Shown here: one piece after another, positions 1-64,000 of the stretch
How the letters are laid out: each line of letters starts with the position of its first letter
Numbering within the stretch: position 1 is the first letter of the stretch
Source of the DNA: Thomasclavelia ramosa DSM 1402
Lineage (GTDB): Bacteria > Bacillota_I > Bacilli_A > Erysipelotrichales > Coprobacillaceae
DNA: 64,000 bases
NCBI RefSeq assembly: GCF_014131695.1
Contig: NZ_CP036346.1
Coordinates: 3,038,001-3,102,000, forward strand
Direction: 5' to 3'
Made by a program: the position numbers and the translations under genes
The notes under the pieces: generated by a model
What the model was told of the DNA's origin: nothing
Seen by the model: only the letters and a program-made list of their open reading frames with translations
The model's database searches: none

Positions 1-115
1 CAGTCACTAAGTCACCTGCTTTAGCTTTCTCTACAGCCATTAATAATTTTGAACGAGCATCCCCTGAGTAAGCTACGATTTCAAAGGCAACCATTGTTGC
101 TTCTTCTTTAGTCAT
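1..115 (-). CDS. PTS lactose/cellobiose-type IIA subunit (5' part only)
   Basis: The first 38 codons of a gene running off the left edge. The visible N-terminus, MTKEEATMVAFEIVAYSGDA and onward, has the helical AFEIVAYSGxAR pattern of lactose/cellobiose-family IIA proteins, small trimeric cytoplasmic phosphocarriers that pass phosphate from HPr to IIB. The phosphorylated His should lie beyond the edge and is not seen. A ribosome site (GAAGGA) precedes the ATG at 113-115. The gene starts 19 bases after the stop of the LevR-type regulator on the same strand, so the two are probably co-transcribed and the regulator probably controls this PTS. Family assignment is good; the sugar cannot be told. 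Confidence 0.8.
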   Translation of the reverse strand, partial: MTKEEATMVAFEIVAYSGDARSKLLMAVEKAKAGDLVT

Positions 116-134
116 ATTTAATCCTTCTTTCTAT

Positions 135-2768
135 TTATCTCTTTTTAACGATTGAAATAATCGTTGCAATTTCAGCGTCACTGATTGATATATTTAAAGC
201 CATCTCTAAAGGAACTAAAAGTTCCTTGACCTTACTAACTAACATTCCATGATTTAAAATTATGTTTGATGCAATAAAATTAACAATCGGTGCTTGATGT
301 CTACTGATTCGATCAATCAAACAAACCAAGTGTACTATTAAACCGATTTGCTGATCCTCATCTAAAGTTGCATCTAGTGTAACTTCTAAACTCTTAGTAA
401 AATCCAATAGATAATCTTTTATTCCATCAACATCTACCTCATTGAACTGATCCTTTAAATATTCAAATATTTCATTAATATCATCACGTGCTTCATCTTC
501 CTCAATGAATATCTCTTCTAAAGTTTTAGCATTCTTTTGTTCTAGCCATCTCACTTCAGCAAAAGGATATTGAGCTAAATTTGGTCTATTATTACCAATA
601 ATTCCGATAATTTTTCCTTCATTAGCAATAATATTGATTTCATTGTATAGATGATTAGCTTCACTATTTTCAATTACATGAACAGTAACATTACTTAAAT
701 CAAAATGTTCATTTAAATAACTCTTTAACCTTGTAACTTCTGACTGCTCTTTTGAAATTATTACTAAGATCTTCTTATCACTTTGTTTTCTAAAATATTT
801 TATATCTTTAAACTTTGTTTGAAGATATTCATAAATTTCATCGACTGAATCATTATTACTGGCTTTATTACTGCTAGTGACACCAATTAAAGTAACTGGC
901 ATTTCTAAATATTTAATTTCTATTTTTGTTTCAAAAGCAATTGATTCAGCCATAGTTCGAATTGAACCCATGTCATAAATAAGAATAATCCCTTTACCCT
1001 GATCAACCTTTATAATTTGCTCTTTCAAATCTTCATAGGCATCATCCATGCTTTTATCTAAAGGCAAATCATAGGCATAAGTATTGTTATGCATTGCTAA
1101 AGCGTTAACAACGTTAACAATCGAACTAGCCGAACTGTCACCATGCATCGCAATCAAAGTAACAACATGTTTATTAGTTACAGGCTTACTCTCATTTAAA
1201 ATAAACAGCATTGTAAAGATTATTTCATCAATATTCATCTTTACCCTAAATTCTTCTTCAATTTCATGAACGAATTCTTTAGCAAGATGATAATGTTTAG
1301 GATAAAGATCAATCATCCGCTTAATTTCTTCATTTGCAAGACGCTGTTTACTGCTTACTTTAATTAGTGAAGCATTAATATGCAGACATAACCCATAAAG
1401 AATATTTTCTTGATAATTTATTGCTAGTTCACTGCTTACACGAGTAATGAAACGTTCAACTAAACTAATTAATTTCATTGAAACAATTTTACTTAATTGC
1501 TCTTTATCACTTACACGATTACTCAATTCATTTAAATATTCTTGAAAATCTTGATGAAGCTGTAATGAAACTAATGTATTAATTTGTTCCTCACTAACAC
1601 TTTGTTTTTTTAACTCTTTTTTACGAACATCAATCGTTCGATAAATATTAGCATTATTTTCCTTTGCTCTATTTTTTAATACCTCATTTTTAGTAAATGC
1701 AAATTTACAATCTCCAGGAATAATCTCATCAATTTCTTCTTTAAATGTTTTATAGTAAATCATTCCTTTGCGAACATAATTAGGAAAATCTGATAACAAT
1801 AACTCAATATGGTGATGATGAACATCATGTTCTCTTACATAACAATTAGCTACTCCTGTATGAATATCATTTTTTAAACCACGGATATTGTCCTTCACTT
1901 CATATAATAATAAGGAGTGTAATATATTAGTGCTTACTTCTAGAACCCGATCAAGTTTTCTGGCTTCTTGTTTTAAAAACAATTCTAAAAGAGCAAATCG
2001 TTCTTTTAAGGGTCTTTGACTTAATGGCAAAAGTTCAATAACAAAATCCATTTTATTACGATAGAGATCATAAAGATCCTTACTGGCATCACTGGCTATT
2101 GCACAAAGCATGATACATTTATAATTACGCGGTAATTCTACATATTGATTAGAGGGCATCTTATTACTTGTAATGATTGAAAATAACATTGTTCTTTGAT
2201 ACCCTGATAAAAGTTCAACATGTTTAATCAACAGCATGCCTTGATTAGTCTGATGTACTAGTCCAGTATTCACTTCATCACCATAAAGCATTTCATTAAT
2301 AATCGTAGGATTTTCAATGAATGTTTTACAGTCGAAAACTGTAAATGGTGCATTATTTTTTAATACTTTAGATTTAACTGCAAAGTCATAAACGTTTTTA
2401 GCAAAATATTTAACCCCACTTCCACTTTCTGCAGTTAAGAGAATATGAGGACTTCCTTGAGGATAAAGAATGGCAGCTTTTGCTAGCATCACTGCTTCAT
2501 TCAAACTTTGGTTATAACCAATTAAATTCTCAAAGTCTTTTTGATTAGTCAATTGGAAATTTGCTAATTGATACAGTACTGGACGTGTAGTTGTTTTAGT
2601 AATTTTTCCTTCTTTAACCAATTGATTCAAAATACTGCTTAGATTAGTTCTTTGCATGTCTAATTTTTCGGATAGATACTGAGTTGTCAATTTAGGATAT
2701 TCATCTGTACTTTGAGTAATTGAATATTCTTTAATGAACTCAAATACTTTTACTTTGTTTGATTTCAT
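135..2768 (-). CDS. LevR/CelR-type PRD transcriptional regulator with degenerate AAA+ domain
   Basis: About 877 aa. Order: N-terminal winged-helix (to ~70), sigma-54-activator-like AAA+ region (~80-310), PRD (~440-535), EIIA-Man-like domain with the IAMHG active-site segment (~550-690), an EIIB-like stretch, and a C-terminal PRD containing IGLIVHLVCLID. This is the architecture of LevR-type activators, which are switched by PTS phosphorylation of PRD histidines. The AAA+ core is broken: the Walker A equivalent reads AESGSGVKY (no GKS/T), the GAFTGA sigma-54 contact loop is missing, and the Walker B equivalent reads GMLLIKHVE instead of an LFLDE-type motif. It is therefore unlikely to hydrolyse ATP or remodel a sigma-54 promoter complex. 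I chose the ATG at 2766-2768 because AAGGAG sits 7 bases upstream; a GTG 18 bases earlier overlaps that site. It is followed by a PTS IIA gene. Confidence 0.85.
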   Translation of the reverse strand: MKSNKVKVFEFIKEYSITQSTDEYPKLTTQYLSEKLDMQRTNLSSILNQLVKEGKITKTTTRPVLYQLANFQLTNQKDFENLIGYNQSLNEAVMLAKAAILYPQGSPHILLTAESGSGVKYFAKNVYDFAVKSKVLKNNAPFTVFDCKTFIENPTIINEMLYGDEVNTGLVHQTNQGMLLIKHVELLSGYQRTMLFSIITSNKMPSNQYVELPRNYKCIMLCAIASDASKDLYDLYRNKMDFVIELLPLSQRPLKERFALLELFLKQEARKLDRVLEVSTNILHSLLLYEVKDNIRGLKNDIHTGVANCYVREHDVHHHHIELLLSDFPNYVRKGMIYYKTFKEEIDEIIPGDCKFAFTKNEVLKNRAKENNANIYRTIDVRKKELKKQSVSEEQINTLVSLQLHQDFQEYLNELSNRVSDKEQLSKIVSMKLISLVERFITRVSSELAINYQENILYGLCLHINASLIKVSSKQRLANEEIKRMIDLYPKHYHLAKEFVHEIEEEFRVKMNIDEIIFTMLFILNESKPVTNKHVVTLIAMHGDSSASSIVNVVNALAMHNNTYAYDLPLDKSMDDAYEDLKEQIIKVDQGKGIILIYDMGSIRTMAESIAFETKIEIKYLEMPVTLIGVTSSNKASNNDSVDEIYEYLQTKFKDIKYFRKQSDKKILVIISKEQSEVTRLKSYLNEHFDLSNVTVHVIENSEANHLYNEINIIANEGKIIGIIGNNRPNLAQYPFAEVRWLEQKNAKTLEEIFIEEDEARDDINEIFEYLKDQFNEVDVDGIKDYLLDFTKSLEVTLDATLDEDQQIGLIVHLVCLIDRISRHQAPIVNFIASNIILNHGMLVSKVKELLVPLEMALNISISDAEIATIISIVKKR

Positions 2769-2860
2769 AGCTAACTCCTTTGACACTACTTGCTCTAGCC
2801 AATTACAACTATAAAATAATCAATTATTTCTCGCAAACTTGATAAATCATCATTTTTTAA

Positions 2861-3004
2861 TACACTAGAGCATATTTTATAAGTAGTGTATACGCTTTCT
2901 TTTAATTTTTACAAGTTCAATTATACACTAAACTATAATAATCATATATTTTTATTTTAGTGTATAAAATATTTATGTCCCTATTTCTTCTTTTATACAC
3001 AAAA
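2861..3004. promoter_or_regulatory. Cluster of TACACTA-type operator repeats upstream of the LevR-like gene
   Basis: The 340-base gap before the regulator holds several copies of one motif. TTATACACTAAA at 2921-2932 and its exact reverse complement TTTAGTGTATAA at 2956-2967 form a perfect inverted repeat. Related copies are TACACTA at 2861-2867, TAGTGTATAC at 2884-2893 and TTATACACAAAA at 2993-3004. Otherwise the gap is AT-rich with no gene. The repeats look like a multi-site operator for autoregulation of the PRD regulator; this is inferred from the pattern only. Confidence 0.5.
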
Positions 3005-3035
3005 TACTTTTTGAATAATTTCCTTTAAAATAATA

Positions 3036-3064
3036 AAAACTGCTAAAGTTTACCTCCAGCAGTT
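3036..3064 (-). terminator. Rho-independent terminator of the ABC exporter operon
   Basis: Minus-strand hairpin with arms AACTGCT and AGCAGTT and a 13-base loop, followed by TTTATTATTTT. It lies 62 bases past the stop of the second ABC gene. Confidence 0.8.
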
Positions 3065-3125
3065 ATCTTTACCTTTATAGTTTATAATCATTTTAGCTTA
3101 TTGTATCTTTTTTATTAAATATCTA

Positions 3126-4862
3126 TCACTTAGCTAAATTAAATTGGCTATTATGAAGATTATAATAATAACCTTGTTTCTCTAACAATTCTTGATGCGT
3201 TCCCTGTTCAAGAATATGTCCTTTATCCATTACTAAGATCATATCGGCATTTTTGATCGTCGATAAACGATGAGCCACAATAAATGTCGTTCGACCTTTC
3301 ATCATCGTTTCGAAAGCTTCCTGGATTTGTAATTCTGTACGTGTATCAATTGAGCTTGTTGCTTCATCAAGAATCAGCATTGGAGGTTTTGTTAACATAA
3401 TTCGGGCAATACAAATCAATTGCTTTTGCCCTTGAGAAATATTTCCTCCATCTTCATCAATCATAGTATCATAACCTTCAGGTTGTTTCATAATAAATTT
3501 ATGAACCCGGGCTTTTTTAGCAGCAGCAATAATCTGTTCATCTGTAGCATCGCTTTTTCCATAAGCTATATTTTCTTTAATAGTTCCTTTAAATATCCAT
3601 GACTCTTGCAATACCATTCCGTACATACGACGTAAATAATCTCGCTCCATATCTAATGTACTAACATTATCAACCATAATACTTCCACTATTTTGATCAT
3701 AAAAGCGCATTAATAAATTAATTAGAGTTGTTTTTCCACAACCAGTTTTACCAACAATTGCAATTGTTTGACCTGGTAATGCCTCTAAACTAAGATTTTC
3801 TATTAATGATACTTTAGGGTCATAGCTAAAGTATACATTTTTTAAAGAAACATTACCTTCCATTATTTCAACGTTTTGAGGATTACTGACTGGTTTTTCA
3901 ACAGGTTCGTCTAATAAATTAAATACTCTCTGACTAGCTGCTAAAGCTGTTTGCATTTCTGTCATTACTGACGAAATTTCATTAAAAGGTTTGGTATATT
4001 GGTTTGCATAAGTTAAAAAGCTAGATAATAAACCAACCGTAAAGCTACCATTTAACACGCTAATTGCACCAAATACTCCAACCGCACCATACACCAGACT
4101 ATTAACAATCCTTGTCGTCGGATTGATCAAAGCTCCATAAAATTGTGACTTTACACCACTTACATGCATTCGTTGGTTTACTTCTTTAAAACGTTCTTCA
4201 TTCATTTGTTCATAATTAAAGGCTTTAATGATTCGTTGATTCCCTATCATTTCTTCAATATAGCCATTCATTTCACCTCGAAGTTCAAGCTGTTCTTTAA
4301 AATAGATATGGGTCCTTTTAACGATTAGTGAAGCGACTAGTAATGATAACGGGGTTAAAACAATCACTACGATTGCAATTGATAAATTAATCAAACACAT
4401 TATAATAATTGTTCCAACAATCGTTGCAACACCAGTAAATAAACTAGTAAAACTTTGCAATAAACCCGCTGCAATCAAATCAATATCATTAATTACTCGA
4501 CCAATAATATCACCATGTGGCGTACTATCAATATATTTTAATGGTAATAAATGAATCTTTTCAAAGACGCGATCACGAAGATCGTTCGTTATATTATAAG
4601 TAATCTTATTAGTTAATTGCCCCAAGATCCATTGGACTAATGCTCCCGCAAGCACAACTCCTACAATCACTAGAAGCTGCCAAAACAAACGACTAAAATC
4701 AACCAGTCCTATTCCTATTAATAGATCGATTGCTTGTCCAAATAAGATTGGCGTAATTAATGTCAAACAGACACTAATAAAAGATAAGATAAATATTAAA
4801 CCTAAAATCACACGATATGGTCGACAATATGTCAATAACCGCTTTATCGTCTTACTATTCAT
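3126..4862 (-). CDS. ABC exporter half-transporter, catalytic subunit of a heterodimer
   Basis: A fused membrane and nucleotide-binding half-transporter (~578 aa) of the multidrug/lipid exporter type: about six membrane helices in the first ~310 residues, then an ATPase domain with Walker A GKTGCGKTT, Walker B and catalytic Glu in MLILDEATSS, and a downstream AHRLST switch. Its signature motif is altered (ISQGQKQ instead of LSGGQ), as is usual in the subunit that completes the non-hydrolytic site of heterodimeric exporters. The ATG at 4860-4862 overlaps the stop of the upstream partner by eight bases and has AAGGA upstream; longer starts lie inside the partner gene. Substrate unknown. The upstream MerR-type regulator suggests a drug or toxic amphiphile. 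Confidence 0.9.
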   Translation of the reverse strand: MNSKTIKRLLTYCRPYRVILGLIFILSFISVCLTLITPILFGQAIDLLIGIGLVDFSRLFWQLLVIVGVVLAGALVQWILGQLTNKITYNITNDLRDRVFEKIHLLPLKYIDSTPHGDIIGRVINDIDLIAAGLLQSFTSLFTGVATIVGTIIIMCLINLSIAIVVIVLTPLSLLVASLIVKRTHIYFKEQLELRGEMNGYIEEMIGNQRIIKAFNYEQMNEERFKEVNQRMHVSGVKSQFYGALINPTTRIVNSLVYGAVGVFGAISVLNGSFTVGLLSSFLTYANQYTKPFNEISSVMTEMQTALAASQRVFNLLDEPVEKPVSNPQNVEIMEGNVSLKNVYFSYDPKVSLIENLSLEALPGQTIAIVGKTGCGKTTLINLLMRFYDQNSGSIMVDNVSTLDMERDYLRRMYGMVLQESWIFKGTIKENIAYGKSDATDEQIIAAAKKARVHKFIMKQPEGYDTMIDEDGGNISQGQKQLICIARIMLTKPPMLILDEATSSIDTRTELQIQEAFETMMKGRTTFIVAHRLSTIKNADMILVMDKGHILEQGTHQELLEKQGYYYNLHNSQFNLAK

Positions 4863-6573
4863 GATCGTCACCATCCTTACTATGTTGTGAAGCATAGATT
4901 TCTTGATAGATCTTACAATCTTTCATTAACTGTTCATGACTATCAAAGCCAACCAAGTCACCATGATATAAAACCATTATCTTATCTGCCTGTTCAATTG
5001 AAGCTGTTCGTTGTGAGATAATAATTTTTGTCATATTAAGTTGTTTCAATGCTTGTCTCAATTTAAAATCAGTTGCATAATCAAGTGCACTTGAACTATC
5101 ATCAAGAATTAAGATTTCCGGCTGTTTAACTAATGCTCTGGCAATCGTTAAACGTTGTTTTTGACCCCCAGATAAATTCTTTCCGCCTTGTTCAATTACT
5201 GTATCTAATCCAGCCGCTTTATCTTCGAGCATTTCCTTTCCCTGAGCAATTTCCAAGGCCTTGAGCAATTGTTGATCATTGGCTGTTTGATTTCCTAACT
5301 GTAAATTTTCTCTAATCGTTCCTGAAATAAGAGCTGCATATTGTGGTACAAATCCAATAAAAGAACGTAAAGCATGAAGATCATAATTTTTAATCGCTTC
5401 TCCATTAATTAAAATCTCGCCACTGCTAACATCATAAAAACGCCCAATTAAATTTACTAAAGAAGTTTTTCCAGCTCCTGTTCCACCAATAATTCCAATT
5501 GTTTGACCACGTTTTATCGTAAAATTTAAATCATTTAAAACATTTTTTTGTTCATAAGCAAAGCTAACATGTCTAAATTCAATACAATCTTCACTTTCTC
5601 GATATATTTGTATTTGTCCATCATTAACTACTGCCGGTTCTGTTTCCAAAACCTCAAAAATCCTTGTATAACTAGCACCTGCTTTATTGTAGATCGATAA
5701 CACATTAGCAAAAACAATCAAGGCTAATAAAATAGAATTCATATAATTAACTAGAGCAATAACTTCCCCTTGCGATAATCCCCCAACATTTACTTCAGTT
5801 CCACCAAAATAAACTATTAAAACAATAGCCACATTAACAATCAGATATGTAAATGGATTTAATAATGCTTGAATTCTCCCTACTTTTACTTGGATATCTT
5901 TTTGTTGCCGAGTTTCTGTTTTAAACTTATTAATTTCTTTATCTTGTGAAGCAAATGCTCGAATTACTCTAATTCCATTTAAGTTTTCACGAACGATCAA
6001 ACTAATTTTATCAAGCTTTTTTTGAACATTATTAAAATACGGCATTGAAATTATTGTAATCATCAACATAACAATTGCTAAAACGATAGCCCCAACTACA
6101 AAAATAGAAACCAGCGGCCCGCTAATCAAAAACGCTAAAAACAAGGAACCAATCATAATAAACGGTGCCCGTGAAGTTAACCGGATCGTCATTGCTACTG
6201 CCAATTGAATTTGTACAACATCATTAATCAATCTAGTTACTAAGGTAGGCGCACTTAATTTATCCAAATTATGATGATCATAACGATTAATTTGATGATA
6301 CATATCTTCACGCAATTTTGTTCCAACACTTTGTGATGTAAGTGATGCATAATATTGACATACTAACGCAAATAAATAACCAGCCACCGCTAATCCTACC
6401 AAAAATAACCCCCTTACTAAAATATAATTTTGATCATTGTTTTTAATTCCTACATCAATAATATCAGCCATTACCAATGGAACCATTAATTCTAAGGCTG
6501 CTTCGGCAATTTTGAAAACAAATCCAATTATCGCGGGAAATCGATACTCTTTAACATATTTTAATAATTTCAT
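4855..6573 (-). CDS. ABC exporter half-transporter, degenerate-site subunit of a heterodimer
   Basis: 572 aa: six-helix membrane domain, then an ATPase domain with Walker A GGTGAGKTS and a canonical LSGGQKQR signature. The Walker B continues as LILDDSSSALD, with Asp where the catalytic Glu normally sits, so the site built on this subunit should bind ATP but hydrolyse it poorly. This is the classical asymmetric arrangement of heterodimeric exporters (known for TM287/288 and BmrCD types). Translationally coupled to the next gene by an eight-base overlap. A -10 like TATAAT and a GGGGG ribosome site lie just upstream, after the terminator of the MerR gene, so the pair has its own promoter. Confidence 0.9.
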   Translation of the reverse strand: MKLLKYVKEYRFPAIIGFVFKIAEAALELMVPLVMADIIDVGIKNNDQNYILVRGLFLVGLAVAGYLFALVCQYYASLTSQSVGTKLREDMYHQINRYDHHNLDKLSAPTLVTRLINDVVQIQLAVAMTIRLTSRAPFIMIGSLFLAFLISGPLVSIFVVGAIVLAIVMLMITIISMPYFNNVQKKLDKISLIVRENLNGIRVIRAFASQDKEINKFKTETRQQKDIQVKVGRIQALLNPFTYLIVNVAIVLIVYFGGTEVNVGGLSQGEVIALVNYMNSILLALIVFANVLSIYNKAGASYTRIFEVLETEPAVVNDGQIQIYRESEDCIEFRHVSFAYEQKNVLNDLNFTIKRGQTIGIIGGTGAGKTSLVNLIGRFYDVSSGEILINGEAIKNYDLHALRSFIGFVPQYAALISGTIRENLQLGNQTANDQQLLKALEIAQGKEMLEDKAAGLDTVIEQGGKNLSGGQKQRLTIARALVKQPEILILDDSSSALDYATDFKLRQALKQLNMTKIIISQRTASIEQADKIMVLYHGDLVGFDSHEQLMKDCKIYQEIYASQHSKDGDDHE

Positions 6574-6627
6574 TGTCTAACCCCCAAATCTGGATTTATT
6601 ATACCCTATCTTTCCACAAAAATAAAA

Positions 6628-6651
6628 GGAATTAGAATTTAATCTAATTCC
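6628..6651 (-). terminator. Terminator after the MerR-type regulator gene
   Basis: Minus-strand hairpin with nine-base perfect arms (GGAATTAGA / TCTAATTCC) and a six-base loop, followed by TTTTATTTTT. It separates the MerR gene from the ABC exporter genes. Confidence 0.8.
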
Positions 6652-6658
6652 CAATCCG

Positions 6659-7465
6659 CTATTTAGTCACCGGTATTTGTAATTCTGTTAGCCATTCATC
6701 CTTACTTTCTTTATTCCAGATTCCATCAATATAGCTCTCACGGGGATTATCAAGTACCTGATATCCATTTTCTTCAATCCATTTAAAAGCATACGCATAT
6801 GCTTTAGGTAATCCCGCATAATCACCTTTATGCATTATAGATACTGCTTTAACCGCCGGCATCTTTTTAAACTTGATATCATCAAAATCTACCTTCACTT
6901 GATCAACCGCCTCACAAAATTCAATATCAATATCTTTTTCTTTATATTCACCATCTCGATAAATAATAAAACAATATTCTGGAACTGTACATTTTAAGTC
7001 CGGGTACTTATTCATCACTTTTTGACCTATTGCAGGAATCAATTCAAAATAACTGTCATACCCAGGGACTACCATTCTTTTCGAATATACGGTACATGCT
7101 GGTAATTCTTTAATACTTGCTTGATAATTCATAAATGTATCCTCCTCTTTGCCAGATAAAATAAACTCAATGCGTGAAAGTTGATCTTCTGCTTCACTAA
7201 TGCTTTCTTTTATTGCTTTTTTCCGACTTTCTAGAATTGCAACACCATCAACACCATTAATAATCATCTGTATTTCATCTAATGATAAACCTATTTGTCT
7301 TAATGACTGAATTTGATGAATTATTACTAATTGATTACTCGTATAAAAACGATATTTACTATAAGTATCTACATATGCCGGCGCCAGCAATCCAATCTCA
7401 TCATAATGTCGCAAAGTCTTTACAGTCGTTTTAGCCATTTTTGAAAACTCACCAATCGAAAACAT
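6659..7465 (-). CDS. MerR-family regulator with GyrI-like effector domain
   Basis: 268 aa. Residues 1-70 are a MerR winged helix (FSIGEFSKMAKTTVKTLRHY, then GLLAPAYVD), followed by a dimerisation helix and a C-terminal GyrI-like/BmrR-type ligand pocket (from ~115: LPACTVYSKRMVVPGYD, ending WLTELQIPV). Such proteins bind hydrophobic cations and twist a long-spacer promoter into activity. The start at 7463-7465 is preceded by AAGGTG at good spacing; upstream in-frame codons cover the promoter. It lies just before the heterodimeric ABC exporter, its likely target, although a terminator separates the two. The long-spacer promoter in front of it suggests autoregulation. Confidence 0.85.
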   Translation of the reverse strand: MFSIGEFSKMAKTTVKTLRHYDEIGLLAPAYVDTYSKYRFYTSNQLVIIHQIQSLRQIGLSLDEIQMIINGVDGVAILESRKKAIKESISEAEDQLSRIEFILSGKEEDTFMNYQASIKELPACTVYSKRMVVPGYDSYFELIPAIGQKVMNKYPDLKCTVPEYCFIIYRDGEYKEKDIDIEFCEAVDQVKVDFDDIKFKKMPAVKAVSIMHKGDYAGLPKAYAYAFKWIEENGYQVLDNPRESYIDGIWNKESKDEWLTELQIPVTK

Positions 7466-7484
7466 CTTATCACCTTCCATAAAC

Positions 7485-7515
7485 ATCGTATAAGCTCCCC
7501 TTACCGGAGAGTCAA
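7485..7515 (-). promoter_or_regulatory. MerR-type 19-bp-spacer promoter with operator dyad
   Basis: On the minus strand: -35 TTGACT (7510-7515), a 19-base spacer and -10 TACGAT (7485-7490). The spacer carries an imperfect dyad with CTCC and GGAG arms. The over-long spacer and central dyad are the hallmark of MerR-regulated promoters, placed directly upstream of the MerR-type gene. A 17-base alternative to TATACG is also possible. Confidence 0.7.
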
Positions 7516-7730
7516 GCAAATATAAAATTAATTTTCTAATCACCCTATTCTAACATATTTTATCTTTTTTATTTAAACTACCGACAATAAAGAACTAATT
7601 ATCTTTTTATGATAAAATAAAATAATTAAAACAAGAATCTTATTAATAATTAAAATTTTCATACATTTATCCTTCAATAAATGGTATGGTTAATATAATA
7701 TGACATTATTATCCATAAGGAGTTTATTTT

Positions 7731-9314
7731 ATGAAAAAGAATTCAATTTTTAAACAGGCTGCTTTTTTAGCTGCTGCTGGAATATTAGTAAGAATTATTG
7801 GTCTGTTATATCGAAGTCCATTAACTAAACTGATTGGTTCACAAGGAATGGGTTACTATTCTACTGCTTATAATGTATATGCACTAATTCTTTTAGTTTC
7901 TTCTTACAGTATTCCAACTGCTATTTCTAAGTTGTTATCTGAAAAACTGGCCGTTAATCAATATAATAATGTTAAAAAGATTCTTCTTTGCTCATTTATT
8001 TATATTGTTGCAGTTGGTGGAGGAGCAGCAATTATCGCATTTGTAATTGCACCCTATATTGTTCCTGATAAAGCTGTTTCAGCTTTGCGAATTCTTTGTC
8101 CAACGATCTTTCTTTCTGGACTATTGGGGATTTTTAGGGGTTATTTTCAAGCCTTTAAAACTACTGCCTTTACTGGAATTTCACAAATAATCGAACAAGT
8201 ATTTAATGCCGGTGTTTCAATTGGAGCTGCTTATCTATTTATTCAACCATACCTTAATAATCAAAGTCTAGTTGCTAGTCACGGGGCAACTGGTAGTGCC
8301 TTAGGCACTGGCGCCGGAGTTTTAATCAGCTTATGTTATATGTTGTTCATGTTCAAAAGAACTAAACAAAGTTATTTAAATCCTCCAAATATCGAAGCAG
8401 CCGATCCCCATACAGATTCGTTTAAAGATATCTTTAAAATGATTTCAAATATTGTTACTCCAATAATTTTGGCTACTTGCGTTTACAACCTTATCTCAAC
8501 TATTGATATGTATATGTTTTATCTAGTTTGTGGTGATGGTGCCAAATCCATCAGTGCCTTTGGGGCTTATGGGGGTGAGTATATTATTTTACAAAACGTT
8601 CCTGTAGCTCTTGCCTCAGCAATGTCAACAGCTTCAATTCCCAATATTTCATCAGCATGGCTATTTAAAGATACTGCTGAAGTTAAAAAACAAATTGCTC
8701 AAGGAACAAAAGTCATCATGTTGATCCTTATTCCCAGTGCCGTTGGAATGAGTATTCTTGCAGTTCCGATTATTCAAGCAATTTTTCCGCAAAAAGAAAC
8801 GGTTGTTCTAGCCAGCACCCTTTTAACATTTGGGAGTCCAGCAATTGTTTTCTATGGTCTTTCTACCTATACCAATGGATTATTGCAAGCTTTAGGATAT
8901 TCATCTATTCCTTTAAAAAATGCTATATATGCGTTAATTATCCATTGTTTTATTACTCTATTTCTTTTACTTGCAACGAATTTAAATATTTATTCTCTAT
9001 TGATCGGTAACTGTCTTTATGGTTTACAGCTTTGTTTCGCAAATCAAAGAGCTTTAAAACATATTACTACTTATTATCAAGAGAAATTACACACCTTCAT
9101 CTACCCATTGATTAGTTCAGCAATTATGGCATTTACAGTCGCGCTATGCTACTATGGTTTAATTAAAGTTATTGATCGTTTGATTATCACTCTATTTATT
9201 GCAATCGTTATTGGAGTCATTATATATTTTGGAACATTGCTTTTTCTATATAAAGATAATGTTGAAGAATTATCACAAATACCTTATCTTCAAAAAATCA
9301 TAAAACATAAATAA
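7731..9314 (+). CDS. Polysaccharide/lipid-linked precursor flippase, SpoVB/MurJ-like (MVF/MOP superfamily)
   Basis: 527 aa integral membrane protein with about 14 predicted helices. It starts KQAAFLAAAGILVRIIGLLYR and continues with SPLTKLIGSQGMGYY near 30-45, the typical N-terminus of the SpoVB/YtgP branch of the MOP flippase family. These proteins move undecaprenyl-linked sugar intermediates (lipid II or polysaccharide units) across the membrane. AAGGAG precedes the ATG. It is monocistronic, closed by a strong terminator. An O-antigen-ligase-like gene lies 1 kb further on, which would fit surface polysaccharide work, but YtgP-type paralogues also serve peptidoglycan, so the substrate is open. 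Confidence 0.85.
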   Translation: MKKNSIFKQAAFLAAAGILVRIIGLLYRSPLTKLIGSQGMGYYSTAYNVYALILLVSSYSIPTAISKLLSEKLAVNQYNNVKKILLCSFIYIVAVGGGAAIIAFVIAPYIVPDKAVSALRILCPTIFLSGLLGIFRGYFQAFKTTAFTGISQIIEQVFNAGVSIGAAYLFIQPYLNNQSLVASHGATGSALGTGAGVLISLCYMLFMFKRTKQSYLNPPNIEAADPHTDSFKDIFKMISNIVTPIILATCVYNLISTIDMYMFYLVCGDGAKSISAFGAYGGEYIILQNVPVALASAMSTASIPNISSAWLFKDTAEVKKQIAQGTKVIMLILIPSAVGMSILAVPIIQAIFPQKETVVLASTLLTFGSPAIVFYGLSTYTNGLLQALGYSSIPLKNAIYALIIHCFITLFLLLATNLNIYSLLIGNCLYGLQLCFANQRALKHITTYYQEKLHTFIYPLISSAIMAFTVALCYYGLIKVIDRLIITLFIAIVIGVIIYFGTLLFLYKDNVEELSQIPYLQKIIKHK

Positions 9315-9335
9315 AAGCAACCAAATGTTGCTTTT
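9313..9335. terminator. Bidirectional terminator between flippase and methyltransferase genes
   Basis: Eight-base perfect arms AAAAGCAA / TTGCTTTT with a short loop, A-rich on the left and T-rich on the right, between two converging genes. Confidence 0.75.
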
Positions 9336-9336
9336 A

Positions 9337-10272
9337 TTAAATACAAATATAAATATAGCGTCCAAATTTAACATATTCTGTCTTTTTACGTAAGCAGCCG
9401 TCAATGATCAAAAAGCCAGCTTGATTTATTTCTTTACTCATTTCCTCAAAAGTTACCATAATCATTTTGTCACAAATTCTTCGCGAGGACTGAATCATTC
9501 TACACTGTTCTTCGTAAGTTATTGGAGTATATAAATTATATGGGATATCCATGATTGCAACATCGTAATGTTTTTGTAAGTCATGAATACTCACCTTATT
9601 AATCAAATACTCATCATAACCATAATACTTTAAATTTTTACGTGCTTGCCAAGATATTTCCCTGGAAATATCGAATCCTTCAATATCTAAATCTAAAGCG
9701 AGTCCTTCTAGAACAACTGTCCCCATACCACAACAAGGATCAACGATCGTTACCTGATCATTATCTCCAGCTGCTAAATTAACTAAAGTTCGAGCTAACC
9801 GGATATCTAAAGAATTAGAAAAAGTATTAGGTTTATCATCGTGTTTTTGCCAAGACGGAACACCATGATGATAATAACCGCAAAGCCATTGATCTTCTAA
9901 TTTTGTAATCGCGATAGTATGTTGCGGTCTAGACATATTAACACTTCCTGCAATACCCCAAGAAATATCTTTACACCTAAGTAAACTTTCTTGATAGTCA
10001 ACATGAGTAACTTCATTTTTTAAATATATTACTTTAAAATTCTGGTAATCTTTATGCAGCGCAGCCACTTTTTCGATTAGTTTATTAAAATCAGCATCTA
10101 TTCCCCAAAGATCGAGCTTTGCTTTTACAAAAACACTTTTATCAACACTATAATCTTTATTTGATAAATAATATTTACTCTTAAATTCATCTTTAAATAA
10201 TGTTCTAAATTCTAAAGCACATAATTCTTTATCTTCTGGGGGATAGTTAAAAACATATAAATACTTTTTCAT
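9337..10272 (-). CDS. Trm11/UPF0020-like SAM-dependent nucleic acid methyltransferase
   Basis: 311 aa. The C-terminal half is a Rossmann methyltransferase: SAM-binding motif DPCCGMGTVVLEG (~178-190) and catalytic DIPYNLY (~242-248, an N/DPPY-type motif used by N2-guanine and N6-adenine methylases). The N-terminal half has no clear motif and may be a divergent RNA-binding region. It most resembles the small Trm-G10/Trm11-like RNA methylases of Firmicutes; a tRNA or rRNA guanine is the likely target, but DNA cannot be excluded. Good RBS (AAAGGAG) before the ATG. It diverges from the O-antigen ligase-like gene over a 64-base promoter region. Confidence 0.75.
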   Translation of the reverse strand: MKKYLYVFNYPPEDKELCALEFRTLFKDEFKSKYYLSNKDYSVDKSVFVKAKLDLWGIDADFNKLIEKVAALHKDYQNFKVIYLKNEVTHVDYQESLLRCKDISWGIAGSVNMSRPQHTIAITKLEDQWLCGYYHHGVPSWQKHDDKPNTFSNSLDIRLARTLVNLAAGDNDQVTIVDPCCGMGTVVLEGLALDLDIEGFDISREISWQARKNLKYYGYDEYLINKVSIHDLQKHYDVAIMDIPYNLYTPITYEEQCRMIQSSRRICDKMIMVTFEEMSKEINQAGFLIIDGCLRKKTEYVKFGRYIYICI

Positions 10273-10336
10273 TATATCTCCTTTGTTTGTGTCTATTTTA
10301 TATTTATGCTATAGTAACAGTACTTGGAGGTCTATT

Positions 10337-11503
10337 ATGAAATTTATCAATTCATTAAAAGAACGTTTTACTAAGGAACAATTAATGATTATTGCTACCG
10401 CCCTTAGTTTATCTACCCCATTTTATATTTGTGTACCTTTTTTATTACTTGAAACATTATACCTATTGTACACTAAAAAAATTATAAATGCGTTTAAAAG
10501 TACCCCAAAATCTAAATATTTAATAATTTTTATGCTTTTAACATTAGCTATTTCTTTAATTTATCAAAATTGGATTGGTGTAGGATGTGTCGCACTTATC
10601 TTTATCTTTGTTTCACTAATGTTATATTATCGACAATATATCAATGAAGATACTTTTGAATTTATTTTAGATATGTTAATTGCATTATCGATTCTATGGG
10701 CCATTTATGGACTATTTGAACAAATTCAAATTCTCGATCGTTTAGGTTATGATCATTTTACTTTAAAAGTATTTAGCAGACGTGAAAATCGTCTTAATTC
10801 TGTTTTCTTCAATGCTAATTACTATGCCATGATGATTGAATTTACCATCATGATGATTGGATATAAAATATTTGGTACTAAAAATGTCAAAAAACAGCTT
10901 TATTATTTTATCGTTGCCTGCCTTAATTTCTTTTTATTATATATGACTGGATGTCGTACCGCTTTTGTTGCAACCGCTGGAGCAATGTTAGTATTCTTGA
11001 TCATCAATAAAAATTACCGGATTTGCAGTTTAATTGGGCTACTTTGTATCATTGGTGGTATTTATTTTATCTTTAATCCTGAACAGTTCCCAAGAATTGA
11101 AAAACTAGTTGATAACTTTACTGTAAGAACAAAGATCTGGCATGCTGCAATTGAAGGAATCAAAGCCCATCCGCTCTTTGGTCAAGGCCCAATGACATAT
11201 ATGATGATTTTTAAACAGTATGGTGGTCATGTCACTCAACATGCTCACAGCGTCTATCTTGATCCGATTTTATCATTTGGTGTCGTTGGCGTTGCTACTC
11301 TTGTTCCTTATATGTTTGATAATTGTAAAAGATTATTTAAGGTCTATCAAGAAAAGCTAAATCTCCGTTATGTCGCCCTTGTAATTTCATGCATTGCAGT
11401 TATTCTATTACATGGTGTTCTTGATTATACAATTTTCTGGGTACACACAGGTATGCTATTTTTATTAATTGCTTCATCATTTGAAATGTTTAAACATAAA
11501 TAA
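10337..11503 (+). CDS. O-antigen ligase/polymerase-like membrane protein (Wzy_C family)
   Basis: About 388 aa with roughly ten membrane helices and a long outside loop containing the Wzy_C-type pattern: TGCRTAF near 200 and GQGPMT...HAHSVYLDPILSFGVVG near 275-310. The family joins or polymerises lipid-linked glycans at the outer membrane face, or ligates them to other acceptors. The ATG at 10337 has GGAGG seven bases upstream; an earlier in-frame codon lies inside the divergent promoter region. Function in a Gram-positive is uncertain: capsule/exopolysaccharide polymerisation or protein O-glycosylation. Confidence 0.8.
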   Translation: MKFINSLKERFTKEQLMIIATALSLSTPFYICVPFLLLETLYLLYTKKIINAFKSTPKSKYLIIFMLLTLAISLIYQNWIGVGCVALIFIFVSLMLYYRQYINEDTFEFILDMLIALSILWAIYGLFEQIQILDRLGYDHFTLKVFSRRENRLNSVFFNANYYAMMIEFTIMMIGYKIFGTKNVKKQLYYFIVACLNFFLLYMTGCRTAFVATAGAMLVFLIINKNYRICSLIGLLCIIGGIYFIFNPEQFPRIEKLVDNFTVRTKIWHAAIEGIKAHPLFGQGPMTYMMIFKQYGGHVTQHAHSVYLDPILSFGVVGVATLVPYMFDNCKRLFKVYQEKLNLRYVALVISCIAVILLHGVLDYTIFWVHTGMLFLLIASSFEMFKHK

Positions 11504-11533
11504 AAAAAAGGAAATCATAATTTCCTTTTTTTA
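11504..11533. terminator. Bidirectional terminator after the O-antigen-ligase-like gene
   Basis: A-tract then GGAAAT / ATTTCC hairpin then T-tract, directly after the stop at 11503. It also covers the 3' end of the small gene on the other strand. Confidence 0.8.
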
Positions 11534-11704
11534 ATACCAGTCTTTGATTTGGACTTTTTCTTTTACACAAATTATTCCCATCCAAATTAGGCTAAAACCA
11601 ATTAAACCAACTACCCAAAGAGGAATTCCCTGGACTACGCAATCTCCAACTAGAATTTCTACAACTACAAATAAACTTATCGCAACTAAAGCTAATTTGT
11701 TCAT
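11531..11704 (-). CDS. Small membrane protein, 57 aa
   Basis: A short minus-strand gene with strong support: AAGGAGG lies nine bases before the ATG at 11702-11704, and the stop at 11531-11533 sits in the shared terminator. The product starts MNKLALVAISLFVVVEILVG and then has a second hydrophobic stretch (PLWVVGLIGFSLIWMGIICV) and a charged tail (KEKVQIKDWY), so it is a two-helix membrane peptide with both ends probably inside. No family recognised. It could be a small regulator of a membrane complex; it has no close operon partner. Confidence 0.6.
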   Translation of the reverse strand: MNKLALVAISLFVVVEILVGDCVVQGIPLWVVGLIGFSLIWMGIICVKEKVQIKDWY

Positions 11705-11820
11705 TAAAACCGCCTCCTTAATAAATATATGTTTATCCTTATCTTTATAATACTTATTTTGTAGACTAATAATATCATCAATTTGTTAACAAAATGTTAA
11801 ATTTTGGAATTTATGAAATA

Positions 11821-11993
11821 TGAAAAATGAGGCTGTTGCCTCATCTTTCATATACATAGGGAAAGTTATTCAAATAGAGCAGGTATAAGATATGATTAGT
11901 CTTTTAATCAAAATTTTATAGTGTGCATAAAGGACTTAGCATTATTTTATAACCAATCCATCTATACCATAGCTAAATTATCTAATATTCTCA
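11821..11993 (-). ncRNA. Candidate structured small RNA (~170 nt)
   Basis: No protein-coding frame fits the 334-base gap between 11705 and 12038, but a transcription unit does. A minus-strand extended -10 (TGATATAAT, core 12000-12005) would start transcription near 11993, and a hairpin ATGAGGC/GCCTCAT at 11827-11844 followed by TTTTTCAT ends it. Between them, GGTATAGATGGATTGGTT (minus strand, about 11968 down to 11951) pairs with a segment ending TATACC near 11882, giving about 17 pairs with two one-base bulges and some G-U pairs. Not recognised as a known family; 6S-like RNA is one thought but the pairing is not diagnostic. It might instead be the long 3' end of the upstream 58-aa gene's mRNA. 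Confidence 0.35.
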
Positions 11994-12038
11994 TTTAAAA
12001 TTATATCATCCCTGCTTTAATTCTATGTAAAGTTTTAG

Positions 12039-12215
12039 TTATTTAACCTCACCCTTACTAGCTAAATAGATAATTCCTAACATTACCGGTACAAAAACAA
12101 TAATTATTGCACTTCCCGGTAAATTACTATTACCACTATAAGCCATAACTCCTGACAAATTAGATAAAATTGTTATTAAAAACATTCCCAAACCTAACCC
12201 TAATCTCTTTTTCAT
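12039..12215 (-). CDS. Small membrane protein, 58 aa, unknown function
   Basis: Starts MKKRLGLGLGMFLITILSNL, with a positive N-terminus and a hydrophobic segment that could be a signal anchor or cleavable signal (ending VMAYSG), then a second hydrophobic stretch (SAIIIVFVPVMLGIIYLA) and a short charged tail KGEVK. AGAGGTG lies at good distance from the ATG at 12213-12215; a GTG nine bases earlier overlaps that site. No family recognised. It sits 77 bases downstream of the ZIP transporter gene on the same strand and may be its last operon member. Confidence 0.55.
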   Translation of the reverse strand: MKKRLGLGLGMFLITILSNLSGVMAYSGNSNLPGSAIIIVFVPVMLGIIYLASKGEVK

Positions 12216-12292
12216 TTCTGTCACCTCTTTAACCTCATTTTACTTAATTACAGAAACGAAACTATACAACTGTGCTTAAGATTATGTAAAGA

Positions 12293-13066
12293 TTAACCTA
12301 AGGCGACATCTAACATCATCATCACGACAAACCCAATAGCAAAACCAATAGTTGCAATATTACTATGATGCCCTTGTGAAGCCTCCGGAATAAGTTCCTC
12401 AACAACTACATAAACCATGGCTCCTGCCGCAAATGCTAATAGATATGGTAAAATCGGTACTACTAATGAAGCCATCAAAATAGTTAATCCTGCACCAATC
12501 GGTTCAACAATACCTGATAGCATCCCATATATAAATGATTTGTTCTTTGATAACCCAGAACTTTTTAACGGCATTGAAATAATTGCTCCTTCAGGAAAGT
12601 TTTGAATTGCAATTCCCAGCGATAAAGCTAAAGCTCCCGCATAAGTTACTCCCTGACTTCCAGATGCCAATCCCGCAAAAATAACTCCAACTGCCATTCC
12701 TTCTGGGATGTTATGCAAAGTTACTGCTAAGACTAACATTGTTGATTTTTTCAATTGACTTTTAGGACCCTCTTCTTCATTATCCAAATGCATATGAGGT
12801 ACATTACGATCAAGTAAAAGCAAAAAAGCTATTCCTAATAGAAAACCTACTGCTGCAGGAACAAACGCCATTTTTCCCAAATCACTTGACATATCCATCG
12901 CCGGAATCAATAGTGACCAAACAGAAGCTGCAATCATTACTCCCGAAGCAAATCCTAATAATACTTTCTGAACTAAATCGTTCATTTTATTTTTCATAAA
13001 ATAGACACACGCTGCCCCTGCCGTCGTTCCAATAAACGGAATCAATATTCCAATTAATGTTTCCAT
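12293..13066 (-). CDS. ZIP-family divalent metal transporter (ZupT-like)
   Basis: 257 aa, about eight membrane helices. The metal-binding helix carries HNIPEGMAVG (~118-127) and the next helix NFPEG (~156-160), the paired H-N-x-P-E-G signatures of ZIP transporters, which import Zn(II), Fe(II) or Mn(II). A His/Glu-rich cytoplasmic loop between helices 3 and 4 (VPHMHLDNEEE, ~89-99) is typical. The RBS lies in the end of the TetR gene one base upstream, so the two form an operon. The TetR operator in front of that operon implies induction by the ligand of the TetR protein. Confidence 0.9.
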   Translation of the reverse strand: METLIGILIPFIGTTAGAACVYFMKNKMNDLVQKVLLGFASGVMIAASVWSLLIPAMDMSSDLGKMAFVPAAVGFLLGIAFLLLLDRNVPHMHLDNEEEGPKSQLKKSTMLVLAVTLHNIPEGMAVGVIFAGLASGSQGVTYAGALALSLGIAIQNFPEGAIISMPLKSSGLSKNKSFIYGMLSGIVEPIGAGLTILMASLVVPILPYLLAFAAGAMVYVVVEELIPEASQGHHSNIATIGFAIGFVVMMMLDVALG

Positions 13067-13067
13067 A

Positions 13068-13580
13068 TTATATTTCCTTTCTTTCTAATAACTTATTCCA
13101 GCCCGCCTGATAAAATTCTTGTAAATCACTGACAAAATCCTCAGCTTGTTTCTCAGTCATTTGATGACGGACAATTTCAAAAACACCAAATAAATATGAA
13201 TGATTAATAATATGTGATAATTTATCATCAAAACCATGTTCATTAAATTGCTTCGTTTTTTCATTTACTAAACAATCTAAATATTCTTCATAACGAGTTC
13301 CTTTACTACAGCAAATGATTAATTTAAAAACTTCAAAATTTTGATAAATGTAATCAATCGTCTCAAGATTAATTCCCTCAACCAAATAATCATTTTTAAA
13401 TTCCTCAGACACTTCTTCAACAATATCATTAAAAAGTGCCTCTTTATTTTTATAATATCCATACATTGCTCCAGTTGTTACATGAGCTGCTTTGGCAATT
13501 TTTCTTAGCGATGCACCAAGATACCCACTATTTAAAAACTCCTGAGTCGCAACATTTATAATTTTTTCTTGTGTAGTCAT
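13068..13580 (-). CDS. TetR-family transcriptional regulator
   Basis: 170 aa. Residues ~5-50 form the TetR helix-turn-helix (LRKIAKAAHVTTGAMYGYYKNKEALF), followed by an all-helical ligand and dimer domain with no recognisable subgroup. The ATG at 13578-13580 has GGAGGTGACT immediately upstream. A near-perfect 21-bp palindrome starts 12 bases before it, so it very probably represses its own operon, which includes the ZIP metal transporter gene. A metal-responsive TetR would be unusual; the ligand is not known. Confidence 0.88.
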   Translation of the reverse strand: MTTQEKIINVATQEFLNSGYLGASLRKIAKAAHVTTGAMYGYYKNKEALFNDIVEEVSEEFKNDYLVEGINLETIDYIYQNFEVFKLIICCSKGTRYEEYLDCLVNEKTKQFNEHGFDDKLSHIINHSYLFGVFEIVRHQMTEKQAEDFVSDLQEFYQAGWNKLLERKEI

Positions 13581-13591
13581 AGTCACCTCCA

Positions 13592-13612
13592 AAATATAAC
13601 ACTGTTATATTT
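13592..13612. promoter_or_regulatory. TetR operator palindrome
   Basis: AAATATAACA, one C, then TGTTATATTT: perfect ten-base arms around a single central base, directly upstream of the RBS of the TetR-ZIP operon. Size and placement are those of a TetR-family operator that blocks transcription from its own promoter. Confidence 0.75.
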
Positions 13613-13665
13613 CGACATTATTCTACCTCAGAGCTATTGCATAAGCAAATAATATGCATAAAAAT

Positions 13666-13686
13666 AAGAACTTCGTAGAAGTTCTT
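13666..13686 (-). terminator. Terminator of the MscL-UvrA operon
   Basis: Perfect nine-base arms AAGAACTTC / GAAGTTCTT with a three-base loop, then ATTTTTA on the minus strand, overlapping the stop of the uvrA-like gene. Confidence 0.85.
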
Positions 13687-16081
13687 ACAAAAATTCACCA
13701 ATTATTGAATTCTCATTACCCTTTATATCATTTGGTGTCCCAGCAGCAATTACATAACCACCATCATTTCCTCCCGCTGGCCCCAGATCAACGATCCAGT
13801 CAGCAGCATTGATAATCTGCTGATTATGTTCAACGATTACTACTGTATTACCACTATCAACAATACGATCAAGCAAAAGTAGTAAATGCTCAATATCCAG
13901 AGGATGTAAGCCAATTGTTGGTTCATCAATTAAATAAAGATTATGTTTATTTATGTTTGTTAGTAATGTCGTTGCCAATTTTAAACGCTGTTTTTCACCA
14001 CCCGACAGCGTTGTTAAAACTTGTCCCAATTCTAAATACCCTAAACCAACATCTTGCAGCATTTTTAAAGTTTTAATTATTTTGGGACAATCACTAAAAA
14101 AACCGACCCCTTCATCAACTGATAAATGAAGCACATCATCAATTGAATGTTCATGATATTTTAATGCAAGGATTTCAGGAATGAAACGTTTTCCTTGACA
14201 AACTGGACAGACAACCTCAACATCTTTAAAAAATAACATGTTGCTAGTAACAGTTCCTAATCCTTCACAATTTTCACAACGTCCTCCTTGGCTGTTAAAA
14301 GAAAAATGTTTAGCCGTAAAACCCATTTCTTTAGTTGCTTCTAAACTTCCAAAAAGCTTTCTAATTTCATCATAAATTCCTGTATATGTAGCAATATTAG
14401 AGCGCCTTGTCGTCGTAATACTTTCTTGTCTGACAGCAATAATATCATCAAAATATCGATAATGCTGTTTAGCTAATACAGCAAACACCAAAGTACTTTT
14501 ACCAGACCCTGATACACCGGTAACAACATTTAAACAATCAACTAAAAAAGTTACATCAATATTTTTCAAATTATGAACATGAGCATTTTTCACCTCAAAA
14601 TATCGATTACTTGTTCGATATACTCTTTTACATTTCTTTTTATTAACAAAATATTGTCCAGTTATTGAACTAGGATTATTTTGCAACTCGTGATAAGTTC
14701 CTAATGCAAGAATTTGACCACCATGCTTTCCTGCACCAGGTCCAAGGTCAATTAAATAATCTGCTGCTTTAATTACATCTAAATCATGTTCAATTACAAT
14801 CACCGTATTCTCTTGATCTCGCAATTCCTTTAAAACATTAATAATTCCTGCTGTATCTTTAGGATGTAATCCCATTGTTGGCTCATCAAAAATATAAATT
14901 ATCCCCGTTAACTGACTTTGTAAAGCCGCTGCCAATTTAATTCTTTGTTTCTCACCGCCAGATAAAGTCATTGTTTGACGATCTAAATGCAAATATCCTA
15001 AACCAACATTAATGATTCTTTGAATTTTTGTTTTTAAATCAATTATATATTGTTGGACAGCTTCTTTTTGTGGTCCTGAAACAGTAGCTTCCAGCTGCTC
15101 AAGCCAATGTAGTAATTCCGTCAAAGGCATTTTTGTTGTTGCTGTAATAACTGTTTTATTCACTGTAATTTGACGACTTAATGAATTAAGCTTTTCACCA
15201 TGACAATCAGAACATACCTGTTCATCGAAATAACTGCTTATTTCTTTACTTTGATTTTTCTTTTCTTCAACCCGACGCCATAAATTAGTTATAATTCCTT
15301 CAAACTTACTTATTTTTATTTTACCAAAAAGTTCCTTAAACTGTTTTGATTCAGTTCCATATAATAAGATCACTCTTTGCTGCTGATTAAAATCAATCAC
15401 TTTTGTTTCCGGAGTCACTGAAAGCCCCAGTTCTCGATATACTTTTTCTAATTGTTCGATTTGATATTCTTTATAACGATGATGCCAAAATGCAACTGCA
15501 CCCTCGCGAAGAGATAAGTTTGGCTCAAGTACTTTATCTAAATTAAGTATTAATGTTTTACCTAATCCAAAGCAAGTTGGACAGGCACCTTTTTCACTAT
15601 TAAAAGAAAAATGTGATCTTGTTAATTTTTCCATCTTATAATGACAATAATTACAGTACATATAAACAGTAAAATCATTATCAGCTCGAACTAATTCTTC
15701 ATGACAGTATGATGCATCAATCATTTTACCACAGTGGGGACATTTACGAACTCCTAGCTTTTCATAAATCATTCGAATATCAGTGTAAATATCTGTTACT
15801 GTTCCCAGTGAAGAACGAGGATTATTATTTTTTTCATCCTGTGTAATTACAACTGCTGGTGAAACATTTCTTATTACTTCGACTCCTGGTTTATTAATTC
15901 CTTGAAAAGAAATTGCTTCTAAATACTGTCGCTGACATTCTTGATAAAGAACATCAATTGCTAAAGTTGATTTACCTGACCCGGATAAACCAGTGATTAC
16001 GACTAATTTATTCCGAGGAATCGTCAAATCAAGATTCTTTAAATTACCATGATACGCATTTTTAATTATAATATCTTTCAT
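13685..16081 (-). CDS. UvrA paralogue (short, class II type) ABC ATPase
   Basis: 798 aa against ~940 for housekeeping UvrA. Two ABC modules: Walker A GLSGSGKST near 31 and GVSGSGKST near 518, signatures TLSGGEKQR (two copies), and Walker B IIYIFDEPTMGLH and YLIDEPTIGLH. Zinc-finger cysteines are present (CPHCG, CPTCFGLG, CENCEGLG, CPVCQG). The stretch between CPHCG and CPTCFG is only ~50 residues, about 100 shorter than in UvrA, so the UvrB-interaction domain is missing. Such paralogues are linked to tolerance of DNA-binding drugs (DrrC-like) rather than nucleotide excision repair. It follows the mscL gene by 12 bases on the same strand. Confidence 0.88.
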   Translation of the reverse strand: MKDIIIKNAYHGNLKNLDLTIPRNKLVVITGLSGSGKSTLAIDVLYQECQRQYLEAISFQGINKPGVEVIRNVSPAVVITQDEKNNNPRSSLGTVTDIYTDIRMIYEKLGVRKCPHCGKMIDASYCHEELVRADNDFTVYMYCNYCHYKMEKLTRSHFSFNSEKGACPTCFGLGKTLILNLDKVLEPNLSLREGAVAFWHHRYKEYQIEQLEKVYRELGLSVTPETKVIDFNQQQRVILLYGTESKQFKELFGKIKISKFEGIITNLWRRVEEKKNQSKEISSYFDEQVCSDCHGEKLNSLSRQITVNKTVITATTKMPLTELLHWLEQLEATVSGPQKEAVQQYIIDLKTKIQRIINVGLGYLHLDRQTMTLSGGEKQRIKLAAALQSQLTGIIYIFDEPTMGLHPKDTAGIINVLKELRDQENTVIVIEHDLDVIKAADYLIDLGPGAGKHGGQILALGTYHELQNNPSSITGQYFVNKKKCKRVYRTSNRYFEVKNAHVHNLKNIDVTFLVDCLNVVTGVSGSGKSTLVFAVLAKQHYRYFDDIIAVRQESITTTRRSNIATYTGIYDEIRKLFGSLEATKEMGFTAKHFSFNSQGGRCENCEGLGTVTSNMLFFKDVEVVCPVCQGKRFIPEILALKYHEHSIDDVLHLSVDEGVGFFSDCPKIIKTLKMLQDVGLGYLELGQVLTTLSGGEKQRLKLATTLLTNINKHNLYLIDEPTIGLHPLDIEHLLLLLDRIVDSGNTVVIVEHNQQIINAADWIVDLGPAGGNDGGYVIAAGTPNDIKGNENSIIGEFL

Positions 16082-16093
16082 GTCAACTCCTGC

Positions 16094-16549
16094 TTAATCA
16101 ACTTTTTCTTCTAGAATAGAAGTACAATGAGGACAGCGGGTTGCCTCTTTCGCAACTTTTTCTCTACAATAAGGGCATACTTTTGTTGTTTCAACCAGCA
16201 CTTCTTCCTTGTCAGTCAATTTAGCTTTGATACTTTCATTAATTTTATTCATTGCACGAACAATTAAGAAAATAATCATTGCTATAATTAAGAAATTAAT
16301 CACCGCCGTTAAAAAACTTCCATACTTTAAAACTGGAGCATTTTCACCACTCCCCATGACAAGTTTTAAATCAGAAAAATCAACTCCGCCAAAAATCCCT
16401 AAAATCGGTGAAATAATATCATTATTAAGTGAAGTTACGATTGTTGTAAAAGCACCACCAACAATGACCCCTACAGCCATGTCCATAACATTTCCTCGAG
16501 TTATAAACTTCTTAAATTCCTCAATAATACCTGATTTTTTTTTCATCAT
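16094..16549 (-). CDS. mscL: Large-conductance mechanosensitive channel MscL with C-terminal zinc ribbon
   Basis: 151 aa. The N-terminal half is typical Msc[21 protein letters not shown], the glycine-rich first helix ([15 protein letters not shown]), a periplasmic-type loop and a second helix around 80-100. Homopentamers release solutes on membrane tension. Instead of the usual charged bundle, the C-terminus ends with a CxxC-x(8)-CxxC zinc ribbon ([18 protein letters not shown]). GGAGG lies before tandem ATG codons; either could start. Operon with the UvrA paralogue downstream. The channel call is secure; the ribbon's role is unknown. Confidence 0.92.
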
Positions 16550-16755
16550 TTAACCTCCTAACAAGTTAATATGTTTAATTATACCATATTTCTATTATTT
16601 CAACGTTTTTTCTTAATAGCTTATCAACATAATTATTAAATATAATAATTATGTAATTAAACCCCTAGTTTTATTTCTACAATTCAATAGCCAAATATAA
16701 TTTACTTGTATCTTCTTTTCTTGCTTGCTGCAAGTGCTTTATTAGTAAAAAATAA

Positions 16756-16779
16756 CAGGACAAATTAAACTTCATCCTG
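16756..16779 (-). terminator. Terminator of the Bce-type operon
   Basis: Minus-strand CAGGA / TCCTG hairpin followed by TTATTTTTT, just past the permease stop. The rest of 16550-16755 is AT-rich with the mscL promoter region and no gene. Confidence 0.6.
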
Positions 16780-16786
16780 CTTTTAT

Positions 16787-18694
16787 TTAATGATCACTCA
16801 ATACTTTCTTTTTAAACATTAATACTGAAATAGTATAGATTATATAAAAGATTACTAAAATAACGATAGCACTAACAATATTTACAGTGTATAGTTCTGT
16901 CTTCATAACATTAGCTAGCGCATGAACAGAAAAATATGAGGACAGTACCATCAAAACAAAAGGACAATAATAAGCAAAACGTATCTCATTTCTAATTGAC
17001 CTACTCAATGTTCGTTTACTGATTCCTAGTTTTTTTAGAACATTATATCTCTCTCGATCCTCAAAAGCCTCATTACTCAATTTCATAAAAATGATACTTC
17101 CACTAGCTAAAATGAATACTAAAAACAAGAAAATACAAATAGAGTACATTACTCGAACCCAAGCAATATCCCCACCATTAGGATCATTGGCTAAATAACT
17201 CACATAATCTACAGGTCCATCTTTTACCAAACTATTTAAATAATCAATCGATGCTTGATAATTATTAGAATCTTTTATTTGATAGTTATACATATAAAAC
17301 TCTTGTCCAAAATTTCTTAACTTTTCATATGTGTTATCACTAACAATATAGGTACTAATATTTTCTTGCAATAATCCTAAATATGATGTTGCAGTTTCAT
17401 CAACAATTTGATATTTTTCACCTGCAATTTCTATCACCGGATTAATTTCAGGATCTGAGATATCAAGTAAATATAATCTCGTCAAATTAACTACTTGCTG
17501 ATCATCTAATTTTGGTATATCAAATTCAATTTTAGCCTCTTTTGCGGCTTTTTTTAACTGGCTATATGAAACTACACCATACTGATTATATAGATATTTA
17601 CTTTTAACCATATCTGCATTTAAGGCAATATAGTTTAGACTATTATGATAGTTGAGCTCATTATTACTACTGATTTTTTGAGCAATTTGGTTGCCATCAA
17701 GAGCTTTATTTGCCATCACAGTATAAGTATAAGTATCTCTAAAATGACTGATATTATCGTAGCGTTGTTTCATTGCAAATGAGGTTGCTAAAACGGTAAC
17801 CGAACAAATCATTAAAATCGTTACCATTGCATAAGCACGATAATTCTTTTTTAAACGAAATGCTAAATTATTGACCCACAATGAGCGTTCTTTTTGATAT
17901 AGATAACTTTTGTTTTGAGCTAACTTTTTAATTACAAACGGAATTACCCCATTATATAGAAAATAGATTCCAGCAACAACCAAAACTACTGCATAAAATA
18001 TATAGATAAACGAAGACATATCACCAACCATCATCGCAGCATAATAGCCACCACAAATCAAAACTACCCCAATTACCACTTTTAATAAAGTAATAATTAT
18101 TTTTTCTTCACGTAATTCATTTTGTTTTGATGCTGATAACATATCTAAAACACTGCTTCTTAAAATGTTAATATAGCCTTTAATAATCATAATAGCAAAA
18201 ATCGTGACAAATAAAGCGGTTGTCAGTAATACAGGAATAATACTAAAACTAAATGAAACATCCACGCTTATATCTGATAAGCGTAATAACAACATTGTAA
18301 AAAGTTTAGAAAAAAGCGCTCCACTCCCTAGGCCAATAATTAATGATAAAAGTCCAATCATCGCAACTTCAATTACATACATCTTACCAATTTTTACATT
18401 ATCCAGTCCCATAAAAGTAAAAATTCCAATTTCTTTTTTACGCTGTGATAAAAAAACATTTGTCGCATACCAGATAAAAAAGAAGACAAAAATTATTAAA
18501 ACAATAGAAATAACTTGAATAATAATTGCAATATAATCACTGTTTTTTTCTTTTAAAACATCCATCGCATTAGAAAAAACAATATTTTGAAAATTAAAAA
18601 ACGTAAAAATTGAAAACGATAAAGAAATAATCAAAGCAACATAATTTTTGACACTGCGTTTAAAATTTGAATAAGCTAATTTAAATAAACTCAT
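16787..18694 (-). CDS. BceB-type ABC permease (FtsX-like), antimicrobial peptide module
   Basis: 635 aa. Predicted ten-helix BceB layout: one N-terminal helix, FtsX-like helices around 55-290, a ~200-residue extracellular domain (about 305-510) and three C-terminal helices with the YNVLKKLGISKRTL segment between them. BceB proteins sense and remove lipid II-binding peptides such as bacitracin and pass a flux signal to their histidine kinase. The start overlaps the ATPase gene stop (ATGA), so they are translated together. The full module (response regulator, kinase, ATPase, permease) is present in order. Which peptide it detects cannot be seen. Confidence 0.9.
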   Translation of the reverse strand: MSLFKLAYSNFKRSVKNYVALIISLSFSIFTFFNFQNIVFSNAMDVLKEKNSDYIAIIIQVISIVLIIFVFFFIWYATNVFLSQRKKEIGIFTFMGLDNVKIGKMYVIEVAMIGLLSLIIGLGSGALFSKLFTMLLLRLSDISVDVSFSFSIIPVLLTTALFVTIFAIMIIKGYINILRSSVLDMLSASKQNELREEKIIITLLKVVIGVVLICGGYYAAMMVGDMSSFIYIFYAVVLVVAGIYFLYNGVIPFVIKKLAQNKSYLYQKERSLWVNNLAFRLKKNYRAYAMVTILMICSVTVLATSFAMKQRYDNISHFRDTYTYTVMANKALDGNQIAQKISSNNELNYHNSLNYIALNADMVKSKYLYNQYGVVSYSQLKKAAKEAKIEFDIPKLDDQQVVNLTRLYLLDISDPEINPVIEIAGEKYQIVDETATSYLGLLQENISTYIVSDNTYEKLRNFGQEFYMYNYQIKDSNNYQASIDYLNSLVKDGPVDYVSYLANDPNGGDIAWVRVMYSICIFLFLVFILASGSIIFMKLSNEAFEDRERYNVLKKLGISKRTLSRSIRNEIRFAYYCPFVLMVLSSYFSVHALANVMKTELYTVNIVSAIVILVIFYIIYTISVLMFKKKVLSDH

Positions 18695-19446
18695 TCTTGT
18701 TCACTTCCCATCGAAGCTAGTAAGCTTAAAATTTCATCATAAAACTTTTGTCGCTCACCACTATGATTTAAGCGACATTTAATTGCTCCATCACTAAGCA
18801 TATAAACCTGTTTAGCATAGCTGGCACTATAAGCATCATGAGTTACCATTAAAATCGTTGCATTGCCTGACTCATTCGCTTTTTTCAAAGAAATTAATAA
18901 ATCTTTACTTGATTTAGAATCTAATGCTCCTGTCGGTTCATCAGCAAAAATAATCCGTGGATTAGTAATCAATGCTCGTGCACTGGCACCACGCTGCTTT
19001 TGTCCCCCTGATAATTGATAAGGATATTTATTTAAATGTTCACTTAATCCAAATAAAGAGGCCATCTGTTTAGTCTTTTCAATAATTTCACGGCTTCTCT
19101 TTCCATTTAAACTCAACGGTAAAGCAATATTATCCTGTAAAGTCATATTATCTAATAAATTATAATCTTGAAAAATAAAACCAATTTTCTCCTGTCTAAT
19201 TTTCGACAACCGCTTATTATTAACCTTTGTAATATCCTCACCATCAATAATGATTTCACCACGAGTTGGTTTATCTAAAGTTGATAACATATTTAATAAA
19301 GTCGATTTACCTGCTCCAGAAGGTCCCATAATTGCAATAAAATCATTTTCATAAATGTCTAAATTAATATTTTTTAATACTTTAGTCTGATAATCTTTAC
19401 CACCATAACTTTTAACGAGATTTTTTATTTCCACAATCTTTCTCAT
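18691..19446 (-). CDS. BceA-type ABC transporter ATPase
   Basis: 251 aa with Walker A GPSGAGKST (~40-48), Q-loop FQDYNLLD, signature LSGGQKQRG and Walker B IIFADEPTGALD, then the switch His in VTHD. This is the LolD/MacB-like class that partners FtsX-type permeases. Strong GGAGG before the ATG. A separate promoter just upstream (see that entry) suggests peptide-inducible expression of the transporter genes, as in Bce systems. The stop codon TGA overlaps the permease start. Confidence 0.93.
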   Translation of the reverse strand: MRKIVEIKNLVKSYGGKDYQTKVLKNINLDIYENDFIAIMGPSGAGKSTLLNMLSTLDKPTRGEIIIDGEDITKVNNKRLSKIRQEKIGFIFQDYNLLDNMTLQDNIALPLSLNGKRSREIIEKTKQMASLFGLSEHLNKYPYQLSGGQKQRGASARALITNPRIIFADEPTGALDSKSSKDLLISLKKANESGNATILMVTHDAYSASYAKQVYMLSDGAIKCRLNHSGERQKFYDEILSLLASMGSEQE

Positions 19447-19463
19447 TTTTAATTCCTCCTTAG

Positions 19464-19523
19464 ATTACAACTAAAGTTTACCAACTAATCAAGAAAAAAT
19501 CCTAACGCTTATCTAACAGTTAG
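19464..19523 (-). promoter_or_regulatory. Candidate BceR-dependent promoter of the transporter genes
   Basis: Within the 94-base gap between kinase and ATPase genes, the minus strand shows -35 TTGATT (19487-19492), a 17-base spacer and -10 TGTAAT (19464-19469). Upstream lie a CTAAC-T-GTTAG dyad (19513-19523) and a further GTTAG copy, which may be the response regulator's sites. Confidence 0.5.
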
Positions 19524-19540
19524 CTCTATAATCTTACATT

Positions 19541-20539
19541 TTAGTAATCTAGCATGAAATATTCTGCATTATCTTCAAATTGTAATTTAAAGCGGCTTCC
19601 TGAGCAAAAAGTATTATCATAGATAACTTTAATGCCTAACTTCTCTGCTATCTCTTTAACAAAATATAAACCCATTCCCGTTGAGCGATAGTCTCCATCA
19701 CGAAGATTATGACCGATAAAGCCACGGTCAAATATATATGGAGCATCTTCCGATGCAATTCCGATTCCATTATCTTCAACAATAAGTTCTAATCCATCAT
19801 GATCTTCTCTAATATAAAAAGTCAAATTTGGTTCTGTTTGTTTATATTTAATCGAGTTGGTAATGAACTGGTCCAGCATATATGTTAACCAGCGCCGATC
19901 ACTATAAACATACTCATTCTCTACCTTTAAATTAATTTTAAAATGATCATTAATTAAGAAATAAGATTGATGTTTTATCGCTTCCTTAATAACTTGAGAT
20001 AAAAAAACTTTCTCTATTTTAATATCATTCACAGGATTTCTAAGCTTACTAGACATTAACATTGTATTTAATAATAATTGAATTTGTTCAATAGTTAAAC
20101 GCATTTGTTTTTTTAAAACTAGATCTTGATTACGTTCATTCATTAAGCGCATTGAAGCAATCGGCAACTTAGCTTCATGTGACCATCTAGAAATATAATC
20201 CGATAATTCTTGTATTTGAGTACTTAAGTGATTAATTTCTTCATGATAATATAAATCGTTTTGCTCAATAACACTAAGTGCTTGCAACGATAAATAGCTT
20301 TTTAATTCCTTTGTGGTCAAAAAATTATTAGTTTTCATTATTTTTTCAACTGCTCGGTATTTCACATTTCCATAAATAAAGATCGTAATCCCAATAAAAA
20401 TTAAAATAACATCCAAATAAACCAGATCACTTAAATATAAGCGACTACCACACAAATATAAAAAATAAATATTAATAAATACTAAAACTAACATTCCACC
20501 TACAATAGGCCGTAATTTCTCTTTTAAATAATTAATCAA
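19541..20539 (-). CDS. BceS-type intramembrane-sensing histidine kinase
   Basis: 332 aa. Two membrane helices (about 12-30 and 37-55) joined by only a few outside residues, so it has no sensor domain; this is the intramembrane-sensing class that listens to a BceAB transporter. The phosphoacceptor is in SRWSHEAKLPIASM, the N box in DQFITNSIKY, and the ATP lid includes DNGIGI and GMGLYF. The start is a TTG overlapping the response regulator stop by eight bases; the next ATG would cut into the first helix. Confidence 0.9.
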   Translation of the reverse strand: MINYLKEKLRPIVGGMLVLVFINIYFLYLCGSRLYLSDLVYLDVILIFIGITIFIYGNVKYRAVEKIMKTNNFLTTKELKSYLSLQALSVIEQNDLYYHEEINHLSTQIQELSDYISRWSHEAKLPIASMRLMNERNQDLVLKKQMRLTIEQIQLLLNTMLMSSKLRNPVNDIKIEKVFLSQVIKEAIKHQSYFLINDHFKINLKVENEYVYSDRRWLTYMLDQFITNSIKYKQTEPNLTFYIREDHDGLELIVEDNGIGIASEDAPYIFDRGFIGHNLRDGDYRSTGMGLYFVKEIAEKLGIKVIYDNTFCSGSRFKLQFEDNAEYFMLDY

Positions 20540-21203
20540 TATAATAACCTACTCCCTTTTTCGTCTTAATAATATCTTTTCCATTCGTTAATTCCTTTAA
20601 TTTATTTCGTAGACGTGAAATATGAACCGATAAAGTCGCATCAGTAACAAATTCATCAGTATTCCACAATGTCATCATCAACTGTTCCCTGGTTACCCAG
20701 TTGCCTCGTTGCCCTAATAGTGTCGACATTATCTTACCTTCTGATTTAGTCAATTCTAAAACTTTATTTTGATATACAAATCGCCCCCTCACAATATCAT
20801 AAGAGGTATCCTCATCAAGATATTCTTTTTCCAAATGTTTATATTCATAAGTTCTTCTCAATATTGCTTTTATTTTCACCAACAGCAATTCTAAATCAAA
20901 TGGTTTTTCAATATAATCATCGCCTCCAGCTGACAGTGCCAGAATTTTATCAGCATTTTGCTCTCGACTAGAAATAAATAATATTGGTACTGTGGAATTT
21001 TCCCTTATCTTTTGACACCAGTAAAAACCATCATAAAAAGGCAAATTAATATCTAATAAAATCAAATCCGGCTGATATGTACAATATACTTGATCTACAT
21101 GCTTAAAATCCTCAAGATACTTTGCCTGAAAATTCCACTTAACACATAATAATTGCAATTCACGCGCCAAGATCAAATCATCTTCAACTATCATGATTTT
21201 CAT
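20532..21203 (-). CDS. BceR-type OmpR-family response regulator
   Basis: 223 aa. Receiver domain with VEDD acidic pocket, phosphoacceptor Asp in LILLDINLP, Thr/Ser switch in PILFISS and the KPFDLELL lysine; C-terminal winged helix (SEGKIMSTLL...VSRLRNKLKE, ending KTKKGVGYYI). The ATG at 21201-21203 is chosen since AAGGAG lies eight bases upstream; a TTG three codons earlier is too close to it. The -10 is TATAAT with a poor -35, and a BceR-like box lies further up, so the kinase-regulator genes are probably autoregulated. Confidence 0.93.
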   Translation of the reverse strand: MKIMIVEDDLILARELQLLCVKWNFQAKYLEDFKHVDQVYCTYQPDLILLDINLPFYDGFYWCQKIRENSTVPILFISSREQNADKILALSAGGDDYIEKPFDLELLLVKIKAILRRTYEYKHLEKEYLDEDTSYDIVRGRFVYQNKVLELTKSEGKIMSTLLGQRGNWVTREQLMMTLWNTDEFVTDATLSVHISRLRNKLKELTNGKDIIKTKKGVGYYID

Positions 21204-21268
21204 TCTCTTCAACTCCTTTTATTCATTATACTATCGCCTCTTAAGATAGCCTAGTAATTTAACCAACC

Positions 21269-21282
21269 TTACAAAACTGTTA
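21269..21282. promoter_or_regulatory. BceR-like binding box upstream of the response regulator gene
   Basis: TTACA-AAAC-TGTTA matches the TnACA-N4-TGTnA consensus described for BceR-like regulators. It sits about 65 bases before the response regulator start and about 40 bases above a TATAAT -10 box lacking a good -35. Confidence 0.55.
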
Positions 21283-21288
21283 GAAAAA

Positions 21289-21310
21289 AAACTAGATCGC
21301 AATCTAGTTT
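21289..21310 (-). terminator. Terminator of the GDPD gene
   Basis: AAACTAGAT / ATCTAGTTT hairpin followed on the minus strand by TTTTTTTCT, at the stop of the phosphodiesterase gene. Confidence 0.8.
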
Positions 21311-23424
21311 TAACTATCAGGATATCCTGACCCATGATGATAATAATACTGATAATTATTCTCTTTGAATTTATCGACTGCTTTTCTCCCCCGATTAGGA
21401 TAATTAGTAATGATTCCACTAACCCCAAGTTCAAGATACTGTATCATCCTACTTTCATCATCTACTGTCCATACATAAACAGGAACCCAATTACGATTAG
21501 CCTTTTCTACAAAACTCACTGTAGCTCGATTTTCTTCTATCGCCAAAAAGTCGATACCTTGGTTCCATAATGATCCTTCAATATCTCCAGCACTACCATA
21601 AATACAATATCCAATCCACCATTCAGGACGCTGACTTTGAAGATATTGAACAGTATCTAAATCAAGCGACATGTAGATAGCCTGCTTTTGATAATCATTT
21701 TTCTCTATAACATCAATAATTTTTTTAGCTAGTTTTTCTCCATTACCGCCCTCAACTTTTAACTCAATCAAAAGTCCCATTTTAGTGCTATTCTTTTTTA
21801 ACTTTTTAATCAAATGATCTAGCGTCGGAATTTTATCAGTGTATTCGTTATGATAAACCAAGGTTTCACTTAATTGTTTAGCAGTCATATTTTTTACTTT
21901 TTCATCTTTATGTGCCAATCGCGACAAATCTGCATCATGAATCACAACAGGAACCCCGTCTTTAGATAATTGCACATCAATTTCTGCATAATCCGCTCCT
22001 TTATCAGCTGCTGTCATGATAGCTCCATCTGTATTTTCAACCCCGTAAATTGAACCACGATGACCGATTACCCATGGATGATGGAGCATCAACGGTTGTT
22101 CTAAATACATACCTACTAGACAAACAGAAATAAAAGCTAAGAGTGCTGTAACCATTCTAGGATGATGATTATATAAGCGAGAATTATTTAAAGTTCGTTT
22201 AATTAAGCGATAAGGCAAAAACAGCAAACCACTATCATCTTCAAATTCCTGACCATTTTTTCTTTTTTCATAACGAATAATAATACTAGCAGCAAAATAC
22301 ATCAACAAAACAACAATTAAGATAGCTGATAAAATATATATTGAATTAGGAAAAAGATAAGTAATCAAGATAAACATACAGGGCCAAAAAACAAGGTTGA
22401 TCATCCCACGATACTTTTGATAAAAATGTGTTTCAAAAAAATATTTATCCAAGCTTTGAAAAAAACGATTACCATGAATTTGTGCTTTTAATAAAGTTCG
22501 GTCAAATAAGCGATTAAATTCTAAATCCACCTTTACTTTCAATAGTTCAGGCTCGTGCTTACCCATAACACCTATTAAATATTGATAGAAAACAATCATC
22601 AAGACCATGATTATTAATGTATATATGATGTATTCCAATAAATAAATTCTAAATCTCGAAGAAATAATTAAATTCTTTAAAAAATAACGATTAAAATCCG
22701 CATTTTTTATTAAAGCATCTGGTAATATTTGAATTAATCCATTCTCAAGAACGATCCAAATACCCATTATTCCAATTAATGAAATACGTTCTTTTAATGT
22801 CAATAATTTATGGAACTTTATATTTTCTTTAAAGGCTTTAATAATATTTTCTTTTTTTAAAATCATTAAAACCGGTACAAAAAACATTAATCCATAAATT
22901 CCAAAATACAATCCATAGATTAAACATATTAAAATATTCCCTTGAAAAGTTAAGCTCAATTCTCCAAAAATAAAATTAGGAATTTTTAAACTTGGTATCA
23001 ATGAGTTTATATAACCAAGATGCACTAATGGTAAAATAAATAAAAAGAATATTCCTGTTAAAATACTACTAGGATGCTTTAAACAACTCAAATTTAATAA
23101 CGAGGTTTTCATTACCTCATAAATTCGAAAATCTTTATTTTGCTTATTTAAAGTAATCATATTGATCAGTACACTAAATTCATATCCAATTGCAATTACT
23201 GCCATCATCATAATAATTAAAACAACTGTAATCCCTTCAAGATTTAAGAAATTAAATAATATGTATTGGTTAAATGCAGCTCCGCTGGAATTATTATTTA
23301 AATATATTTGAAGAATTTTATTAATCAATGGACTGATAATTAGGAATATTGCAAATTTATAGAAAATCTCAAATTTTAGGATTTTAAAAAAGAGATGTTT
23401 AAAGTTTTTTAATTTATCTTTCAT
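21310..23424 (-). CDS. Membrane-anchored glycerophosphodiester phosphodiesterase
   Basis: 704 aa. The first ~430 residues form a multi-helix glycerophosphoryl diester phosphodiesterase membrane domain; the rest is a GDPD TIM barrel with catalytic HRGSIYGVENT (~455-465), metal ligands in AEIDVQLSKDG and VIHDADLSRL, and a late EENRA segment. It hydrolyses glycerophosphodiesters at the cell surface, releasing glycerol-3-phosphate from lipid head groups or lipoteichoic acid-type polymers. The ATG at 23422-23424 has GGGGTG upstream; an in-frame GTG two codons earlier overlaps it. It lies upstream of the Bce genes on the same strand but is separated by its own terminator. Confidence 0.88.
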   Translation of the reverse strand: MKDKLKNFKHLFFKILKFEIFYKFAIFLIISPLINKILQIYLNNNSSGAAFNQYILFNFLNLEGITVVLIIMMMAVIAIGYEFSVLINMITLNKQNKDFRIYEVMKTSLLNLSCLKHPSSILTGIFFLFILPLVHLGYINSLIPSLKIPNFIFGELSLTFQGNILICLIYGLYFGIYGLMFFVPVLMILKKENIIKAFKENIKFHKLLTLKERISLIGIMGIWIVLENGLIQILPDALIKNADFNRYFLKNLIISSRFRIYLLEYIIYTLIIMVLMIVFYQYLIGVMGKHEPELLKVKVDLEFNRLFDRTLLKAQIHGNRFFQSLDKYFFETHFYQKYRGMINLVFWPCMFILITYLFPNSIYILSAILIVVLLMYFAASIIIRYEKRKNGQEFEDDSGLLFLPYRLIKRTLNNSRLYNHHPRMVTALLAFISVCLVGMYLEQPLMLHHPWVIGHRGSIYGVENTDGAIMTAADKGADYAEIDVQLSKDGVPVVIHDADLSRLAHKDEKVKNMTAKQLSETLVYHNEYTDKIPTLDHLIKKLKKNSTKMGLLIELKVEGGNGEKLAKKIIDVIEKNDYQKQAIYMSLDLDTVQYLQSQRPEWWIGYCIYGSAGDIEGSLWNQGIDFLAIEENRATVSFVEKANRNWVPVYVWTVDDESRMIQYLELGVSGIITNYPNRGRKAVDKFKENNYQYYYHHGSGYPDS

Positions 23425-23506
23425 TTTCACACCCCCAATATGACTTATTCTATCATTATTACCAATTTATTGTTATTAATAATCCTTAAAAATTTTCTTA
23501 AAAAAA

Positions 23507-23524
23507 ACTACCCTTCCGGCAGTT
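23507..23524 (-). terminator. Terminator of the ASCH-like gene
   Basis: AACTGCC-GGAA-GGGTAGTT hairpin (one G-T pair) followed by TTTTTTAAG on the minus strand, touching the gene's stop codon. Confidence 0.75.
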
Positions 23525-23979
23525 TACTTAAATCTAGCATTATTATAGTTGTAGGGGATACTCGTTCCTACTACAACATCTTCAATTCTATCAAGAATCA
23601 ACCAATCATCCATATTCCCCTGATGATCAAAATCTAATGGTTTAATTGCTTCTACATCTGTAAATTCAACTAAACACAAACATTTTTTATGCCAGCGAAC
23701 TTGTTGTTTTGGCGTTAAATCTAATTTATCTTGATACTTTAATAATATTTCATTTATTTCATCTTCACTTAATTTAATAAAATTTAAAACGTTAACTACT
23801 CTTGCTTTTGCTGTTATTTTTTTAGTTCCTTTTTCCATGAAATATAATACTTCGTCATTGAATACTCTACTATGAGGAATCTTGCGTCCTGCTGCTCCTC
23901 GAATTATCATTGTTTTTTTGCCACTCATAATCTTTTCTAAGACTTTTTCTTTATTGTCTAAATATACTAAATGTATCAT
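23524..23979 (-). CDS. ASCH/PUA-like domain protein, unknown function
   Basis: 151 aa. The N-terminal pattern (KVLEKIMSGKKTMIIRGAAG, 13-32) followed by small-strand-rich sequence (VLYFMEKGTKKITAKARVV) resembles ASCH domains: a GxKT motif and then a beta-barrel lining an RNA or nucleotide groove. The middle is a helical insertion (LSEDEINEILLKY). ASCH proteins bind RNA or hydrolyse modified nucleosides in known cases; nothing here proves either. A clean GAGGTG RBS precedes the ATG. It stands alone, between the GDPD and MerR genes. Confidence 0.5.
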   Translation of the reverse strand: MIHLVYLDNKEKVLEKIMSGKKTMIIRGAAGRKIPHSRVFNDEVLYFMEKGTKKITAKARVVNVLNFIKLSEDEINEILLKYQDKLDLTPKQQVRWHKKCLCLVEFTDVEAIKPLDFDHQGNMDDWLILDRIEDVVVGTSIPYNYNNARFK

Positions 23980-24023
23980 CTAATCACCTCAAATTTATTA
24001 TAAAGCCTCTAGTAACTAGAGAG

Positions 24024-24842
24024 TCAAATGCTTTTTACAGGAATTCTTAGTTCAGTCACAAATTCATTTTCATCATTAGTAAAGATAGGATCTATTAAAT
24101 AATATTCTAATGCTGGCCCACACATTACTAAATTATTTTTTTTCATCCATTCCATCATAAGAGTATAAGTCTTATATTCATCTCGATAAGGCCCATAATG
24201 AAGAGCAGAAACACATAAATAACCAGGTTCTTTTCTAACTACTCCACCAATTTCATGATTTAAATCAATTTGAATAGAAACTTCAATATCAGCACAATCG
24301 GGATCATATTGCTGATAATCATCATAATAACGCGCCATTATATTTCCTATCGGCTCTAAATTATTCTTACGACATAAAGTATTTAATTCACTAAATCGAC
24401 GCATAAAGGCTGCTTGGTCTGCTAAACCTTGTTGACGAACATAAGCAATATAAATTTCCGGTATTTCCTTTAATTGTAAATGCAACTGATGATCTTGATA
24501 CTTTAGACACTCCAAAAAGAATCCTAAACGTTTCTCTAATTTATTTAATTCAGCTATTGTTTTTTTTAATTCAGCATGTTTTTGATTCAAGGTTTCTTCA
24601 CTCAAAGAAACGGAATTATTTGCAAGCTGATGTTTAATCTCTTTAATTGAATACCCCTGAATCTTAAATTGATTAATAATATTAGCTTGTAATATCTGAT
24701 GTCTAGCGTAATAACGATAGCTTGATTCAATATCCCTTTTTTCAGGGACTAATAGCCCGATTTCATCATAGTAACGTAAGGTCCGTATCGGAATATTACA
24801 AATTTCTGCAATCTCACCTATCGAATAATATTCTTTATCCAT
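24024..24842 (-). CDS. MerR-family regulator with GyrI-like effector domain
   Basis: 272 aa. MerR helix-turn-helix at the N-terminus (YSIGEIAEICNIPIRTLRYY, then GLLVPEKRD), a coiled-coil linker (~80-115), and a GyrI-like pocket from about residue 120 (LKEIPEIYIAYVRQQG) ending FVTELRIPV. Such regulators bind lipophilic drugs. The start overlaps the HxlR stop by eight bases (ATGGATAA), with GGAG upstream, so it is coupled to the HxlR gene. No transporter gene follows, so the target is elsewhere or the divergent flavin reductase. Confidence 0.85.
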   Translation of the reverse strand: MDKEYYSIGEIAEICNIPIRTLRYYDEIGLLVPEKRDIESSYRYYARHQILQANIINQFKIQGYSIKEIKHQLANNSVSLSEETLNQKHAELKKTIAELNKLEKRLGFFLECLKYQDHQLHLQLKEIPEIYIAYVRQQGLADQAAFMRRFSELNTLCRKNNLEPIGNIMARYYDDYQQYDPDCADIEVSIQIDLNHEIGGVVRKEPGYLCVSALHYGPYRDEYKTYTLMMEWMKKNNLVMCGPALEYYLIDPIFTNDENEFVTELRIPVKSI

Positions 24843-25167
24843 GATTATCTCCATCATTAATGTGTTCATGTCCCCACTTGCATAAACATTCTAACACCGG
24901 CATCAATGTTAAACCACGTGGAGACAATGAATATTCAACTTTAGGCGGGACTTGCGGATACTCATTGCGAATGATCAAGTCGTCCTTTTCCAATTCTTTT
25001 AACTGAGTGCTTAGCATTTTATGTGTAATTGTTCCTAATGCACGTTTTAACTCACTATATCGTAGTACTTGTTTTTTCCATAACCAAAATAATATGTGCA
25101 TTTTCCATTTGCCATCGATCAAAGACATTGCATATGCAAATGGTCTTACATTTACTTCATCGTTCAT
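24835..25167 (-). CDS. HxlR-family transcriptional regulator
   Basis: 110 aa, a complete HxlR-type winged helix: the region before helix 1 (PFAYAMSLIDGKWKMHILFWL), YSELKRALGTITHKMLSTQL recognition segment, and wing (YPQVPPKVEYSLSPRG). HxlR proteins often sense aldehydes, quinones or redox state and control a divergent oxidoreductase. Here it diverges from a flavin reductase-like gene across a palindromic region, and is followed by a coupled MerR gene. The conserved Cys of redox HxlR types is not at the usual N-terminal place, so the signal is unknown. Confidence 0.88.
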   Translation of the reverse strand: MNDEVNVRPFAYAMSLIDGKWKMHILFWLWKKQVLRYSELKRALGTITHKMLSTQLKELEKDDLIIRNEYPQVPPKVEYSLSPRGLTLMPVLECLCKWGHEHINDGDNHG

Positions 25168-25186
25168 TTTTACTCTCCTTTTAGAT

Positions 25187-25211
25187 AGTATCTTACTTAT
25201 AAGTGTATACT
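25187..25211. promoter_or_regulatory. HxlR operator candidate in the divergent promoter region
   Basis: Outer arms AGTAT (25187-25191) and ATACT (25207-25211) enclose a perfect ACTTATAAGT palindrome (25195-25204). It lies 20 bases before the HxlR start and between the two divergent genes, as HxlR operators do. The same TATACTT element recurs at the second HxlR gene near 57.68 kb. Confidence 0.5.
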
Positions 25212-25271
25212 TGTTATTAATTTAGTTCTAATTTATCATATAGTTATTAAAATAACAAGGAGGCTAATTAG

Positions 25272-25808
25272 ATGAAAAAACAAATAAATGTATTTGATTA
25301 TGCTAAAGAAATTATGGAAGCTGTTCAAACTGGCGTTCTTTTAACAACTAAAGTTGATGATAAAGTCAATAGTATGACAATTTCCTGGGGAACCTTAGGA
25401 ATTGAATGAGCAACAGAATTATTTACTGTTTTTGTAAGAGAACATCGTTTCACTAAAGAACAGATAGAAAAAAATCCTGAATTTACAATCAATATTCCTT
25501 TAGGTGCTTTTGATAAGAAAATTTTAGGGGTTTGCGGTACGAAATCAGGAAGAGATATTGATAAAGTTAAAGAACTTGGGCCTACTTTAGAAGATCCTGA
25601 TAAAATATCAGTTCCAGGTATTAAAGAGCTTCCTTTGACACTTGAATGTAAAATTGTCTATCAACAAGTACAAGATAAAAATGCAATTACTCCAAACAAT
25701 TTAGAACGTTTTTATCCTCAAGATGTTGATAGTTCATTCTATGGAGCAAATAAAGATTTACACACGGCTTATTATGGCCAAATCATTAATGCTTATATTA
25801 TTGAATAA
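25272..25808 (+). pseudogene. Flavin reductase-like protein interrupted by UGA at a Trp position
   Basis: One continuous frame of 178 codons with a single in-frame TGA (25407-25409, codon 46). The product reads MTISWGTLGIE, stop, ATELFTVFVREHRFTKEQ, then NPEFTINIPLGAFDKKIL and VCGTKSGRDIDKVKEL: a flavin reductase-like FMN-binding split barrel. Family members have Trp after GIE, so a TGG-to-TGA change explains the stop. RBS (AAGGAGG), frame, terminator and HxlR neighbour are all intact, so the lesion is recent or the UGA is read through. It is not a general recoding, since neighbours stop at UGA. The enzyme would be an NAD(P)H-linked flavoprotein reductase. Confidence 0.8.
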
Positions 25809-25816
25809 ATAGAAAA

Positions 25817-25837
25817 GTCCGGTTAATTATTCCGGAC
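25817..25837. terminator. Bidirectional terminator between flavin reductase and GH1 genes
   Basis: GTCCGG / CCGGAC arms with a nine-base loop, with AAAA on the left and ATTTT on the right, between converging genes. Confidence 0.75.
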
Positions 25838-25844
25838 ATTTTCA

Positions 25845-27530
<1,686 letters not shown>

Positions 27531-27535
<5 letters not shown>

Positions 27536-28076
27536 TAATTACTTCCATTACATATTTATAATCAATGTCCTCAGTTAACCACACACCATTTTGGGAATAA
27601 TAAAATTTACAGCCATCTTCACACATTGCCTTTGTATCAATAACTAAAACAATTGCTTTACCATGTCTACTTCCGACTTTAAATGCTGTTTCAATATCTT
27701 TCGATAAATGAACATATAAACGTTTCATTTTTTTAATCCCTTCTTGCTCTATCTTGTTCAAATATTTAAATGCCGTTCCATGATAAAGATATTCTGGTGG
27801 AATCTTTTCAATTAATTCAATATCTACTTTGATTGAATGACCTTGGTTAGCTCGAATTTTTGTATGATCTTCATTATATTGATATCGCTGTTTATTATTT
27901 GTCATGACAATCTCATCTAATAATGTTCGATTAATAAAACGACCACTATTATTAATTCCTAACAACAACTCATCAACCTTTGCCCATCCATGATAATCTA
28001 GCTTTAATCCAATTAGTTCCGGTTTATGTCGTAAAATCAAACTAATAAACTTACCAAGATTTACTAAATCATTCAT
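27531..28076 (-). CDS. kptA: RNA 2'-phosphotransferase (Tpt1/KptA)
   Basis: 181 aa. N-terminal winged-helix lobe with GKFISLILRHKPELIGLKLD (the Arg-His pair that contacts RNA phosphate) and GWAKVDELL; C-terminal NAD lobe with YLYHGTAFKY, VHLSKDIETAFKVGSRHG and the final GVWLTEDIDYKYV. The enzyme transfers an internal RNA 2'-phosphate to NAD, making ADP-ribose 1''-2'' cyclic phosphate. In bacteria, which lack the yeast-type tRNA splicing that makes this phosphate, its use is unclear (RNA repair or ADP-ribosylation chemistry). The start ATG overlaps the GNAT stop by eight bases. Confidence 0.92.
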
Positions 28077-28560
28077 GTTCAAACTCTAAACGCATATCAT
28101 ACCAGATAGCACCACCATGCATTGACTGAGAAATCCCACAATTTTTAAATCCAAACTTCTCATAATAATGCAATAATTTATCCTTGCAAGTAAGAATACA
28201 TCCTTTTCGTCCTGCCATACGGGCATCATCAATTACCACCTGCATGACTTTGGCAGCTAACCCTTGTTGACGATATTCAGGAATTGTATTTACTCCAAAA
28301 ATTGCCTGCCATTCTCCTGCTTCATCATGTAAGCTAGCATCTTCAAACATAATATCATTGATCGTTGTTTCATTTGTTACCATTCCGTTAATAAAACTAA
28401 TCAATTTTCCTTCATCTTCCAATAGCCAAAAATGATTCGGATAAGTTTTCAAACGTTTTTTAAAATTACTCCGACTAGCTGCTTCTGCAGGTGGAAAACA
28501 AGTGGCTTCAACAGCTGTAATTGCTTTTAAATCTTTAATTGTTGCTTTACGTATTATCAT
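28069..28560 (-). CDS. GNAT-family N-acetyltransferase
   Basis: 163 aa single GNAT domain: MIIRKATIKDLKAITAVEA at the start, the acetyl-CoA-binding loop VNTIPEYRQQGLAAKVMQVV (~98-117, Q/RxxGxA/G), and a C-terminal strand around YYEKFGF. Similar to small-molecule acetyltransferases with arylalkylamine N-acetyltransferase-like sequence. The start at 28558-28560 has GGAGG eight bases upstream. It overlaps kptA and is likely the first gene of a GNAT-kptA-(GH1) unit. Substrate unknown. Confidence 0.85.
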   Translation of the reverse strand: MIIRKATIKDLKAITAVEATCFPPAEAASRSNFKKRLKTYPNHFWLLEDEGKLISFINGMVTNETTINDIMFEDASLHDEAGEWQAIFGVNTIPEYRQQGLAAKVMQVVIDDARMAGRKGCILTCKDKLLHYYEKFGFKNCGISQSMHGGAIWYDMRLEFEHE

Positions 28561-28639
28561 TGTTAAAACCTCCTTTACTCGTTTAGAGTATATCACTTAT
28601 TATAAAATTAATAAAGAATCATTGGATAGTGGTTAATTA

Positions 28640-28690
28640 TTGCTATTTTTATAATATTAGCTTATAATGTTATTGACATATGTCAATAAC
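28640..28690 (+). promoter_or_regulatory. Promoter and 22-bp perfect palindromic operator of the DUF134-NifX gene
   Basis: -35 TTGCTA (28640-28645), 17-base spacer, -10 TATAAT (28663-28668). A perfect 22-base palindrome with arms GTTATTGACAT / ATGTCAATAAC follows at once (28669-28690), covering the expected start of transcription, and ends 15 bases before the start codon. This is repressor geometry; the DUF134 helix-turn-helix of the gene itself is the obvious candidate. Confidence 0.7.
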
Positions 28691-28705
28691 AAAGGTGGTG
28701 AAGCT

Positions 28706-29443
28706 ATGCCAAGACCATGTCGAAAAAGAAAAGTATGCAGATTACCTAGATATGCATATTTTGGTCCAAACCCGTCAGCTACAAAAACAGTAGTCCTATC
28801 AATCGACGAATATGAAACAATTAGATTAATGGATCTTGAAGGACTCACACAACAAGAATGTGCTAAACAAATGGATGTTGCCCGAACAACCGTTCAGAGT
28901 ATTTATGAACAAGCACGTTATAAGCTTGCTCAAAGCATTGTCCGGGGCTATTCTTTAAAAATTGAAGGTGGTAACTACTCTCTTTGTGACAAAGCTCACT
29001 TAGTCAATTGCACTTCATCTTGTACAATTAAAAATAAAAGAAAAATGGAGGATAACAGAATGAAAATAGCAGTAACTTATGAAGATGGTAATATTTTTCA
29101 ACATTTTGGAAAGAGTAAAGAGTTTAAAGTATACGACATTGAGAATCAAGAAATTATCTCTAGTCAAATAGAAAGTACTAACGGTCAGGGTCATTCAGCC
29201 TTAGCAGAAATTCTAAAAAATCTTAACATTGATGTATTGATTTGTGGTGGAATTGGCGGAGGTGCACGAAATATCCTCACATCATTAGGAATCGAAATCA
29301 TTCCTGGGGTCATTGGCAGTAGTGATGAAGCAGTAATCGACTATCTAAAGGGTGAGTTGCATTACGATCCTAACACAGCCTGTAATCACCATGATGATGG
29401 TCATCACGCTTGTCAAGAACACGATAATAAATGTTGTCATTAA
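28706..29443 (+). CDS. DUF134 DNA-binding protein fused to a NifX/NifB-like iron-cofactor domain
   Basis: 245 aa. Residues 1-95 are DUF134 (MPRPCRKRKVCRLPRYAYFG, then the helix-turn-helix LEGLTQQECAKQMDVARTTV). Residues ~119-220 are a dinitrogenase iron-molybdenum cofactor domain (MKIAVTYEDGNIFQHFGKSK, VLICGGIGGGARN), ending in a His/Cys tail (CNHHDDGHHACQEHDNKCCH). The two families are often separate neighbours. An intact GGAGG and ATG (29060) lie at the domain border, so the second domain may also be made alone. Likely an iron-sulfur or metal-binding redox regulator, not nitrogen fixation. The start was chosen by AAGGTGG upstream. Confidence 0.9.
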   Translation: MPRPCRKRKVCRLPRYAYFGPNPSATKTVVLSIDEYETIRLMDLEGLTQQECAKQMDVARTTVQSIYEQARYKLAQSIVRGYSLKIEGGNYSLCDKAHLVNCTSSCTIKNKRKMEDNRMKIAVTYEDGNIFQHFGKSKEFKVYDIENQEIISSQIESTNGQGHSALAEILKNLNIDVLICGGIGGGARNILTSLGIEIIPGVIGSSDEAVIDYLKGELHYDPNTACNHHDDGHHACQEHDNKCCH

Positions 29444-29478
29444 AAAGATGAGACTAAAAACTATAGTCTCATCTTTTT
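29442..29478. terminator. Strong bidirectional terminator after the DUF134-NifX gene
   Basis: Fifteen-base perfect arms, AAAAAGATGAGACTA and its complement, around a seven-base loop; works on either strand. Confidence 0.9.
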
Positions 29479-29725
29479 AAAATTCAACTTTAATTAATTC
29501 TACATCATTAGAAACCACCGCTTCATTAGTATTTTTTATCTCTTTTAAATCAGTATGATTTGTTATTAAGACAGGTGTTTCTAATGAATATCCCGCAGCC
29601 TTAATCTTATCCATGTCAAATTCCAATAGTAATTGTCCTTGACCAATACGTGCAATAAAGCCCTCACCATTTAATTGAACTGCATTAATTCCCACGTAAA
29701 TTAATAATTCAACACCACCTTTGGG
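29477..29725 (-). pseudogene. 3' remnant of a PTS glucose-type EIIA domain
   Basis: The readable part (GGVELLIYVGINAVQLNGEG, then QLLLEFDMDKIKAAGYSLETPV and VLITN) is the C-terminal two thirds of an EIIA-Glc/Bgl domain. The N-terminal strands and first active-site region are gone: homology stops at about 29718, where a recombinase remnant starts on the other strand. A short internal deletion removed the usual GDKVKKG-type loop (it reads ARIGQGQLLLE). No start codon with an RBS belongs to it. It was probably the tail of a beta-glucoside or maltose-type EIIBCA permease transcribed on the minus strand. Confidence 0.8.
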
Positions 29726-30215
29726 GTACCGTAAAGTGAAAAAAGCGCTCAATTAGTGACTAATCCAGTTAATGCTAATGTTGTAAAACATACCTTTCAA
29801 ATTGATGGAGATGGCTATGGTACCTTACAAATTGCTCACACTTTAACAAGAGAAACATTCCAACACCATCTCTTTCTTTACATGAATTTAGTTTAAAGAA
29901 TGAAATAGATAATAAAAGTAAGTATACTGATGTATGGAATAATCCCTATATGTGTAGAATTTTAATGAATGCAACTTATCTTAGAAATTTAATTCTTCAT
30001 AAAAGGGAATATTTCAAAACTAGAGGTGAGTATCAAAAACTTCCAAAAGAGAAATGAAAAATCTTTAAACATCATCATGAAATAATTATAGACGAAAAGA
30101 TATTCTGTATTTATCAAGCAAAATTAGAAAGCAAGGAAGTACGTTCAAAACGAAAACGAAAGATTTATAAAAATATATTTCATGGTTTATTATATTGTGC
30201 AGACTGTGATAACCT
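29717..30215 (+). pseudogene. Large serine recombinase remnant
   Basis: Homology to the recombinase and zinc-ribbon part of large serine integrases is spread over frames. GYRKVKK opens in one frame; LVTNPVNANVVKHTF and GYGTLQIAH follow in a second; NKRNIPTPS and VWNNPYMCRILMNATYLRN in a third; then FHGLLYCADC, the start of the zinc ribbon. At least two frameshifts and one in-frame TGA (in a PKEK-stop-KIF context where relatives have Trp) kill it. The catalytic N-terminal domain is missing. The left edge meets the EIIA remnant and the right edge a decayed RpiR gene, so it looks like the trace of an integrated element or deletion junction. Confidence 0.75.
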
Positions 30216-30705
30216 TTTAAAGACCTTATTGTATCGCTTTTACCAGTAACTGAAATCATTAAAAATAGATCTTCTTTATTAGCAATTAAATCAATTGCAA
30301 ACAGGTTATCGGGCTATTAACCTCTCCAACACAGCGAACTCTTCTTGTTTATTTTACTAAAACGGCTAACTTTCTCATCATTTTATCATTAAGGTATAAT
30401 GCATCAATTCGATTGTATCAATATATTTTTTCAATCTTATTATTCTCTTTATTAACGGTATCTTTAGCATTATTTAAGCTATTTACATATTTAACGCAAT
30501 CATATTTAAATTCTGCATAACCTGAATATCCTACTTTTAACAAAATCATTGTTTTAGTAACTTTCTTCAGTTAATATTTCTGTTAGCGATAATCTTTAAA
30601 TCTTTGTTAAACCTTTACAAATCAATTCACACGGTTTTAATTCATTTTAGTTAATAAATTCTTTTTTAGATTGATATTAAAAATAAAATCCATTGATCAT
30701 CGCCT
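30215..30705 (-). pseudogene. Decayed RpiR-family regulator
   Basis: On the minus strand, fragments of an RpiR regulator can be followed across stops and frame changes: VGYSGYAEFKYDCVKYV (end of the RpiR helix-turn-helix region), DALYLNDKMMRKLAVLVK, RRVRCVGE (SIS strand) and NLFAIDLIANKEDLFLMISV plus TGKSDTIRSLK (SIS domain). The order agrees with the intact RpiR at 38.1-38.8 kb, with a gap inside the SIS domain. It ends abruptly where the recombinase remnant begins. A GGAGG and ATG near 30.70 kb may be its old start. RpiR plus EIIA remnants on the same strand suggest one lost PTS locus. Confidence 0.5.
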
Positions 30706-30764
30706 CCTGTCTCTTTAGTAATTGCATCTTACAATGGAATCTTTTTCAAATTAATTATCAAAAT

Positions 30765-30797
30765 AAAACTATAGTTTCTTTAAAAAACCATAGTTTT
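30765..30797 (-). terminator. Terminator of the PTS-GH1 operon
   Basis: Thirteen-base arms (AAAACTATGGTTT / AAACTATAGTTTT, one G-U pair) with a short loop and a TATTTT tail on the minus strand, just after the GH1 stop. Confidence 0.8.
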
Positions 30798-30804
30798 ATA
30801 TAAA

Positions 30805-32256
30805 CTATTCTAATTTTAAACCATTACTTTTAATAACATTTTGATACCATATATATGAATCTTTTTTATATCTTTTATGACTGCCTACTCCATAATCATC
30901 TTGATCATTATAAATAAATCCATATCTTTTTTTCATTTCACTTGTTCCTGAAGAAACCATATCAATTGGCGACCAGGCACAATAAGCAAAAACCTTGACA
31001 CCTCGTGTGATTGCTTTATTCAAAGCAATAATATGTTCTCTAATATAATCAATTCGATAATCGTCGTGTATTGTATCATTATCTAACCTTTCAATTTGAC
31101 CAATTCCATTTTCAGCAATCATTAATGGTTTTTGATAACGATCCCAATATTTAAGAAAACAATCATATAGACCAAGAGGATTAATTGTCCATCCCCATGG
31201 ATTAGTCTCCAGATAAGGATTTAATTGGGAATCGCCAATAGCTAAAGTATTCTTTTCATGACTGACAACGTTAGAATTATAATAACTAATCGCTAAAAAA
31301 TCTAAAGTATTTTCTTTTATTAATACTAGATCGGTTTCTTTTATCTCTACGGCGATATGATTATGACTAAAATAACTTATTGCATATCCAGGATATTCTC
31401 CCCTTAATTGTACATCTGCATAAAAATACATTGTCATTTGATTTTTTTCAGTTGAAAAAACAACATCCTTAGGCTTACAAGTCATTGGTGTTACTAAAAA
31501 ATCAGCTAGCATACACCCAAATTTAAAGTTATTATTTATTTTACTTCCAATCTCTTTTATTTTTGCACAGACAACAAATTTATTATGAATAGCTTGATAT
31601 TTCTTTTGTTCCAATTGTGTCACTGTATCTTTTACAATTCCTAACGAACTGAGACCTACCCGTGTTAAATTAATCTGATTAACAGGTATCCAATATGTTA
31701 CTTTATCCTTATATCTTTGCATAATCAAAGTTGCATATTTTATGAATGCTGTCACAACTTTTTCATTTAAAAAACCATTATATTTTAAAGCTAAATCAAT
31801 TGGCATATCATCATGATATAATGTAACAATAGGCACTATCCCCATTTCTTTTAACAAATTAAATATTTTATCATAATATTTTAATCCTTTCTCACTAGGT
31901 TCACCATCTATTCCATTTGGAAATACTCTTGCCCAACTTATTGAAAACCGAAAACAAGTAATCCCCATTTCCTTAAGCAATATCAAATCCTCTTTATAAC
32001 GATGATAAAATTCAATTCCTATTTTTTTAGGAAAATTATATCTTTCTGGATAATTGAGACGGTCTAAAATCTCCGCTTTAGATAAATCTCCTTTCACCTT
32101 TGCTTTATCATTTGGATCATAATTTTGCAAATCAGCAACTGTCAATGCTCTATCATCAGCCCCCTCAGCCTGTTTTGCGCTCATTGCCACGCCCCATAAA
32201 AAATCTTTAGGAAATTGATAATATATTTGTTTTTTGTATTTTTCTGTTAGTAGCAT
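30805..32256 (-). CDS. GH1 6-phospho-glycosidase family protein lacking the acid/base Glu
   Basis: 483 aa GH1 protein, last gene of a PTS operon. The nucleophile is present (Glu382 in MIAENGIG) and so is the phosphate-binding segment ([11 protein letters not shown]). The acid/base motif, normally TFNE, reads IPVNQINL with Gln194 in place of Glu, and the preceding HxE/HWD motif reads YHDDMP. Gln at this place is the hallmark of plant myrosinases, which split thioglucosides with good leaving groups. The enzyme may act on 6-phospho-thioglucosides or aryl glycosides, or use an external base, or be a binding protein. An AAGGAG RBS is present. The family is certain; the activity is not. Confidence 0.88.
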   Translation of the reverse strand: MLLTEKYKKQIYYQFPKDFLWGVAMSAKQAEGADDRALTVADLQNYDPNDKAKVKGDLSKAEILDRLNYPERYNFPKKIGIEFYHRYKEDLILLKEMGITCFRFSISWARVFPNGIDGEPSEKGLKYYDKIFNLLKEMGIVPIVTLYHDDMPIDLALKYNGFLNEKVVTAFIKYATLIMQRYKDKVTYWIPVNQINLTRVGLSSLGIVKDTVTQLEQKKYQAIHNKFVVCAKIKEIGSKINNNFKFGCMLADFLVTPMTCKPKDVVFSTEKNQMTMYFYADVQLRGEYPGYAISYFSHNHIAVEIKETDLVLIKENTLDFLAISYYNSNVVSHEKNTLAIGDSQLNPYLETNPWGWTINPLGLYDCFLKYWDRYQKPLMIAENGIGQIERLDNDTIHDDYRIDYIREHIIALNKAITRGVKVFAYCAWSPIDMVSSGTSEMKKRYGFIYNDQDDYGVGSHKRYKKDSYIWYQNVIKSNGLKLE

Positions 32257-32258
32257 AT

Positions 32259-32600
32259 TTAATTCTCCTTATGACCCTGTATTTGGTAAAAAGATTCAAA
32301 TAATATTATCATTTTTTCTGTCAAATTAACCTCACTCATGATTGTCATAAGAGTATCTTGAGCATGGGTAAATAATAAACATGTTTTATAATGTTCACCT
32401 GCAGCCTCTTTTTGAATTATTTCTGTTTGTTCTTGATGTGCTTTTTTTATATCCTCCCTTGCCTCCACAATTTTCTTATGTGCATTTGAAAAATCAAAGA
32501 TACTGAGTGCCTCCAATGCTTCATTTGCTTTTGTTCTTGCATTGCCTGAATTCATAATGATTTTCATCGCAACTGGTATTAAAAGACTATTTTCATCCAT
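32259..32600 (-). CDS. PTS lactose/cellobiose-family IIA subunit
   Basis: 113 aa, all-helical, with the phosphoryl-accepting His in LLFTHAQDTLM (~77) and the conserved NSGNARTKANEALE opening. It passes phosphate from HPr to the IIB encoded two genes upstream. The RBS is GGAGG. The stop lies two bases before the GH1 start. It is the third gene of the IIB-IIC-IIA-GH1 operon. Confidence 0.92.
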   Translation of the reverse strand: MDENSLLIPVAMKIIMNSGNARTKANEALEALSIFDFSNAHKKIVEAREDIKKAHQEQTEIIQKEAAGEHYKTCLLFTHAQDTLMTIMSEVNLTEKMIILFESFYQIQGHKEN

Positions 32601-32641
32601 TTATTATTCCTCCACACTATATGACTAATTGGTTACGTTAA

Positions 32642-33928
32642 TCAAAATTCTTTCTTTAATAATTCTTTTTCATGTTCTTCTTTAACAAGCTGATTATCAT
32701 ATCTCATTAAAAATGGATACCAGATCAATCCATAAATAATAAATAGTACAAGAAACCATATAAACGCTCGGAAATCATCAGTAGTTAACCAGGTGCAAAT
32801 CGGCGCAGGAATACGAGAAATATTATTAACTCCGGCTGGAATATTTAGCATACCAGCTTTCATTACAAACCAGATAATTAATGGACCAATAATTGAATTT
32901 ATCCACATTGGAATCATTAGTAACGGATTAAAGACAATTGGCGCCCCATAAACAAGTGGCTCATTAATATTAAATATTGACGGTCCAATACAGATTTTCC
33001 CCATTGTTTTTAATTTTTTAGATTTACATTTAAATAACATTAGAAAATTTAATGGTAATGTTCCACCTAAGCCCCCCATTGCGATTAAGGCCGTTGTAAA
33101 AATCGTTTCTGTTGTCACAATATAAATTGGACTTCCTCCAGCCAATGCCATCTCAGCATTGGCTGCAATTCCCGCCATTAAAATTGGTTTAACAATAGCA
33201 TTTAACGACCAAGCTGAAATACCTACTGAATATAACAATACGTATAAAAAACAAATAACAACAAATCCCAGTAAAGATTGTCCTAAATTAACAATCGGCT
33301 GGAATATTAAATTAATAAATTCTACTAAATCAAAACCTATTGTAAATACAGTTACTCCAAATATTAAATAGATAATTGTCATTGGAACAATATTATTTAT
33401 CCATTCACAAACAAAATCCGGCATTGTAGCACTATCTTCCAAAATATGTAACTTTGCATATAAATGGAAAATCAACATTACAACTAATCCTACAATAATC
33501 GCAATAAATAAACCTGATCCACCTAAAAAATTAATATCTGTAAAAGTAAGTTCAGTTTTCCCAGTTGTTGCATTTTTTAATAAGGTTGCCATGGTTGGAC
33601 ATAAGGCCATTAAAAATACAGTCACTGAAGTTAACCCTGCAGTTATTGTATATTTAGGATGATCCAGTTCCACCATCCCAAAATAAGTAACCATAAAAGC
33701 TACTATCAATGACATCATTCCAAAGCTAAATGTATTAACAAAACTCAAGTCCGGTAGTGATGGAATGTAACGTACAAATACATTGTAAATTGAAATAACT
33801 GATCCTACCAAAATAAACGGCAAGATTTTCTGCATTGCGCTCGCCACTGCTGCAATCCAAGGATTACTGAAAACTTTTTGCATCCCTGGTGCTAATTTAT
33901 TAGTAAACCAATTCATAATTCCTTTCAT
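32642..33928 (-). CDS. PTS lactose/cellobiose-family IIC permease
   Basis: 428 aa with about ten membrane helices. Begins with MKGIMNWFTNKLAPGMQKVF, and has the substrate-loop signature of the Lac family: GPSIFNINEPLVYGAPIVFN (~298-317), with the Glu that binds the sugar hydroxyls. Imports and phosphorylates an oligosaccharide or beta-glucoside with IIA and IIB. The RBS is AGGAG; spacing to IIB and IIA genes is short (23 and 41 bases). The substrate must fit the unusual Gln-type GH1 downstream. Confidence 0.93.
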   Translation of the reverse strand: MKGIMNWFTNKLAPGMQKVFSNPWIAAVASAMQKILPFILVGSVISIYNVFVRYIPSLPDLSFVNTFSFGMMSLIVAFMVTYFGMVELDHPKYTITAGLTSVTVFLMALCPTMATLLKNATTGKTELTFTDINFLGGSGLFIAIIVGLVVMLIFHLYAKLHILEDSATMPDFVCEWINNIVPMTIIYLIFGVTVFTIGFDLVEFINLIFQPIVNLGQSLLGFVVICFLYVLLYSVGISAWSLNAIVKPILMAGIAANAEMALAGGSPIYIVTTETIFTTALIAMGGLGGTLPLNFLMLFKCKSKKLKTMGKICIGPSIFNINEPLVYGAPIVFNPLLMIPMWINSIIGPLIIWFVMKAGMLNIPAGVNNISRIPAPICTWLTTDDFRAFIWFLVLFIIYGLIWYPFLMRYDNQLVKEEHEKELLKKEF

Positions 33929-33951
33929 TTTTCTCTCTCCTGTTATATATT

Positions 33952-34275
33952 TTATTTATAAAACTCTTCTATTTCTAATAATGCTAATTCAAGTAATGCT
34001 TTTCCATCTAACATTGAATAAATTTCTTCAGGAATAACAATTACAGGAATATTATATGGGGCTGCCATATCTTTAAAAGCATTCAGCCTAAATTCATAAT
34101 GCGGTCCAATGCAAAGAATATCCATTTTTGGCAAATATTGTGTGACTTCGCTTTCACTCTTTGCTTCAATAGTTGCATCTATTTTACCTTTTTTTGCAGC
34201 TGCTCGAGCTTTTTGAGCTAAAAATCCTGAAGAGAGCCCTCCTCCACAACAAAGATAAATATGTGCTTGTGCCAT
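33952..34275 (-). CDS. PTS lactose/cellobiose-family IIB subunit
   Basis: 107 aa. The N-terminal P-loop-like motif IYLCCGGGLSSGFLAQKARA has the phosphorylated Cys after the first strand (CCGGG, where CxAGxSTS is usual). The Lac/Cel IIB fold follows (MDILCIGPHYEFRL). The ATG at 34273-34275 has GGAGG eight bases upstream; an ATG 15 bases earlier overlaps that RBS. First gene of the operon, divergent from the LicR-like activator, with twin palindromes between. Confidence 0.9.
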   Translation of the reverse strand: MAQAHIYLCCGGGLSSGFLAQKARAAAKKGKIDATIEAKSESEVTQYLPKMDILCIGPHYEFRLNAFKDMAAPYNIPVIVIPEEIYSMLDGKALLELALLEIEEFYK

Positions 34276-34366
34276 TTTTATTTCCTCCATTTCTTATTTG
34301 TCTGCAAGTTCTTGAACTTTACGCTTATATTTAATCATTTTGTTCATATCTACTCAACTAACATTC

Positions 34367-34403
34367 TGCACAGTGCAAATAAGTATTTTGCACTGTGCAA
34401 AAT
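34367..34403. promoter_or_regulatory. Twin palindromic operators between PTS operon and PRD activator
   Basis: Two copies of the same palindrome: TGCAC-A-GTGCA (34367-34377) and ATTTTGCAC-T-GTGCAAAAT (34385-34403). Their centres (34372 and 34394) are 22 bases apart, two helical turns, so dimers would bind on one face of the DNA. Placement is between divergent genes, about 90 bases from the IIB start and 65 from the activator start. The MtlR/LicR-type activator encoded at the right is the expected binder. Confidence 0.7.
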
Positions 34404-34469
34404 TCTAGTTTTAAATAAAAATTAAAACTATTATAATATAGAAAACAACAACTAGGGAAGGATGAGAGC

Positions 34470-36386
34470 ATGAGAAGGAAGCAAGAAGAATTGATCAATT
34501 ATTTATATACTCATAATGAAAAAGTTACAGCAAATATTCTTTCAAAAGCATTAAATCTCTCTATTCGAACAATTAAATCATATATTGCCGAATTAAACAT
34601 GAATTATCCTAGCTTGATTTCTTCTAGCAATCGTGGTTATGTCATCGATAAAGTAAAAGCTAACTCACTACTTCAATATAAAGACGATATTCCTCAGGAC
34701 TATGAAAGCAGATGTATTTATATCATAAAAAAGACGCTTTTAGAAAAGCAGGACTATATTGATATTTTTGATTTATGTGAGGAATTATTCATTAGCTATA
34801 GTACTTTAAAAAAAGATATTTATAAAATGAATACTTCATTTGCAAATTTTAAAATTACTTTTTCTAGTGAAAATAATAAACTTCATGTTGGAGGTTCTGA
34901 ACAAAATAAACGTAAACTAATTAGCCATGTGATGTCAGAAGAAGTAAGCGGAAATTTTCTTAACTTAACTTTGCTACAAGAAAGTTTCCCAGATTATGAT
35001 CTTGATGATGCCTGCACCCTAATCAAAGATATTTGCAAACAGCATCACTACTATCTTAACGATTTTTCTTGTGTTAATTTTATTTTGCATGTAACTATTA
35101 TGGTTAGTCGAATCAACCATGGTAATCACATTATTAACAATAATGAATTAATTCAAGTTACTAATAAAAATGATGAAAAAATAGCTAAAGAACTATGCCT
35201 AGCCTTAGAACAAGTCTTTAATGTCTCTTTTAACTCATCAGAAATACTTGAAATCTATATTCTCTTTAAAAATAATGCAAATTATATAAATGATGAAAAC
35301 GAAAATGTTTCTTTATTAGTATCAGATGAAATTATTCAAATTACCAAAAATATCATAAAAAATGTTGATGAACATTTCTTTATTAATCTTGACTCCGATA
35401 ATTTTATAACTCCTTTTATGCTACATCTAAAAAACCTTAAAAATAGATTAATAAAAAACAATCTTCTTAAAAATCCAATGCTTGATTCTATTAAAATATC
35501 ATGCCCAACTATATATGATATCTCAACGTTTATTGCTTATCAGCTGACATTATCATTTCATGAAAACGTCAATGAGGATGAAATAGCCTTCATTGCTTTA
35601 CATGTAGGAACAGAGATAGAAAGACAAAAAAAAGAAGAAACAAAAGTATCCTGTCTCCTATTATGTCCTGAATATTTAAATATCACTAGTACTTTACACA
35701 AAAAAATTATGATGGATTTTGGAGATCAATTAACTATTCAAAAATCAATTTCATTTGAAAATGAGATCCTAGGGAATAATTTTGATCTTCTTATCACTAC
35801 TGTTCCTGTTTTAGAATCTACAAACTACTTTACCGTATTATTACCACCATTCCCAATGAGCTATGAGAAAAATAAGATTTTAGATGCAATCATTAGAATA
35901 GAGAACACTAAAAAAAGTCAAATTCTTACTAATAATCTTAATTTTTATTTTAATGAAAAACTTTTTTATTCAATGAATGAAGATATTAGTAAATCCGCTG
36001 TTATTAACGAACTAGCAGAACGAATGATTAATCTAGGCTATGTAGAAGAAAACTTTAAAGAAGAGATATGGAAAAGAGAAACAGCAAGTTCTACAGCTTT
36101 TATGAATATTGCCATTCCACATCCTATGAAAATGAGCGCTTATAAAACTAGTATAGGAGTGGTAATTAGTCATAAAGGAATTGACTGGGGAAACCAGCAT
36201 TTTGTCAATGTAGTTTTTATGATTGCTTTTAATAAAATAGATAACAAACATTTTCATGCATTGTATGAATCTCTAGTATTATTATTTAATGAACCAATTG
36301 TAATATCAGAAATAAAAAAATGTAAGAACTTTAATGATTTTAAAGATATCGTTATAAAAAACTATTTAAAATTCAATGAACGATAA
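34470..36386 (+). CDS. LicR/MtlR-type PRD transcriptional activator with PTS IIA domain
   Basis: 638 aa. N-terminal HTH (EELINYLYTHNEKVTANILSK, SIRTIKSYI), second HTH (~85-125), PRD1 (~170-270), PRD2 (~290-390, around FIAYQLTLSFHENVNEDEIA), an EIIB-like stretch (~395-480, with CLLLCPEYLN) and a C-terminal EIIA-Fru-like domain with the phospho-His in MNIAIPHPMK (~545). Such activators respond to PTS phosphorylation: active when the substrate drains phosphate from IIB, and dampened by HPr when glucose is present. It is divergent from the IIB-IIC-IIA-GH1 operon and surely controls it. Spaced AAGGA precedes the ATG. Confidence 0.9.
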   Translation: MRRKQEELINYLYTHNEKVTANILSKALNLSIRTIKSYIAELNMNYPSLISSSNRGYVIDKVKANSLLQYKDDIPQDYESRCIYIIKKTLLEKQDYIDIFDLCEELFISYSTLKKDIYKMNTSFANFKITFSSENNKLHVGGSEQNKRKLISHVMSEEVSGNFLNLTLLQESFPDYDLDDACTLIKDICKQHHYYLNDFSCVNFILHVTIMVSRINHGNHIINNNELIQVTNKNDEKIAKELCLALEQVFNVSFNSSEILEIYILFKNNANYINDENENVSLLVSDEIIQITKNIIKNVDEHFFINLDSDNFITPFMLHLKNLKNRLIKNNLLKNPMLDSIKISCPTIYDISTFIAYQLTLSFHENVNEDEIAFIALHVGTEIERQKKEETKVSCLLLCPEYLNITSTLHKKIMMDFGDQLTIQKSISFENEILGNNFDLLITTVPVLESTNYFTVLLPPFPMSYEKNKILDAIIRIENTKKSQILTNNLNFYFNEKLFYSMNEDISKSAVINELAERMINLGYVEENFKEEIWKRETASSTAFMNIAIPHPMKMSAYKTSIGVVISHKGIDWGNQHFVNVVFMIAFNKIDNKHFHALYESLVLLFNEPIVISEIKKCKNFNDFKDIVIKNYLKFNER

Positions 36387-36421
36387 AAAAGATACCAGTA
36401 TCAACACACTAGTATCTTTTT
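36385..36421. terminator. Bidirectional terminator between PRD activator and GH4 genes
   Basis: AAAAAAGATAC and GTATCTTTTT arms with a partly paired inner stem, between converging genes. Confidence 0.8.
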
Positions 36422-36437
36422 AAATAGTTTTAACATC

Positions 36438-37805
<1,368 letters not shown>

Positions 37806-37923
37806 TTAGAAACCCTCTATGCATCCAATATAAATAACATTCGCGCTAAATATATATTTATATTCCATGACCCCCAAGAGAGTTAATTTATTTTTTGCTG
37901 CACTAAGATCTTAATGTACCTTT

Positions 37924-37951
37924 ATTGTAATATAAATAATTTTTGATTCAA
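37924..37951 (-). promoter_or_regulatory. Promoter in the long leader of the GH4 gene
   Basis: -35 TTGAAT (37946-37951), 16-base spacer, -10 TACAAT (37924-37929), giving a leader of about 145 bases before the GH4 start. The 321-base gap contains no gene. A TGCACA-AGATC-TGTGCA dyad (37995-38011) lies upstream and could be a regulator site, but it is short. Confidence 0.45.
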
Positions 37952-38035
37952 CATCTTAAGCGTATTTAAAGAAGAGGTTCACATTTATATCCTTTGCACA
38001 AGATCTGTGCATAAGTACAGTAAATATTAATAAAA

Positions 38036-38062
38036 AACCCTTAAAATTAAACTTCAAGGGTT
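38036..38062 (-). terminator. Terminator of the RpiR-family gene
   Basis: AACCCTT / AAGGGTT hairpin with TTTTTTATT on the minus strand, 29 bases past the stop. Confidence 0.75.
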
Positions 38063-38090
38063 CTCAAACTTAAAATTGTGCAGAAATATT

Positions 38091-38849
38091 TTACTCATCT
38101 AAATTATCCAGATAATCTAGATATTTAAGAAATAAAATTTCTACTGTATTAAAATATGCTGAAGTCGTTTCATAGGTACGATTATTAAATCTTTTGTATT
38201 GATCTGTAATTACATACAAACTTTTATCAGCAAGCCGCGCTAGTGTATTATTATTTAGTTTAGTGATAGAAACAATATAAGTACCTTTATTTTTCAATGT
38301 TTTCATTGCCTCAATTGCCATTTCATTTTCACCAGATACAGAAATAAAAATCATTACATCCTGTTCTCCTAAACCGTTAATAGTCATCTTTAATTCACTT
38401 TTACCATATAAGGTGACGAAAAATACTTTAGTTTGAAGAAAAACTCTTTTAATCATTTCGGCTACTGTATTTTGTGTCTCACCAGTTCCAAAGACAAAGA
38501 GCCTACGTGCGTGATGTATATGTTCAAAGAGGTCATCAAGATCGCTATCTTTAGTTAGTTCCATACTTTTTAGATAATTATTACAAATTTCATCAAGCAT
38601 TCCATCATTCTTTACTTGAACCTGCTGACATTCTAATTTTAAACGCATCTTAAATTCACGAAATCCCTCAAAAGATATCTTTTGGCTAAATCTTGAAATT
38701 GTTGCCCGTGATATGTTACAACGTTTAGATAATTCATCAATAGATATTTCACAGCACTCTTTTTTATGGGCTAATATATATTTCCAAATCATTAAATCAT
38801 TTTCATTTAAATCATCATAATACTGATTTACCAGTTCTTCTAATTGCAT
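38091..38849 (-). CDS. RpiR-family transcriptional regulator
   Basis: 252 aa. N-terminal HTH_6 domain (NDLMIWKYILAHKKECCEI, CNISRATISRFSQKISFEGF) and a C-terminal SIS domain (~110-240) with the sugar-phosphate loop FVFGTGETQNT and MIFISVSGENEM. RpiR proteins sense phosphosugars through SIS. It precedes the GH4 6-phospho-alpha-glucosidase gene on the same strand (like GlvR with GlvA), so control of that gene by a phosphorylated disaccharide is likely. Strong GGAGG; monocistronic because a terminator follows. Confidence 0.9.
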   Translation of the reverse strand: MQLEELVNQYYDDLNENDLMIWKYILAHKKECCEISIDELSKRCNISRATISRFSQKISFEGFREFKMRLKLECQQVQVKNDGMLDEICNNYLKSMELTKDSDLDDLFEHIHHARRLFVFGTGETQNTVAEMIKRVFLQTKVFFVTLYGKSELKMTINGLGEQDVMIFISVSGENEMAIEAMKTLKNKGTYIVSITKLNNNTLARLADKSLYVITDQYKRFNNRTYETTSAYFNTVEILFLKYLDYLDNLDE

Positions 38850-39014
38850 AGTTTTACCTCCTGCACCATCATTTTAACATATTGTTCAACCAAGCGATAA
38901 AGGAAATAATCAAATATTTGAACAATTAAATTTTTTAAACTAAAATAAGAAGATTTTTATAGACAGTATCACTAAATAATGACATAATATTTAAGGTTAA
39001 AAAGGAGGACATGT

Positions 39015-40283
39015 ATGTCTAATAAACGGATTATTCAAGTTGAGGATAAAGTCCCAGGAAAATTACTGATTCCATTATCATTACAACATATGTTTGCAAT
39101 GTTTGGTGCCAGTGTTTTAGTACCTTTCTTATTTGGGATAAATCCAGCTATCGTCTTATTCATGAACGGTATTGGAACGTTATTATTTATTGTTATTACA
39201 AAAGGGAAAGCCCCTGCCTATCTAGGTTCTAGCTTCGCTTTTATTGCTCCAGCAAATATTGTCATTTCTAAATTTGGCTACCCTTATGCTTTGGGGGGAT
39301 TCGTAGCAGTCGGATTTTGCGGCTGTTTATTAGCCTTAATTATTAAAAAATGTGGGACAAAATGGATCGATATTGTTTTACCACCAGCTGCAATGGGACC
39401 AGTAGTTGCATTAATTGGATTAGAATTAAGTGCTACTGCTGCAAATAATGCAGGCTTGATTGGTGATAATATTCAGATGGCCAATGTTTGGGTATTTTTA
39501 ATTACTCTAGGAGTTGCAATTTTTGGAAATATTTGTTTTAGAAAATTTTTAAGTGTCATTCCAATTCTTATTGCAATTATCTGTGGATATATTGCAGCAA
39601 TTTGTTTTGGATTAGTAGATTTTACAACTGTAGCAAATGCTCCACTATTTGCAATACCTAATTTCTCAACTCCAAAATTTGATATTAACGCTATCTTGAT
39701 GATCTTACCAGTTCTTCTTGTAATTACTTCAGAACATATCGGTCATCAAATTGTTACAGGAAAAATAATCGGTAAAAACCTGTTAGAAGACCCTGGATTA
39801 CATCGTTCTTTATTTGGTGATAATTTTTCAACTATGATTTCAGGATTTATCGGTTCTGTTCCAACAACTACATATGGTGAAAATATTGGGGTTATGGCTA
39901 TCACCGGTGTATATAGTGTTCAAGTAATTGCAGGTGCAGCTGTTCTTTCTATTATTTGTTCATTCGTAGGACCCTTATCAGCACTAATTCAAACTATTCC
40001 TGGACCGGTTATTGGTGGAATCAGTTTCTTACTATATGGAATGATTGGTACTAGTGGATTAAGAATTTTAGTTGATCAAAAAGTTGATTACGCAACTAAT
40101 AAAAACCTTATCTTAACTTCAGTTGTTTTTGTTACAGGATTAAGCAGTATTACGCTAAGCTTTGGTGGTGTCGAATTAACTGGAATGGTGCTAGCTTGTA
40201 TTGTTGCTATGATTCTTTCACTAACTTTCTACTTATTAGATAAATTCAATTTGACTAATGATACTGCTGAGGAAAATAATTAA
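39015..40283 (+). CDS. uraA: Uracil/xanthine permease (NCS2 family)
   Basis: 422 aa, about 14 helices. N-terminal signature LSLQHMFAMFGASVLVPFLFGI (His in helix 1 contacts the base; shown in two parts as LSLQHMFAMFG and ASVLVPFLFGI), the SEHIGHQ segment near 244 with the essential Glu, and PTTTYGENIGVMAITGVYS near 276-294 with the second base-binding Glu. These are the markers of proton-uracil symporters. AAGGAGG RBS; promoter TAGACA-N17-CATAAT upstream. Monocistronic. I looked for a PyrR attenuator between promoter and start and there is no room for one. Confidence 0.9.
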   Translation: MSNKRIIQVEDKVPGKLLIPLSLQHMFAMFGASVLVPFLFGINPAIVLFMNGIGTLLFIVITKGKAPAYLGSSFAFIAPANIVISKFGYPYALGGFVAVGFCGCLLALIIKKCGTKWIDIVLPPAAMGPVVALIGLELSATAANNAGLIGDNIQMANVWVFLITLGVAIFGNICFRKFLSVIPILIAIICGYIAAICFGLVDFTTVANAPLFAIPNFSTPKFDINAILMILPVLLVITSEHIGHQIVTGKIIGKNLLEDPGLHRSLFGDNFSTMISGFIGSVPTTTYGENIGVMAITGVYSVQVIAGAAVLSIICSFVGPLSALIQTIPGPVIGGISFLLYGMIGTSGLRILVDQKVDYATNKNLILTSVVFVTGLSSITLSFGGVELTGMVLACIVAMILSLTFYLLDKFNLTNDTAEENN

Positions 40284-40300
40284 TAATTTATTTAAAGGAA

Positions 40301-40333
40301 CATCTCGATTTATATTTGAGATGCTCTTTTTTT
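40301..40333 (+). terminator. Terminator of uraA
   Basis: CATCTC / GAGATG hairpin with CTCTTTTTTT tail, 18 bases after the stop. Confidence 0.85.
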
Positions 40334-40466
40334 GTTGTAATTATTTGCTATTTATATTGCGTTAAAGCATACTTTAAGATGTAAGATATAATTGATTTAG
40401 CTTTTAGCCTACAATAAATAGTGCTAAAATTAAATTATACAAGGACATAATATCATGGAGGTAATT

Positions 40467-41570
40467 ATGGAAAAAGCAAAAGTTTATTATTGTGATATGC
40501 ATACAGGAAGAATGAATCTTCCTGAAAAACTGAAGTTTTTAATGAAGAAAGCAGGTTTTGAAGAAATTGACTTTAAAAACAAATACACTGCTATCAAAGT
40601 ACATTTCGGAGAACCCGGTAATTTAGCTTTTTTACGCCCAAATTACGCTAAAGCTGTTGCTGACTATGTAAAAGAATTGGGTGGAAAAGCTTTCGTAACT
40701 GATTGTAATACTCTATATGTGGGAGGAAGAAAAAATGCACTAGATCATTTAGACAGTGCTTATTCTAATGGCTACAATCCTTTCCAAACCGGAGTTCACA
40801 CAATCATTGCTGATGGTTTAAAAGGAACAGATGAAGAAATCGTTCCAATCAATGGAGAATATGTTAAAGAAGCAAAAATTGGTCAAGCGATTATGGATGC
40901 TGATATTATCATTTCGTTAAATCACTTTAAAGGACACGAATTGACTGGATTTGGTGGTGCTTTGAAAAATTTAGGTATGGGATGTGGTTCCCGTGCTGGT
41001 AAAATGGAAATGCACAGTGCTGGCAAACCTGTCGTTGAGCAAGATAAGTGTATTGGCTGTGGACAATGTATTAAAATTTGTGCTCATAACGGGACAAGTA
41101 TTACTGATCACAAAGCCTCTATCGATCATGATAAATGTGTTGGATGCGGTCGCTGTATTGGAGTCTGTCCTAAAGATGCAATCGTTGCCAGCATGGATGA
41201 AGCTAATGACATTTTAAACTATAAGATTGCTGAATATACTAAAGCAGTTGTGCAAGATCGACCATGTTTTCATATTTCATTGGTTATTGATGTATCACCT
41301 TATTGTGATTGTCATAGTGAAAATGATATTGCCATCGTCCCTGATGTCGGAATGTTTGCCTCATTTGATCCCGTTGCTTTAGATATGGCTTGTGCTGATG
41401 CTGTTAATAAACAGCCTGCTATTGCAAATAGTTTGTTAGATAAACATGGTCATCATCATCATGATCACTTTACAGACGTATCACCTGAAACAAACTGGAA
41501 ATCTTGTTTAGAACATGGTGAAAAAATTGGAATCGGAACTCGTGAATACGAACTCATTGAAATAAAATAG
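40467..41570 (+). CDS. DUF362 protein with two 4Fe-4S ferredoxin motifs
   Basis: 367 aa. The N-terminal two thirds are DUF362 (MEKAKVYYCDMHTGRMN, AIKVHFGEPGNLAFLRP, DADIIISLNHFKGHELTGFG). Two ferredoxin clusters are inserted at ~192-235: CIGCGQCIKIC and CVGCGRCIGVCP. The end of DUF362 follows, and a His-rich stretch (HGHHHHDHF) sits near the C-terminus, possibly a metal site. Such proteins are found in anaerobes and their electron-transfer partner is unknown. The ATG at 40467 is supported by GGAGG; an in-frame ATG four codons earlier overlaps that site. Confidence 0.88.
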   Translation: MEKAKVYYCDMHTGRMNLPEKLKFLMKKAGFEEIDFKNKYTAIKVHFGEPGNLAFLRPNYAKAVADYVKELGGKAFVTDCNTLYVGGRKNALDHLDSAYSNGYNPFQTGVHTIIADGLKGTDEEIVPINGEYVKEAKIGQAIMDADIIISLNHFKGHELTGFGGALKNLGMGCGSRAGKMEMHSAGKPVVEQDKCIGCGQCIKICAHNGTSITDHKASIDHDKCVGCGRCIGVCPKDAIVASMDEANDILNYKIAEYTKAVVQDRPCFHISLVIDVSPYCDCHSENDIAIVPDVGMFASFDPVALDMACADAVNKQPAIANSLLDKHGHHHHDHFTDVSPETNWKSCLEHGEKIGIGTREYELIEIK

Positions 41571-41571
41571 T

Positions 41572-41598
41572 AAAAAAGATCATTACGATCTTTTTTTA
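41572..41598. terminator. Bidirectional terminator after the DUF362 gene
   Basis: AAAAAAGATC-attac-GATCTTTTTTT, shared by the converging XRE gene. Confidence 0.85.
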
Positions 41599-42699
41599 AA
41601 TATCTCCATAACGATAGATAGGATACTCAGAATAACTAATTCCTCCAGTTTGAACATAACGGTTAATATTAACCAATTCATATGATTGCTCAGCGGTTAT
41701 TATATTTACGATAACATTTATCTCACTACCATTAGATAAGTCTTTTGATAATTTTATCTTTTTTTGCTTATCTAAAGTTGTATTAGTTTGACCAATTTTT
41801 TCATAATTATTATTTTTAATTTTATTAATAATTATCTCTACTTTATTTGATAAAGTACCACTATAATCAATCTTTTCGTTTTCTAAATAACTATAATCTA
41901 ATTTATAAATCATATTATTTCTAATCAATTTATAATTTTTATCACCTGGAATATAGATATAAATCAAGTGACTCAACAAGTTGTCTAAATGATGTTCTAT
42001 TTCTGAATCCGCATTAATTTTTTCTCCTTTATCACCATTTTTAACCAAAATTTCAAAGTTAGCATAATTCACTAAAGGAATTGTTTCTGTTAAAACAAAA
42101 GTATAAGCATTTTCTTTAGTCATTGGATAAATACTCTGATTATTAAAAACATCAACAATACAGATATTTACTTGAGTTATATCTGTATAATTATTTAAAA
42201 CGCATTTATAATTAATACTCATTGTCATTTTATCAAAGTCATAACTAATCACTTTAAATGTTGTATTTGAATAATCTATTATATTGTTATCGGTTATTGG
42301 AGTTGTACTATTATTAGGATAAAAAACTACCTCATTAGTTCCCTTTTTAACTAGTATTGCTAATGCAACACATAAACAAAGAGTACAAATAATAATAATT
42401 ATCCAATCACGAATAATCTTTTTTTTATTTTCCTTTTGTAGATTCTCTAACACTAATGATGTTTGTTCATATATCTTATTGATTGAATCAGCTTCTGTTT
42501 CATCATCAAGATCTAATAATTGGGTAATACTTATTTCATAAAATTGACTTATTGTTATCATCATTTTCATGTCTGGTAAACTTAAATCACTTTCCCATTT
42601 AGACACTGTTTGCCTTGATACATTTAATTCACGGCCCAAAGCTTCTTGTGAAATCCCTTTTTCTTGCCTTAGGCTTAGTAGTTTTTTACCAATGCTCAT
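41596..42699 (-). CDS. XRE-family regulator with membrane anchor and extracytoplasmic domain
   Basis: 367 aa. Residues 1-65 are an XRE helix-turn-helix (LSLRQEKGISQEALGRELNVSR first part LSLRQEKGISQEALG; then SRQTVSKWE). A short linker leads to one membrane helix at ~96-115 (IIIIICTLCLCVALAILV), and the remaining ~250 residues would lie outside: a beta-rich, Thr/Asn-rich region without known motif. A membrane-bound repressor that senses an extracellular signal and binds DNA while anchored is the natural reading, but no partner gene is near. GGAGGGATGGG precedes the ATG. Confidence 0.75.
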   Translation of the reverse strand: MSIGKKLLSLRQEKGISQEALGRELNVSRQTVSKWESDLSLPDMKMMITISQFYEISITQLLDLDDETEADSINKIYEQTSLVLENLQKENKKKIIRDWIIIIICTLCLCVALAILVKKGTNEVVFYPNNSTTPITDNNIIDYSNTTFKVISYDFDKMTMSINYKCVLNNYTDITQVNICIVDVFNNQSIYPMTKENAYTFVLTETIPLVNYANFEILVKNGDKGEKINADSEIEHHLDNLLSHLIYIYIPGDKNYKLIRNNMIYKLDYSYLENEKIDYSGTLSNKVEIIINKIKNNNYEKIGQTNTTLDKQKKIKLSKDLSNGSEINVIVNIITAEQSYELVNINRYVQTGGISYSEYPIYRYGDI

Positions 42700-42713
42700 A
42701 ACCCATCCCTCCT

Positions 42714-42728
42714 ATCTATATCATAGAT
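42714..42728. promoter_or_regulatory. Small palindrome upstream of the XRE membrane regulator gene
   Basis: ATCTAT-ATC-ATAGAT, six-base perfect arms, just before the RBS. Placement suggests autoregulation by the XRE protein. The 228 bases from 42700 to 42927 otherwise contain no gene; a long imperfect hairpin around 42851-42923 (AAAAGTGAA ... TTCACTTTT) may end the biotin operon transcript. Confidence 0.4.
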
Positions 42729-42927
42729 ATTTTGTCTTTTTTCGTCTATATCAATCCGTTAACATTTCGCCAATAATGTTAACATGAAAAAAACTGTAAC
42801 TACATATTGATATAACTCCGCTAAAGTAGATAGGAACCGATTATTTATAATTAAAAGTGAATTTGAAATATCTCCCGTTTATTAGATATTAAGTATTAAA
42901 TACCGAGGTATATTTCACTTTTTTATC

Positions 42928-43590
42928 TTAACTTTCTATAATTTGTTCAAACCATTCAATCTTATCAGCTTTTTTGTTTAAATACCCTAAAACTTTATAA
43001 CTACTTAATCTTTCAATCATTATTCGATTATCTTGATGAAGGAGATTGTTACTATCAAAATTATTCATAATAAAACCAAGTACATTTAAATTTAACTGTT
43101 TAGCATATTGAGCCGTTAAAACTGCTCCATTAATACTACCCAAGCCTGATGATGTTACAATTATTAGCGGATAGTTAGCCAGTAACATCACATCACTAAG
43201 CATTATCAATTTATCATCGCGCAGTGGACAAATAATACCACCACTTCCTTCAATAACAACAAAATCATGCTTATTTTCTAAATCTGTCAAATCTGCTTTT
43301 ATAGTATTTAAATCAACTGGTGTATTAGTCTTTTTTGCAGCTAGATGAGGCGCAAATGCTTCTTCATAAACAAAAGATACTTTACAGCTTTCATTTGGCA
43401 GACTTGCATACTGCTTAACAACTTCTAAATCACCTGGTATCAGTACATCATTTTCAACAACGGCACCACTTAAGGCCGCCTTATAATAACCAACCTTATA
43501 CTGTGATTTCAAGGCTTTAACTATTCTTGCACTTACATATGTCTTTCCAACATCTGTCCCTGTTCCAGTAACAAACAAACCTTTAATCAT
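42928..43590 (-). CDS. bioD: Dethiobiotin synthetase
   Basis: 220 aa. N-terminal P-loop GTGTDVGKTYVSA (8-20), KAALSG after strand 2, and VVIEGSGGIICPL (~107-119) with the acidic metal ligand. Forms dethiobiotin from 7,8-diaminopelargonate, CO2 and ATP. Start ATG overlaps the bioB stop (ATGA); translation is probably coupled since its own RBS is weak. Last gene of birA-bioY-bioB-bioD. Confidence 0.92.
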   Translation of the reverse strand: MIKGLFVTGTGTDVGKTYVSARIVKALKSQYKVGYYKAALSGAVVENDVLIPGDLEVVKQYASLPNESCKVSFVYEEAFAPHLAAKKTNTPVDLNTIKADLTDLENKHDFVVIEGSGGIICPLRDDKLIMLSDVMLLANYPLIIVTSSGLGSINGAVLTAQYAKQLNLNVLGFIMNNFDSNNLLHQDNRIMIERLSSYKVLGYLNKKADKIEWFEQIIES

Positions 43591-44546
43591 GGCTTGGCTA
43601 CCCTAAATCCCAATTGCTTAATGATTCTTTGATCTTCAGCAATAGTTATTCCCTGAGTTGTAAGCATATCTCCAGTGATAGCGCCATTAGCACCACTTTT
43701 AAATACATTTATTCCTTTATCATCAAAAAGCCCTCTACCACCAGCCATTCTAATCGTTGCATCAGGAAGAATAAAACGAAAAATGGCAAATATTCTTTCA
43801 ACATCTTCTTTTGATAATGGTTTCAAATGTTCTAACGGTGTTCCTCTAATTGGATTTAGAACATTGATTGGAACCGACTTTATTCCTAAGTCTTTTAATT
43901 CAAAAGCTAGATCAAGTCGATCAAGCCATGATTCTCCCATTCCTACAATTCCGCCACTACAAACCTCCAAACCTGCTAATTTTGCAGCCTTAATTGTTTT
44001 GATTTTTTGCTCGTAACTATGAGTAGTACAAACATTATTAAAGTAGTTACGTGATGTTTCCAAATTATTATGATATCTTTTAACGCCTGTTTCTTTAAGT
44101 TTTTTTAACTCTTCAAAGTTTAATAGTCCTAGTGAAGCACATAAGGATATCGTTGTAGTATCATTAAGTTCTTGATATATTTTTAAAATTTTATTAAATT
44201 CTTGAACATTTAATTTCCGTCCGGATGTCACAATAGAAAAACGTTCGACACCTTGCTTTTGATTATGTAGGGCTATTGCTTTAATTTCACTAATTTTCAA
44301 CAAATTATAAATATCAATTCCAGTTTGATAATAAACTGATTGAGCACAATATTTACAATTCTCACTACACCGCCCGCTTTTACCATTAATAATTGAACAA
44401 AGATCAAATGTACTACCACAATAGCTTCTTCTAATTAGTTCAGCCCCTTGCTTTAAAGTCCCTAGATCATAATCTATCAGCATCTTAGCTTCTGCTTTAC
44501 TAATTTCATAACCAGCCATAATTTGTGCAATGAGCTTCTCTAACAT
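43587..44546 (-). CDS. bioB: Biotin synthase
   Basis: 319 aa radical-SAM enzyme with CSENCKYCAQS (~59-69), the Cx3Cx2C that holds the 4Fe-4S cluster, and the BioB-specific stretches YHNNLETS (~156-163) and IRMAGGR (~276-282, Arg for the 2Fe-2S sulfur donor). It inserts sulfur into dethiobiotin. The start overlaps the bioY stop by seven bases, with GAGGAGAA upstream. bioA and bioF are absent from the operon, see bioY. Confidence 0.95.
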   Translation of the reverse strand: MLEKLIAQIMAGYEISKAEAKMLIDYDLGTLKQGAELIRRSYCGSTFDLCSIINGKSGRCSENCKYCAQSVYYQTGIDIYNLLKISEIKAIALHNQKQGVERFSIVTSGRKLNVQEFNKILKIYQELNDTTTISLCASLGLLNFEELKKLKETGVKRYHNNLETSRNYFNNVCTTHSYEQKIKTIKAAKLAGLEVCSGGIVGMGESWLDRLDLAFELKDLGIKSVPINVLNPIRGTPLEHLKPLSKEDVERIFAIFRFILPDATIRMAGGRGLFDDKGINVFKSGANGAITGDMLTTQGITIAEDQRIIKQLGFRVAKP

Positions 44547-45112
44547 TGTATTCTCCTCTTTTTAAAAATCTTTTCAAATCTAATTCCTGTCCCGACTGCT
44601 AAAAAACTTAAAAATAAGTCACCTGGTAAATCTAAAGGAAAACATGAGAGCAAAACTAGTTTCCAAGTTATTGGAGTTCCAGTATAGTAATTCAAAATGA
44701 TATATTTATAGCCAAGTCCAATCATATAAGTGGCCAAAAGACCACTCAATACTGCCAAAACATATTTTTTTGCTGCTATTTCATTAGTTTTTTCACATAT
44801 TATGCCTGTAACATACGCTCCTGCAATAAAACCAATTAAATAACCAAAACTAGGTCTAACAATATACGCTAAACCTCCACCGGCCGCAAATATTGGTAAT
44901 CCTAGTAATCCAATTACAACATACAGTAATACTGCCAATGCTCCTAATTTTGAGCCTAATAAAATTCCAGCTAGCAAAACAAAGAAAAATTGTAATGTAA
45001 AATAATCCATGAAAGGTACCGGAATCTGTATAAATGCTCCGATTGTAATTAGAGCCGTAAAAATTGCACAATAGGTTATTTTCTTTGTTGTTAGTAACTT
45101 ATTCTGCTCCAT
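44540..45112 (-). CDS. bioY: Biotin transporter S-component BioY
   Basis: 190 aa, six helices. N-terminal YCAIFTALITIGAFIQIPVP with the FTALITIGAFIQIPVP signature, GGLAYIVRPSFGYLIGFIAG (the biotin-site region with conserved Pro-x-x-G-Y) and DLPGDLFLSF near the end, which are standard for BioY. Takes up biotin, with a shared ECF module or alone. The ATG overlaps the birA tail by 14 bases and has AGGAGG upstream. Together with bioB and bioD it suggests the cell imports biotin or its precursors. Confidence 0.95.
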   Translation of the reverse strand: MEQNKLLTTKKITYCAIFTALITIGAFIQIPVPFMDYFTLQFFFVLLAGILLGSKLGALAVLLYVVIGLLGLPIFAAGGGLAYIVRPSFGYLIGFIAGAYVTGIICEKTNEIAAKKYVLAVLSGLLATYMIGLGYKYIILNYYTGTPITWKLVLLSCFPLDLPGDLFLSFLAVGTGIRFEKIFKKRRIQC

Positions 45113-46061
45113 GGTTTCCTCCTATAATACTTACTTCACCCGCGGTTAATACCATTTCTGCACCATTGCTACTAACGACCAAATTACCTAAATCATTAAT
45201 TTCACGAACTAAACCGGTAAACTGCTCCCCCTTTTGATTAAAAGTTATTTGCTTATGCAATACACATGAAGCCATGCGATATTCATTCAAAACCAATTTA
45301 AAATCCTCATCGATAATTGCAAATAGCTGATTTAAGATTTCTGCAATAAATTGATTACGATTAGCTTCTTGTAATCCTAGAGAAGTAGCTATGGAAGCTA
45401 TTTCTAATGGAAAATTATCAGTTGATACATTAATTCCAATTCCAATAATAATTGCTTCGATCATTCCGCTTTCAAAATCACTAATTGCCTCACTTAAAAT
45501 ACCACAAACCTTCTTCCCTCGATAATACAAATCATTAACCCACTTAATTGCTACTTCAATATCATATAGCTTTGCAATTGCTCGCCTAACCGCAACTGCT
45601 GTTTTAATTGTAATCATAGTTGCATTTTGTAGCGAATCTCCTGTTTTTAATAAAACACTCATATAAACCCCTTTTTGAGCCGGTGAATAAAAACTTCGTC
45701 CAAATCTACCACGTCCGGCGCTTTGTTCTTCAGACACAATTACACTATGATTTTTACCACCATTTATTGCTAATTTCTTCATTTGTGTATTGGTTGAATC
45801 GATTGTTTTATATGAAAAGATATCAATTTCTTCAGTTAAATAATATGCAATTCCTTGTTTTGATAAAACATCACTATTTTCTAATAATACATATCCTTTA
45901 TTTGGCGTTGCTTCAATATTATATCCCTCTTCTTTTAATGTCTTTATCGCTTTCCAAATTGCCGCACGACTAACATGCAATTGGTTGGCTAACTCTTGTC
46001 CGGATATTACCTTACTACGATTTTCTTCAAGTAAAGCAATTACATTTTGTTTTACACTCAT
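45099..46061 (-). CDS. birA: Bifunctional biotin protein ligase / biotin operon repressor
   Basis: 320 aa. Winged helix at the N-terminus (VIALLEENRSKVISGQELAN, LHVSRAAIWKAIKTL), catalytic domain with GRGRFGRSFYSPAQKGVYMS (biotinyl-AMP loop, ~115-134), KWVNDLYYRGKKVCGIL, and a C-terminal SH3-like barrel. Attaches biotin to carrier proteins and, loaded with biotinyl-AMP, dimerises on its operator. A perfect BirA box lies about 40 bases before its start, so it represses its own operon and thus bioY, bioB and bioD. GAGGTG precedes the ATG. Confidence 0.95.
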   Translation of the reverse strand: MSVKQNVIALLEENRSKVISGQELANQLHVSRAAIWKAIKTLKEEGYNIEATPNKGYVLLENSDVLSKQGIAYYLTEEIDIFSYKTIDSTNTQMKKLAINGGKNHSVIVSEEQSAGRGRFGRSFYSPAQKGVYMSVLLKTGDSLQNATMITIKTAVAVRRAIAKLYDIEVAIKWVNDLYYRGKKVCGILSEAISDFESGMIEAIIIGIGINVSTDNFPLEIASIATSLGLQEANRNQFIAEILNQLFAIIDEDFKLVLNEYRMASCVLHKQITFNQKGEQFTGLVREINDLGNLVVSSNGAEMVLTAGEVSIIGGNHGAE

Positions 46062-46099
46062 TGAATCACCTCGTTTTTAAGCATAGCAAACATTCACTA

Positions 46100-46135
46100 A
46101 ATTGTAAACTAATTATTTAAAATTAGTTTACAATT
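46100..46135. promoter_or_regulatory. BirA operator (biotin box)
   Basis: TTGTAAAC (46102-46109), 16-base spacer, GTTTACAA (46126-46133), inside 15-base perfect arms AATTGTAAACTAATT / AATTAGTTTACAATT. It matches the BirA consensus of Firmicutes and lies directly before birA. Confidence 0.9.
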
Positions 46136-46139
46136 AAAA

Positions 46140-46157
46140 AGACAACCTTAGTTGTCT
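46140..46157 (-). terminator. Terminator after the XRE/small-protein pair
   Basis: AGACAAC-TAAG-GTTGTCT with TTTTTAATT on the minus strand, overlapping the last stop; it ends just before the BirA box. Confidence 0.75.
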
Positions 46158-46485
46158 ACTTAGTCAATTCTATTACATCTTTAATCATGGTTATCCTAAT
46201 CATTCTACTAATCGTCTTTCTTCCCATACTAACAATTAAAACCCAATCATCATCTAAATCAATGATTTTACCTTCTACACTATATGGGACATCAATCAAA
46301 AACATGGTTTCTTTTACAATCAATTCGCAATCACACTGCTTTAATCCTGCTAAAATATTCTTAATTCGATCTGTTTCCTTAATTTCTTTTTCAATATTTT
46401 TAACATCATTTTTCTTTAGTTTTTCAATCTCATATATTGCACAAATACTTATAACTAAAGCAATAATTGCAATAATAGTCGTCAT
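46156..46485 (-). CDS. Small membrane-anchored protein sharing a domain with the upstream XRE regulator
   Basis: 109 aa. One N-terminal helix (MTTIIAIIALVISICAIYEI), then a coiled, charged segment (KLKKNDVKNIEKEIKETDRI) and a beta-rich C-terminus (GKIIDLDDDWVLI, SRMIRITMIKDVIELT). That last part resembles the C-terminal domain of the XRE protein just upstream (GKVLIVDVNDDWVKV, then KLIDLSCISG). The stop of the XRE gene overlaps this start (TAATG). It could be a membrane partner that binds the repressor through the shared Lsm/SH3-like fold; unknown otherwise. Confidence 0.6.
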   Translation of the reverse strand: MTTIIAIIALVISICAIYEIEKLKKNDVKNIEKEIKETDRIKNILAGLKQCDCELIVKETMFLIDVPYSVEGKIIDLDDDWVLIVSMGRKTISRMIRITMIKDVIELTK

Positions 46486-46946
46486 TATAATTCCCCCTCG
46501 ACCTTAAAGCCGCTAATACATGATAGATCAATTAGTTTGGTAACAGTTTCTTTTTTTATAAACGAACCTTTTTTTGTTCGATGATACTGCACTTTAACCC
46601 AATCATCATTGACATCAACAATTAGAACCTTTCCATCACTTGTAGATATATCTAACAAATAGGCATCTCGTGTGCACTCCAGCGTACAAGTTTTTCCGAT
46701 CAAATATTGTAAAAGATGTAGGTCTTTAGTTTTATTATTACTAACTATTTCAATCTCATTTTCCATTAAATCATCTAAACTTATATTATATAACTGTGCC
46801 AATTCCATGGCTTTATCAACTGCGGGTAAGGCTTGATCACATTCCCAGTTAGAAATAGTTTGTCTACTCACTGATAACTTATCTGCAACCTCTTGTTGAC
46901 TATAGCCCTGTTTTTTTCTTAATCGCATTAATTTTTCGCCTAACAT
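46485..46946 (-). CDS. XRE-family regulator with C-terminal beta-barrel-like domain
   Basis: 153 aa. Residues 3-60 form the XRE helix-turn-helix (LMRLRKKQGYSQQEVADKLS, VSRQTISNWECDQALP). A C-terminal beta-rich domain (~80-150, CTLECTRDAYLLDISTSDGK then VLIVDVNDDWVKV and TVTKLIDLSCISGFKV) is also found in the small protein downstream. GGAGG before the ATG. Its operator may be the TTGTCAAA/TTTGACAA palindrome about 70 bases upstream. Confidence 0.75.
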   Translation of the reverse strand: MLGEKLMRLRKKQGYSQQEVADKLSVSRQTISNWECDQALPAVDKAMELAQLYNISLDDLMENEIEIVSNNKTKDLHLLQYLIGKTCTLECTRDAYLLDISTSDGKVLIVDVNDDWVKVQYHRTKKGSFIKKETVTKLIDLSCISGFKVEGEL

Positions 46947-47015
46947 CTGCTTTCCTCCTATAATTAACAGTATAAATAAACCATCAAAATAATGCTACCA
47001 AAGATATTAGGAATG

Positions 47016-47035
47016 TTGTCAAATATTTTTGACAA
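47016..47035. promoter_or_regulatory. Perfect palindrome upstream of the XRE/small-protein pair
   Basis: TTGTCAAA-TATT-TTTGACAA, eight-base perfect arms. It overlaps a TTGACA -35-like hexamer on the minus strand, which fits an autoregulatory XRE operator. Confidence 0.4.
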
Positions 47036-47053
47036 GCCTTTCTAGACATAATC

Positions 47054-47589
47054 TTAAACAGCCGTTTTACTCTTGACCGCTTGAGAAAAATCTGTATAAA
47101 TCCATTTCGTCAAATCAATTTCTTTACTTTTAGCAATACACCATGTCATTACTTGGAAAAGAATAATTAGTAAATATGCAGCCTGATACTCATCTAAAGC
47201 AATATCTAATGCTAAGGTCTTATTGATTGTGCTTTCGTAATAGCAAACACGTGCTCCGTATACTGTGATTCATAGGCTTTTAATAGTTTTGCTTTAGATA
47301 ATCTTGGACTTGGCGTTTCGATAAAGAAAATTCGATGTTCTGGATTGACTTCCAAATATGGTCCATGCATATAAGCCTCTAACTTATAACCTTGACTTGC
47401 AACCCTAATTGTTTCAGAAAATTTTGTTTCCATCTCTTTAGCTGTTCCTACTGTTGCGCCATAATCAATAACACTGAAACGAACCGCATCTTTAAAATCA
47501 TCATTATACTGACTTACAAAAGTTTCATTTTTCTTAATGATTTTATTAATCTTAGTTGTTACCGTATTTATCTTTTCAAGAAAAAGTGA
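47054..47589 (-). pseudogene. Truncated, frameshifted SIS-domain sugar isomerase/deglycase
   Basis: Two frames carry one SIS protein. The upper frame gives KDAVRFSVIDYGATVGTAKE, then RVASQGYKLEAYMHGPYLEV and HRIFFIETPSP. After about 47.21 kb the next frame gives KTLALDIALDEYQAAYLLII and TWCIAKSKEIDLTKW, ending at a TAA (47054-47056). This is the C-terminal half of a FrlB/AgaS-like SIS protein of PTS operons. The N-terminal SIS module is deleted: homology stops near 47.58 kb against a decayed IIC gene on the other strand. Confidence 0.7.
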
Positions 47590-47934
47590 TTGCCCGTTTG
47601 GGTGAGGTCTCAAGTATCTTCAATATCAGTGAACCAATTATGTTTGGACTTCCTGTCGTTTTCAACCCTATTTATACTGTTCCTTTCTGTATTGTTTCTA
47701 TTTGTTTCAACTTTAATAGCATATTTTGCAACTGCAGTTGGCTTAGTAGGACATACTTATATTGTTATCCCATGGGTAACTCCCCCCTTACTTTCTGGTT
47801 ATCTATCTACTGGTGATATACGGGGTACGCCCTCACAGATCGTTATAACCATAATTGGACTCTTAGTTTATGCACCACTTGTATCAGCTTCTAATAAAGC
47901 TGCTAAAAAACAAGGTTTAGAAACAGCTGAATAA
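47580..47934 (+). pseudogene. 3' remnant of a PTS IIC permease, frameshifted
   Basis: Frame 1 reads EKVIARLGEVSSIFNISEPI and MFGLPVVFNPIYTVPF, the substrate-loop signature of Lac/Cel IIC. After a shift near 47.67 kb frame 2 continues FVSTLIAYFATAVGLVGHTY, IVIPWVTPPLLSGYLSTGDI and YAPLVSASNKAAKK to the stop. The first three quarters of the gene are missing. It is followed by an intact terminator. With the SIS remnant it marks a second lost PTS locus. Confidence 0.75.
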
Positions 47935-47945
47935 TTATCAACCTG

Positions 47946-47972
47946 GCAGAATCGAATCGATTCTGCTTTTTG
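47946..47972 (+). terminator. Terminator kept from the decayed IIC gene
   Basis: GCAGAATCG/CGATTCTGC arms followed by TTTTTG, 11 bases after the IIC remnant's stop. Confidence 0.8.
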
Positions 47973-48020
47973 TTGCGAATCATTTTCAGCAAAATATGTT
48001 ATAATATTTTATTATTTTAT

Positions 48021-48054
48021 TTTGTATTATTTGTATTATGTTATATAATACAAA
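48021..48054. promoter_or_regulatory. Iterated GntR/YtrA-type operator
   Basis: Two head-to-tail copies of TTTGTATTAT (48021-48030, 48030-48039) and its inverted copy ATAATACAAA (48045-48054), giving a perfect palindrome with five-base spacer plus an extra half-site. It ends seven bases before the RBS of an operon whose last gene is a YtrA-type GntR regulator, the likely binder. Confidence 0.65.
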
Positions 48055-48071
48055 TATAAGAGGTGAGTAAT

Positions 48072-49445
48072 ATGTGGATTTTAATTTTATGTTTAGTTTT
48101 TATTAATGTAGTAATGTACTTTTCTTCTAAACGAGAGAGTCGTTATAATGAAGGACGCTTATTTTTAGTTACAATCCCTGATTGGACTTATGAATCTGTT
48201 GAAATTAAAGAAATTGAGAAACAGTTTAAAAAAGAACATTTATGGGTATTTATTATCTCATTTATAACATTTATTCCTTTATTTATTTTTTCAACTAAAT
48301 GGCTATTACTTTATTTTATGATTGTGATATGGTTTAACGTTTCCGTCTATTATGTTCCGTATAGAAAAGCACGTGCTAAATTATTAGCTTTAAAAAAATT
48401 GCGCAATTGGCCAGATGAAAAAATAGAGAAAATTAAAATTGATTTATCATTATCAGCCTATATGGAAAAACACCCTTTTAATTTAAGACGTTACTTCTTC
48501 GTTTTAATAATTGATCTATCTGTATTAGGAAATATGATTTATTTCCACGCTGAAAATGCCATGTATCTTTACATGGTATTACAATTTATGGTCTTAGTAC
48601 TTGGAATTGTCTTTATTAAAAAATTACCAAATAAAACATTCTGTAAAAACAGTGAAGTAAATATAACATTGAATTTACTACGTCGTGATTCTTTTCATCA
48701 TTGTTTTTTCTTTTTAATCACTGGTGATAGTATTTTTAACTTAGCTTTACAATTTTTCTTACTTGAAAAGCTACCTTTTGTAATACTCTTTTTAGTTGCC
48801 TTAATAATGATTCTTTGTGTAATTATCATTGTCATTAAAGCTAACCATTATCGAGAGAAAAAGGCAAAGATTCTCGCTCATTACAACGAATGTGAATATA
48901 CCATCAGTAATGATGATTGCTGGAAAATCGGTTGGTTTGGTCCAACGTATTATAATAAAGCTGATCCACGTACACTTATTTCAGCGCCAAATGGAACACA
49001 GATGACATTTAATACTGCAAAACCGGCTTATCGAATTTTTATTATTGGTATTTGGACATTTGTTATTGCTTTATTGCTATGGTTATTTGGATATCCGTAT
49101 TATTTAGATATAACTAATAATCTTGTCAATCTTTCTTTAACCGATCAAGCAGTAGTTGTTGATAGTCCTTTCTACGATGTTTCAATTGATCTTCAAAAAG
49201 TTAATAAAGCAGAACTAGCCGATGATTTAGGTAAAGGAATTAGAACTAATGGAACCGATACTTTTGTTTATGGTAAGGGAAATTATACTTTTGACCGTTA
49301 TGGTAAGTGTAAAGTATACATGGCAAGTTTGCATCCTTGCTATATAATTTTGTATACTGATGATATAACCTATATCGTTAATGATGATGATATTCAAAAT
49401 ACTAAACTCATCTATCAAGAAATTCAGGAGGTGCTTAGCCAATGA
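48072..49445 (+). CDS. Large membrane protein with DUF5808-like region
   Basis: 457 aa with helices at ~2-18, 58-76, 80-96, 146-180, 205-260 and 325-345. Between the last two groups, NDDCWKIGWFGPTYYNKADP (~283-302) followed by TLISAPNGTQMTFN matches DUF5808: a cytoplasmic WxxG-FYYNxxDPR element. The C-terminal ~100 residues (after helix ~345) form a PH-like beta domain. YtrA-type GntR genes often pair with such proteins (SdpI/DUF1648 group), where they are thought to work in envelope stress or bacteriocin immunity. The ATG has AGAGGTG upstream. Confidence 0.7.
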   Translation: MWILILCLVFINVVMYFSSKRESRYNEGRLFLVTIPDWTYESVEIKEIEKQFKKEHLWVFIISFITFIPLFIFSTKWLLLYFMIVIWFNVSVYYVPYRKARAKLLALKKLRNWPDEKIEKIKIDLSLSAYMEKHPFNLRRYFFVLIIDLSVLGNMIYFHAENAMYLYMVLQFMVLVLGIVFIKKLPNKTFCKNSEVNITLNLLRRDSFHHCFFFLITGDSIFNLALQFFLLEKLPFVILFLVALIMILCVIIIVIKANHYREKKAKILAHYNECEYTISNDDCWKIGWFGPTYYNKADPRTLISAPNGTQMTFNTAKPAYRIFIIGIWTFVIALLLWLFGYPYYLDITNNLVNLSLTDQAVVVDSPFYDVSIDLQKVNKAELADDLGKGIRTNGTDTFVYGKGNYTFDRYGKCKVYMASLHPCYIILYTDDITYIVNDDDIQNTKLIYQEIQEVLSQ

Positions 49446-49834
49446 TTATTAATCTAGACTATACAAGTGAAATTCCAATTTATTTGCAACTACGTAATGA
49501 AATTGTTAAAGGTATTGCTAATGGTCAATTTAAATACGGCGAGTCATTACCAACCGTTAGGACTTTAGCTCAAGATCTTCAAGTAAATAATATGACCGTT
49601 AATAAAGCTTATGGGCTGCTAAAACAAGAAGGCTATATTTGTATTGATCGCCGTCATGGTGCTAAAGTTCAACCAACGATTGATAATTCTCATGAACATC
49701 AAGAAAAATTACTTGATGAGCTAGAGTTACTAGCTAGTGAAGCAATTGTTAAAGGCATGAATAAGGATGAATTTATTAATACTTGTAAAGCTTTATTACA
49801 AACAATTCAATATGATGCTTCAATTGTACAATAA
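49442..49834 (+). CDS. GntR-family regulator, YtrA subfamily
   Basis: 130 aa. The winged helix (SEIPIYLQLRNEIVKGIANG, LPTVRTLAQDLQVNNMTVNK) occupies residues 5-75, and only a short helical dimer region (~80-125) follows, as in YtrA types, which have no separate ligand domain. Start overlaps the upstream stop (ATGA), so it is co-translated with the DUF5808 protein and probably represses this operon through the iterated operator at 48.02-48.05 kb. Confidence 0.9.
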   Translation: MIINLDYTSEIPIYLQLRNEIVKGIANGQFKYGESLPTVRTLAQDLQVNNMTVNKAYGLLKQEGYICIDRRHGAKVQPTIDNSHEHQEKLLDELELLASEAIVKGMNKDEFINTCKALLQTIQYDASIVQ

Positions 49835-49838
49835 AAAT

Positions 49839-49874
49839 ACCCGTAAATTAGTTACTCTTGCTAATCTTACGGGT
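49839..49874. terminator. Bidirectional terminator after the GntR gene
   Basis: Arms ACCCGTAA / TTACGGGT with an inner ATTAG/CTAAT stem, followed by TTATTTTTTA on the plus strand. The converging DUF3795 gene ends next to it. Confidence 0.8.
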
Positions 49875-49877
49875 AAA

Positions 49878-50432
49878 TTATTTTTTACTCTTCTTATTTA
49901 ATTTCAAGATTAAGCTATGTTGTTTGGCTAAATCTTGAAATAAATCAAATACATATTTAGCTTGCTCTTTTTTTGTTAGAGCTGACAGCTTTGAATTAGT
50001 TTCTATCTGTTTAATTAGACTTTTAAGTTCTTCTAACTCTAAAAGATTTACAGCAAGACAATAAAAACTCTTTTTTCGTCCATCATTATATTTTTCTAAA
50101 AATATTTTTAAAATATCTATCTTTTCAAGCTGCTCTTGATTATATGTGTCTATACCACCATCTTTAGCTTTCATTAAATCTTGATGATAATGTTGATGTG
50201 TAATAAATGAATCATATTTAGCAAATTTCATGTATTTATCACAAGGATATGATGAACATTCATAACAATATGTGAGATTATCATGTTCCAAACTACAACG
50301 AGCAATCCTACAACTTTGATTTCCTGCTCCACCACCACATCCTGGACAGTAACCATCAATATGCATCGGACACAAACCACAGTTCAAACCGCACAAAGAT
50401 AATAATTGATTATTTCGTTTAAATCCTTTCAT
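49878..50432 (-). CDS. DUF3795 cysteine-rich protein
   Basis: 184 aa. The N-terminal third is packed with Cys (LCGLNCGLCPMHIDGYCPGC, then CRIARCSLEHDNLTYCYEC and YPCDKY), the DUF3795 pattern that would bind zinc or an iron-sulfur cluster. The rest is helical and charged (LEKIDILKIFLEKYNDGRKK, LLELEELKSLIKQI). GGGGAG RBS. Function of the family is unknown; no partner gene is evident. Confidence 0.7.
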   Translation of the reverse strand: MKGFKRNNQLLSLCGLNCGLCPMHIDGYCPGCGGGAGNQSCRIARCSLEHDNLTYCYECSSYPCDKYMKFAKYDSFITHQHYHQDLMKAKDGGIDTYNQEQLEKIDILKIFLEKYNDGRKKSFYCLAVNLLELEELKSLIKQIETNSKLSALTKKEQAKYVFDLFQDLAKQHSLILKLNKKSKK

Positions 50433-50604
50433 TTTTTTCTCCCCATATTATTAATAGTTTAACTTATTATCTTTAATTCTAGCATAAATTTCCATAAAAT
50501 ATAAACCAGCAGATAAAATCTTTCCATTTTTAAAAATATATTTATTTTTTATTATTAGCTTGTAAATAACTTTTATTAAAGTATAATAAAAGTAGGAGGC
50601 ACAC

Positions 50605-51600
50605 ATGAACAAAAAAATTCTTAAAGATGTAAAAAAACATCACTTACATCTATTATTACAATCATTATTTAGTAGAGACAGTGCCACAATGAGCGAATTG
50701 AGCAATGATACTCAATTATCACAGCCTAGTGTAAGAAATATGATTCGCCTTTTGCAACAACACGATATTGTTAAAGAAACAGGTAACGATCATTCAACCG
50801 GTGGACGTTGCCCAACCCGCTTTGCATTAGTTGAAAAGCATTTTAATATAATCTGTCTCTATATTCAAAACCCTAAAATAACTTATCAAATTCATTCTTA
50901 CAAAAAAATACTAACAACCGATATTCTGGAATTTGAGGATGAACAACAATTAATTACTCTAATTAAAGTGCTTCTCACCAAATTCAATTGTCAATGTATC
51001 GTTATTGCAGTTGAAGGAATCGTTAGAGATAATGAATATTTAACCGACCACAATAACCACTTTGAAACCCACACTTGGATCACAGAGTTAGAAAAGAGTA
51101 TCAATATTCCTATTCTAGTTGAAAACGATGTCAAAGCGATGCAATTAGGTACTTGTTATCATCATCATAAAAATAGTTCAATTTATTTGCACCTAAACAA
51201 AAAGGGAATTGGTAGTTCATATATGTATAATGGACAATTAGTTCATGGCAAATATGGAATTGCTGGTGAAATAGGACTTATTCCTTATCACGATATTTCC
51301 TTAAATCAAGCAGTTAGGACATGTAACAAGCCAAAAGACTTTCAAAACATTATTGCTTATCTATTAATAATTGTTTTAACGTCTTTAGACCCTGAGCATG
51401 TTGACCTTTCTCTTGAACTTGATTGGGACTTGGATTGGCATTTAATTAATGAAACTATTTATACTTATCTACACTCACAATTTATTTATGATATTAAAGT
51501 TTATAAACAATATTTAGATAACTTATTCCATGGGTTAAATTATTTAGGAATTGAAAAAATATTAAAACAATTAGTGGAGGAAAGTAATGAAAAAATATAA
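50605..51600 (+). CDS. ROK-family (NagC/XylR-like) regulator, zinc motif missing
   Basis: 331 aa. N-terminal winged helix (RDSATMSELSNDTQLSQPSV), then an actin-like ROK fold with ATP/sugar elements (ILVENDVKAMQLGTCYH, SIYLHLNKKGIGSSYMYNG, HGKYGIAGEIGLIP). The CxCGxxGC zinc loop and its His that normally follow GEIGH are absent: the sequence reads GLIPYHDISLNQAVRTCN and later helices are shortened. It looks like a repressor with weakened sugar-kinase features. GGAGG RBS. It overlaps the HAD gene by 14 bases; expected target is the following HAD/acetyltransferase genes. Confidence 0.75.
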   Translation: MNKKILKDVKKHHLHLLLQSLFSRDSATMSELSNDTQLSQPSVRNMIRLLQQHDIVKETGNDHSTGGRCPTRFALVEKHFNIICLYIQNPKITYQIHSYKKILTTDILEFEDEQQLITLIKVLLTKFNCQCIVIAVEGIVRDNEYLTDHNNHFETHTWITELEKSINIPILVENDVKAMQLGTCYHHHKNSSIYLHLNKKGIGSSYMYNGQLVHGKYGIAGEIGLIPYHDISLNQAVRTCNKPKDFQNIIAYLLIIVLTSLDPEHVDLSLELDWDLDWHLINETIYTYLHSQFIYDIKVYKQYLDNLFHGLNYLGIEKILKQLVEESNEKI

Positions 51601-52213
51601 AGCAATTATTTATGACCTTGACGGAACAGTATTAAATACAATAAATATGAATATGTATCCCTTGATTAAGATTATTAAAGAAGAAACCGGTGAAGATTGG
51701 ACATTTGAACAAGTCTTAAAATTTTTACCCTATCCAGGTATGAAAGTAATGGAAGAGTTACAAGTAGCTGATAAAGAAAAGACTTACGCTAGATGGGTTA
51801 AATATGTCAATGAATATGAAGAAAGCGCTTCTTTATACCCAGGGTTTGAAGAAATTTTTGAAGCATTTGACGGAAGCATCATTCAAGCAGTTGCTTCAGC
51901 AAAAACAACAGCACAGTATCAAATTGATTTTGTTGCAAAAGGTTTAGATAAATATATGAAAACTGCTGTTTTAGCTAACGATACAGTCAAGCATAAACCC
52001 GATCCCGAACCGTTATTAGAATGTTTAAAGCGATTATCTTTGCAACCTGAAGATGTTATTTATATCGGTGATGCTCATTCTGATTATCTCGCATCTAAAA
52101 ACGCTGGTATCGACTTTGGTTATGCAAAATGGGGAAGTGTTTCCGCTAAAGGTATTGATAAACCAGATCACGTGTTTGAGCAGCCACTTGATCTATTAAA
52201 GTTATTATCTTAA
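51587..52213 (+). CDS. HAD-superfamily hydrolase (phosphatase-like)
   Basis: 208 aa. Motif I YDLDGTVLN (10-18, nucleophile Asp and acid Asp), motif II Ser/Thr near AVASAKTTAQ (~98-107), Lys in VKHKPDPEPL (~130-139) and motif III YIGDAHSDYLASK (~154-166). It resembles beta-phosphoglucomutase/phosphoglycolate phosphatase-type small HADs with a helical cap (~17-85). Its own GGAGG lies in the ROK tail. Together with the ROK regulator and acetyltransferase, a phosphosugar is a likely substrate. Confidence 0.85.
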   Translation: MKKYKAIIYDLDGTVLNTINMNMYPLIKIIKEETGEDWTFEQVLKFLPYPGMKVMEELQVADKEKTYARWVKYVNEYEESASLYPGFEEIFEAFDGSIIQAVASAKTTAQYQIDFVAKGLDKYMKTAVLANDTVKHKPDPEPLLECLKRLSLQPEDVIYIGDAHSDYLASKNAGIDFGYAKWGSVSAKGIDKPDHVFEQPLDLLKLLS

Positions 52214-52810
52214 ATGACTGAAAAAGAAAAAATGTTAGCTGGGGAATTATATGATTGTGGCGATGCCGAATTACTTGCTCTATGGCATCGAGCCAAAGAT
52301 CTAGCCCGAGATTATAATCTAACCAATTCTAGCGATACTAAAAGAAAAAGTGAGCTTCTTAATGAATTATTAGGTAAAGTTGGAAACCAATTATGGATTA
52401 CCCCACCTTTTCATGTTGATTATGGCTGTAATATATATTTTGGGAATAACTGCGAAGTTAATATGAATTGTACATTTCTCGATGATAATAAAATTATTAT
52501 TGGTGATAATGTTTTAATTGCTCCAAATGTACAAATATATACCGCTTATCATCCTACTCATTATCTTGATCGTTTTACTATCAGTGAAAATGAAACATTC
52601 AATTTTTGTAAAACACAAACAGCCCCAGTTATTATTGGTAAAAATGTTTGGATTGGCGGGGGAACAATTATTCTACCGGGAGTTACAATTGGTGATAATA
52701 CCGTAATTGGAGCAGGTAGTGTTGTTACAAAAGATATCCCTGCTGATACAATTGCTTATGGCAATCCTTGTAAAGTTCATAAAGCCAATGAACGCAGCAA
52801 AAGTATTTAA
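52214..52810 (+). CDS. Maltose/galactoside O-acetyltransferase-like protein
   Basis: 198 aa left-handed beta-helix hexapeptide protein of the Maa/LacA group: KEKMLAGELYDCGDAELLA at the N-terminus, FHVDYGCNIYFGNNCEVNM (~74-92), the catalytic His in YTAYHPTHYLDR (~117) and C-terminal hexapeptides (VWIGGGTIILPGVTIGDNTV, GAGSVVTKDIPADT). Acetylates the 6-OH of sugars. It starts directly after the HAD stop, without a clear RBS of its own, so it is coupled to that gene. Confidence 0.9.
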   Translation: MTEKEKMLAGELYDCGDAELLALWHRAKDLARDYNLTNSSDTKRKSELLNELLGKVGNQLWITPPFHVDYGCNIYFGNNCEVNMNCTFLDDNKIIIGDNVLIAPNVQIYTAYHPTHYLDRFTISENETFNFCKTQTAPVIIGKNVWIGGGTIILPGVTIGDNTVIGAGSVVTKDIPADTIAYGNPCKVHKANERSKSI

Positions 52811-52811
52811 T

Positions 52812-52948
52812 AAAAAAGAACTAGATTTAACAAATCGTTTGATGTGACCTCAGAAAGTTAGATCAAAAATGATATGTGCCCTGAATTTTAGATACATATC
52901 AAATTCTAACGGTTAGGAGGTCGGTACAGTTAAATCCAGCTCTTTTTA
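52812..52948 (-). terminator. Terminator whose loop holds a miniature element
   Basis: Minus-strand stem: the right arm (AAAAAGAGCTGGATTTAAC, 52929-52947) pairs with the left arm (GTTAAATCTAGTTCTTTTT), with two G-U pairs, and a T-tract follows. Removing the 89-base insert and one copy of its duplicated GTT leaves a five-base loop (AAATC), a normal terminator for the secreted-protein gene at 52951. Confidence 0.7.
52840..52928. mobile_element. 89-bp IS3-like miniature inverted-repeat element
   Basis: Ends are TGATGTGACCTC (left) and TGTACCGACCTC (right, inverted), followed in both by a GTTAGA box: imperfect inverted repeats of ~25 bases. TGnnnnGACC with a downstream GTTAGA is the end style of IS3-family elements. 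It is flanked by a three-base direct repeat, GTT (52837-52839 and 52929-52931), the size expected of an IS3 target duplication. No transposase frame is inside, so it is a non-autonomous derivative. Confidence 0.65.
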
Positions 52949-52950
52949 TT

Positions 52951-54090
52951 TTATTCAATCTTCAAATCAACTAATTCACTGGCATAATCCGTTTTGTAGT
53001 CCCCGTTATATTGCTCACTAAACACTTTTATCTGATAGTTATCATGATCATATTTTTTTGGCAACTCAATTAAAGCAACACCCATTTTAGTAACACTAAT
53101 ATCAGCTAACTGACCATAAGATACAATCTCATTTTGTGTTTTATCAATTATAACTGCACTGAGTAAATCCCCATCGCCTTGGGCACTATAATTAAAACTT
53201 ATTTTATTATTTTCTTTAACCTGATCGCTCACAACTAAGGTTTGTGAAGCATCTTTTAATGTTAAACGATAATCACTAAGTAATTCTTGATGTTCCACGT
53301 CCTGCATTGCTTTGCTCCCGACTACTCCACTGACTTTACCACCTTGGGCTGCAGCAAAAAATAAAACTGCATGAGGATCAAGATTAGCAGTAGCTCTTGC
53401 ACTAAGATGCTCGACAGTAATATCTAATTGTGCAAAAACTCCACATTTAGAGATATATCCCGCTAATTTAGGATCATCTTTAGCAGCTGCTGACAACCAG
53501 TAATAATTCCCCTCCTGACGATAATGACGATCTTCAAGTCCACAACTATTTGAATTCATTATTTTTGCTGTTGGGGCAAAAAATTTATCACCAAATAACT
53601 GTGATTCTATAAATGAATAACTAGTAACAGTAACAACGTCACCACCTGGTTGAGTAGTATTAAATATTACTTCCGCTTCTTTTGGTGATAAAGTTTGAGA
53701 TGCTAACGCAATCTCTGCTTGTCGTAAAGCACTAGTTTCATAGCGATTACTTTCCTGATCAAATGGTGTTGAGGTTTGAAGCTTTGTTGAAATTAATAAA
53801 ATGGATTTAATAGCTTTTCCATCTTCATCAAAAAAGCTAGTTTCTTCCGGATTTAAAATATTCCATTGAAATTGACCATCAGCCCCTAAATATAAAGTTT
53901 CAAACTTCCCGGATGTTCCCCTAGCTATTTTTTCAACAGCCTTATCTGCCATCATCATACTTTGTTTATCTTGTATATTCAAAGTATCGGGATTTTTATA
54001 ATTATTAGCCGGAGCATTATTTTTTAAAAATAATCCTATTAAAGTTACTATAATTACAGTGCAACCAATCTTAAAATATTTTTTAGGCAT
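52951..54090 (-). CDS. Secreted or membrane-anchored protein of unknown function
   Basis: 379 aa. Begins MPKKYFKIGCTVIIVTLIGL, a signal anchor (or a signal with no clear cleavage site), and the rest is extracytoplasmic. A stretch near 190-260 (NSNSCGLEDRHYRQEGNYYW followed by LSAAAKDDPKLAGYISK and DITVEHLSARATANLDPHAV) resembles the DUF6273-type domain found in clostridial surface proteins, in which a YWL motif and a R-A-x-L-x-L/D motif are spaced alike; the match is weak. The C-terminus is beta-rich. GGAGG RBS. It follows the GH13 gene by 43 bases on the same strand and may share its transcript. Confidence 0.5.
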   Translation of the reverse strand: MPKKYFKIGCTVIIVTLIGLFLKNNAPANNYKNPDTLNIQDKQSMMMADKAVEKIARGTSGKFETLYLGADGQFQWNILNPEETSFFDEDGKAIKSILLISTKLQTSTPFDQESNRYETSALRQAEIALASQTLSPKEAEVIFNTTQPGGDVVTVTSYSFIESQLFGDKFFAPTAKIMNSNSCGLEDRHYRQEGNYYWLSAAAKDDPKLAGYISKCGVFAQLDITVEHLSARATANLDPHAVLFFAAAQGGKVSGVVGSKAMQDVEHQELLSDYRLTLKDASQTLVVSDQVKENNKISFNYSAQGDGDLLSAVIIDKTQNEIVSYGQLADISVTKMGVALIELPKKYDHDNYQIKVFSEQYNGDYKTDYASELVDLKIE

Positions 54091-54133
54091 TTTCTTACCT
54101 CCTGATCATTCAAGATCATCCCTAATACTAACT

Positions 54134-55786
54134 TTAAACAACTAGTACAACCGCTTCATAAGCCCGTAATTTCCCTCTTATCAAATCATTATAATTTCCT
54201 AGTAACACCTTTGCTTCAGCTTCAAATAAAGTTTTATCATAGGTAACCTCTTTAGCTGTAAAATTAGATAAGACAAATAATTTTTTTCCGTCATACTCCC
54301 GTTTATAAACATAGACTTCATTACTATCCTCATAATATTCTTGATAATCACCAAACTGAACAACTTCATTTTCCTTTAAAATTGAGATCATTTTTTTATA
54401 GTAATTAAAAATTGAGTTTTCATCAGTTATTTGTGCTTGTGCATTAAGCCATTTATAATTTTGATTAACTTTGATCCATGGTTCAGCATCAGAGAATCCT
54501 GCATTTTCTAGATCATTCCATTGCATTGGAGTACGTGCATGATCACGACTTGATTTATTAATAAATCGAAGCATCTCTTCAGGGGTAAACATTTTTTCCA
54601 CTTCAACATACTGATGATAAGAATTTATACTTTCAATATCTCTAAGCTCACCAATATTCTTAAACTCAACATTAGTCATTCCAAGTTCTTCACCTTGATA
54701 AATATAAGGAGTCCCTTGTAAAAAATATTGGGCAGTAGCAAGCATTTTTGCTGATTTTTCCCAAGTTTCTTTAGAACTTGTATCTCCAAAACGACTAACT
54801 ACTCGTGGTTGATCATGATTATTCCAAAATAACGAATTCCATGCTCGTCCATGCATATCAATTTGCCATTTTCTTAAAATTGCTTTTACATCCGTTAATT
54901 TAAATCTTTCATCACTCCATTTTTGTTTTTCACCACCATCAACATCCATTAATTCAAATTGGAAAACCATACTCATTTCTTTTCCATCATTACTTGCATA
55001 TTGAATAGCTTCTTTTGTTGTCACTGCTGGAGCTTCTCCAACAGTCATCACATCATATTTTGAAAAAACGTTATCTGTTAACTCACGAATATATTCATGG
55101 ACACGAGGTCCATTAGCACTGACACTATGCCCCTTTATTGGACTATCTTGATAAATATTATCTTGATCTTTAGAAATCAAATTAATGACATCCATTCTAA
55201 ATCCATCAATTCCTTTATCAAGCCACCAGGCAATCATTTTTTGAATTTCATTTCTAACATCAGTATTATCCCAATTTAAATCCGGTTGTTTTTTAGAAAA
55301 TAAATGTAAATAATACTGTTTCGTTGTCTCATCATACTGCCAAGCTGAACCTAGAAAACAACTTGTCCAATTATTTGGTACACTGCCATCTTCTTTACCA
55401 TCTTTCCAAATATAATAATCACGATATGGATTATCTTTACTTTTCTTACTTTCGATAAACCATCTATGTTCATCAGAGGTATGATTAACAACAAGATCCA
55501 TAACTATCTTAATATTTCGCTTATGAGCTTGCGTTAAAAGATTCTCAAAATCAGTCATATTTCCAAAACATTGCATTATCTCATAGTAGTCTGAGATATC
55601 ATATCCATTATCATCATTTGGCGATTCATAAATTGGCGTGATCCACAACACATCAACTCCCAATGTTGCTAAATAATCTAACTGCTCAGTAATCCCATTA
55701 ATATCACCGATCCCATCATGATTGGTATCTTTAAAACTCCGCACATATATTTCATACACAACACTCTTTTGCCACCAGTTTTTCAT
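54134..55786 (-). CDS. malL: GH13 oligo-1,6-glucosidase/alpha-glucosidase
   Basis: 550 aa. Starts KNWWQKSVVYEIYVRSFKDT. Region I DLVVNHTSDEH, nucleophile Asp in DGFRMDVINLI (~200), acid Glu in MTVGEAPAV (~258) and the third catalytic Asp in FWNNHDQPR (~330): the complete GH13_31 set. MDVINLI with VGE marks the isomaltase/oligo-1,6-glucosidase group, cytoplasmic enzymes that trim short alpha-glucosides. The ATG at 55784-55786 has GGAGG upstream; an earlier in-frame codon does not. No transporter adjoins it. Confidence 0.9.
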   Translation of the reverse strand: MKNWWQKSVVYEIYVRSFKDTNHDGIGDINGITEQLDYLATLGVDVLWITPIYESPNDDNGYDISDYYEIMQCFGNMTDFENLLTQAHKRNIKIVMDLVVNHTSDEHRWFIESKKSKDNPYRDYYIWKDGKEDGSVPNNWTSCFLGSAWQYDETTKQYYLHLFSKKQPDLNWDNTDVRNEIQKMIAWWLDKGIDGFRMDVINLISKDQDNIYQDSPIKGHSVSANGPRVHEYIRELTDNVFSKYDVMTVGEAPAVTTKEAIQYASNDGKEMSMVFQFELMDVDGGEKQKWSDERFKLTDVKAILRKWQIDMHGRAWNSLFWNNHDQPRVVSRFGDTSSKETWEKSAKMLATAQYFLQGTPYIYQGEELGMTNVEFKNIGELRDIESINSYHQYVEVEKMFTPEEMLRFINKSSRDHARTPMQWNDLENAGFSDAEPWIKVNQNYKWLNAQAQITDENSIFNYYKKMISILKENEVVQFGDYQEYYEDSNEVYVYKREYDGKKLFVLSNFTAKEVTYDKTLFEAEAKVLLGNYNDLIRGKLRAYEAVVLVV

Positions 55787-56027
55787 TTTATTATTCCTCC
55801 TCAAATCCTAAACTATAGCCCAATATAAACGAAACAATTAATAATACTAACATCATAATTATACCATAAATATTATTATAAACATCTTTTTCCTCAGAAA
55901 AAGCAAGCGTTATCATTATAATATCTTGTAAGTTCTAAATAACTTATAGAAAGCCCCTAGCAAACTCGTAAGACTGATCACAATTACATTTATATCCATT
56001 ATTATAAATACTTTAAACATTATAAAA

Positions 56028-56049
56028 AAACTAGAGCTAACTCTAGTTT
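56028..56049 (-). terminator. Terminator of the RelA/SpoT-domain gene
   Basis: AAACTAGAG-CTAA-CTCTAGTTT, with TTTTTATAAT on the minus strand; 15 bases past the stop. The rest of 55787-56027 is AT-rich, with the GH13 promoter region and no gene. Confidence 0.8.
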
Positions 56050-56063
56050 AAATAGCTGTTAAT

Positions 56064-57131
56064 TTAATCAGCAGCTTCTAATTTATAATCTTTCAATATT
56101 CTTTTTAATTCTATTAATCGATTTTTAAAATTAACACTAGAAATAAACTGTTCTGTGAACTTCTCAAACTCCACTTCACCTTTCTCTACTACTAAAATAA
56201 AATAGCATAAACATAACAATGGCATATCACCAGAAATTATATTTGTTTTAGTCCTTGTTGCATCACGATAAAGAACATCAATGTGTTCCATTATCAGCTG
56301 TTGATATTGCTTTAATTTTTGATCTACCTCCTGAAGTTTACTTATATTCAAATACTCAAACATCCTAATGATATTCTCAAAATTACCCTGACTAACCTTC
56401 TTAGCTTTCATTTCTTTAATTAAAAATTCTGTCAATTCATTATATTCAGGACTTTTGACTTTAAATACAGCTAATGATTCTTTATCAATATCAGCACTTA
56501 AATAAGAAAGCAGCAAATGATTTTGATATGCAAAGATCTCATTTTTAATTCTTAAAAATTCCTCATCTGCCAATTCTAACAATCCAGCTAACCGTGAAAA
56601 ACTCCTTTTAATATCATAGGGAATCTCTTCTTGAGATTTATAACCTAAATCATGTTCAATCTCAGCCCATGTGTATTGCAGAATTGAGCTAATTTGAATT
56701 TCTAATTTTAAATTATGATACTTAAGATATTCCTGTGCTTTAACATACTTAGGATCAATTTGAACCACATAATGCAACGAACGATACCCAAAACGTTTTG
56801 GATCCAGACTCTTTCTTTTATCAATAGAATTATCACGATCAATAATAAACTCATTTTCAATTAATTTCGATATTTGATCAACAGTATCCGTATAATATGT
56901 AATTACCCTAATACCTGATAAATCTGTTATTTCATCTAATTTTTGATACTTGTTTTTTAACTCTATCTTTTTAGATAAACTCTCAATACTCTTTGTTCTA
57001 CTAGTGATTGAATGAAACGATATTTGTTCACGATTCAACAAATTACATATATATGTTTCCATCAAATTTGTAAATTGTTCATATGTTGTAAGATTATTGC
57101 TATATTCTCTTACTAAATCTTCATTATCCAT
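56064..57131 (-). CDS. RelA/SpoT-domain (p)ppGpp synthetase-like protein
   Basis: 355 aa. The synthetase domain occupies ~15-190: SRTKSIESLSKKIELKNKYQ, LDEITDLSGIRVITYYTDTV (metal site Asp and Arg), GYRSLHYVVQI (~123-133, nucleotide-binding) and LEIQISSILQYTWAEIEHDL (~150-169). A helical C-terminal half (~170-350) replaces the TGS/ACT domains of long RelA. It has no HD hydrolase domain. This is the RelA_SpoT-domain type with a helical tail, a stand-alone alarmone synthetase or relative. The ATG at 57129-57131 has AGGGG upstream. Confidence 0.88.
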   Translation of the reverse strand: MDNEDLVREYSNNLTTYEQFTNLMETYICNLLNREQISFHSITSRTKSIESLSKKIELKNKYQKLDEITDLSGIRVITYYTDTVDQISKLIENEFIIDRDNSIDKRKSLDPKRFGYRSLHYVVQIDPKYVKAQEYLKYHNLKLEIQISSILQYTWAEIEHDLGYKSQEEIPYDIKRSFSRLAGLLELADEEFLRIKNEIFAYQNHLLLSYLSADIDKESLAVFKVKSPEYNELTEFLIKEMKAKKVSQGNFENIIRMFEYLNISKLQEVDQKLKQYQQLIMEHIDVLYRDATRTKTNIISGDMPLLCLCYFILVVEKGEVEFEKFTEQFISSVNFKNRLIELKRILKDYKLEAAD

Positions 57132-57315
57132 AATTTTCCCCTCTAACTCTCTAGTCATAAGTTATATCATGCACTATTATACTTGTTAAGAAACTAGAAA
57201 TTTGACACTTTATATCTTTATGAGTCGTATTTTTATCAATTTCTATTTTTTACTGAACCCCCTTTAAGATCATTCAGCCATCCAAAAAATATTAATACTG
57301 AGACTCTATCCATTA

Positions 57316-57639
57316 TTATATTGATTGATGATTTTTCTTAAAATCTTCACCCCAGCTATACATAGCATCCAAGATTGGTTTTAAACTATAACCTAACTCA
57401 GTTAGCGAATATTCGACTTTAGGAGGAACTTCGGGATAAACTTTACGACTAATCAATCCACTCTCCTCCATTGCCCGAAGGTTTGAAGTTAATACTTTTT
57501 GAGAAATCGTTCCGATTGATTTTTTTAACTCACCAAATCTTTTTTTCCCTGGTAGCAGATCCCTAATAATCAAAACCTTCCATTTATCACTTATTAATAA
57601 TAATGTAGTTTCAACTGGACATTTTGGAAATTCTTTCAT
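57316..57639 (-). CDS. HxlR-family transcriptional regulator
   Basis: 107 aa. CPVETTLLLISDKWKVLIIRDL (given here in parts CPVETTLLLI and SDKWKVLIIRDL), then FGELKKSIGTISQKVLTSNL and the wing YPEVPPKVEYSLTELG: a full HxlR domain with the N-terminal Cys that serves redox or aldehyde sensing in HypR/QsrR/YodB-type members. Divergent from the SirTM-macrodomain genes with a palindromic intergenic region, so it probably controls them. AAGGAG RBS. Confidence 0.9.
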   Translation of the reverse strand: MKEFPKCPVETTLLLISDKWKVLIIRDLLPGKKRFGELKKSIGTISQKVLTSNLRAMEESGLISRKVYPEVPPKVEYSLTELGYSLKPILDAMYSWGEDFKKNHQSI

Positions 57640-57670
57640 ATGTGTACTCCTTATAGTTTCTTATAGTAAC

Positions 57671-57696
57671 TAAGTATATTTTATAAACTATACTTA
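57671..57696. promoter_or_regulatory. HxlR operator between HxlR and SirTM genes
   Basis: TAAGTATA (57671-57678) and TATACTTA (57689-57696), perfect eight-base arms with ten-base spacer, midway in the divergent region. The TATACTT half-site also occurs in the operator region of the other HxlR gene (25.19-25.21 kb). Two AGTTAGTTAC/AGTAACTAAG segments flank it and may be extra half-sites. Confidence 0.6.
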
Positions 57697-57800
57697 TGAA
57701 AGTCAAGTTAGTTACATAAAAGAAACTAAGCCACTTTTATGTGCGTACTTCACAAATAGCAACCATTGAAGGATAATAACGATGAGAAGGGAGTGTTATA

Positions 57801-58652
57801 ATGTTTCAAAGAGAATCACTTGATATTTTAAAATTGAGTCAAGCAATCAAAAAATGTGATGCAATCTTAATTGGAGCTGGAGCTGGACTTTCTAGCGCCG
57901 CTGGTCTGTCATACTCAGGGAACCGTTTTAAAAAATATTTTAATGATTTCATTACAAAATATCATTTACAAGATATGTATTCGGCAGGCTTTTACCCCTA
58001 TCCTAGTTTAGAGAAATACTGGGCTTATTGGAGTCGTCATATTTATTATAACCGCTATTTGGAAGCCCCTAAAGATACTTATAAAAAATTATTAAACCTA
58101 CTCATTAATAAAGATTATTTCGTCATTACAACAAATGTTGATCATCAGTTTCAAATAGCTGGTTTTATTAAAGAAAAATTATTTTATACTCAAGGAGATT
58201 ACGGACTTTGGCAATGTTCAAAACCATGCCATCAAAAAACTTATGATAATTACGAGACAGTTGTTACAATGATCAAACAACAGCATGATTTGAAAATTCC
58301 CAGTTCACTAATTCCGTACTGTCCAATATGTAATGCTCCAATGACAATGAATCTTCGCTGTGATAAAACATTTGTTCAAGATTCCGGCTGGTATCATGCC
58401 CAAGAACGTTATTATCACTTTTTAAATAAATATCATTATTCCAAAATCGTTTATTTAGAATTAGGAGTTGGCTATAATACCCCTGGAATTATCAAATATC
58501 CATTTTGGCAATTAACTATAGAGAATCCTAAAGCTATTTATGCCTGCATCAATCAAGATATTATTGATTTACCTTCGGAATTAAAAAAACAGACTATCAT
58601 GATCAACGATAACATTCATAATGTCTTATCGTCTTTGGAGAAATTGCTATGA
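57801..58652 (+). CDS. SirTM (class M sirtuin), protein mono-ADP-ribosyltransferase type
   Basis: 283 aa. Rossmann motif GAGAGLSSAAGL (25-36); TTNVDHQFQ (110-118) in place of the usual TQNID; the catalytic His motif reads YTQGDYG (129-135) with Gln instead of His, as in SirTMs that transfer ADP-ribose to lipoyl-carrying GcvH-L. Zinc Cys are CSKPC (139, 143) and CPIC (174, 177). The next gene is a macrodomain, as in SirTM operons described from staphylococci and streptococci, but no gcvH-L or lplA2 is here. RBS AAGGGAG. Start overlaps nothing; stop overlaps the macrodomain start (ATGA). Confidence 0.92.
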   Translation: MFQRESLDILKLSQAIKKCDAILIGAGAGLSSAAGLSYSGNRFKKYFNDFITKYHLQDMYSAGFYPYPSLEKYWAYWSRHIYYNRYLEAPKDTYKKLLNLLINKDYFVITTNVDHQFQIAGFIKEKLFYTQGDYGLWQCSKPCHQKTYDNYETVVTMIKQQHDLKIPSSLIPYCPICNAPMTMNLRCDKTFVQDSGWYHAQERYYHFLNKYHYSKIVYLELGVGYNTPGIIKYPFWQLTIENPKAIYACINQDIIDLPSELKKQTIMINDNIHNVLSSLEKLL

Positions 58653-59416
58653 ATCAAATAACCCGATTACAATTTTTAATTAACTATTTAATTCAAGAAA
58701 ATAAACTTGAAATTGAACTTCCTACAGAACAAGCACAACTATTTTCCCTTTATCGCTCATTAGTAAATATTCGTGAAGCAAAAACAGCTACTGACAAATT
58801 CATTATGATTCAAAACAAAATGTTAAAAAATGAAATTAAACGAAAAGGAATCATTGACTCAAGCAATTTCAAAAAATCAATGAATATCTGGCGTGGTGAT
58901 ATCACCCAACTAAAAGTTGATGCCATTGTAAATGCTGCCAATAATCAAATGGAAGGATGCTTTATCCCTGGACATAATTGTATCGACAATGCTATCCATA
59001 CCTTTGCAGGAGTTCAATTAAGAAATGAATGTCACCAAATCATGTCTAAACAGCGTTATCTTGAGCCCACCGGAAAAGCAAAAATAACTAATGCTTATAA
59101 TCTTCCTTGTCGTTATATCGTCCATACAGTTGGTCCTATCGTTCATAATGTACTAACAGATGAAAAGCGCTTTTTATTAGCTGAATGTTATCGTAATTGT
59201 TTAAAAAAAGCTGAGGTTTATGGATTAAAAAGTATTGCTTTTTGTTGTATCTCTACAGGAGTATTTAACTTTCCTAAAAAAGAAGCAGCTCAAATTGCAG
59301 TCAATACAGTATCCACATTTCTTAAAGGAAGTCAGATTGAAAAAGTTATTTTTAACGTTTTCAAAGAGGACGATGAAATGATCTATCAGCAATTACTAAA
59401 TAATAAATCTAAATAG
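58649..59416 (+). CDS. Zinc-containing macrodomain, ADP-ribosylhydrolase type (SirTM-linked)
   Basis: 255 aa. About 75 helical residues precede a macrodomain: NIWRGDITQLKVDAIVNAAN (~79-98), then GCFIPGHNCIDNAIHTFAG (~103-121) with Cys104, His109 and Cys111 as zinc ligands, and YIVHTVGPIV, CISTGVFNFPKKEA as the ribose and phosphate loops. This is the Zn-macro type that accompanies SirTM and removes the ADP-ribose it adds. Coupled to SirTM by ATGA. Terminator after the gene closes a two-gene unit. Confidence 0.93.
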   Translation: MNQITRLQFLINYLIQENKLEIELPTEQAQLFSLYRSLVNIREAKTATDKFIMIQNKMLKNEIKRKGIIDSSNFKKSMNIWRGDITQLKVDAIVNAANNQMEGCFIPGHNCIDNAIHTFAGVQLRNECHQIMSKQRYLEPTGKAKITNAYNLPCRYIVHTVGPIVHNVLTDEKRFLLAECYRNCLKKAEVYGLKSIAFCCISTGVFNFPKKEAAQIAVNTVSTFLKGSQIEKVIFNVFKEDDEMIYQQLLNNKSK

Positions 59417-59431
59417 AATCGTAATATTTTT

Positions 59432-59450
59432 AGGTGTTTTGACAACACCT
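59432..59450 (+). terminator. Terminator of the SirTM-macrodomain unit
   Basis: AGGTGTT / AACACCT hairpin followed by TTTTCTTTT, 16 bases past the stop. Confidence 0.85.
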
Positions 59451-59460
59451 TTTTCTTTTG

Positions 59461-59476
59461 AATGATTTAAATCATT
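59461..59476. promoter_or_regulatory. Perfect 16-bp palindrome upstream of ppk1
   Basis: AATGATTTAAATCATT, just past the macrodomain terminator and about 45 bases upstream of a TATACT -10-like box (59519-59524). The leader to the ppk1 start is about 115 bases and contains no gene. Role unproven. Confidence 0.3.
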
Positions 59477-59641
59477 TTACATATTTATGGTTTTGATGAA
59501 TACTAAAATCAAAAGTGCTATACTAATATTAAAGAAACGTTAAATTTGCGTAAGAGTTTTGTAAGTAATCCGACTTTACTTGATAATTTTTTTAATAAAT
59601 ATTATGTTATTTTTAGAAACAAAATAGGAGGCGCCATTTCA

Positions 59642-61672
59642 ATGAATAAATGTAAAGAAAATCGTGAATTATCTTGGCTTAAATTTAATGATCGAGTATT
59701 AATGCAGGCTAAAGATAATAAAGTCCCTTTAGGTGAAAAGTTAAGTTTTATTTCTATTTTTCAATCAAATCTTGATGAATTTTTTATGGTTAGAATTGGA
59801 TCATTATATGATCAAATGCTATTCTATCCTAGTTCTAAAGACAATAAAACTGGAATGACTGGTGAAGAACAGCTAAAGGCATGTTTACGAAGAATTACTT
59901 ATTTAAATAAAAAGAAAGATCGTATTTATCAAAGTATTATGGATGAATTAAAAACTCATGGATGGGGAATCGTAAAATACCGTGATTTAAAGAACAAAGA
60001 AGATCGTAAATATTTTGAAAGTTATTTTGAACGAGAAATTCTTCCATTAATCTCTCCCCAGGTTATTTCAAAACGTCAACCATTCCCTTTTTTAAATAAC
60101 CGTGAAGTTTATGTTGTTGTTCAGTTAGAATCAAAGAAGGGAAAAAGAAAGATGGGAATCGTTTCTTGTGCAAATGCTATGGATGAACGAATGATTGCGA
60201 TTCCTAGTATGCAAGGGAAGTTTATTTTGATTGAAGATATCATCCTGCATTTTATTTCTAATATCTTCTCTAAATATACAATAAAAAATAAAGGTTTCAT
60301 CAGAGTTACAAGAAGTGCTGATATTGATGAAGATGATCACTCTTTAGAAGGTCATGAAGACTATCGAGAAATGATGGAAACATTAATTAAACAACGTAGA
60401 AAATTATGTCCTATTCGTTTGGAAGTATCACCAGGCTTAGAAGAGTTAGAAATCTTGATGTTAATGAACTTCTTGAACCTCAAAAAACATCAGGTTTTCG
60501 AGTGCAATGCTCCATTAGATTTGAAATTCACTAGTGAGTTACGTGATCATTTACGCTACATTCACCCAGAAATGTTCTATAAAAAATTAGAAGCTAAAAA
60601 CAGTCCTTTAGTTGAAAATACTGTTCCAATGATCAAACAAATTTTAAAAAAGGATATTTTATTATCATATCCATATGAGTCGATGTCACCATTTCTCCGT
60701 TTATTAGATGAGGCTAGTCGAGATACAAATGTTGCCAGTATTAAAATGACTTTATATCGTGTTGCAAAGAAATCTAAGATTATTAAATCATTGATTGAAG
60801 CTGCTGAAAACGGTAAAGAAGTTGTTGTTTTAGTTGAATTACGAGCACGTTTTGATGAAGAAAATAACATTGACTGGTCAAAACGACTTGAAGAATCTGG
60901 ATGCCGTGTTATCTATGGTTTAGATGGACTTAAAGTTCACTCAAAATTATGTTTAATAACTTATAAAAATAATCAGGGTGTTCATTATATTAGCCAGGTG
61001 GGAACAGGAAACTATAATGAAAATACATCAAAGCTTTATACTGATTTATCACTAATGACATCTAACTACGAAATTGGGGAAGAAATCAACAGCATTTTTA
61101 ATCATCTATGTCTTGGCGAAACAGAAAATGAAGTTAATCTTTTAATGGTTGCTCCTAACTGTATGATTACAAAAATATTTGAACATATTGATAATCAAAT
61201 TGCTTTAGCCAAAGCGGGTAAAGAAGCTTATATTGGATTTAAATGCAATTCCGTCACTAGTAAAGAAATGATCGATAAGCTAATCGAAGCAAGCCAGGCA
61301 GGGGTTAAAATTGATATGATTGTTCGTGGTATATGTTGTATTTTACCTGGTGTTGAGGGATTAACTGATAATATTAGAATAATTTCTATTGTTGGTAGGT
61401 ACTTGGAACATTCACGTATTTACATCTTTGGTAAAGGCAGTGCTCAAAAAGTATACATTTCTTCTGCTGATTTAATGACAAGAAATTTATCACGTCGTGT
61501 TGAAGTCGCTGCCCCAATTTTAGATGAAAAATTAAGAAAACGAATTATTACAATGTTTAATACAATGTTGAAAGATAATGTTAAAGCATGCCGCTTATTA
61601 GAAGATGGTACTTACAAACGAGTAAAAAATAAAGAGCCAGAATTGAATAGTCAGGAATATTTTTTCAAATAA
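59642..61672 (+). CDS. ppk1: Polyphosphate kinase 1
   Basis: 676 aa. N-terminal domain ENRELSWLKFNDRVLMQA, head domain, then two PLD-like catalytic modules: RVIYGLDGLKVHSKLCLI with the phosphorylated His (~437, KVHSK) and RYLEHSRIYIFG with the second His (~585); metal/ATP Arg in TLYRVAKKSK. Reversibly makes polyphosphate from ATP. The ATG at 59642 has AGGAGG ten bases upstream; an in-frame upstream codon has none. The phosphofructokinase gene follows by 34 bases without a terminator. Confidence 0.94.
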   Translation: MNKCKENRELSWLKFNDRVLMQAKDNKVPLGEKLSFISIFQSNLDEFFMVRIGSLYDQMLFYPSSKDNKTGMTGEEQLKACLRRITYLNKKKDRIYQSIMDELKTHGWGIVKYRDLKNKEDRKYFESYFEREILPLISPQVISKRQPFPFLNNREVYVVVQLESKKGKRKMGIVSCANAMDERMIAIPSMQGKFILIEDIILHFISNIFSKYTIKNKGFIRVTRSADIDEDDHSLEGHEDYREMMETLIKQRRKLCPIRLEVSPGLEELEILMLMNFLNLKKHQVFECNAPLDLKFTSELRDHLRYIHPEMFYKKLEAKNSPLVENTVPMIKQILKKDILLSYPYESMSPFLRLLDEASRDTNVASIKMTLYRVAKKSKIIKSLIEAAENGKEVVVLVELRARFDEENNIDWSKRLEESGCRVIYGLDGLKVHSKLCLITYKNNQGVHYISQVGTGNYNENTSKLYTDLSLMTSNYEIGEEINSIFNHLCLGETENEVNLLMVAPNCMITKIFEHIDNQIALAKAGKEAYIGFKCNSVTSKEMIDKLIEASQAGVKIDMIVRGICCILPGVEGLTDNIRIISIVGRYLEHSRIYIFGKGSAQKVYISSADLMTRNLSRRVEVAAPILDEKLRKRIITMFNTMLKDNVKACRLLEDGTYKRVKNKEPELNSQEYFFK

Positions 61673-61706
61673 TTGGCAATATAAATAATAATAAAGGAGT
61701 GATTAT

Positions 61707-62774
61707 ATGCGGGTAGGTATTTTAACAAGTGGTGGTGATTGCCAAGCACTAAATGTAACAATGCGTGGTCTAGCAAAAACTTTATATCGAAATGTAAACG
61801 ATATAGAAATTATTGGCTTTCTTCAAGGCTATAAAGGGTTAATGTATGAAGATTATAAAATTATGAAGCCCAAGGATTTTTCTGGAATAATTAATATTGG
61901 TGGGACAATTTTAGGAACATCACGTTGTCCTTTTAAAAAAATGCGAGTAATTGAAGATGACTTTGACAAAGTAGCTGCAATGAAAAACACATATGCAAAA
62001 TTAAAATTAGATTGTCTTGTTGTGCTAGGCGGAAATGGTTCTATAAAATCAGCTAACATGCTCTCTCAAGAAGGATTGAATGTTATAGCGCTACCTAAAA
62101 CAATCGATAATGATACATGGGGAACTGATTATACTTTTGGCTATCAGTCTGCAATTGATATTGCAACCACATACCTTGATCAAATTCATACTACCGCTGC
62201 CAGCCACAACCGTGTTTTTGTAATTGAAGTAATGGGACATAAAGTTGGCCATATTTGTTTGTCAGCAGGAATTGCTTCAGGCGCTGATGTAATTTTGTTA
62301 CCAGAAATTCCTTACGATATTAAAGAAGTAGCTAAGGCTATTAAAACTAGAGAAAAAAATGGGAAAAAATTCAGTATTATCGCTTGTGCGGAAGGCGCTT
62401 TATCCAAAGAAGAAGCAACACTATCAAAAAAAGAGTATAAAGCTAAAGTTAAAGCCCGCAATGGTCAATCAGTTGTTTACGAGATTGCAGCAGAATTAGA
62501 AAAATATATTGATAGCGAAATTCGTGTGTCATGTATTGGTCATGCCCAGCGCGGAGGACAGCCATGTCCATACGATCGAATGATCTCAACTCAATTTGGG
62601 GTAGCTGGAGCCCGTTTAGTTATGGGCGGAGATTATGGCAAATTAGTTATCTTAAAAAATAATGGAGTTACTGCTATTCCCTTAGTTGAAAGTGCTGGTA
62701 AACTAAAATATGTTGATGCTGTAGGAGCAAAAGTTAAAGACGCTAAGTTACTAGGTATCTCATTTGGTGATTAA
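61707..62774 (+). CDS. Atypical phosphofructokinase
   Basis: 355 aa. MRVGILTSGGDCQALNVTMR start, VVLGGNGSIKSA (~108-119), ALPKTIDND (~129-137), VIEVMGHKVGHICLSAG (~172-188) and IGHAQRGGQPCPYDRM (~279-294). The catalytic Asp of TIDND is present, but GGDGS reads GGNGS and MGR reads MGH, and PKT replaces PGT. Gly after GGN would allow ATP, while Lys in PKT is a mark of PPi-type enzymes, so the phosphoryl donor (ATP or PPi) cannot be set. AAAGGAG RBS; co-transcribed with ppk1. Confidence 0.85.
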   Translation: MRVGILTSGGDCQALNVTMRGLAKTLYRNVNDIEIIGFLQGYKGLMYEDYKIMKPKDFSGIINIGGTILGTSRCPFKKMRVIEDDFDKVAAMKNTYAKLKLDCLVVLGGNGSIKSANMLSQEGLNVIALPKTIDNDTWGTDYTFGYQSAIDIATTYLDQIHTTAASHNRVFVIEVMGHKVGHICLSAGIASGADVILLPEIPYDIKEVAKAIKTREKNGKKFSIIACAEGALSKEEATLSKKEYKAKVKARNGQSVVYEIAAELEKYIDSEIRVSCIGHAQRGGQPCPYDRMISTQFGVAGARLVMGGDYGKLVILKNNGVTAIPLVESAGKLKYVDAVGAKVKDAKLLGISFGD

Positions 62775-62815
62775 AAAGTCTAAATATAGATTAATTTCTA
62801 TATCTAGACTTTTTT
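62773..62815. terminator. Bidirectional terminator after the PFK gene
   Basis: AAAAAGTCTA...TAGACTTTTTT with an inner ATATAGA/TCTATAT stem and a short loop; shared by the converging phosphatase gene. Confidence 0.85.
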
Positions 62816-63389
62816 ACTTTAATTCACTAGTTACATCAATGACTTCAACTAATGAAAACTGCTCATCATTAAATTGATACTTTAAAACAACACAATTGGG
62901 CATATCATTAGGTAGCGATACTTGCTGATTTTGTTCCCATCTTTTCGCAAAACAATAGCAAGAAAGACCGTGTGAGACTATTAACACTGTTTCTTGATCA
63001 GTATTTTTCATAAGTTCTAAAACAGTTGTTGAAACACGTTCACTTACTTCATTTTCACTTTCACCACCAAATTTCTTAAAGAAATTGCCAAATGGAAAAG
63101 GGGGATCAAGATCATCGCTTTCTCCTTCATAAATACCAAAATTCCATTCTTTTAAACCTTTAAGCCGCTGATATGGGAGGCTAGTTACAATTTCTAGAGT
63201 ATCACAAGCTCTTTCTGAAGATGATGCATAAGCACCATCAAAAACAATCTCATTATTCTCCAAATACTCTTTTACACATCTTGCTTGTCTTTTTCCCAGT
63301 TCTGTCAAAGGTGAATCACACCACCCCTGCATTAACCTTTTTTGATTAAATAACGTTTGTCCATGACGCATCATATATAATGTTTTCAT
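62814..63389 (-). CDS. Histidine phosphatase family protein (phosphoglycerate mutase-like)
   Basis: 191 aa. RHGQTLFNQKRLMQGWCDSP near the start (phospho-His in RHG), Arg in SSSERACDTLEIV (~56-68), LKEWNFGIYEGES (acid Glu, ~80-92) and the second His in VLIVSHGLSCYCF (~141-153). A small phosphatase branch of the family, not necessarily glycolytic. The RBS is weak. It converges on the PFK gene. Confidence 0.9.
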   Translation of the reverse strand: MKTLYMMRHGQTLFNQKRLMQGWCDSPLTELGKRQARCVKEYLENNEIVFDGAYASSSERACDTLEIVTSLPYQRLKGLKEWNFGIYEGESDDLDPPFPFGNFFKKFGGESENEVSERVSTTVLELMKNTDQETVLIVSHGLSCYCFAKRWEQNQQVSLPNDMPNCVVLKYQFNDEQFSLVEVIDVTSELK

Positions 63390-63654
63390 ATTTTGACTTC
63401 TGGTATATTGTAATTAACTTATTTAACCGTCAATTGTATACACCTCTTCCTTTCATTAGATTTCATTTAGAATCGAATTGTGAATAGGTACTTTTGTTTT
63501 TGCCTTCTGTAGCCCGACTACCTGGAAAAGGTTAATACCACATCTTTGTATCTTAATTGTAATCAGTTAGATAAGTTTTTGAACTTGTATTTCGCATCAG
63601 GTCTTTGATACTCTGTTTGTGGTTTGATCACATTTCATTACCTTATATAAAGAG
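63390..63654. other. Intergenic region, no gene seen
   Basis: About 265 bases between the phosphatase gene and the IS110 remnant. Both strands are broken by stops, with no ribosome site and no clear hairpin. The right part may be decayed IS110 sequence. Confidence 0.5.
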
Positions 63655-64000
63655 AGGATGTGTTTTCCATATTTTACACTGATATCGATGTTGACAAATT
63701 TAGATGAGACTAGCGATATCCATAACTTCAGCTCTACTGTCAAAGTCATAGAATTTGTAGGTATAGACCCCGGTACTTATCAGTCAATTTCTCGAACAGC
63801 ACAGTCAAAACGTGGTTCGCGCTATTAAGAAAAAGCTATATCAATACATTCTGCCAGTCTGCAAGTACAATCTCACTTTCAATAAATATTATAAACTAAA
63901 ACGACTGTAAGGTAAATTCCACAGATGTGCCCAGGACCACTCAGTACGAAAACTTACAAGAGTAATCTATAAATTATTGTCTGAAAACATATAGTTTGAT
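63655..64000 (+). pseudogene. IS110-family transposase remnant (3' part, runs off the edge)
   Basis: The C-terminal transposase (Transposase_20) can be read across frames: LDETSDIHNFSSTVKVIEFV, then GIDPGTYQSISRTAQSKRGS, LYQYILPVCKYNLTFNKYYK, and GKFHRCAQDHSVRKLTRVIY ending KLLSENI. The order is that of IS110/IS116 C-termini: GIDPGxYQS, GSRY, NPxFNxYY, HxxxxxVRK. Several stops or frameshifts make it inactive, and the N-terminal DEDD part is not visible. Confidence 0.7.

Follow-up and report, generated by a model that had tools for sequence, protein, structure and literature searches.

REP palindromic units are the targets of IS1397 and ISKpn1, two insertion sequences (IS) of the IS3 family (PMC1525189). 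For group IIC introns, the target context is a stem-loop, either of a rho-independent terminator or of an attC site (PMC7923331). Here, we describe a short IS3-derived element in a terminator loop of Thomasclavelia ramosa DSM 1402, found in a window of 64,000 nucleotides (the whole stretch of DNA analysed; unprefixed positions refer to it). Our preferred reading, to which we assign a probability of about 0.84, is that a mini-element of an IS3 clade lies in the loop with a second one nested in it, that the clade prefers hairpin loops as targets, and that the left-end palindrome of such elements extends the hairpin that receives it.

Results

Anatomy of the 89-bp element

The element (TGATGTGACCTC...GAGGTCGGTACA, 52840-52928, 89 bp) carries GTT at both borders, as an earlier note on this DNA had described, and lies in the loop of a bidirectional terminator separating two convergent genes (Table 1). 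When the element and one GTT were deleted, the joined flanks AAAAAAGAACTAGATTTAAC-aaatc-GTTAAATCCAGCTCTTTTTAT formed a stem with a five-base loop. This empty-site stem scores 25, compared with 21 for the 99th percentile at random positions; the earlier note was right about both the restored stem and the location of the element. The region 52812-52949 folded better than its shuffles on the two strands (z of -4.7 and -5.8). Since the hairpin lies between two convergent gene ends and its flanks are A-rich or T-rich on both sides, it reads as a bidirectional terminator. The stop codon of the acetyltransferase gene lies 1 nt upstream of the terminator arm, and the 379-aa putative secreted protein had no match in Pfam or NCBIfam.

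Table 1. Features of the element, its host terminator and the neighbouring genes (window positions)
Feature	Position	Strand	Basis
Maltose-acetyltransferase-like hexapeptide acetyltransferase gene	52214..52810	+	ORF; Pfam Mac and Hexapep
Host terminator 5' arm AAAAAAGAACTAGATTTAAC	52812..52831	.	Sequence; pairs with 52929-52949 in both folds
Ancestral terminator loop, aaatc, 5 bases	52832..52836	.	Sequence; joined flanks folded
GTT, left copy of target duplication	52837..52839	.	Sequence
Outer mini-element, IS right-end-type terminus TGATGTGACCTCAGAAAGTTAGATCAAAAA	52840..52869	-	Matches IS3-family right end TGATGTGACCCCCAAAAGTTAGAC of L041 (G043)
Nested 32-bp mini-element TGATATGTGCCCTGAATTTTAGATACATATCA, tip of outer hairpin	52870..52901	.	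Related 32-mers elsewhere; ends match full-length IS
Outer mini-element, IS left-end-type terminus AATTCTAACGGTTAGGAGGTCGGTACA	52902..52928	-	Matches inner arm and outer terminus of full-length IS left ends
GTT, right copy of target duplication; also begins terminator 3' arm	52929..52931	.	Sequence
Host terminator 3' arm GTTAAATCCAGCTCTTTTTAT	52929..52949	.	Sequence and folds
379-aa putative secreted or lipo-protein gene, convergent on terminator	52951..54090	-	ORF

The earlier note treated the 89 bp as one unit, but its sequence shows two nested elements: an IS3-derived mini-element of 57 bp, whose IS orientation is the minus strand, and, at the tip of its hairpin, an IS3-type mini-element of 32 bp. 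The TG..CA ends of the middle 32 bp (TGATATGTGCCC...GATACATATCA) are those of a second IS3 subfamily and match its full elements in genomes G027 and G070 (left end TGATATGTACCC, right end GGGTACATATCA). The junctions of the 32-mer share a 2-bp overlap and show no clean 3-bp duplication, so we infer the order of the insertion events at this site; most simply, the 32-bp mini-element would have inserted later, by the same rule, at the hairpin tip of the first.

Alternatively, the 89 bp might be a single indivisible structured element, for instance a regulatory RNA whose native apical hairpin is the 32-mer. It does fold strongly as a single rod, and the three-part layout recurs once in the same genome (L002 1475-1564, G000:C1 near 1137270), where a degenerate outer mini-element and a related 32-mer sit in the hairpin TTGCTCAAAT/ATTTGAGTAA downstream of metA. 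However, most relatives of the outer element measure 53-54 bp and lack the 32-mer, 32-mers related to it occur in other outer contexts (besides L002, L270 of the same genome, L250 of G043 and L271 of G151, the last three unrelated to the one here), and an Rfam search of the element gave no match, which makes this interpretation improbable. An exact scan of the genome contig collection with the 32-mer returned no match, and neither did searches of plasmid and phage collections. Integron attC sites were considered for the GTTAGA boxes and rejected, because the order of the boxes is reversed and IS3 transposases are encoded by the related full-length elements.

The nested-pair reading has parallels in the same genome. 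At L270 (1220-1251, minus strand; G000:C1:2763549-2763580), a 32-bp mini-element lies at the loop of a hairpin, apparently the left-end hairpin of a further IS subfamily. At L006 (700-2085) and L005 (880-2225), a disrupted full-length second-subfamily IS3 element lies inside a mini-element, which in turn lies inside a terminator; the enclosing mini-elements are different ones, and the duplications seen are CAA for the inner insertion of L006 and TAA for the outer one of L005.

Kinship, copies and empty sites

The IS3 kinship proposed in the earlier note was borne out, since the ends match full-length OrfA/OrfB elements of this family in related genomes. The full-length element of genome G077 is 1533 bp long, is present in several near-identical copies, and encodes OrfA, with an HTH domain, and OrfB, with an rve core. 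Parent OrfB scores 267.7 bits against NF033516, whose cut-off is 160; parent OrfA matches the same model at 4.9e-14 and also HTH_Tnp_1, and orfA and orfB overlap in different frames. The parents have inverted repeats ending in TG..CA and target duplications within the 3-5 bp usual for the IS3 family, and we place them in that family; from their end sequence and gene layout we take them to be IS150-like. IS ends were set by anchored TG..CA, local-alignment end detection having given chance matches. The window element is, as a kind, a MITE of the IS3 family: it has no ORF, shares its ends with full-length IS, is flanked by the GTT duplication and has dispersed relatives.

Copies elsewhere, whose absence the earlier note had named beforehand as refuting its reading, were detected in the same genome and, with model R1, in 53 of the 315 genomes of the order, with up to 13 matches in one related genome; the R1 matches include weak ones, and some are left ends of full-length elements, not mini-elements. 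Related mini-elements are typically 45-55 bp long (for example TGATGTGACCCCCAAAAGTTAGACCAAAATCTAACGATTAGGAGGTCGGTACA in G043). The exact 89 bp are single-copy. Three dispersed copies in the same genome (L002, L003 and L270) are related to the outer unit, the inner unit or both. Our search of this genome found no intact subfamily-1 transposase, and the outer element therefore looks like a relic there.

Two side observations concern copies in other genomes. The G051 contigs of L023, L025 and L027 stop exactly at the element, which suggests an unassembled multicopy full-length IS behind them. In G203, several copies of one IS (L189-L192 and L195) sit at different places on the chromosome with the same terminator sequence around them, as if lodged in a larger repeated element.

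The empty site that the earlier note had hoped to find in relatives exists by position at a sister copy, though not at the window locus, where a direct comparison is precluded because our search of the 8 congeners did not find the secreted-protein gene. The sister copy, L003, follows an iron-dependent alcohol dehydrogenase gene, and an ordinary uninterrupted terminator occupies this position in all seven congeners that carry the gene. These terminators differ in sequence, so that the empty site is positional and not base-by-base. In the same comparison, some rows for the metA locus appeared offset and were left out.

Target sites

The junctions of related insertions fall in hairpin loops, usually those of terminators, and to judge from the sequences at these sites the parent IS clade prefers terminator loops as targets. 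Both this preference and the nesting had escaped the earlier note. About 44 genomes of the host's order yielded 68 non-redundant insertions, 36 of them mini-elements and 32 full-length IS. Minimum-free-energy pairing across the junction was too permissive and discriminated weakly (46-58% in the control); an ungapped stem score was therefore used with two controls, random positions in the same loci and flanks paired across different sites. The median stem score was 16.8 at the 68 sites; random positions gave 9.0 (p=5e-19) and mismatched flanks 10.0 (p=1e-15). The score exceeded the 95th percentile of random positions at 37 of the 68 sites, that is, at only about half; 24 exceeded the 99th. Some sites have flanks that are decayed or ends that are wrongly set. 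An exact 3-bp target duplication was present at 32 of the 68, compared with 3.4% in the control (p=6e-29).

Intact cases include a full-length IS at L139 (AAAAAGAACACaa-TAA[IS]TAA-cGTGTTCTTTTT) and mini-elements at L114 (AAAAAGAGGTCa-ATG[mini]ATG-GACCTCTTTTT) and L098 (AAAAAGCAGTGTT-CGA[mini]CGA-AACACTGCTTTTT). These three sites and L140, L143 and L146, which like L139 are in G077, L196-L198 in G071, and L112 are clean; L107, L127, L129 and L193 have no hairpin. The target hairpins vary in sequence between sites, which is not the pattern of a REP-targeting IS of the IS1397 type.

A held-out set gave a similar picture. It comprised 53 IS from named genomes, mostly Firmicutes, found with the OrfB alignment (Enterococcus, Bacillus and relatives, Lysinibacillus, Peptoniphilus, Acidaminococcus, Acinetobacter, Rheinheimera and others). 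The stem score was above the 95th percentile of random positions for 25 of the 53 and above the 99th for 16 (p=1e-19), the automatic rule having put the ends a few bases inside the true ends in some of the remainder; a target duplication of at least 3 bp was found in 30.

Selection could produce such a distribution without any choice of target by the elements, if other insertions were purged and terminators were left as tolerated intergenic sites. IS are generally depleted from genes, and terminators are intergenic and near-neutral. We consider this explanation very unlikely, as it accounts neither for the position of the junction within the loop nor for insertions nested within other IS, in their end hairpins or mini-elements (L220, L006 and L270), and as IS256 elements of the same order lie in AT-rich flanks, not in hairpin loops. 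Of 16 IS256-family insertions, all with an exact duplication of 8-9 bp, one exceeded the 95th percentile (p=0.16), and the IS3 sites outscored them (p=3e-4). An A-run and a T-run also flank 7 of the 16 IS256 sites, and such flanks are a weaker marker.

Left-end hairpin

The left end of the full-length elements is a hairpin of about 50 bp (TGTACCGACCCCCAAAAGTTAGACCAAGAATCTAACGAATGGAGGTCGGTATTTTTATG). In all 32 non-redundant left ends the folding z was below -2, with a mean of -5.2 (relative to plain base shuffles), and a T-run separates the hairpin from the start codon in 31 of the 32. The inner arm usually contains the purine-rich ribosome-binding region of orfA, but nearly complete pairing of this region is predicted in only 15 of the 32 folds. 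The arms match within each subfamily and differ between subfamilies, and pairing is better between the arms of one element than after arms are swapped (p=1e-8 and 5e-6). This cross-pairing test replaced column-wise covariation, the MAFFT alignment of the left ends being unsuitable. Since the arms co-vary, the hairpin structure is conserved.

Most mini-elements approximate this left-end palindrome, with a complete terminus on the far side and often a right-end-type terminus on the near side. Because they are largely left-end palindrome, the hairpin of a terminator that receives one in its loop would be extended and not broken.

Predicted effect on termination

The earlier note counted a loop of about 97 bases and suggested that termination might fail. 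The arithmetic is correct; the contents of that loop, however, themselves form a hairpin, and on either strand the stem is predicted to close at almost the same energy as without the insert, so that the suggested failure finds no support. In equilibrium predictions the terminator closes at -12.9 kcal/mol with the insert and -13.8 kcal/mol when empty on the plus strand, and at -20.2 and -21.9 kcal/mol, respectively, on the minus strand; in all 72 mini-element folds, likewise equilibrium predictions, the closing energy was unchanged within 4 kcal. By folding prediction, the host hairpin can still form, as the insert folds into its own rod.

A loop grown from 5 to 97 nt might nevertheless break the terminator kinetically, if co-transcriptional closure of the stem lagged behind the U-tract; the stem would close more slowly, and the convergent transcripts would read through and become mutually antisense. 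We think this rather unlikely given the nested hairpin that fills the loop, the small differences in closing energy and a terminator stem that is still nearly perfect. We infer instead that the insertion is neutral for termination.

Discussion

Our analysis points to a parent clade, encoding OrfA with an HTH domain and OrfB with an rve core, that inserts preferentially in hairpin loops, chiefly those of intrinsic terminators. Its targets appear to include the left-end hairpins of its own relatives. In the left-end hairpin, the left inverted repeat pairs with the inner arm, which usually contains the ribosome-binding region of orfA and is followed by three to five T residues and then the ATG. 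This anatomy suggests that the hairpin works as a portable terminator and as a mask of the start site against read-through from outside, which may shield the transposase from outside transcription. If so, insertion would be nearly neutral for the host.

A further, more tentative idea concerns the transposases. They may recognise the structure of the hairpin, as an extruded cruciform or as single-stranded DNA at a terminating polymerase, and not its sequence; the left-end hairpin would then restore the terminator, mask the transposase start and serve as a landing pad. We regard this as possible but doubtful. If true, nesting of elements would result and host transcription would be little affected.

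The results turn a single odd insertion into a testable rule: terminator loops serve as apparently safe sites for a widespread IS3 clade, whose members occur in the host's order, in Bacillus and Enterococcus and in some Proteobacteria. The rule bears on the open question of target choice by structure in DDE transposases, and on how IS spare their hosts and escape activation by read-through. It also matters for annotation, because mini-elements may be hidden in many of the terminators that look long or multi-stemmed. Our search of the open-access literature gave no account of IS3 elements targeting terminator loops; the target rule may nevertheless be recorded already in ISfinder or in subscription reviews. 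As far as can be told, the target rule, the left-end hairpin common to the subfamilies and the nesting that follows from both are new.

The elements resemble IS150-like IS3 elements such as IS1447 in their OrfA/OrfB layout, transposase family, TG..CA repeats and 3-bp duplications; the accessible part of the IS1447 paper mentions neither terminator-loop targeting nor a left-end hairpin (PMC6211511). The mini-elements are short non-autonomous palindromes like MITEs and REPIN-like elements (PMC3116915), but approximate a single left-end palindrome of 45-57 bp and lie in terminator loops. Group IIC introns are retro-elements that insert beside the stem-loop, whereas here a DDE transposase is encoded, insertion is within the loop and the target is duplicated (PMC7923331). 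IS1397 and ISKpn1 share with the present clade the IS3 family and insertion into palindromes, a preference attributed to their transposase (PMC1525189). They target one repeated family, REP, in enterobacteria; in contrast, the clade described here uses terminators of unrelated sequence, which suggests a preference for a structure or a general layout.
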